IMG/VR virus record: IMGVR_UViG_3300047469_000180 | Coordinates: 1 to 21,516 of that record | Length of the DNA stretch: 21,516 nucleotides | Origin: a virus | Strand: one strand, 5' to 3' | Shown: piece by piece, positions 1 to 21,516 of the stretch | How the letters are laid out: each line of letters opens with the position of its first letter | Numbering within the stretch: the first letter of the stretch is position 1 | Program-made: the position numbers and the translations under genes | Notes under the pieces: model-generated | The model's database searches: none | What the model was told of the DNA's origin: nothing | The model's input: the letters and a program-made list of their open reading frames with translations, nothing else

Positions 1-5
1 CTAGT

Positions 6-82
6 CGGGGCGTAGCGCAGTCCGGTAGCGCACTAGCATGGGGTGCTAGGGGTCGAGTGTTCGAATCACTCCGTCCCGACCA
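6..82 (+). tRNA. tRNA-Pro (anticodon GGG), probable phage attachment site
   Basis: The sequence folds as a 77-nt cloverleaf. The acceptor stem pairs 6-12 with 72-78 (one G-T wobble), and the anticodon stem CTAGC/GCTAG (33-37/45-49) closes a 7-nt loop with GGG at 40-42. A TTCGAAT T-loop is present, then discriminator A79 and an encoded CCA at 80-82. GGG reads proline CCC codons. The tRNA is complete, and a leftward integrase gene begins its 3' end within 90 bp of it. That is the usual arrangement when a phage integrates into a tRNA 3' end and restores it, so the 3' half is the likely attL core (inference, because attR is outside the window). Confidence 0.95.
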
Positions 83-90
83 TATTTTGT

Positions 91-128
91 AAAGGGAATC
101 AGCCACTTACAGGTTTGATTCCCTTTTT
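91..128 (+). terminator. Intrinsic terminator of the tRNA
   Basis: There is a perfect 11-bp inverted repeat, AAAGGGAATCA (91-101) and TGATTCCCTTT (116-126), with a 14-nt loop. It is followed immediately by Ts, beginning 9 nt after the tRNA CCA. It probably ends tRNA transcription. It may also lie in phage-derived DNA, depending on where the attL core ends. Confidence 0.75.
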
Positions 129-140
129 CATTTTTGGTCG

Positions 141-171
141 GCGCAAAACCCGCGCAAAACTGGCGCAAAAC
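141..171. repeat. Three direct repeats GCGCAAAAC, 11-bp period, candidate integrase arm sites
   Basis: GCGCAAAAC occurs at 141-149, 152-160 and 163-171, exactly one helical turn apart. The array lies between the tRNA/attL core and the integrase stop codon. Lambda-type integrases bind short direct repeats (arm-type sites) flanking the core with their N-terminal domain. Position and phasing fit that role, but the assignment is inferred. Confidence 0.5.
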
Positions 172-1286
172 TATCCGGCGATTTCACTGATATCGAGGTC
201 GGGTACGGCCTCTGACCAGACCACTTCCGCGTGATCCTTCTGATAGTTTCTGGTCATCTCCTCGCTTGCGTGGCCAGCGATCTTTTGCCCATCCTTTCCG
301 GCTTTCTTGTACAGGTGCAGCGACAGCGCTCTGACTTCATGGAAGCCCGGCATTTCCTCTTCCTTCCATCCCTTGTAACAATCCGCTGCCTCCCGCGCTT
401 CCTTGAAAGCCCTGGTCAGATACCGTTCCTCAATCTTGGTCCAGTGCTCCTTCGTTTCAGCCTGCTTCTGTTTCTTTCGCTCCGGCCGCCGGTGGATTAG
501 AAACGGCGAGACGATATTGTCTCGGCAGTGGCTGATGACCCGCTGAAGCTCTGGTGTGACTTTGAACCGGATCCATGCCATGTCCGAGGCTTTGGCAGTC
601 TTCTGCTGGACCACGTACAGGTATCCATCCTTCACGTCTTCGAACTTCATGGACAGAATGTCGGTGCGCCGCTGCGCGGTGATCAGCGCCAGATCGATTG
701 CGTTCTGCAGCCAAGCGGGCGATTTCTCCCGGATCGCTTTCAGCCCGTTGACGGTGTGGCGCTTGCGGGCTTTCTTTTCGATCCGGCTGATTGTGCTCAT
801 TGCGGGGTTGTCGGGGCACAGCCCCTTCGCTGCGGCGTGGTTGAATATATCGATCAGCAGTGCACGGCACTGGTTTGCAGTACGAGGCGTTACCGAATCC
901 AGCAGCTCGGCGATCATGCGAATTGTGATCTGGTCGATAGCCTTGCCTTCGAACGCCTTCCGAAAACGTCGAAAATGCACCCCATACAGGGCGAGCGTCC
1001 CCTGGGAGAGCTCGCGAGGTGGCAGTACCCTCTCTTGATACTGGGTCAGGAATGCGGTGAACAGCTCGGCAGACTCGCCCATCACCGAGCCAACTAGGTC
1101 GGCGCCCTCCATGAAGGCGAGGTTCAATTGCTTGGCCGCGTCTACAGCTTTCACCCGATCGGCTCCGAACGGAAACCATTTGCCGTCAGTCGGCCTGCGG
1201 TACCGGTAGGTCCCGCGCCGATCATCCAGGTAGAGGTTCGGCGGCAAGCCTCTGTTCGACTTGTTGCGCGGCCTTGGGACCATCAT
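171..1286 (-). CDS. int: Tyrosine-recombinase phage integrase
   Basis: This 371-aa site-specific recombinase should catalyse prophage integration and, with Xis, excision. The N-terminal 40 residues (RGLPPNLYLDDRRGTYRYR) resemble the arm-binding domain of lambda-like integrases. A SAM-like core-binding domain follows (about 70-160). The catalytic domain shows Arg206 (TAQRRTDIL), Lys229 (QQKTA), the HxxR box at 316-319 (HEVR), His339 (AGHAS) and the nucleophile Tyr348 (TRNYQ). The start at 1286 is chosen because its ATG overlaps the excisionase stop (ATGA) and AGGAG lies 4 nt upstream; the longer upstream frame lacks such a site. Length is normal for the family. It is the last gene of the leftward early operon and points at the tRNA, so the tRNA-Pro is its probable target. 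Confidence 0.95.
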   Translation of the reverse strand: MMVPRPRNKSNRGLPPNLYLDDRRGTYRYRRPTDGKWFPFGADRVKAVDAAKQLNLAFMEGADLVGSVMGESAELFTAFLTQYQERVLPPRELSQGTLALYGVHFRRFRKAFEGKAIDQITIRMIAELLDSVTPRTANQCRALLIDIFNHAAAKGLCPDNPAMSTISRIEKKARKRHTVNGLKAIREKSPAWLQNAIDLALITAQRRTDILSMKFEDVKDGYLYVVQQKTAKASDMAWIRFKVTPELQRVISHCRDNIVSPFLIHRRPERKKQKQAETKEHWTKIEERYLTRAFKEAREAADCYKGWKEEEMPGFHEVRALSLHLYKKAGKDGQKIAGHASEEMTRNYQKDHAEVVWSEAVPDLDISEIAG

Positions 1287-1495
1287 GCAGCTCCTTTCAA
1301 TACCATCGCTACGAGCTCGTTGCCGGCGGACTTGTTGAAGGCCGCCCAATCGATATACCAGAGTTTTCCGATCTGCTCGCCCGGAAGCTTGCCGTCTCGG
1401 ATGTAGTTGCGGATCGCCTGGGAGCAGGGCGGCGTGCCGTTTTCCCCCCAGCGCCGGCGGCGGAATTCGCTGATCTTGATGAGTTCACGCTTCAT
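1283..1495 (-). CDS. xis: Excisionase-like DNA-binding protein
   Basis: A 70-aa basic protein starting MKRELIKISEFRRRRWG. The pattern 'I..SEF.RRRWG...PPCSQAIRNYIRDGKLPGEQIGKLWYID' is typical of small winged-helix/MerR-like excisionases: an N-terminal recognition helix, then the G-K-L-P-G turn and a W-Y/I-D strand. Such proteins bend attachment-site DNA and direct integrase to excision. Its ATG overlaps the stop of the upstream gene by 4 nt, and its TGA overlaps the integrase start by 4 nt, so the two are translationally coupled. The role is inferred from this pattern plus position. Confidence 0.8.
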   Translation of the reverse strand: MKRELIKISEFRRRRWGENGTPPCSQAIRNYIRDGKLPGEQIGKLWYIDWAAFNKSAGNELVAMVLKGAA

Positions 1496-2004
1496 GGCGT
1501 CACCATCCGTCGAGCCCAGCTGACATAGGGTCCATCCTCGGTATCGAAGATGCCCATCAGAAACCATTCAGGTCCGGGTGAAGCAGGGTTCCAGGCCGTG
1601 CACGCGGCATCTTCTTCGGGAAGTTCATAAGTCTCATCGCCCGCATTCCAGCCTTTCAGCTCCAGCCTTTGTTCAGCCACCCAGGCGAGATACGGCGCGG
1701 GGTCTTCGCCTTCCCCAAAGTCTGGGACATCTGGATGCCACCACCAACCATCCTTATCGCGAACAACCTCGGCCGGCCCGAAAACCTTCGGCGAATGGAT
1801 AGAACACGGTGTGACGTAAAAGACATTCGAATACTGGCCGCCGCCGTCGCTGAAGCGCGATGTGCAGCCACACTGTGCTGGATTGTCGTTCAGGAAAATG
1901 ATTTCTTCAGTCATGACTTCGTCCTCGCCGCATACGCAGCAGGCAATTGGGAAAGAGATATATGAGCCGTCGATCCGGTTGAATTGAATTAGCTGATCAG
2001 CCAC
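1492..2004 (-). CDS. Conserved-looking phage hypothetical protein, Trp-rich, putative zinc ribbon
   Basis: 170 aa if started at GTG 2004. An internal ATG at 1914 (giving 140 aa) has a better ribosome site (GAGGA about 9 nt upstream). I keep the longer form because its first part holds Cys residues (CCVCGED near 22-25, then QCGC near 44-47) that look like a zinc-ribbon pair set; this is not decisive. The second half is aromatic and acidic (RDKDGWWWHPDVPDFGEGED, PYLAWVAEQRLELKGWNAGD) and ends DTEDGPYVSWARRM. It has the look of a small cytosolic phage accessory protein, but I do not recognise a named family. The stop overlaps the excisionase start (ATGA), so it belongs to the int operon. Confidence 0.7.
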   Translation of the reverse strand: MADQLIQFNRIDGSYISFPIACCVCGEDEVMTEEIIFLNDNPAQCGCTSRFSDGGGQYSNVFYVTPCSIHSPKVFGPAEVVRDKDGWWWHPDVPDFGEGEDPAPYLAWVAEQRLELKGWNAGDETYELPEEDAACTAWNPASPGPEWFLMGIFDTEDGPYVSWARRMVTP

Positions 2005-2162
2005 GACTCACAGATAGATGGAATCGATAACCGATTGCTTTTAGTAAGTAGGTTTTTCCGCATGCAGACCGCAGACGATTTCCGTTTCACAGCCCATTCG
2101 CTGCTACTCGCCTTGGATGAGTCGACCATCAACATGATGAAGATAGTGGTGCTCTCTTCCAT
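1989..2162 (-). CDS. Possible small ORF, uncertain
   Basis: A 57-codon frame starts at ATG 2162 (MEESTTIFIMLMVDSSKAS...) with AGGA about 6 nt upstream, and it ends 16 nt inside the next gene if that gene starts at GTG 2004. It is Ser- and Lys-rich with no recognisable domain. The frame stays open upstream to 2318 but without a good start codon. Spacing and overlap fit the operon, but nothing else supports it. It could equally be non-coding. Confidence 0.25.
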   Translation of the reverse strand: MEESTTIFIMLMVDSSKASSSEWAVKRKSSAVCMRKNLLTKSNRLSIPSICESWLIS

Positions 2163-2393
2163 GGGAAGTCCTGCCTGGAAGTCTGCCGTTATCGTGCAGC
2201 AGGCTTCGTTCGCGGCTCTGCATCTGCATCTTGGGCACGTAGACGCTCCAGCCCTAATGCAGGCCAGGTAGTAGGCACTGCGAGTACCGACGGCGTGTCT
2301 CGCCGCATACCGCAGCAAGGAATGTGGTAAATAAATCCGAGCCGGTAGGGCGGAAAGTAAGATTTTCCGGGCTGGGGTAGGATGTTCTGAGGG
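2163..2393. other. Stretch without a convincing gene
   Basis: No ORF here has a good start and ribosome site on either strand. The one notable item is ctcgccgcataccgcagcaa at 2299-2318, which nearly repeats ctcgccgcatacgcagcagg at 1924-1943 inside the neighbouring gene. On the minus strand both read GCTGCG(G)TATGCGGCGAG. The stretch may therefore hold a decayed copy of the start of that gene or a shared regulatory sequence. Confidence 0.4.
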
Positions 2394-2942
2394 TTATTGC
2401 GGGGCGTTCTGCTTAATGAAGGCTGCAACGCATTGGGCACCGTATTCCTTCATCTGCTCCAGCGTGTATCCGGGAACTTCGCGCTCTGGCTGAAGGAAGC
2501 CCCAGTGACGTGGCGGGTGTGGCAGCAGTGTTTGAGGCGGGAGCAGATTGCTTTGTATTCGGAGCTGCTCCGAACATTGCGGGCTGACCTCCGAACATTG
2601 CGAAAAGTGGTAAAGCTTGCGAATTTCGTAATGCTCGGGCTGGCATCGGGATAATTCAAGCGAATCACCGCTGACGTCTTCCCAACAGCAGGAGCCGTGG
2701 GAGCGAACTTGGTACACCGGCTCTTTCACCGCTGCGCGGACATCCTCGGGCGGCGCGGCTCGTTCAGCAATAACCCGCTTTGACACTTCATGGCAGCAAC
2801 CGAGTGCGTCGTGCATGGTTTCGTCGTTCATGGCTGTTTGAGCATGAACCAGTGCCGGAGAAAGGTAGTAAGAAAGCTTCACAGCCAGTTCCTGCCAGCT
2901 CAGCGCATCGAAATCTGTCGGAAAATCGTATTCCTTTCTCAT
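2394..2942 (-). CDS. Phage Ea22-like hypothetical protein
   Basis: 182 aa, starting MRKEYDFPTDFDALSWQELA, with a clean AGGAGA 6 nt before the ATG. The middle (EPVYQVRSHGSCCWEDVSGD, then CQPEHYEIRKLY) matches the 'VYQVR..GS..W.DV......EVR.LY' pattern found in many accessory early proteins of lambdoid phages (Ea22-like and related). These proteins have no established biochemical role. The C-terminus ends YTLEQMKEYGAQCVAAF. Its ATG overlaps the stop of the upstream gene by 4 nt. Seven or more cysteines are present but no clear zinc motif. Confidence 0.75.
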   Translation of the reverse strand: MRKEYDFPTDFDALSWQELAVKLSYYLSPALVHAQTAMNDETMHDALGCCHEVSKRVIAERAAPPEDVRAAVKEPVYQVRSHGSCCWEDVSGDSLELSRCQPEHYEIRKLYHFSQCSEVSPQCSEQLRIQSNLLPPQTLLPHPPRHWGFLQPEREVPGYTLEQMKEYGAQCVAAFIKQNAPQ

Positions 2943-3133
2943 GATGTCTCCTGAATATCCCGCTCGCCATCAGCCCGGATGGCGTCGATGGCGTATTGGT
3001 TGATTTCTCTTGCGATGGTCAGCGCTAGCGCCGGGGTCAGATAAACCTGAGGCAAGCGGTGAAGGCTGATTCGGTGCATATCGTCACGACCCAGCAGCAC
3101 CGTGGCTCGGACTTGTTGAACTGGTTCAGGCAT
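2939..3133 (-). CDS. Small hypothetical protein
   Basis: 64 aa (MPEPVQQVRATVLLGRDDMH... ALTIAREINQYAIDAIRADG). Start ATG 3133 is preceded by AGGGA 8 nt upstream; a TTG at 3154 would add seven residues. The C-terminal half is predicted helical and ends with the downstream gene's overlapping ATGA. I do not recognise the family. It is the first gene after the pair of palindromes at 3146-3191, so it may be the first gene of a locally regulated segment of the left operon. Confidence 0.65.
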   Translation of the reverse strand: MPEPVQQVRATVLLGRDDMHRISLHRLPQVYLTPALALTIAREINQYAIDAIRADGERDIQETS

Positions 3134-3145
3134 GGCGATATCCCT

Positions 3146-3191
3146 GTAACCCAATTAGGTTACTTTTCGAGATGTAACCTGGTTAGGTTAC
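3146..3191. promoter_or_regulatory. Twin palindromes GTAACC-N6-GGTTAC, operator-like
   Basis: Two inverted repeats with identical arms, GTAACC/GGTTAC, lie at 3146-3163 and 3174-3191, exactly 28 bp apart. The spacers differ (CAATTA and TGGTTA). They sit in the short gap between the methyltransferase stop and the start of the 64-aa gene. No T-run follows, so a terminator is unlikely. Identical arms with variable spacers suggest a dimeric regulator. The half-site core TAACC also occurs in the CI/Cro operators, but those have a 3-bp spacer, so this is probably a different protein. Confidence 0.5.
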
Positions 3192-3202
3192 TTTGGGGTG
3201 GG

Positions 3203-4396
3203 TCAGAGTTGTTGCAGGAGGCGAAGGCCGAGCCATCGAACGACAGTCACGGCTTTGCTGTTTCCGATAGCCTTGTAGCGAGGGCCGTCAGGGCAGTCGT
3301 TGGCTGGCTTGCCGCGCCAGGGGATCAGGGTGTAGTCGTCGCGGAAACCTTGCAGGCGCTCAAACTCATTTGGGGTCAGACGGCGGATAGTGGAATTGCA
3401 GAGAACCGCATTCTCTTGCCCGGTATTCCGACCCAGAACGTGAGCCAGATCTTCAAGCACGCACGGGTCTTGCGTCCCATGAACAACAAAAAACGTCTCG
3501 CTTTCGATGTCCAGCCGACTGTCTTTTGCCGTGAGCGTGGCCGACCGCTCGATCGAGCTTGCAAGGCTGTGGCCGCCAAACGCCGGGATGCCGCCGAACA
3601 TGGTCACCGCCGGGCCTTCATCGCCCTCGCAGTTCATGCAGCCGTAGTGACCAAGCTCTTCGGGGAAGACGTTTCCGCATCCGCACTGGAGTGCAGGGCC
3701 GAAAGGAGCTGTTCCGGTAACGTCTTGCCCCTCACCTCGGCGCGGCGCAGTATCCCGGCGCACGCCTTCGCGCTCAAAAAGTACCTCAAGGGGATCGAAC
3801 CCTCTTCGAGCACTTGCGACAACGAACACACGGCGCCGTCGTTGGGCCAGGCCGAAATATTGGGCGTCCAGGATCCGCCACGCGACTGTTCTTTTGGGTC
3901 CATACACACAACCAGCGTCTGTCCACCGCTTCCCTGAAGGCTGCAGCTCGCAGTCTTCCCCAGCAAGCGCACCAAGAAAGCATCCGAAGGCGTTTTGCTT
4001 ATCGGAAAGGACTCCGGGGACGTTTTCCCAGACGACGACACACTCGTCATCGCCGCGGGCTGTTCGAACATGGTCAACTGCATCTGCGAGCTCCACATAT
4101 TTGATGGTGAGTGCGCCGCGCGGATCCAGCAGGCCTTGGCGCATGCCGGCAACGCTGAACGCCTGGCAGGGTGTGCCGCCAACGAGCACGGGCGGCGCCT
4201 TGATCTTACCGGCGAGCACCAGGGCGGCGAGCTTGGTCATGTCGCCGTGGTTCTTCACCTTAGGGTAATGGTGAGCCAGCACGGCGGAGGGGAAGGGCTC
4301 AATCTCGGCGAACCAGATCGGGTTCATGCCCAGCGGATGCCAGGCGGCGGTTGCGGCTTCGATGCCGCTGCATACGCTTCCGTAATCGATAGGCAT
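3203..4396 (-). CDS. DNA (cytosine-5-)-methyltransferase
   Basis: 397 aa, full-length C5-MTase that transfers a methyl group from S-adenosylmethionine to cytosine C5 in a specific DNA sequence. Motifs are in order: I, YGSVCSGIEA (5-14); IV, GGTPCQAFS with catalytic Cys77; VI, WENVPG (123-128); VIII, QRRRRVF (185-191); IX, RRLTPNEFERLQGF (338-351); X, YKAIGNSKAV (374-383). The target-recognition region between VIII and IX contains a Cys cluster (LQCGCG..., YGCMNCEGD) that could bind zinc. No restriction enzyme gene is adjacent, so it is an orphan, probably protecting phage DNA from host restriction. The ribosome site is weak (GAG about 10 nt upstream). The start is 44 bp from the oppositely oriented putAbiC-like gene. 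Confidence 0.95.
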   Translation of the reverse strand: MPIDYGSVCSGIEAATAAWHPLGMNPIWFAEIEPFPSAVLAHHYPKVKNHGDMTKLAALVLAGKIKAPPVLVGGTPCQAFSVAGMRQGLLDPRGALTIKYVELADAVDHVRTARGDDECVVVWENVPGVLSDKQNAFGCFLGALAGEDCELQPSGKRWTDAGCVYGPKRTVAWRILDAQYFGLAQRRRRVFVVASARRGFDPLEVLFEREGVRRDTAPRRGEGQDVTGTAPFGPALQCGCGNVFPEELGHYGCMNCEGDEGPAVTMFGGIPAFGGHSLASSIERSATLTAKDSRLDIESETFFVVHGTQDPCVLEDLAHVLGRNTGQENAVLCNSTIRRLTPNEFERLQGFRDDYTLIPWRGKPANDCPDGPRYKAIGNSKAVTVVRWLGLRLLQQL

Positions 4397-4440
4397 TGTT
4401 TTATCTCAGCGGATAGAATTAAGAAAAAAGGAGATGCTCA

Positions 4441-5271
4441 ATGGCTACACGGAAAAAAATCACCGAAGCTTTTTTTTTGCTTCTGCGTTCGGCAGCAGTT
4501 TTTGCAGCTGTGGTCGGTATCTATTACTTGTTTGTCGATTTCTTGGTTTCCGATCATCCTTATTTGCAGCTGCCAAATAAATTTAGAGACGGCTCGTTCG
4601 GGGATACTTTCGGTTCGCTGAATGCTTTGTTTTCTGGGTTGGCATTTGCCGGAGTTGTCGTAACGTTACTTATGCAAAGGAAAGACTTAACGGTCCAACG
4701 ACGGGATATTGAAGAGGCAAGGCAGCAAGCATCTCATCAAAAAATAGAGTCCCAGTTTTATAGTATGCTGACCCTCCAGCAGAATGTTGTCAGCGGATTT
4801 GATGTCAAAAGAAAGGGGGAGCTTTTACATTCCGGCCGGGATTGCTTCAAAGTCTGGTATAGATTTCTGGAGAGTGAGTATCGAGGCAGCCTTTCTGAGG
4901 GCTACGCTAAGCTTGAGGACTCTTACGAACTGATGTGGTTGAAATACCAAGGCGATTTAAGCTTGTACTTTAGAAGTTTGTATTCAGTTTTTAGGTTTAT
5001 TTCAGAGTCAGGGCATCCAGATACGTTAAGGTTTGGAAGTGTGGTCAGGTCTTTCTTATCTGACTTTGAGCTTGTTATTCTCTATTATAATTGCCTTAAT
5101 AAAAAGGGGGAGCCTTTCAAAAAATATGTATCCCAGTTTAAGGTGTTTGATAATCTTGATGTTGAAATGCTAATTGATGTTGGTGAACTAGTTGAGTTTG
5201 ACGCTTCATCATTTGGCGCAAATGAACATGCGCTTTATATTCGCTCCATTCTGCTGAACTCTAGACAATGA
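4441..5271 (+). CDS. Putative phage abortive infection membrane protein (putAbiC-like)
   Basis: 276 aa, with AGGAGA 9 nt before the ATG. Two membrane segments are visible (about 13-36 and 58-78), followed by a charged coiled coil (MQRKDLTVQRRDIEEARQQ) and a cytoplasmic domain. The signature GSFGDTFGSLNALFSGLAFA leading into LLMQRKDL, then QFYSMLTLQQNVV, GRDCF (132-136) and DLSLYFRSLYSVFRFI (172-187), matches what I know of the 'putative phage abortive infection protein' family (putAbiC, Pfam). Family members are thought to sense infection at the membrane; the mechanism is not established. It runs against the leftward operon, is clearly AT-richer than its neighbours, and abuts a truncated gene end, all signs of recent insertion as a lysogenic-conversion (moron) gene. 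Defence activity is inferred. Confidence 0.8.
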   Translation: MATRKKITEAFFLLLRSAAVFAAVVGIYYLFVDFLVSDHPYLQLPNKFRDGSFGDTFGSLNALFSGLAFAGVVVTLLMQRKDLTVQRRDIEEARQQASHQKIESQFYSMLTLQQNVVSGFDVKRKGELLHSGRDCFKVWYRFLESEYRGSLSEGYAKLEDSYELMWLKYQGDLSLYFRSLYSVFRFISESGHPDTLRFGSVVRSFLSDFELVILYYNCLNKKGEPFKKYVSQFKVFDNLDVEMLIDVGELVEFDASSFGANEHALYIRSILLNSRQ

Positions 5272-5352
5272 AATGTCGTCCGCATCCCTGCAGCTCGGGG
5301 GATGTCGAAGGCTTTCATTGCTATTGAGGAGGCAGCTGATGCGCCAGTGTGA
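5272..5352 (+). pseudogene. 3' remnant of a third copy of the 71-aa/65-aa paralog family
   Basis: Directly after the putAbiC-like stop, one frame reads NVVRIPAARGMSKAF, then IAIEEAADAPV and stop (TGA 5350-5352). Its end aligns with the C-termini of the genes at 6200 (IREIEVASDALD) and 7575 (ALAIEVAADAISA). The last 22 bp (GGCAGCTGATGCGCCAGTGTGAT) nearly repeat GGCGGCTGATGCGCTGGTGTGAT at about 6410-6430. No start or 5' part survives. The insertion of the upstream moron probably removed it. Confidence 0.6.
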
Positions 5353-6120
5353 TCATCCACCGCAGTAGCCAGAGTCACACTTGCTGATAGGAAACAGCTG
5401 CATCTGATCTCGCGCTCTGGGCGCGTCTGCCCACTTAAGAACGGCGCGAATACCGACCGCATTCTTTCTGCGCGCAGACCTGAACATCACGCGCGCCTTA
5501 CCTTTCTGAGTGAATCCAAGCTCCTGCTCGGTGATGTCGATGAGACGTATCCGGTCCTCGGACAGCACCCGAAGCTCGTCAATGTTTGCATTGACGCACG
5601 GGTAGCATTCGTTGGACCGGTGCGGCAGTGGCTCGAATCCAGCCCTGGACAACAATTGATTACGCATCGTGTCGTCGTGGCGAACCAGCGGCTGCCACAA
5701 CTCTCGACCACCATGCCGCTCCGATTCGATAACGTGTTCGGGCGCATCCGCTCGATGGGCGCTTTCTGATCTGCGAACGCCTGTCATCGCTGTCGCCAGC
5801 TTTTGCGGGTCATGTTCATCCAGCCATGACAGGGCAGGCTGCACTTTCAATTCGGCAGTGCAGAACTGGCCTTGGCCGCCAGCGCCAGGCCAGCCGCGTT
5901 TTCGCTTCACCAACGCGACCATTCCCTCTGACTTGGTCTGCACCGTCTGGAAGTCGTAGCTGTGAGCAAGCGCCTCGCCCCGAGCTACTCGTTCCGCCCA
6001 TTCCTTTGCAGCCCATCCAGTATCGGAGTAGAGGCATGTGACATCCGGCAGCCTATTTTCATGGGCCCACTGGATCAGCGCGATTGAGTCGTTTCCATAA
6101 CTGCAGAACAGAACGTGCAT
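5353..6120 (-). CDS. PAPS-reductase-family protein (PP-loop)
   Basis: 255 aa, ATG preceded by GGAGGA 4 nt upstream. The PP-loop SYGNDS (7-12) binds ATP/adenylyl groups in this family. FCTAELKVQPALSWL (86-100), GVRRSESAHRA (114-124), C172-x2-C175 and C248-x4-C253 are consistent with the phage/genomic-island subgroup related to PAPS/APS reductases and to DndC-type enzymes, which may carry a metal or Fe-S site. True PAPS reductases make sulfite, and DndC-like ones take part in DNA phosphorothioation; which reaction applies here cannot be read from the sequence. It lies in the left operon upstream of the cytosine methyltransferase, so a nucleic-acid modification role is possible (inference). Confidence 0.85.
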   Translation of the reverse strand: MHVLFCSYGNDSIALIQWAHENRLPDVTCLYSDTGWAAKEWAERVARGEALAHSYDFQTVQTKSEGMVALVKRKRGWPGAGGQGQFCTAELKVQPALSWLDEHDPQKLATAMTGVRRSESAHRADAPEHVIESERHGGRELWQPLVRHDDTMRNQLLSRAGFEPLPHRSNECYPCVNANIDELRVLSEDRIRLIDITEQELGFTQKGKARVMFRSARRKNAVGIRAVLKWADAPRARDQMQLFPISKCDSGYCGG

Positions 6121-6156
6121 GGTTCCTCCGTGTCGCCAGTGGCGTGATTCAAAGTA

Positions 6157-6207
6157 GGGAATGGCCTACGCTTATCTCTCCACAGGAAGGGAGAAGGTCA
6201 TGAGCGA
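6157..6207 (+). repeat. Conserved 51-bp leader, copy A
   Basis: The stretch starting GGGAATGGCCTACGCTTA and ending at the codons ATGAGCGA is matched by 7532-7582 at 49 of 51 positions. It contains the ribosome site GGAAGGGAGAAGG and the first three codons of the 71-aa gene. The in-frame upstream ATG at 6161 could alternatively begin the protein with MAYAYLSTGREKV. Confidence 0.8.
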
Positions 6208-6415
6208 GAACCGGGAATTGGCGCTATCTATCGCGCTTGAAGCTGTACTGAACGCAGCGCGCGAGCTTCACGTAGATGTCGATGAGCTTTGCGAGCAGGC
6301 AATTGGGTCGCTGACGCTTCTGCCTAAGAACGTATCGCCGTCTGTTGTTGCCGCTATCCGAGAGATCGAGGTTGCGTCTGATGCGCTTGATTTCGGCAGT
6401 GGGGAAGGCGGCTGA
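6200..6415 (+). CDS. Small helical hypothetical protein, paralog A
   Basis: 71 aa (MSENRELALSIALEAVLNAA...), probably all helical and acidic. It is paralogous to the product at 7575-7772: shared MSE(N/D)RE start, central alternating hydrophobic helix, and a C-terminal (A/R)xxIEVA(S/A)DA motif. The start at 6200 is chosen for its strong GGAAGGGAGAAGG site. An in-frame ATG at 6161 would add 13 residues that are also conserved in the paralog. The C-terminus DFGSGEGG diverges; the alternative frame just past it would read AADALV and stop, like the remnant at 5272-5352, so a small frameshift may have changed this end. Function unknown. Plus strand, opposite to the surrounding early genes. Confidence 0.7.
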   Translation: MSENRELALSIALEAVLNAARELHVDVDELCEQAIGSLTLLPKNVSPSVVAAIREIEVASDALDFGSGEGG

Positions 6416-6431
6416 TGCGCTGGTGTGATGG

Positions 6432-6761
6432 CTACACCCACTCCAGATCGTGATCACCATCAGAGCTCGGGTAACCCGCTTTCGCAAGGGCTATCGCGCC
6501 TTGTGCCTGCTCAATCACCTCTGGGTATCGATCGTTCCAGTTCTGCTTATAAGCTTTGCCAAGTATCGCTTCGAGCGCCGCCAGCAACTGCGGCGCAGAG
6601 CGCATGAGGTAAGCGTTTGCCCAGGTCTCGTCGCCGATCACATGCTTGATTCCGTTGTGATCCATAGGAGACAAGGTGGCGATTTCCAGCGGCTCGCCGT
6701 CGCGCTCGACGCAGATGGTGTAGTCCTGTCTGTCGACGAGCCATTCTTCTCTCGTGTGCAT
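6432..6761 (-). CDS. Phage hypothetical protein
   Basis: 109 aa starting MHTREEWLVDRQDYTICVER; GGAG lies 7 nt before the ATG. The segment ETWANAYLMRSAPQLLAALE followed by YPEVIEQAQGAIALAKAGY is a pattern common in small early proteins of phages and prophages ('AHLIAAAPELLEALE..', followed by '..AI.KA'). Its role is unknown. It is read leftward with the main operon and lies between two plus-strand accessory genes. The upstream in-frame ATG at 6791 lacks a ribosome site. Confidence 0.75.
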   Translation of the reverse strand: MHTREEWLVDRQDYTICVERDGEPLEIATLSPMDHNGIKHVIGDETWANAYLMRSAPQLLAALEAILGKAYKQNWNDRYPEVIEQAQGAIALAKAGYPSSDGDHDLEWV

Positions 6762-6860
6762 AGCAAGCTCCAAGCATGGGCCACCGTCCATCTACACGGT
6801 GGCAATTTGCAAAGGGATGGGGTATTAAAGCGCGCTAAGAACTTCTCTAAAAGTCAGGTG

Positions 6861-7256
6861 ATGTTGTTGAAATTGCAAAAATGGCTGAGATTGACTCTCT
6901 ATTTTACGTCGCTGTTCATCTGCCTACTGCTGCTGGGGATCGCGTGTATAGCGCCGTTCTCAACCAGTTTTTTTCTGGCGTATAAGCCGATCACTGATAG
7001 CCCGTCCCAATGGTTCGAGAGAGCAGGGGCTGTTACTACGATCTTTTCTTTGTTGGCCATTTACCTCCTTGACGACACGTTGAACCGCCTGGTTGATCCA
7101 AGGAAAACCGCAGGATTGGAAAACATTAAAATCTACAACGCGCTTGAGGTGCCCGCTGGTGTGCTGAAAACGATCGCTTTCCTGGCAACCCTGAGTGGCA
7201 CCGCGGTTTGGGGTTACGGGACTGTGATCTTGTCCGTGCTTAACAGGGTAGGCTGA
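6861..7256 (+). CDS. Three-pass membrane protein of unknown function
   Basis: 131 aa from ATG 6861; GTG 6858 is an alternative, and the ribosome site (CAGG) is weak and very close. Three hydrophobic segments are visible: 11-30 (LTLYFTSLFICLLLLGIACI), 53-70 and 101-127. A cytoplasmic or periplasmic loop of about 30 residues lies between the second and third (DDTLNRLVDPRKTAGLENIK). I do not recognise the family; a WFERAG segment precedes the second helix. It runs against the operon and ends within a truncated copy of another gene, as expected for an inserted moron. A role in superinfection exclusion or defence is possible but unproven. Confidence 0.65.
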   Translation: MLLKLQKWLRLTLYFTSLFICLLLLGIACIAPFSTSFFLAYKPITDSPSQWFERAGAVTTIFSLLAIYLLDDTLNRLVDPRKTAGLENIKIYNALEVPAGVLKTIAFLATLSGTAVWGYGTVILSVLNRVG

Positions 7257-7352
7257 TAATTTCATCAGCAGGATCGCGCGCAACCTCCCTGCGTGATTCC
7301 CGATCAAACATCCGCGCCACGTTTTCGCGAATCGTCACCTTTGTGGCGCGGA
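7253..7352 (-). pseudogene. Frameshifted 3' remnant of a paralog of the 107-aa gene at 9011-9334
   Basis: On the minus strand this encodes PRHK, then after a one-base insertion VTIRENVARMFDRESRREVA, then RDPADEIIS. It aligns with SPRHKVTISENVARMFERES... at the C-terminus of the intact gene at 9011-9334. On the plus strand the homology runs from about 7257 (ataatttcatc) to about 7350, with one extra C relative to the intact copy (cacctttgtgg against cactttgtgg). No 5' half remains. It lies directly behind the three-pass membrane gene. Confidence 0.75.
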
Positions 7353-7365
7353 TACCTAAGGCCAG

Positions 7366-7508
7366 TTAAGCGCAGAAGCTACCCAGCGATAGGTTGGCAG
7401 CTGCACCGATTTTCTCCTCAAGCACTGCTTTGAACTCCTGAGCGATCGCCTCGCGTTGCACTTCCTCGCCAACCCAGCGCGGTCTCAGCAGCGGCAATGG
7501 CCCGAAGC
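7366..7508 (-). other. Open leftward frame without start; probable gene remnant; rest of 7257-7574 has no gene
   Basis: A minus-strand frame encodes about 46 residues (RPRWVGEEVQREAIAQEF... AAANLSLGSFCA, stop at 7366-7368). It looks protein-like (amphipathic helix) but has no start codon with a ribosome site, and its upstream extension runs into the plus-strand leader repeat. It is most simply the 3' end of a leftward gene cut off when the 7532-7772 leader-plus-gene unit was inserted. I do not recognise the protein. Confidence 0.35.
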
Positions 7509-7531
7509 GGCTTCCGCGCTTCCATGTGGTT

Positions 7532-7582
7532 GGGAATGGCCTACGCTTACCTCTCCACAGGAAGTGAGAAGGTCATGAGCGA
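7532..7582 (+). repeat. Conserved 51-bp leader, copy B
   Basis: Matches 6157-6207 at 49 of 51 positions: T/C in the TTA(T/C)CTC codon and G/T in GGAAG(G/T)GAG. The genes behind the two copies differ far more than their leaders. Sequence upstream of the repeat is unrelated in the two places, so its left boundary is sharp. Confidence 0.8.
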
Positions 7583-7772
7583 AGACAGGGAAAAGATGTT
7601 GCGGATGGCGCTGAAAGCGGTGCTGATGGCTGCGGTGGATCAAGGGCTGGATCTCGAATCACTCACCGAAGCAGCCATCGAATCGATGCTCAACGACATC
7701 GCTTACATGTCAGAGGATGTACGAGACGCTGCTCTAGCGATCGAAGTGGCTGCTGATGCTATTTCAGCGTAG
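7575..7772 (+). CDS. Small helical hypothetical protein, paralog B
   Basis: 65 aa (MSEDREKMLRMALKAVLMAA...SEDVRDAALAIEVAADAISA), with GGAAGTGAGAAGG immediately upstream. It is paralogous to the 6200-6415 product. Likely a short, acidic helical protein; function unknown. In-frame starts upstream at 7536 (MAYAYLSTGSEKV) or 7497 are possible but lack better ribosome sites. It is an isolated plus-strand gene, and the palindrome at 7774 follows its stop directly. Confidence 0.7.
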   Translation: MSEDREKMLRMALKAVLMAAVDQGLDLESLTEAAIESMLNDIAYMSEDVRDAALAIEVAADAISA

Positions 7773-7773
7773 G

Positions 7774-7809
7774 TCGACAAATTGTCGAACCCATTGAGAC
7801 TGATAATTA
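7774..7809 (+). promoter_or_regulatory. Palindrome TCGACAA-A-TTGTCGA overlapping a possible promoter
   Basis: A perfect 15-bp palindrome (7774-7788) directly follows the stop of the small gene. TTGTCG (7782-7787), 16 bp, then TAATTA (7804-7809) would make a sigma-70-type promoter for the membrane-protein gene at 7954. The palindrome would cover its -35 box as an operator does. The long leader (about 140 nt) is a weakness of this reading. No T-run follows, so a terminator is less likely. Confidence 0.35.
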
Positions 7810-7953
7810 CTGAATAAAAGTGCTCAGAAAATGGCATATCAGCCTTTGGCCTGCGAAAAAAGGTGTAGTGGCAATTTGGGCTCTATTGGTGTTTCATACC
7901 CGGTAAGCAAGCAGCCGGCTCGCTAACCATTGCCTGAGGATAGGGATTCTTCG

Positions 7954-8646
7954 ATGGACAAAATTCTTCTGACCGCTTTTCTGACAGCGCTGGCAGGGTT
8001 CATCACTGCCGCGCTTAGTATCGTAAAGCTGGTTAACGAAAAAGAGAGCAAGACTACCGAGTTTCGTCAGGCTTGGACGGATTCTCTGCGTTCAGCCTTA
8101 GCTGAACTCATAGCCAAAATCACATCTCAAGCTAGCATATTAGTAACGGCCCGAAACATGCAGGCACAATTAGACAGGAGATTCAAAGACAATCCGGAAA
8201 CCAATGAGTTTCAGCAGAAACTTGAGGATGACTTAGCCCAGTTTCATCGTGAGACGTTCAGAAATAGTTTGAATTCTGCTAACGTGCTTACGCAGGAGAT
8301 ACACCATGCATATGCAAAGGTGCGTCTGCATTTCAAACCTGACGATCTCAGCTTTAGCAGGGTAGAAACCAAATACGAGTTTTGTATTGCTAAGCTCGGG
8401 GAGTTAAAGGTCGAGCAGGATTCAAAAAAATGGCTAGTACTTAAAGAGCAGGTATTTGCCGCAGTAAATGAGATTACTTCGTATTCTCGGAGTATACTTA
8501 AAACGGAGTGGGAGACGGTAAAGCTTGGGGAGCCTGCTTATAAGAGCACCAAGAAATGGTCTACATGGATATGTGTAGTAATGTTTTTTGTACTGATTAC
8601 AATCGGAGCCCACTCTGTAATTTCGTATTTGAAAATTTCGAGCTAA
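7954..8646 (+). CDS. Membrane protein with two terminal TM segments and central coiled coil, unknown function
   Basis: 230 aa from ATG 7954 (AGGG about 10 nt upstream; a TTG start at 7930 would add eight residues). TM1 spans about 4-26 (ILLTAFLTALAGFITAALS). Then comes KESKTTEFRQAWTDSLR, a motif I associate with a widespread uncharacterised membrane-protein family ('K..EFRQ.WI..LR..'). A mostly helical soluble domain and a C-terminal TM at about 205-226 (TWICVVMFFVLITIGAHSVI) complete it. A hairpin topology with both ends in the membrane is likely. It is AT-rich against its surroundings and on the plus strand, so a probable moron. Defence or exclusion is a reasonable guess only. Confidence 0.7.
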   Translation: MDKILLTAFLTALAGFITAALSIVKLVNEKESKTTEFRQAWTDSLRSALAELIAKITSQASILVTARNMQAQLDRRFKDNPETNEFQQKLEDDLAQFHRETFRNSLNSANVLTQEIHHAYAKVRLHFKPDDLSFSRVETKYEFCIAKLGELKVEQDSKKWLVLKEQVFAAVNEITSYSRSILKTEWETVKLGEPAYKSTKKWSTWICVVMFFVLITIGAHSVISYLKISS

Positions 8647-8673
8647 GCGCTAAATTGATCGCAGTTAATTTAT

Positions 8674-8702
8674 TTCGAACATCGCGCTTGGTAGGATATA
8701 AA
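8674..8702 (+). promoter_or_regulatory. Possible sigma-70 promoter for the 97-aa gene
   Basis: TTCGAA (8674-8679), 17 bp, TATAAA (8697-8702), about 29 nt before ATG 8731. The -10 box is good and the -35 poor. It is the only promoter-like pair in the 84-bp gap. Confidence 0.35.
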
Positions 8703-8730
8703 CCGGCATGGGACCGGGTAAGGAGTAGTG

Positions 8731-9024
8731 ATGCTTGAACTGTTAGAAGATGTCACCGGCATGAACGATGCTGGCCTTGTCTGCCATCCATACAAATTCA
8801 AGAGAGGGGATAAAAAGGGCCTCTACAGCTACACCCAGAAGTCCGACAACAAAACGTTTGAAGGAATAAATGAGAAAGCCCTTCGCGTCCTGATTGAGCG
8901 TGGCGACTTCAACGAAACGGGCAGAATTTTTATGGTGCCGGCAGGTAGCGTGAATACCGATCACCATGGCGCTCTCAATGTGTACAGATACAAAGATGAG
9001 CGCCTGCCGATCAGGGCGAAATAA
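8731..9024 (+). CDS. Hypothetical protein
   Basis: 97 aa (MLELLEDVTGMNDAGLVCHP...). The ATG at 8731 has AAGGAG 5 nt upstream; GTG 8728 is an alternative. It contains a YKFKRGDKKGLYSYTQKSDN segment, then EGINEKALRVLIERGDFNET and GRIFMVPAGS. The sequence is soluble and balanced in charge, probably alpha/beta. I do not recognise a family. It converges with, and overlaps by 14 bp, the leftward gene at 9011-9334. Confidence 0.65.
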   Translation: MLELLEDVTGMNDAGLVCHPYKFKRGDKKGLYSYTQKSDNKTFEGINEKALRVLIERGDFNETGRIFMVPAGSVNTDHHGALNVYRYKDERLPIRAK

Positions 9025-9334
9025 CCTCATCCCCAAAGTCGCGCGCAATCTCCCGCTGCGATTCCCTTTCAAACATTCGCGCCACGTTTTCGCTAATTGT
9101 CACTTTGTGGCGCGGACTTTGAATCGCTTCGAACGACAGCGTTGGCCCCAGCGCATGAGCGTTGAGGATCAGATTCTGCATCGCCTCGCTGATCTCCTCG
9201 ATGTCGTTCCACTGCATCAGCTCTTCAAGCTTCTGCCGGGTGCCGAGTCGTAGCCGGTGGCGAAGCTCCTTCTCGTCGAACTCCTCGCGCTTCTTCGCCG
9301 ACTTGGCGCTGCGCTCTTTCTGATCCACTGCCAT
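9011..9334 (-). CDS. Conserved-looking phage hypothetical protein
   Basis: 107 aa, GGAGG 6 nt before the ATG. The first 40 residues are strongly charged (MAVDQKERSAKSAKKREEFD). Then LRHRLRLGTRQKLEELMQWN and a C-terminal IARDFGDEVISP follow. Mostly helical and basic, so DNA or RNA binding is possible, but no motif identifies it. A second, frameshifted partial copy sits at 7253-7352, showing that this gene has been duplicated or swapped within the region. It belongs to the leftward operon. Confidence 0.7.
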   Translation of the reverse strand: MAVDQKERSAKSAKKREEFDEKELRHRLRLGTRQKLEELMQWNDIEEISEAMQNLILNAHALGPTLSFEAIQSPRHKVTISENVARMFERESQREIARDFGDEVISP

Positions 9335-9415
9335 TGCCGGCCTCCGTCAATCCGCTGGGCGGAAGGTGAATGTGTTCCTGCCGTCTGCGCTGGGCGACGA
9401 GTCTGCTGATGCGCT

Positions 9416-9871
9416 TCATGCTGCTTTCACCTGGTTCCAGGCACCGGCTGCGGTGAAGATCTTGGCGGCCTGCTCTTCGTCCAGCGAGACCTCAGAGGGA
9501 ATCGCGATCCAGCCGTACGCCACCAGGTGCTTCGCGTTACAGCTGACGCGCAACTCGGTGTAGTGGTGCTCGATCGCCTCAGTGATCTGGCTGGCGAGGT
9601 ACATGCCTATCGGTGCAATCTCCACCGATTTCAGGTACTCGCTACCGTCCTGTCTGATGCACATGCAGCTGATGTAGATCGTCCAGCGGTGGGATACGTC
9701 GAAGATGGCGTCGACGATCTGCCGGCTTCGGATCACGCGGCAGTTCTTCCAGTTGAACATCCACTGTCTGCCGCTGGGATCGATGTTCACCACGCAGACG
9801 TGGTTGGTGCTGAGGATGGCCCGGCAAGAGCGCTCGATTCGAGCGCGCAGGTTATGGGCTTTGCGTTTCAC
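9416..9871 (-). CDS. Phage hypothetical protein
   Basis: 151 aa. Translation begins at GTG 9871 with GGAG 5 nt upstream, overlapping the stop of the preceding gene (GTGA). The start MKRKAHNLRARIERSCRAIL is basic. The middle alternates beta-type segments (HVCVVNIDPSGRQWMFNWKN, DVSHRWTIYISCMC), and the end is VSLDEEQAAKIFTAAGAWNQ. It resembles hypothetical proteins I recall from early regions of Pseudomonas siphophages. The role is unknown; expression with RecT and the exonuclease suggests an early-infection function. Confidence 0.75.
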   Translation of the reverse strand: MKRKAHNLRARIERSCRAILSTNHVCVVNIDPSGRQWMFNWKNCRVIRSRQIVDAIFDVSHRWTIYISCMCIRQDGSEYLKSVEIAPIGMYLASQITEAIEHHYTELRVSCNAKHLVAYGWIAIPSEVSLDEEQAAKIFTAAGAWNQVKAA

Positions 9872-10110
9872 AGCGACTCCGCCATCTTGCGCAGCTGCTT
9901 GCGGCCGGCAGGCGAGATATTCCGTGTCTTCCGCTTGAGCACCGTTTCAGGGTCTACCCAGTCCCGGCGCTTGGGCGGGATAAGTGTACCGGTGAGGCAG
10001 GAACCCTGGGTGATTCGGCCCCCGTTCTGCTCGTAAGCCGCCATCGCCGCGGCGAATTCGGCTGACTTGCTGAGGGTCGGAGCATTAGGACTTAAACTGA
10101 AACTGATCAT
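9868..10110 (-). CDS. Small basic hypothetical protein
   Basis: 80 aa (MISFSLSPNAPTLSKSAEFA...). ATG 10110 overlaps the exonuclease stop (ATGA). The C-terminal half is basic (PPKRRDWVDPETVLKRKTRN, then SPAGRKQLRKMAESL), consistent with nucleic-acid binding. No family is recognised. It is coupled on both sides by 4-nt overlaps. Confidence 0.7.
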   Translation of the reverse strand: MISFSLSPNAPTLSKSAEFAAAMAAYEQNGGRITQGSCLTGTLIPPKRRDWVDPETVLKRKTRNISPAGRKQLRKMAESL

Positions 10111-11759
10111 GCTGCCACCTGCTGCAGGACGACCCCGTCCATGCTGAACGCTTCGCCGTGGATGTGAACGAGGTCGTCGAGTGCGCCCCAATTGACGGTG
10201 AGCACCGAAATTGGCGCCCGGCCTTCGTAAACGGCTTTCACCAGGACTGACAGGTCTGGCACATGGGCTTCCATCTTCGTCGGCTTCGGCGGCACTTTGG
10301 CTGATGGCGCGACCGTCGATACGCGCGCCGTAGGCTGGGGGTTAGACGCCGGCGTCGAAGCTGTTGGAGTCGCCGCTGCTTGCTCCGCAACCTTCCGTTG
10401 CTCGGCGACCTTGGCGGCTTCAGCATCAGCGAGCTTCTTCGCTTCTTCATCGCGGATCTGCTGGCGCTGCTTCTCCAGCCGGTCCTCCTCGGCTTTCTTG
10501 TGCTCGTCGATGCGGACCTTGATCAACGTCACCAGGTCATCGTTTGCCTTCATGACCAATTGCTGAATGTCGTTGAACAGGAAGTTGTGGTCGACGGCCA
10601 GTTCAGCCAGGCTGGCGAGGTTGAGGCGGATCGCGTCGGCCTTTTGGCTGGCATCGATCTTCGCGCGGGCCAGCTCGGTGTCTACCGAATCTTGCAGGCT
10701 GGCGATGGTTCGCTTGTTTTTCATCGCACCAGCAAAGTCAGACGCTACCGGTTGCAGCACAACGCGGCCGAGAGTTTTGTTGATGGCGGCGACGTGCTCA
10801 GCCAAGGCATTTTCGGCCTTCTGCTTGATGTTGCTCTTCACCAGCAGCTCTTGAGCCTTGACGAGCTTGTCGACCTTCAGCCGGGTTCCGCGGGCATGAG
10901 CGCTGATTCGATCCAACGAGGAAAACAGTTGGTCGATGCTTTGTGTCTGCGACAGCGCCTGCTTTTTCGCGGCAGCTACAGCGTCTTCTACGTCGACACA
11001 CCACTTAACGGCTTTCTTGGCGTCGGCGAAGTCCTGATCAGTCGTCAGCGTGGTTTTCACGGAGTCGATGACCGCCAGCGCCGAGTCCTCGAACACTTTG
11101 AGGTTGCTCTGAGTGACCATACCGGTCAGCTCAATGCGCAACGCAGGAAGCTCATCAGGGGCTTTGCCGACGACAATCGACGGAGCGTTAACCATTTCGA
11201 AAGAGGCCAGATCGGCTTCGAACTGCTTCCACCCTTCGACTAGTTGCTCAGCACGCCCAGCGACGGCGCGATACTCCATCGAAACGAAGTTTTGCTCCGT
11301 GCCGTCGGAGCAGACAAAGATCACACGTTCTGCGCCGCTCACCAGCAGCTGTTGCTCAAGCTGCCAGTAGTAATGCGGATCGAGCTGTCCGGCGCGTACC
11401 TGGGCGACGAGCGACTCATTCCAGAGTTTGTGCTCAAACAGCGTATCGCCGAGCATCGTCGCACCGTCCATCGAGGCCAATAGGTTGCCGCTGGTACCGA
11501 CGATTGGGTAGAGCTCCTCGCCGATCTTCACCTCCACCAAGGGGCGGGCCGATGCTTCGGTGGCGTGGCCTTTATCGAAGATGCGCTGCTGATTCGGCGT
11601 TACCTCTGGCGTAATGCCGGTTTTCTTCGAGGTCAGCAGATCGGTGCGGCTTTGATACTTCGAAGCGCCCATCATTGCCGGGGCTTCGGAGGCGGTGAAG
11701 TACTTGGCCCGGAGGGCATGCCATTCAGCACTGCCCTGAGCTACGTTGTGGATCTTCAT
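10107..11759 (-). CDS. YqaJ-type phage exonuclease with long C-terminal extension
   Basis: 550 aa, GGAG 7 nt before the ATG. The N-terminal 155 residues are a YqaJ/lambda-exonuclease-type nuclease: WHALRAKYFTASEAPAMMG (13-31), Asp98 in ASMDGA, E109-x-K111 in LFEHKLW, and YYWQLEQQLLVSGAERVIFV (130-149). It would degrade one strand of double-stranded DNA and hand the single strand to the adjacent RecT for annealing. The family is usually 200-350 aa. Here a helical region (about 200-420), in part like DUF1351, is followed by a K/E-rich coiled coil, an Ala/Pro/Thr linker (about 455-500) and a short C-terminal domain. Stop and start overlap both neighbours by ATGA, and the RecT overlap supports a functional pair. 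Confidence 0.85.
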   Translation of the reverse strand: MKIHNVAQGSAEWHALRAKYFTASEAPAMMGASKYQSRTDLLTSKKTGITPEVTPNQQRIFDKGHATEASARPLVEVKIGEELYPIVGTSGNLLASMDGATMLGDTLFEHKLWNESLVAQVRAGQLDPHYYWQLEQQLLVSGAERVIFVCSDGTEQNFVSMEYRAVAGRAEQLVEGWKQFEADLASFEMVNAPSIVVGKAPDELPALRIELTGMVTQSNLKVFEDSALAVIDSVKTTLTTDQDFADAKKAVKWCVDVEDAVAAAKKQALSQTQSIDQLFSSLDRISAHARGTRLKVDKLVKAQELLVKSNIKQKAENALAEHVAAINKTLGRVVLQPVASDFAGAMKNKRTIASLQDSVDTELARAKIDASQKADAIRLNLASLAELAVDHNFLFNDIQQLVMKANDDLVTLIKVRIDEHKKAEEDRLEKQRQQIRDEEAKKLADAEAAKVAEQRKVAEQAAATPTASTPASNPQPTARVSTVAPSAKVPPKPTKMEAHVPDLSVLVKAVYEGRAPISVLTVNWGALDDLVHIHGEAFSMDGVVLQQVAA

Positions 11760-12643
11760 TCAGATACTCCTTCGATGGGCGCGAGGTTCTTGATCTGCTC
11801 GATCTGCTGCTCGCTCAGGGTGTATTTGCTGCTGATGGTTGCGATCAGGTGCTCGGGCGAGGACTTGCGCTCGTCGACCGACTTCCGCCACTTCGGCAGG
11901 TTCTCGGCGAGCTTTTCGTCGGGGTAGGGCTGCAGGCCGGCGGCCTCCGCTTCACGAATCGGGGAGACGTCGCGAACGCGCGGGGCGCTTTCCTCCAGCT
12001 CGTCAGGGCTGTACACCCCGAGAATGACGTCGGGACAGTACAGGCGGGACCAGCGCTTGGTTGCGAGATACGCCAGTTGCTGGCGTGGGTCGTCAGCCCA
12101 AAGCGTGCTGTTGCGGGTGCGGGCTTGAGCAAGTAGCAGCTCCAGCACACGAGGTTCGTCCTCGCCGCGAAAGGTTGCCCAGACTTTGACGCCCAAGCCT
12201 TCCTCGTCCGACATCTTCCAGCCGGGAACGCGGTATTCACCTTTGTCGCCGGTCTTGATCGTGAACTTACCGATCACTTTTTCCCATTCGCCAAACCACT
12301 CGTAATGCAGGCGATCCATGACTGGCGCGCAGGTGGTGATTACGGCGTTCACGAGCTGGGCCTCGTAGCCGAGGACGCCGTTCACCAAGTGCGTTTTCTG
12401 CGCCACGGCGAAGGGGTTCATCTTCCATTGCATTGACTGCATGATCACGGCCAAGCAGTCGGCGGAGTTTCCGTTGAAGTGCTTTGGCAAGGTTGCGCGG
12501 CCGGTGGCCATGACGTCAGCCAGTCGCATCATCTTGTCCAAACTATCGCCGTCCAGCACGAGGGCACTGGTGCTGGTTGCCGCGTGTGGAATGATGTGAA
12601 GCTGTTGTTCGTGCGCCACAGGCGTGGGGTTATGTGCGGACAC
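11756..12643 (-). CDS. recT: RecT-family single-strand annealing protein
   Basis: 295 aa if started at GTG 12643, which has AAGGAG 5 nt upstream. ATG 12661 (301 aa) lies before that ribosome site and has a weaker one. The RecT signature is clear: HFNGNSADCLAVIMQSMQWK, NPFAVAQKTHLVNGVLGYEA, QLVNAVI, then KVWATFRG and a QQLAYLATKRWSRLYCPDVI region. RecT proteins anneal complementary strands and invade during phage recombination. Here it pairs with the YqaJ exonuclease whose start overlaps its stop. The acidic/helical tail ends NLAPIEGVSE. It acts in the cytoplasm on resected phage DNA ends. Confidence 0.9.
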   Translation of the reverse strand: MSAHNPTPVAHEQQLHIIPHAATSTSALVLDGDSLDKMMRLADVMATGRATLPKHFNGNSADCLAVIMQSMQWKMNPFAVAQKTHLVNGVLGYEAQLVNAVITTCAPVMDRLHYEWFGEWEKVIGKFTIKTGDKGEYRVPGWKMSDEEGLGVKVWATFRGEDEPRVLELLLAQARTRNSTLWADDPRQQLAYLATKRWSRLYCPDVILGVYSPDELEESAPRVRDVSPIREAEAAGLQPYPDEKLAENLPKWRKSVDERKSSPEHLIATISSKYTLSEQQIEQIKNLAPIEGVSE

Positions 12644-12697
12644 GGAAGCTCCTTGCGCCATGCCGTTACCGGGGCGCTGCGATTGAAAAGGGTGGGG

Positions 12698-12898
12698 TTA
12701 CTGCGAGGTTTGTTGCTGCTGAACGCGGTAGCGTAGGACCTGCAGGACGCGACCGCGATAGCCAGGCTCTGCGTATTGCTCAATCGGAGGACCGTAATAG
12801 CCGCGCATTTCTGCGAGCCGGTATGCCTCGCGCAGGTTGTGAGCGCTGATCTCTTCGAGCTGCTCGTCGATCAGCGATTTAACCGGTGAATTAGTCAT
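12698..12898 (-). CDS. Small hypothetical protein
   Basis: 66 aa (MTNSPVKSLIDEQLEEISAH... EYRLAEMRGYYGPP-like middle, Gln-rich end QQQQTSQ). The ATG overlaps the upstream stop (ATGA) and AGGAGG lies 6 nt upstream. It is the gene just before recT in the operon. No family is recognised; probably a helical cytosolic protein. Confidence 0.7.
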   Translation of the reverse strand: MTNSPVKSLIDEQLEEISAHNLREAYRLAEMRGYYGPPIEQYAEPGYRGRVLQVLRYRVQQQQTSQ

Positions 12899-13122
12899 GC
12901 CGAACCTCCTGGCTTGGCGAGAGCCGTCTCCATCTGTCCCATGGCGATACGAAGGCGACCGGGCAGGGTAGCGAGACGCTTTGCATCCCGTTCGTTGCAT
13001 TGGTGGCTGAAGATGTCGGGACCGTCGTCGAACCAGTTGTCACTGGCGCCGCCGGTGGATGTCCCAGCCATTCGGTCGTCCATCAACCGCGCCTGGGCAC
13101 TATCCGCGTAACTGGTGCTCAT
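12895..13122 (-). CDS. Small hypothetical protein
   Basis: 75 aa (MSTSYADSAQARLMDDRMAG...). A middle segment, DNWFDDGPDIFSHQCNERDA, is followed by a helical end, GRLRIAMGQMETALAKPGG. Start and stop both overlap neighbours by ATGA. The ribosome site is poor (GAG about 9 nt upstream), consistent with translational coupling to the preceding gene. Function unknown. Confidence 0.65.
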   Translation of the reverse strand: MSTSYADSAQARLMDDRMAGTSTGGASDNWFDDGPDIFSHQCNERDAKRLATLPGRLRIAMGQMETALAKPGGSA

Positions 13123-13349
13123 GACGCGACGCTCAGCCGCCCATTTGTCTGGGCGTAGACCACAGCCTCGACATGGGCTATTTCGCGGAACAGATCCGAG
13201 TAATCGGTGGGGCTGATGACATTCCCCTCAAGCAAGCCCTCAATCCAGCCGAAGGCCCGGGCAATAAGTTCCCGCGCCACCAGGGAGAACTCTGGCTTCT
13301 GCGCTCGGGCGAGAAGATTTTCGAAACGTCTGCGTTGGAATTCGTCCAT
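13119..13349 (-). CDS. Small helical hypothetical protein
   Basis: 76 aa (MDEFQRRRFENLLARAQKPE, FSLVARELIARAFGWIEGLL...). ATG 13349 has GGAGG 5 nt upstream, better than the in-frame ATG 13379. It is predicted mainly helical; no family recognised. It is the first of the run of ATGA-coupled genes leading to recT and follows a 193-bp gap with RNA structure potential. Confidence 0.7.
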   Translation of the reverse strand: MDEFQRRRFENLLARAQKPEFSLVARELIARAFGWIEGLLEGNVISPTDYSDLFREIAHVEAVVYAQTNGRLSVAS

Positions 13350-13542
13350 GGTCGCCTCCGTGGCGAGCTGAGACCGCATTGATCAGATGCCCGCGCAGGT
13401 GACCAAGCCTGTGCCGTGAAGCACGCGGGCACCTGTCGATGCGGTCGTTGTGGGGTAGGGGGTGATGCAGGGGGCCGCGTTGCGCGGTGCAGAAGTCTTC
13501 CGCATCCTTCAGCCAACTCATCGAATTGGCTGAGGCGATACT
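13350..13542 (-). other. Gene-less gap in the PL operon with two RNA-structure candidates
   Basis: No gene is supported: an ORF starting at 13521 lacks a ribosome site and overlaps the next gene. On the minus strand, CAGGTG/CACCTG and CCCGCG/CGCGGG (13389-13401 with 13424-13435) occur in crossed order, so they can form a pseudoknot or two exclusive helices. A 10-bp stem (13507-13516 with 13526-13535, one wobble) has the loop TTCGATGAG on the minus strand. Neither is followed by Ts. They could affect stability or translation of the downstream mRNA. Confidence 0.4.
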
Positions 13543-13815
13543 TCAGTCTTCGTCGTCGGCATCGAGCATCTTTTCGATGTCATCCGCTGCGGGCTTCTTC
13601 CAGTTCTTGATCTGGCCTGTTTCCAGATCGATATCCAGCATCACGTAATCGCCGTAGTGATCACCGGGAAAGAAGTCAGGCACGTAGCCTTCGAAGCTTC
13701 CGACCTCGTCGCCCTGAGCGTCGATTAGGCCGGCGGTGAATCGATCGCTGACCTTGAGGTGCAACTTGAGCAAGGTCACATCGACCTGGACTGTTTTCTT
13801 CTGGTTGATTTGCAT
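13543..13815 (-). CDS. First gene of the PL operon; acidic hypothetical protein
   Basis: 90 aa (MQINQKKTVQVDVTLLKLHL ... GDHYGDYVMLDIDLETGQIK ... ADDIEKMLDADDED). ATG 13815 has GGAGGA 7 nt upstream. The first two thirds look beta-rich (alternating hydrophobic strands) and the tail is very acidic. It occupies the position of lambda N, behind a leader with a boxA-like element. However, lambda N is basic and Arg-rich and this protein is not, so antitermination is not supported by composition. No family with known function is recognised. Confidence 0.75.
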   Translation of the reverse strand: MQINQKKTVQVDVTLLKLHLKVSDRFTAGLIDAQGDEVGSFEGYVPDFFPGDHYGDYVMLDIDLETGQIKNWKKPAADDIEKMLDADDED

Positions 13816-13838
13816 CCCACTTCCTCCGTTGATTTCCA

Positions 13839-13861
13839 ATGCCGCCTCATAGAAGCGGCAT
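13839..13861 (-). other. Hairpin in the 5' leader of the first PL gene
   Basis: A perfect 7-bp inverted repeat ATGCCGC/GCGGCAT has a 9-nt loop. On the minus-strand RNA the loop reads TTCTATGAG, almost the same as the TTCGATGAG loop of the hairpin at 13507-13535. The hairpin ends 12 nt before the ribosome site. No T-run follows, so it is a candidate RNA-binding or processing element. Confidence 0.4.
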
Positions 13862-14073
13862 CAGTAAATCGATCGGTGTCACTCACTGCGCCCGTCAGGG
13901 TCATTCGCACAGTTCGGTCATCACCTCGCCAGACTGAGCCCCTCAATGGCTTTCATCTGGCGCCGGTCGCCTCACAAGCGCAGCGGTTTGTTTCCTTCGG
14001 TTTACTGACCTCCCACCGATGGTGCCGGGAGTGACCTAACCGGTGTGGCCGGGTAGTCGTTCATGGCGCTGGT

Positions 14074-14085
14074 TGTTAAAGAGCG
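14074..14085 (-). promoter_or_regulatory. boxA-like antitermination element in the PL leader
   Basis: On the minus strand the sequence is CGCTCTTTAACA, matching the rRNA/phage boxA consensus TGCTCTTTAACA at 11 of 12 positions. boxA is bound in RNA by NusB-NusE and recruits antitermination factors. It lies about 45 nt downstream of the predicted PL start, the place of a nutL site. It implies that the roughly 13-kb leftward operon is read through terminators. The rest of 13862-14073 is leader with no gene seen; a bulged stem CTCC..CACC/GGTG..GGAG lies near 14010-14035. Confidence 0.6.
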
Positions 14086-14134
14086 GCAGACCCGGAGATC
14101 CTGTCGCTGCGGCTTGTACCGCGTCGATGTGGGT

Positions 14135-14163
14135 AAATTAACCGCCGGTTTTGTTATCGTCAA
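14135..14163 (-). promoter_or_regulatory. PL, leftward early promoter
   Basis: On the minus strand TTGACG (14158-14163), 17 bp, TAATTT (14135-14140). Both hexamers are good sigma-70 matches with ideal spacing. Operators overlap both the -10 (14138-14152) and the -35 (14162-14176), so repressor binding would block it, as at lambda OL/PL. Start expected near 14128. Confidence 0.75.
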
Positions 14164-14176
14164 TACCGGCGGTTAA
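14138..14176. promoter_or_regulatory. OL: two repressor operators
   Basis: TTAACC-GCC-GGTTTT (14138-14152) and AATACC-GGC-GGTTAA (14162-14176), 24 bp apart. Each has one perfect half-site of the palindrome TTAACC-N3-GGTTAA found between cI and cro at 17544-17607. They bracket PL. Confidence 0.8.
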
Positions 14177-14214
14177 TTTATTTTTCGAGCGGCTGAGGTA
14201 TGCTTTTTCTTAAA

Positions 14215-14230
14215 CTGTATGGATGTACAG
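14215..14230. promoter_or_regulatory. LexA/SOS box upstream of the DUF1654-like gene
   Basis: CTGTATGGATGTACAG fits the LexA consensus CTG-N10-CAG, with the inner TA...TA conserved, and ends 17 nt before ATG 14248. A TATGCT at 14199-14204 could be a -10 box. Binding here should repress the plus-strand gene until DNA damage. Confidence 0.65.
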
Positions 14231-14247
14231 ATATTAAGGAGCAGTAG

Positions 14248-14571
14248 ATGGGTGCGATGCAGCAACAAAAACAAAATCAGCGTGTCGAGCTGTCGGGGAT
14301 CGAGCGGCTGAATCTGAGGGTGTCGAACATGATCAACCACCCGATCGCGCAGCTTCAGCGGTGGGTGACGATTCACCGCCTGGACACGGATGGGGATCGT
14401 GAATGGAAGGAGGTGATGGGCGTTTTGTCTGAGGTCAACGAGATCGAAATGGCTTTCAACGAGGACGAATCAGTGACGCTGAGGTGGGAAGGCAACTCAT
14501 TACGGGAGTGCGATAGCTTCAATATCGGCCATGTAGATGGGTTCTCAGAGTTCGAGGACGCACCTTTTTAG
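14248..14571 (+). CDS. DUF1654-like protein under a LexA box
   Basis: 107 aa, AAGGAG 7 nt before the ATG. The core SGIERLNLRVSNMINHPIAQ, then LQRWVTIHRLDTDGDREWKE and NEDESVTLRWEG, follows the pattern I know for DUF1654, a small Pseudomonas-associated family of unknown function ('..ERL.LRVQ..IN.P.AQ.....I.R.....DW......' and '..V.L...DDG.V.L.W'). It is a single rightward gene between OL and the leftward rex-position cassette, and a LexA box covers its promoter region, so it should be DNA-damage induced independently of CI. A role in prophage induction (antirepressor-like) or recombination is conjecture. Confidence 0.7.
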   Translation: MGAMQQQKQNQRVELSGIERLNLRVSNMINHPIAQLQRWVTIHRLDTDGDREWKEVMGVLSEVNEIEMAFNEDESVTLRWEGNSLRECDSFNIGHVDGFSEFEDAPF

Positions 14572-14606
14572 GAATCTCTGAATTGCCATCTAATGGCTGC
14601 CGATTC

Positions 14607-14635
14607 AGGAAATGCTCGAGGCTTGAGCGTTTCCT
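14607..14635. terminator. Stem-loop between convergent genes, probable terminator
   Basis: AGGAAATGCTC (14607-14617) pairs with GAGCGTTTCCT (14625-14635), 11 bp with one wobble and a 7-nt loop. A T8 run lies about 10 nt further right (14647-14654), inside the end of the opposing gene. A second imperfect stem (CTGAAT...GCCAT/ATGGC...ATTCAG, about 14578-14608) precedes it. It would end rightward transcription from the SOS gene and perhaps leftward transcription of the cassette. Confidence 0.5.
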
Positions 14636-14642
14636 AAACCCA

Positions 14643-15113
14643 TTACTTTTTTTTCCAAGACTTCATCAGATAACTGGAGTTGAGCATTTTTCCAGATGAG
14701 GCTGCAATCCTTGCGATGCGTTCAGAATTACAACTTATAGGCCGGTTTGCGCTCTCAAAGTCTAGAGTTGCTGCTCTATGCAACGTTTGCAACATTTCAT
14801 ATGGTGCAGGTAACTCTGTGAGCTCCTCGATCTGTCTGAGGGAGACAGTGAGACGCCTGTGAAGCGTCAAAATACTATTTTTATTAAACTTTGTATCTTT
14901 CTCTGTCCAGAATGAAATAGCGCCATCTTCATATTCGGTGAGTGCTTTCACAGCTCTATCAATCGAGTCGTGAATATCTTTCCTTTTTGCCAACGTACGC
15001 TGCTGTTCGCCTCGGACTCGCCATCCAATCAATGTAGCTACCAGACCAACAAAAGCAAAGGTCCAGCCGACATACGAGCCGATGCTGAGACCTGACTCTG
15101 CAGGAGCACTCAT
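14643..15113 (-). CDS. Single-pass membrane protein, third gene of the STAS/ATPase cassette
   Basis: 156 aa. N-terminal 10 residues, then one TM segment (about 11-31, IGSYVGWTFAFVGLVATLIG), WRVRGEQQRTLAKRKDIHDS and a helical, basic cytoplasmic part ending SSYLMKSWKKK. The positive charges after the TM place the C-terminal domain in the cytoplasm. Its ATG overlaps the stop of the DUF4325 gene (ATGA), so the three genes are co-translated. I do not recognise a family. As the membrane-bound member it is the natural effector or sensor candidate of the cassette (inference). AT-rich relative to the phage early genes. Confidence 0.7.
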   Translation of the reverse strand: MSAPAESGLSIGSYVGWTFAFVGLVATLIGWRVRGEQQRTLAKRKDIHDSIDRAVKALTEYEDGAISFWTEKDTKFNKNSILTLHRRLTVSLRQIEELTELPAPYEMLQTLHRAATLDFESANRPISCNSERIARIAASSGKMLNSSYLMKSWKKK

Positions 15114-15448
15114 TTAGAATTATCCTGATTTTTAATGTCGATAGCCTCTTTAACCCACTGAGTAATCTGAATCTTGAGCGATGGATCATCCTGCGATTTC
15201 AGGTTTTCGCATATCTCTAAGACTACTTTACTATCTACGCCCTCCCGAATCAGGCCGCCAAACGCCTCATCTAGAAAAGATGAGCCATAGCCTAGAGCAC
15301 CGTCCAGGTCAACGATTAATTTACCTGCGTGCGCTTGTATATTCGGTATGAGGACCTGTTTTCGAAAAGCCTCACCCGAATAAGGTCCGAGCGATATGTA
15401 TCGGGGGCCTGGAAATTCGGAAAATTCTGTAATGCGGATAACTTTCAT
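15110..15448 (-). CDS. STAS-like DUF4325 protein
   Basis: 112 aa starting MKVIRITEFSEFPGPRYISL. The ATG overlaps the stop of the ATPase gene by 4 nt. The segment KLIVDLDGALGYGSSFLDEA, followed by FGGLIREG, is the DUF4325 signature (STAS-like: a buried strand, then '..SSFLDEAFG.L'). STAS-type proteins act as phosphorylatable antagonists in partner-switch systems such as SpoIIAA/SpoIIAB, where a GHKL kinase is the partner. The Ser pair at about 55-56 is where the regulatory Ser/Thr would be. Pairing with the upstream GHKL protein supports this type of logic, but phosphorylation is not shown. Confidence 0.85.
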   Translation of the reverse strand: MKVIRITEFSEFPGPRYISLGPYSGEAFRKQVLIPNIQAHAGKLIVDLDGALGYGSSFLDEAFGGLIREGVDSKVVLEICENLKSQDDPSLKIQITQWVKEAIDIKNQDNSK

Positions 15449-16590
15449 TCTTCCAATTCCTTCAAAGATACGGTCCACTCAATTAATGTACCTTGGATAG
15501 AGCCATTATAGCTAGCTGACCACTCCCGTCCATTGGTGCCGGGTAAGAGCTTGTATCCGTCGGGCATGCTGCCTTCACGCCTCGCTCCGGCGACCACGTA
15601 GCATCCTCTATTACTTCTGATTGAGAGCAGAGCCGATGGAAAATGTTCAGTAATTGCTCGAATATCTGCTCCTCCCTTGCCGCGATGAGTTTGATTCGTG
15701 CGAGAACGCTTGATGAACGTAGACGCATGAATAAGGTCGGCGTCACCATTGCCCATAATGCCGCAGAGTTTGAAAATAGATTTCAGTAAAGAATCTGGGT
15801 GTTTTTGCGGTAGCGTGACAGGAATTCCAACTCCAAGATCGCAGACGATCAACGTAATTTTGTCGCTAGAAGTACCCACTAGCATCCACCATCTGTTTTC
15901 TGGATGCGTAGCGCCTGTTCCGGGGTAAGCGTGGTCAACACTGTTGGCCATGGCTTCAATAGCCCCCTTGTAGAGCTGGGCTTTAGATTGTTTTGAAATC
16001 GAAACGGGCAGGCTATTTAGCAAGCTGCCTGCCAAGCTTCCATCAGCGAGATAGCCGGAAAGCTGCTTCCAGCAAGTGATGTTACTTTGCTTAGTTGGGG
16101 TGCGCTCAGGTTGGCCGATAAGTTTGAAAAATCCTATCTGCTGAAGAATACCTTCCACTACTTTGTCGGCGTTCTTGTATTTACCGCGGCGCTTCGGCGG
16201 TATTGAGCACCCGAAGCTTAAGTTTTTAAGATTAGTTTGTAGGTGTGCAACCTCAGCAAGCATTCTGAGAGCTGCTGCTGCAGTAATACGATGAGTGTGT
16301 CTAAAGCAAAGTATGATGCGCTCATTGTACTTTGCCATCTCTCGAAGATTGCCAATAAACTTACAGAACGCATCGAAATTCTGTTTTGAGTATAGGTCAA
16401 GCTTAGCCGGCACTTGGATTTTTGGGTCTTCATGAGGTCGACGAGCGGTAATATCACCGTTAAATGGACGAAGATATATTGGGTTGACATTAACGATTTC
16501 GCCTTTACCTTTTGTACGGTTGCTCCTTGTTGCGCGCTTTAACGCTGCCCTAATTTCATGTTTCGCTTTAGTATTAGACCGCTTTTTCAT
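15445..16590 (-). CDS. GHKL ATPase with STAS-like N-terminal region
   Basis: 381 aa, GGAAGG about 5 nt before the ATG. The basic N-terminus (1-30) is followed by a STAS-like strand-helix region (about 88-120: RIILCFRHTHRITAAAALRM) and then a histidine-kinase-type ATP fold. Its N box is YKGAIEAMANSVDHAY (E212, N216, H220), G1 is DLGVGIP (251-257), G2 is RGKGGADI (303-310) and G3 is GTLIEW (367-372). No transmembrane segment and no phospho-acceptor histidine domain are seen, so it is more like a Ser/Thr-type anti-sigma kinase or MutL/Hsp90-like switch ATPase than a sensor kinase. First gene of an ATGA-linked three-gene unit directly downstream of cI. Confidence 0.85.
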   Translation of the reverse strand: MKKRSNTKAKHEIRAALKRATRSNRTKGKGEIVNVNPIYLRPFNGDITARRPHEDPKIQVPAKLDLYSKQNFDAFCKFIGNLREMAKYNERIILCFRHTHRITAAAALRMLAEVAHLQTNLKNLSFGCSIPPKRRGKYKNADKVVEGILQQIGFFKLIGQPERTPTKQSNITCWKQLSGYLADGSLAGSLLNSLPVSISKQSKAQLYKGAIEAMANSVDHAYPGTGATHPENRWWMLVGTSSDKITLIVCDLGVGIPVTLPQKHPDSLLKSIFKLCGIMGNGDADLIHASTFIKRSRTNQTHRGKGGADIRAITEHFPSALLSIRSNRGCYVVAGARREGSMPDGYKLLPGTNGREWSASYNGSIQGTLIEWTVSLKELEE

Positions 16591-16655
16591 ATGGCCTTCC
16601 GTGCTGGCAGCGTTTAATTATGTTATATAAAAGTAAGTGAAGATTTCAGATTTTT

Positions 16656-17534
16656 TTATACTAAATGACCGTTCCACACGAACAATACACGCGCCTGAAT
16701 GTATGTTTCATCAATAAGGATGTCTTCGTTTTTGTGCTTACGGTTGTCCGAGATCATTTTGAATTTGTCCTTCCCCTTCATCTGCAGGCGCTTGATGTAC
16801 TGGAAGCCCTGATATGAGAAGAAGTAGATTCCGTCACCTATGAAGTTTTTGATGCTGGCATCCACTAGGCATGGGTCGCCGTGCTTGATGGTCGGGGTCA
16901 TGGACTGGCCCCATCCGGTTACGATTTTGAGGTGGAAGTGCTCTTTGAACTGGATCCCCATCATCCGCAGATGAGAGGGGCTGACACGGAGGTCCTGAAG
17001 CAGTTCGGGGAAGTCGTGCACGACCTCTCCACCGCCCTGGGCGCCACGGACGTCCAAGTGAGCGATCCATACCTCGTCGCCAATCAAGCCAGGTTTATAG
17101 GCGTCGTGTACCAAAGCGCTGACAGGAGCTTCACCGTCGTCACCTTCGGCCACCGCCAGTAGCGCTTTGCGAGTGCCCTCTGAGATATTTTTCCCTTTGC
17201 TGGCAAGCATTTGCCGGACCAAGTCAGCGGCCGAAGCATTCGCGCTAGCGGCTGGCTCATCAGCAGCGGCTGTTAGGCCACTGATCTCCTTGGCGAGCCG
17301 CTTGCTGAATTTCTCTACAGGCACCCCGATTTCGCGCGACAGCACCGCAGCGAACTTGGCATTCAGCGGATTTGTTCCATTCAGGTACATAGCGACTGCG
17401 GCCGCAGAAATATCGGCGGCTTCCGCGAGACCCGCCTGGGTCAGACCGAGCGCGTTTTTCTTCGATACGAAGAGTGCCTTGGCAGCATCGCATTCAGCCT
17501 TGAGTTCTGGGGACAGCTCTTTCTTTTTCGTCAT
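16656..17534 (-). CDS. cI: CI-like phage repressor (HTH plus S24 peptidase-like domain)
   Basis: 292 aa. The N-terminal HTH (ALGLTQAGLAEAADISAAAV, 28-47, then AMYLNG) would bind the TTAACC-N3-GGTTAA operators at OR and OL to hold lysogeny. An Ala/Ser linker (88-105) leads to a LexA/CI-type C-terminal domain with the catalytic dyad Ser211 (GWGQSMTP) and Lys248 (QYIKRLQ), 37 residues apart as in LexA. The Ala-Gly (or Cys-Gly) cleavage pair expected about 35-40 residues before the serine is missing; the place reads DVRGAQGGGEV. RecA-stimulated self-cleavage may therefore be altered or lost. There is almost no ribosome site, as with PRM-driven lambda cI. No terminator separates it from the ATPase cassette. 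Confidence 0.92.
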   Translation of the reverse strand: MTKKKELSPELKAECDAAKALFVSKKNALGLTQAGLAEAADISAAAVAMYLNGTNPLNAKFAAVLSREIGVPVEKFSKRLAKEISGLTAAADEPAASANASAADLVRQMLASKGKNISEGTRKALLAVAEGDDGEAPVSALVHDAYKPGLIGDEVWIAHLDVRGAQGGGEVVHDFPELLQDLRVSPSHLRMMGIQFKEHFHLKIVTGWGQSMTPTIKHGDPCLVDASIKNFIGDGIYFFSYQGFQYIKRLQMKGKDKFKMISDNRKHKNEDILIDETYIQARVLFVWNGHLV

Positions 17535-17543
17535 CCGTGAAAT

Positions 17544-17607
17544 TTAACCGTTGGTTAAGTTATTTGCGCTAACCGCCGGTGTTGCTTGAAAGCTAACCGC
17601 CGGTTAA
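17544..17607. promoter_or_regulatory. OR: three repressor operators
   Basis: TTAACC-GTT-GGTTAA (17544-17558), CTAACC-GCC-GGTGTT (17569-17583) and CTAACC-GCC-GGTTAA (17593-17607), start-to-start 25 and 24 bp. This three-site array with lambda-like spacing lies between the divergent cI and cro genes. The sites nearest cro overlap both PR hexamers. The site nearest cI should control PRM. Confidence 0.85.
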
Positions 17608-17610
17608 TAT
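17582..17610 (+). promoter_or_regulatory. PR, rightward early promoter
   Basis: TTGCTT (17582-17587), 17 bp, TAATAT (17605-17610), 33 nt before the cro start. The hexamers overlap the second and third OR operators, so bound CI would exclude RNA polymerase. Confidence 0.75.
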
Positions 17611-17642
17611 TGCAGGCATACACCGCTTGCTGAGGCAAAAAA

Positions 17643-17849
17643 ATGAAGAAGACGCCATTGCCAGAGCTGGTCGAGCGAATTGGTCAATCCGCAGTTGCCA
17701 AAGGTCTTGGCGTCAGTGCTCCGGCCATTTCGAAGGCCCTCAAGGCAGCTCGGGAAATCCTTGTGATCGAGCATGAGGACGGGAAGCTGACGGCGGAGGA
17801 GATCCGCCCATTTCCCTGCCAGCTCGCACCACAGAAAACCGCTGCCTAA
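17643..17849 (+). CDS. cro: Cro-like repressor
   Basis: 68 aa, GAGG 7 nt before the ATG. The helix-turn-helix GQSAVAKGLGVSAPAISKAL (14-33) is typical of small Cro proteins (PELVERIG, then 'A.ALGVS..AISK'). It should bind the OR operators and shut off cI transcription during lytic growth. It is divergent from cI across OR and first on the PR transcript. The end overlaps a convergent leftward gene by 4 nt. Confidence 0.88.
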   Translation: MKKTPLPELVERIGQSAVAKGLGVSAPAISKALKAAREILVIEHEDGKLTAEEIRPFPCQLAPQKTAA

Positions 17850-18052
17850 CCGCGCTTCGAGCTAAGCGAGATCGTCGCCAGTTCAAAGCCGCGCAAAGCC
17901 TCTTGGCTCAACTGATCACGTAACTGACTGGCCTTCTGCTCGAAGGCAGGCCAGAGCCTCATCTGAGAAGACAGGGGCAGGGTGGATGCCAAGGCACCCA
18001 CAAAGCAGCAGAGGGCGGTTATCTCGCCTTCCAGTTCGGAAGAGTCGGTCAT
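17846..18052 (-). CDS. Small hypothetical protein opposite to the PR transcript
   Basis: 68 aa (MTDSSELEGEITALCCFVGA... LWPAFEQKASQLRDQLSQEA...). ATG 18052 has AAGGA 8 nt upstream. Largely helical with a hydrophobic stretch (TALCCFVGALASTLPL) that may be a short buried helix rather than a membrane segment. It resembles small proteins I recall next to cro in Pseudomonas phages; function unknown. It lies antisense in the gap between cro and the CII gene, as short leftward genes often do there. A longer upstream frame to 18466 is antisense to CII and is not used. Confidence 0.65.
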   Translation of the reverse strand: MTDSSELEGEITALCCFVGALASTLPLSSQMRLWPAFEQKASQLRDQLSQEALRGFELATISLSSKRG

Positions 18053-18096
18053 GGATACGTCCTTGATCAGTTGGTAAGCAAATGATCGCGTCGCTG

Positions 18097-18111
18097 GTGG
18101 CGTAACGCCAC
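18097..18111. other. Short hairpin in the PR transcript before CII
   Basis: A perfect GTGGCG-TAA-CGCCAC inverted repeat (6 bp, 3-nt loop) is followed after 7 nt by TTTT. It lies just before the CII ribosome site. It could be a weak tR1-like terminator, or it could mask the CII start. CGTAAC occurs twice around it. Confidence 0.35.
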
Positions 18112-18133
18112 GTAACAATTTTCGAGGTGTGAC

Positions 18134-18559
18134 ATGCAGGAATTGATGAAGGCCATCTACGACGTGGTGGACACGCATGGCGCGAGCAAGATTGCCGAGG
18201 GCGCGAGTTTCCCTTCGCGCACTTTGCTGTCGCAGAAAGCCAACCCGGACTACGACAGCCACAAGATGAACGTGCAGGAGCTGCACCGGATCATGAAGTA
18301 CACCAAGGACTTCCGCCCGCTGAAAGCTTGGGCAGAGCACTTCGGGTTTGACCTGGTCCCGAAAGAAAAGCCTGCACCTACCGATCTGAATTCGGCGCTG
18401 ATGCGCCTGCACGTTGATCTCGCTGACGTGACTCGACTGGCCTACGACGCACAGTCGGACGGGCATGTGTGCTCGCGTGAGAAATCGGAACTGATCAAGG
18501 AAGCCGACGAGGTGATCGTCAGCCTGGAAGTGTTCAAGCAGTCCGTAAAGGTCGCCTGA
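18134..18559 (+). CDS. CII-family phage regulator (CP76-like)
   Basis: 141 aa, GAGG 6 nt before the ATG. The N-terminal part (MKAIYDVVDTHGASKIAEGA, SFPSRTLLSQKANPDYDSHK, MNVQELHRIMKYTKDFRPLK) matches the phage regulatory protein CII/CP76 family, with a DNA-binding region in which a gene-specific HTH reads SKIAEGASFPSRTLLSQKAN. The C-terminal half is helical and acidic (SELIKEADEVIVSLEVFKQS). These proteins influence the lysis-lysogeny choice by activating repressor or integrase promoters; the target here is not visible. It is encoded on the PR transcript between cro and the replication genes. Confidence 0.8.
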   Translation: MQELMKAIYDVVDTHGASKIAEGASFPSRTLLSQKANPDYDSHKMNVQELHRIMKYTKDFRPLKAWAEHFGFDLVPKEKPAPTDLNSALMRLHVDLADVTRLAYDAQSDGHVCSREKSELIKEADEVIVSLEVFKQSVKVA

Positions 18560-18575
18560 ATTTCAGACACAAAAA

Positions 18576-18595
18576 AACCACCAGGCCCGGTGGTT
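18576..18595 (-). terminator. Stem-loop terminator between CII and the replication genes
   Basis: AACCACC-AGGCCC-GGTGGTT is a 7-bp stem with a 6-nt loop. Leftward, it is followed by seven Ts (A7 at 18571-18577), a strong intrinsic terminator for minus-strand transcripts. Rightward, only TTCTTC follows, so rightward termination would be weak and read-through into replication genes is expected. Confidence 0.65.
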
Positions 18596-18624
18596 CTTCA
18601 GCAAAGCAGTAAGCGAGAAAAATC

Positions 18625-19482
18625 ATGACAAACATCGTCTCATTTGACAAGTCCCGAGGGTTCACCCGAATGGACAATTCCGTTATGGAGGCGCTTTCCA
18701 CCGTCGACCTGCCTGCGCGCGAGCTTCGTGTTGTCATGGCAATCGCCCGTCAGACAATCGGGTACCAGGTCGAAACGAAGCGCCTTACCGCCGACGACCT
18801 CGGCAAACACACCAACATGCGCCGCGACGTCACGTCGAAGGCAATCAGTCATCTCCTTGAGCGCCGGATCATCTACCGCGTCGGTGGAAGCCGTGGCGAC
18901 ATCGGCATTTCCCCTGTGTCGGAATGGGTGTTCTACGAAGAAAAACAACAGAGTCTCACTGAGACCAAAACGTCTCACTGGGACAATATCGTCTCACTGA
19001 GACAGGAATCGAGTGAGACCAAAACGGCAACTTGCCTTCTTTATACAAAGAAAGAACCCCCTATAACTCTTCCTTCGGAAGAGATTATTACCCCCCAAGC
19101 TGAGAAGGCTCAGGCCAAGGCTGATCGCAAAAAGCCGTTCGGCCTGACCAACCTGCTTGCAAACAATCCTCACTGCCTGACCGAGGGCCTGCTCAAAGAC
19201 TGGCTGGCCCTGCGCAAGGAGAAAAAAGCCGCCGTCACCGAGACCGTCTGGAACTCGCTGAACGCCGAATTGGTGAAGTGCGCTGATCTGGGGATCGCTG
19301 CTGATGTCGCGATGACTGAGGCGCTCTCCGCTGGCTGGCAGGGGTTCAAGGCAGCCTGGATTGCCAACCGCATCGCTGAAAAACCAGCCGCTGCACCCTC
19401 CGCATCACGACACCACGGCTTCGCCGGTCGCGACTACACCGCAGGCCTGACCCAGCGGGAGGACGGCAGCTATGCGCTCTGA
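18625..19482 (+). CDS. Phage replication protein O-like initiator
   Basis: 285 aa. The N-terminal domain GFTRMDNSVMEALSTVDLPA, then RELRVVMAIARQTIGYQVET and MRRDVTSKAISHLLERRIIY, is the winged-helix origin-binding domain of the lambda O family. A linker (about 105-165) is encoded by the iterons and an AT-rich tract. The C-terminal domain (170-260) would contact the helicase loader. Lambda O likewise carries ori inside its gene. The ribosome site is poor (GAG about 9 nt upstream), so translation may depend on structure or coupling. It overlaps the next gene (DnaC-like) by 11 bp, giving the usual initiator-loader pair. Confidence 0.88.
   Translation: MTNIVSFDKSRGFTRMDNSVMEALSTVDLPARELRVVMAIARQTIGYQVETKRLTADDLGKHTNMRRDVTSKAISHLLERRIIYRVGGSRGDIGISPVSEWVFYEEKQQSLTETKTSHWDNIVSLRQESSETKTATCLLYTKKEPPITLPSEEIITPQAEKAQAKADRKKPFGLTNLLANNPHCLTEGLLKDWLALRKEKKAAVTETVWNSLNAELVKCADLGIAADVAMTEALSAGWQGFKAAWIANRIAEKPAAAPSASRHHGFAGRDYTAGLTQREDGSYAL
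18953..19019. repeat. Origin iterons within the O-like gene
   Basis: GTCTCACTGAGAC (18953-18965), GTCTCACTGGGAC (18972-18984) and GTCTCACTGAGAC (18991-19003) repeat every 19 bp. A half-copy in inverse orientation, GTGAGAC, lies at 19013-19019. The unit is itself a palindrome around a central C. An AT-rich tract with a CTCTTCC-TTC-GGAAGAG hairpin (about 19067-19083) follows. Layout and position match lambda ori, so this is the probable replication origin, bound by the O-like protein. Confidence 0.8.
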
Positions 19483-20284
19483 AAAGGTGATTGCCATGTC
19501 CGACGTGAAACAGGCCGCCGGCCAGCGTATCCAGCCAGGCCACTGCGACGATCACGGCCCGTTCGAACAGCGCGTCACCGTGCTGCTGGGGCGCGAGATC
19601 GTTGGCCGCTGCCCTGAGTGCGAACGCAAGGAGCGCACCGAGCGCGAAGCCAAGCAACGCGCCGAAGAAATCCGGATCAAGCGTGAAGCCATGGCGAAGA
19701 AGCTCGGCGCAGCGCTGATCCCGAAGCGCTTCGCTGATCGCACCCTGGACAACTACCAGGTCGAGCACGAAGGCCAGCGCAAGGCCTTGGCGTTCTGCCG
19801 TCGCTACGTCGCCGCGTTCGCCGAGATCGAGCGCACGGGTCGCTGCCTGATGTTGCTGGGCCAGCCCGGCACCGGAAAGACCCATCTCGGCGCTGCCATG
19901 GCAAACGATCTGATGCGCGCCACCTCGGCCACAGCCGTGTACCGAACTGTCGGCTCAATCCTGCAGTCGATCCGCGCGACCTACGACCGCAACAACGAGC
20001 AGTCCGAGGCCGACATCCTGTCCAGCCTGATCGAACCTTCGCTGCTGGTCCTCGATGAGGTCGGTGTGAGCAAGGAGCAGCCCAGCGACTTCGAGCTGAC
20101 CACCTTGTTCGCAATCATCAACGGCCGGTATGAGCAGATGCGACCGACTGTGGTGATCTCCAACCTGAGCGGCGACCAATTGCCTCTGGCGATGGGCGAG
20201 CGTTGCGTTGATCGGCTGCGCGAGGGTGGTGGGGTGGTTGTTCCTTTCGATTGGGAATCGCAGCGCGGCAAGGAGGGTTTCTGA
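19472..20284 (+). CDS. DnaC/IstB-like helicase loader ATPase
   Basis: 270 aa from ATG 19472, overlapping the O-like stop with GGGAGG 9 nt upstream. An in-frame ATG at 19496 (AAAGG upstream) is also possible. A zinc-binding set (C25, H28, C47-x2-C50) leads to a charged linker. Walker A is GQPGTGKT (130-137) and Walker B LLVLDEVG (191-198). SNLSGDQLPLAMGERCVDRL, then REGGGVVVPFDW, is the sensor/arginine region of DnaC-type AAA+ proteins. It should load the host DnaB helicase at the origin, in the role of lambda P. Length and motif spacing are normal. Confidence 0.9.
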   Translation: MRSEKVIAMSDVKQAAGQRIQPGHCDDHGPFEQRVTVLLGREIVGRCPECERKERTEREAKQRAEEIRIKREAMAKKLGAALIPKRFADRTLDNYQVEHEGQRKALAFCRRYVAAFAEIERTGRCLMLLGQPGTGKTHLGAAMANDLMRATSATAVYRTVGSILQSIRATYDRNNEQSEADILSSLIEPSLLVLDEVGVSKEQPSDFELTTLFAIINGRYEQMRPTVVISNLSGDQLPLAMGERCVDRLREGGGVVVPFDWESQRGKEGF

Positions 20285-20478
20285 TGACTGTACGTCTCGC
20301 AACACCAGTGGAGGCGCGCCAGGCCCTCGAACTGGCAGTCACCATGACGAACCATCGAGTGCGCTATGTGAGCGTTCCGGTTCTGAGCGACGACGATTAC
20401 GACCAGATGCTTGCTCTGTCGATGTCGCGTCTTGACTCGCTCATCGATCGCGCAGAAGCGGAGGAAGCCCGCCCATGA
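20284..20478 (+). CDS. Small hypothetical protein
   Basis: 64 aa (MTVRLATPVEARQALELAVT...). The ATG shares one base with the loader's stop (TGATG), and AGGAGG lies about 7 nt upstream. The C-terminal half is acidic and helical (SDDDYDQMLALSMSRLDSLI, DRAEAEEARP). No family is recognised. It is coupled to the next small gene by ATGA. Confidence 0.7.
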   Translation: MTVRLATPVEARQALELAVTMTNHRVRYVSVPVLSDDDYDQMLALSMSRLDSLIDRAEAEEARP

Positions 20479-20591
20479 TCAGCCGAATCTGGATCGTGCT
20501 CACTCTCATAACCCTGTTAGCTGGTTACGGCTTCAACCACAAGGTGGTGCGGTCAGCTCAGTCCGTGAATCTGCAGGAGGTTTTTCGATGA
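20475..20591 (+). CDS. 38-aa small membrane protein
   Basis: A short gene that a 60-codon cutoff misses: ATG 20475 overlaps the upstream stop (ATGA), and its TGA overlaps the next ATG (ATGA at 20588). GGAGGA lies 9 nt upstream. The product starts MISRIWIVLTLITLLAGYGF, one membrane helix, followed by a short basic/polar tail. The overlap on both sides strongly suggests translation. Function unknown. Confidence 0.6.
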   Translation: MISRIWIVLTLITLLAGYGFNHKVVRSAQSVNLQEVFR

Positions 20592-21025
20592 GTGATTTCG
20601 CCGATTTGAAGAAGCTTGCGCAAGAAGCGAATAAGGAGTTTCCCGCCAAGGAAGACATTTGGAGCATGGTCTGCACACCAACTGTGGGTCTTGAGCTGAT
20701 CGCGGAGATTGAGCGGCTTCAGGGTTTCGAGGCGGCCTACAAGGAATTCAGCGATAAGACCGACTGGGTGAAGGAGACCGCCCACTGGTCTGAGCTGGGC
20801 ATGCATCGTGCTGACGTGCTCCGCAAGCGCGTTGATGAGCTTCAGGCCGAGAACGAGGTGCTGCGCACGGATGCTGAGCGGTACCGGTGGTTGCGCGCAG
20901 AGACTGGTTCGGGACCGAATATTCAGGTCAGCGAATGGGTTGGCCCGCACGAGTACCGTTTGTTCACCGAAGAGCTTGATGCCGCTATCGACAACGCATT
21001 GAGTGAGGAGTCCAGCCATGGCTGA
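20588..21025 (+). CDS. Phage hypothetical protein with coiled coil
   Basis: 145 aa (MSDFADLKKLAQEANKEFPA...). AGGAGG lies 7 nt before the ATG. A coiled-coil region (MHRADVLRKRVDELQAENEV) is followed by LRTDAERYRWLRAETGSGPN and a terminal EELDAAIDNALSEE. The 'DAERYRWLR......LD.AID.A' pattern is common in Ea-like/ead-type accessory proteins of lambdoid phages, whose biochemical role is not known. It overlaps the next gene by 8 bp. Confidence 0.8.
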   Translation: MSDFADLKKLAQEANKEFPAKEDIWSMVCTPTVGLELIAEIERLQGFEAAYKEFSDKTDWVKETAHWSELGMHRADVLRKRVDELQAENEVLRTDAERYRWLRAETGSGPNIQVSEWVGPHEYRLFTEELDAAIDNALSEESSHG

Positions 21026-21476
21026 GAAGATCCGCATCAACTCACTGGCCGAGCTTTCCAATATCAACGCTGCGATCCGCAACAAGGGCTTTCCCTGCAA
21101 CGTCACGATCACCGGGGCAAATCGCAGCCTTCCTCAGAACGCTCTGTTTCACAAGTGGTGTGAGTGTGCTGCCCAGTTCTTCGTGAGCATGGGCAAGACC
21201 ACGTTCGCCACCGGCGCGCCGATGAACATGGAGAACATGAAGCGCAACTTGAAACTCACCTTCCTCGGCGAAGAAGTGGTGCGCGACATCAACCTGAAGA
21301 CCGGCGAAGTCACAGAGCGTTACGAACTGCGCCACACCAGCGAGCTGGACAAGGGTGAGATGCATTCCTTCATGACCTGCATCGATGCCTGGGCGCAAGA
21401 ACACGGGATCTACCTGCCGCACCCGGAAGACAGCGAGTACATGAAAATGCGCTGCAACATGGGGGAGGCTGCATGA
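21018..21476 (+). CDS. NinB-like recombination accessory protein (tentative)
   Basis: 152 aa from ATG 21018 (GAGGAG 7 nt upstream; GTG 21003 would add five residues). KIRINSLAELSNINAAIRNK, then CNVTITGANRSLPQNALFHK, fits the start of NinB-type proteins ('...V.V.....RS..QN...W'). The later part (TFLGEEVVRDINLKTGEVTE, DAWAQEHGIYLPHPED) is less familiar and could belong to a related phage family. NinB (Orf) is a single-strand/branched-DNA binding protein that helps RecBCD-independent recombination. Its position among ninA-to-ninH-like genes after the replication genes supports the call. Confidence 0.55.
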   Translation: MAEKIRINSLAELSNINAAIRNKGFPCNVTITGANRSLPQNALFHKWCECAAQFFVSMGKTTFATGAPMNMENMKRNLKLTFLGEEVVRDINLKTGEVTERYELRHTSELDKGEMHSFMTCIDAWAQEHGIYLPHPEDSEYMKMRCNMGEAA

Positions 21477-21516
21477 AGACCTTCAAGACTCTGATCAGCG
21501 CGTTGGCGACCATCCT
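21473..21516 (+). CDS. Start of a further gene, truncated by the window end
   Basis: ATG 21473 overlaps the preceding stop (ATGA), and GGGGGAGG lies about 5 nt upstream. Only 14 codons are visible (MKTFKTLISALATI), with a hydrophobic stretch that may begin a membrane segment or signal peptide. Nothing more can be said. Confidence 0.5.
   Translation, partial: MKTFKTLISALATI

Follow-up and report, generated by a model that had tools for sequence, protein, structure and literature searches.

Paired GTAACC-N6-GGTTAC dyads in temperate phages of Pseudomonas as a probable operator of the host's SatD-type regulator

Phage and prophage promoters may use a repressor of the host, LexA sites being an example. 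Among described phage elements, the nearest look-alike of the one analysed here is the extended start-associated sequence (ESAS) of cluster K mycobacteriophages, in which conserved inverted repeats lie just upstream of the start codons of accessory genes (Pope et al. 2011, PMC3203893; also PMC12699233). According to these reports, the repeat sequence varies between subclusters at fixed positions and the repeats can be absent before a homologous gene (PMC3203893, PMC12699233), while a 13-bp SAS, GGGATAGGAGCCC, stands next to the 17-bp inverted repeats in several copies per genome (PMC3203893). The pair of dyads that we studied, found in a stretch of viral DNA of 21,516 nucleotides (the window), is like ESAS in having inverted repeats before accessory-gene starts, a repeat sequence specific to the group and a site that is optional. 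It differs in that ESAS has several copies, one pair of 17-bp repeats, a variable spacer and the 13-bp SAS alongside, whereas the window pair has one copy per record, two 18-bp dyads at a fixed 28 bp and a known bacterial gene with matching dyads. We therefore rejected the assignment of the pair to ESAS, the leader here being AGGGATATCGCC as against the SAS GGGATAGGAGCCC, with a single pair per record. The bacterial gene pair satD (PF16264) and DUF3307 (PF11750) has upstream of it the same motif, spacing and arm classes as the phage pair, except that the phages carry the motif without the genes. As in phages with LexA-type sites, the operator of a host regulator in phage DNA would tie expression to the state of the host, but the phage pair is intergenic and lacks a promoter, and its arms change class with the host's regulator. 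Our main reading, to which we give a probability of about 0.68 on the strength of sequence comparison, is that the pair is the DNA operator of the host's SatD-type regulator, kept by temperate phages of satD-bearing Pseudomonas.

An earlier note on this DNA had described a pair of GTAACC-N6-GGTTAC palindromes 28 bp apart at 3146-3191, and the two dyads are indeed exact at these positions, 28 bp from centre to centre, with no third exact match in the window (Table 1). Exact matches did not occur in any of 100 dinucleotide-preserving shuffles, and a chance origin was rejected. The note had also proposed a motif scan of the prophage and its relatives. With up to 3 mismatches allowed, the window gave 4 matches against 3.25 expected, so it has no sites beyond the two, and in the relatives the arms and the 28-bp spacing are conserved, as described below. 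The pair is intergenic, between the stop codon of the C5 methyltransferase gene (3203) and the ATG at 3133 of the next ORF, both on the minus strand; the latter ORF has no Pfam or PHROG match. At 2950-3450 of the window we saw neither promoter-like hexamers (the sigma-70 type was scanned) nor an intrinsic terminator with a GC-rich stem and T run, and both were rejected as explanations of the pair. An Rfam RNA family was likewise rejected, as matches at the pair were at chance level and none reached the gathering score. The 91-base element found no similar DNA in the 'phages' collection.

Table 1. Positions of the paired dyads, their flanks and neighbouring genes in the window; the dyads are named in transcript orientation.
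Feature	Position	Strand	Remark
Tyrosine integrase gene, downstream of the pair	171..1349	-	PF00589
Excisionase-like gene, downstream of the pair	1283..1567	-	phrog_629, E 2.5e-4
Slot-2 gene, ORF of 64 aa	2939..3133	-	relatives in cluster 1, 26 downstream genes
Constant downstream leader AGGGATATCGCC with start ATG of the next gene	3131..3145	-	
Second dyad, GTAACC-TAATTG-GGTTAC	3146..3163	-	exact match; conserved
10-bp linker between the dyads, ATCTCGAAAA	3164..3173	-	commonest linker
First dyad, GTAACC-TAACCA-GGTTAC	3174..3191	-	exact match, 0 in shuffles; conserved in phages
Constant upstream flank, methyltransferase stop TGA with CCCACCCCAAA	3192..3205	-	
Slot-1 gene, C5 cytosine DNA methyltransferase	3203..4396	-	PF00145, E 1.1e-30; phrog_116

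A scan for exact arms in two dyads, with a gap of 0-30 bp allowed, gave 60 viral contigs with a GTAACC-N6-GGTTAC pair, and the spacing is 28 bp in 58 of them and 27 bp in the other two (L081 and L082). When 48 records, some of which may be fragments, were scanned whole with up to 3 mismatches, 46 held one 28-bp pair each, the exceptions being the records of L081 and L082. Read in the orientation of the transcript, the commonest phage form is TGACCAACCCCAAA - GTAACC-N6-GGTTAC - ATCTCGAAAA - GTAACC-N6-GGTTAC - AGGGATATCGCC-ATG, and the linker ATCTCGAAAA is that of 19 of the 41 distinct phage pairs of class A, that is, with GTAACC arms. Six viral contigs carry pairs with GTAGCC arms instead, among similar kinds of genes and with a different leader, and the spacing is 28 bp in all six (gaps of 8-12 allowed). 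Since exact arms were demanded in the scans for GTAACC pairs, viral and chromosomal, and for GTAGCC pairs, the invariance of the arms in those sets proves nothing. Identical arms with different spacers, as claimed earlier, are however also seen in 26 viral contigs that were matched on linker and leader only and thus chosen without requiring the arms: here non-consensus letters amount to 4 of 624 in the arms against 38 of 312 in the spacers (Fisher p 4e-15, which is not a true probability because the sequences are related). Conservation and fixed spacing are established by comparison. A scan for single sites returned 23 stretches, mostly lone dyads in unrelated contigs, with the pair present only in L007, L012, L017, L018 and L022. 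Two viral contigs of other kinds also have a 28-bp pair, at 2390-2435 of L046 and 2080-2125 of L066, and both begin where a gene has its stop codon.

The gene context was read from 76 oriented loci, comprising the window, 59 viral GTAACC loci, 10 prophage loci on bacterial contigs and 6 viral GTAGCC loci; L046 and L066 were dropped from these counts, leaving 74, and L007, L081 and L082 never entered the set. An upstream ORF was obtained at 63 of the 74 and a downstream ORF at 65. The former stops at -14 relative to the pair in 45, as does the window methyltransferase with its TGA, and at -13 in 7, while the latter starts at +12 in 58, as in the window, and at +13 in 5. At these fixed distances the upstream genes form 13 clusters and the downstream genes 5, combined in 23 ways, and hence the genes on both sides change between constant linkers. 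DNA methyltransferases, counted by cluster, lie upstream in 41 of the 63 loci, namely cluster 0 (30 loci in three subtypes, each with one member tested as methyltransferase), cluster 1 (8 loci, including the window) and cluster 4 (3 loci). The placing of the site within the leftward operon, upstream of xis and int, was confirmed and is conserved across loci: wherever they were found, int (27/27) and xis (17/17) lie downstream on the strand of the pair, the window being included in both counts. Upstream on the same strand are recT in 7 loci, yqaJ in 8 and CI in 4. The pair is optional in this phage region. Relatives of the window's methyltransferase numbered 33, of which 31 were read past the stop codon, and a dyad follows at +14 in 7, in one of which (L169) the second dyad is damaged. 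In L170-L173, where the methyltransferase is 93-94% identical and a usual slot-2 gene adjoins, there is a short linker without dyads. By eye, many unrelated slot-1 genes (L038, L030, L093, L034 and others) share a leader of the type GAATCACGCCACTGGCGAGGATC..ATG, which is a second linker, besides the pair, of the gene-exchange region.

In the collection of species genomes the exact pair occurs at 33 loci in 25 genomes, ten of them prophage loci with phage flanks. Of the 23 non-prophage chromosomal pairs, 22 adjoin a SatD-type gene followed by a DUF3307-type membrane gene. The remaining one, in Idiomarina (L095, 5265-5310), stands before a gene for a PAS-domain protein resembling photoactive yellow protein; this genome has satD elsewhere, and the pair is perhaps a further target of SatD in trans. 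A total of 28 satD loci were compared, most of them fetched through the motif itself, the motif-free ones being 8 found by protein and the plasmid loci. The protein search recovered satD in 9 of 348 Pseudomonas genomes, one being a remnant, and all 8 intact genes, found in this motif-free way, have a 28-bp pair upstream (3 GTAACC, 5 GTAGCC; in two of the latter one outer half-site is TTAGCC). The switch between GTAACC and GTAGCC arms tracks the SatD clade (58-64% identity), and both this concerted switch and the linkage to satD are likewise established by comparison. The window pair conforms exactly to the GTARCC-arm dyads at 28-bp spacing of the chromosomal satD loci and differs from them in that no satD gene adjoins it. 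Among plasmid records with SatD, 7 of 13 were examined. A satD of a Vibrio lentus plasmid has three TTAGCC dyads 28 bp apart and that of P. piscicida has a 28-bp pair in which either dyad shows one mismatch (0/200 shuffles for each of the two satD genes), and at three enterobacterial plasmid loci AACC..GGTT dyads stand at 29 bp. In the tiny mobilisable E. coli plasmid pEC34A (L220, 3770 bp), satD-DUF3307 at 1792-3481 is the main cargo, with dyads upstream. In all 6 class A satD promoters of Pseudomonas the last dyad is followed after 16-17 bp by a TATAGT box and the dyads cover the -35 region, while in Pseudoalteromonas the last, weaker dyad ends 13-19 bp before the ATG in 13 of 15 loci. Such varied placement of the dyads relative to promoter or ATG suits a repressor.

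We next consider the proteins and the hosts. A Pseudoalteromonas protein matches Pfam SatD below the cut-off and its neighbour matches DUF3307; the SatD-type proteins of Pseudomonas have no such Pfam match and are related to those of Pseudoalteromonas (28% identity, E 2e-17), the neighbouring gene being of DUF3307 type by tblastn. For L086 and L231 the Pfam SatD match falls short of the cut-off, and L100 has none. A structure model of SatD (pLDDT 83.6) has a cyclase-like topology with a helical C-terminus. Among the 50 Foldseek matches listed, nearly all are GGDEF, class III cyclase or GTP cyclohydrolase III structures, one only being at E <= 0.001 and the TM-scores modest. One plasmid SatD matches a helix-turn-helix family above the cut-off. 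A defence role by annotation was rejected for satD and DUF3307, as four of these proteins gave no PADLOC match. Our literature search, of partial coverage and hampered by the ambiguity of the name SatD, found no work on function or DNA binding of SatD or DUF3307. A phage-encoded SatD was rejected too: we found satD in none of 35 phage records (a search with no internal positive control, the same query having matched elsewhere) and in none of the window ORFs, and the L100 SatD protein had no match in the 'phages' collection. Six Pseudomonas genomes have an intact satD of the GTAACC class (G050, G057, G058, G061, G064 and G069), and all six also have a prophage-type GTAACC pair, a count that ignores kinship of the hosts; in G069 that pair has one mismatch and lies in a prophage remnant adjoining recT. 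Conversely, among genomes with prophage-type pairs satD is intact in 6 of 8, a remnant in G053 and without any SatD match in the metagenome-assembled G054. The association with satD hosts comes from comparison, and close kinship may link the hosts that have both satD and prophage pairs. Of the 348 Pseudomonas genomes, 53 carry genes related to one junction and 5 the GTAACC pair. The locus L225 of G053 is a natural case of satD loss, its satD-DUF3307 being reduced to a remnant while three prophage-type pairs are kept in the genome.

The claim of the earlier note that a protein recognises the site is well supported by comparison, since the arms and the 28-bp spacing are kept, the spacers differ from site to site and the arms switch with the clade of the linked helix-turn-helix protein, SatD. 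The regulator is likely a protein of the host, which that note had not foreseen: as the phage pair matches the sequences before satD, these phages apparently bring with them a docking site for a protein of the host. SatD, with a predicted cyclase-fold domain and C-terminal helix-turn-helix, would bind 18-bp dyads 28 bp apart, probably with one dimer per dyad and with neighbouring dimers cooperating, and would repress its own satD-DUF3307 operon. The phage would keep one copy of the operator upstream of xis and int, with slot 2 on one side and on the other an exchangeable slot-1 gene that in most cases encodes a DNA methyltransferase; here bound SatD could act as a roadblock and couple this end of the operon to the state of the host regulator; since no promoter is seen at the phage site, a roadblock is the simplest action of the bound protein. 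We infer SatD to be the binder and a repressor, and its binding to affect the phage, in the following degrees: it is likely that host SatD binds the phage pair, it is likely that it represses its own promoter, and it is plausible that at the phage pair it hinders or stops transcripts heading for slot 2, xis and int, or serves there as a sensor of host state. Against an operator of SatD speak the SatD-like genes that lack the pair, none being found at the distant L149-L151 or at the Segatella plasmid L230, and P. fragi (L221) having no pair and a single dyad by eye; so do GTAGCC pairs without satD and the prophage pairs in G053 and G054. A wider proposal is tentative and, taken whole, doubtful: phages would have taken over the operator of a sensor-regulator of the host that has a cyclase-like domain, with specificity switching along with the host's and host signalling wired into the anti-restriction and excision operon, the site being also a fixed boundary of accessory-gene exchange at which flanked chromosomal satD-DUF3307 units are gained or lost precisely. 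A little-studied unit of chromosomes and small plasmids thereby gains a DNA motif that can be tested directly, and a candidate regulatory link between phage and host, whose specificity seems to follow the host, comes into view. Should the cyclase-like domain let SatD bind or produce a nucleotide, these phages may use the protein to read a signal of the host.

The pair could instead be the target or scar of a precise gene exchange, site-specific or homologous, between pairs, which we consider unlikely, though the likeliest of three rival readings. The satD-DUF3307 units of Pseudomonas have a pair at each end, the second being present after DUF3307 at all 11 loci (in G295 at a distance of about 300 bp), and the DUF3307 stop codon, TAA or, in the GTAGCC class, TAG, lies inside its first arm in 7 of these 11 and in Pseudidiomarina L123. 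Four Pseudomonas genomes (G183, G195, G243 and G308) have one GTAGCC pair and no satD at the place of satD, beside a gene labelled LysR-like by likeness to one tested gene. Where G183 has the single pair G083 has pair-satD-DUF3307-pair, and the outer flanks are alike, the left one with 86% identity across 401 aligned columns and the right one with 82% across 304; among relatives around G195 no closer filled site was found. Moreover, the phage genes on both sides swap at exact stop and start codons. Yet the satD unit has no recombinase, the downstream pair is absent from all 13 Pseudoalteromonas loci examined and from Idiomarina L122, and homologous exchange at any conserved linker would have the same appearance. 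An operator better explains why dyads stand at promoters, why the arms switch along with the SatD clade and why the relatives L170-L173 have the same genes and no pair.

Comparison of whole pairs bears on this reading and on one in which the intercistronic RNA folds, as two hairpins or one long one, and sets the stability or translation of the neighbouring genes. In hand-picked distinct pairs, with related loci treated as independent, chromosomal pairs are palindromic as a whole, both upstream (4.00 of 6 spacer positions against 2.76 permuted, 17 pairs) and downstream (3.83 against 3.07, 12 pairs), and phage pairs are not (2.00 against 1.95, 34 distinct pairs), the spacers of the two phage dyads being no more complementary than when permuted. 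This keeps exchange between pairs alive, disfavours a long RNA hairpin in the phages, and means that binding may differ somewhat between phage and chromosome. The phage pair is indeed part of the transcript, with a stop codon on one side and a ribosome site on the other; folding of the 75-nt RNA gives -24.2 kcal/mol (z -3.9), and position 7 of the phage dyads is mostly T-A, T-G or C-G and never C-A, as RNA pairing permits. But a good fold is built into any tandem of dyads, 4 and 5 of 41 distinct pairs have a T-C at position 7 that breaks the base pair, no Rfam family matches, and the class A satD dyads lie upstream of the -10 element and hence outside the transcript, making an RNA element improbable. 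Slightly more improbable is a decoy, by which the operator of the replicating phage would draw SatD off its own promoter and change satD-DUF3307 expression. With this would agree that 46 of 48 records have a single intact operator, that genes of many kinds can adjoin it and that no promoter is nearby; any location would serve, however, whereas place and orientation are kept (27/27 with int), and a single site per genome makes a weak decoy.

Other genes of the window deserve mention. On the strand opposite to the leftward operon, the gene at 4441-5271 (+) matches the abortive-infection families putAbiC and AbiP and is likely an accessory gene carried by the prophage. The gene at 5353-6120 (-) encodes a PAPS-reductase-like protein with weak similarity to SspD/DndC, relatives of which are the slot-1 genes immediately before the pair in three loci. 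Beside the integrase gene lies a tRNA gene (6-79, +), the usual kind of attachment site and the sole Rfam match at gathering score in the window.
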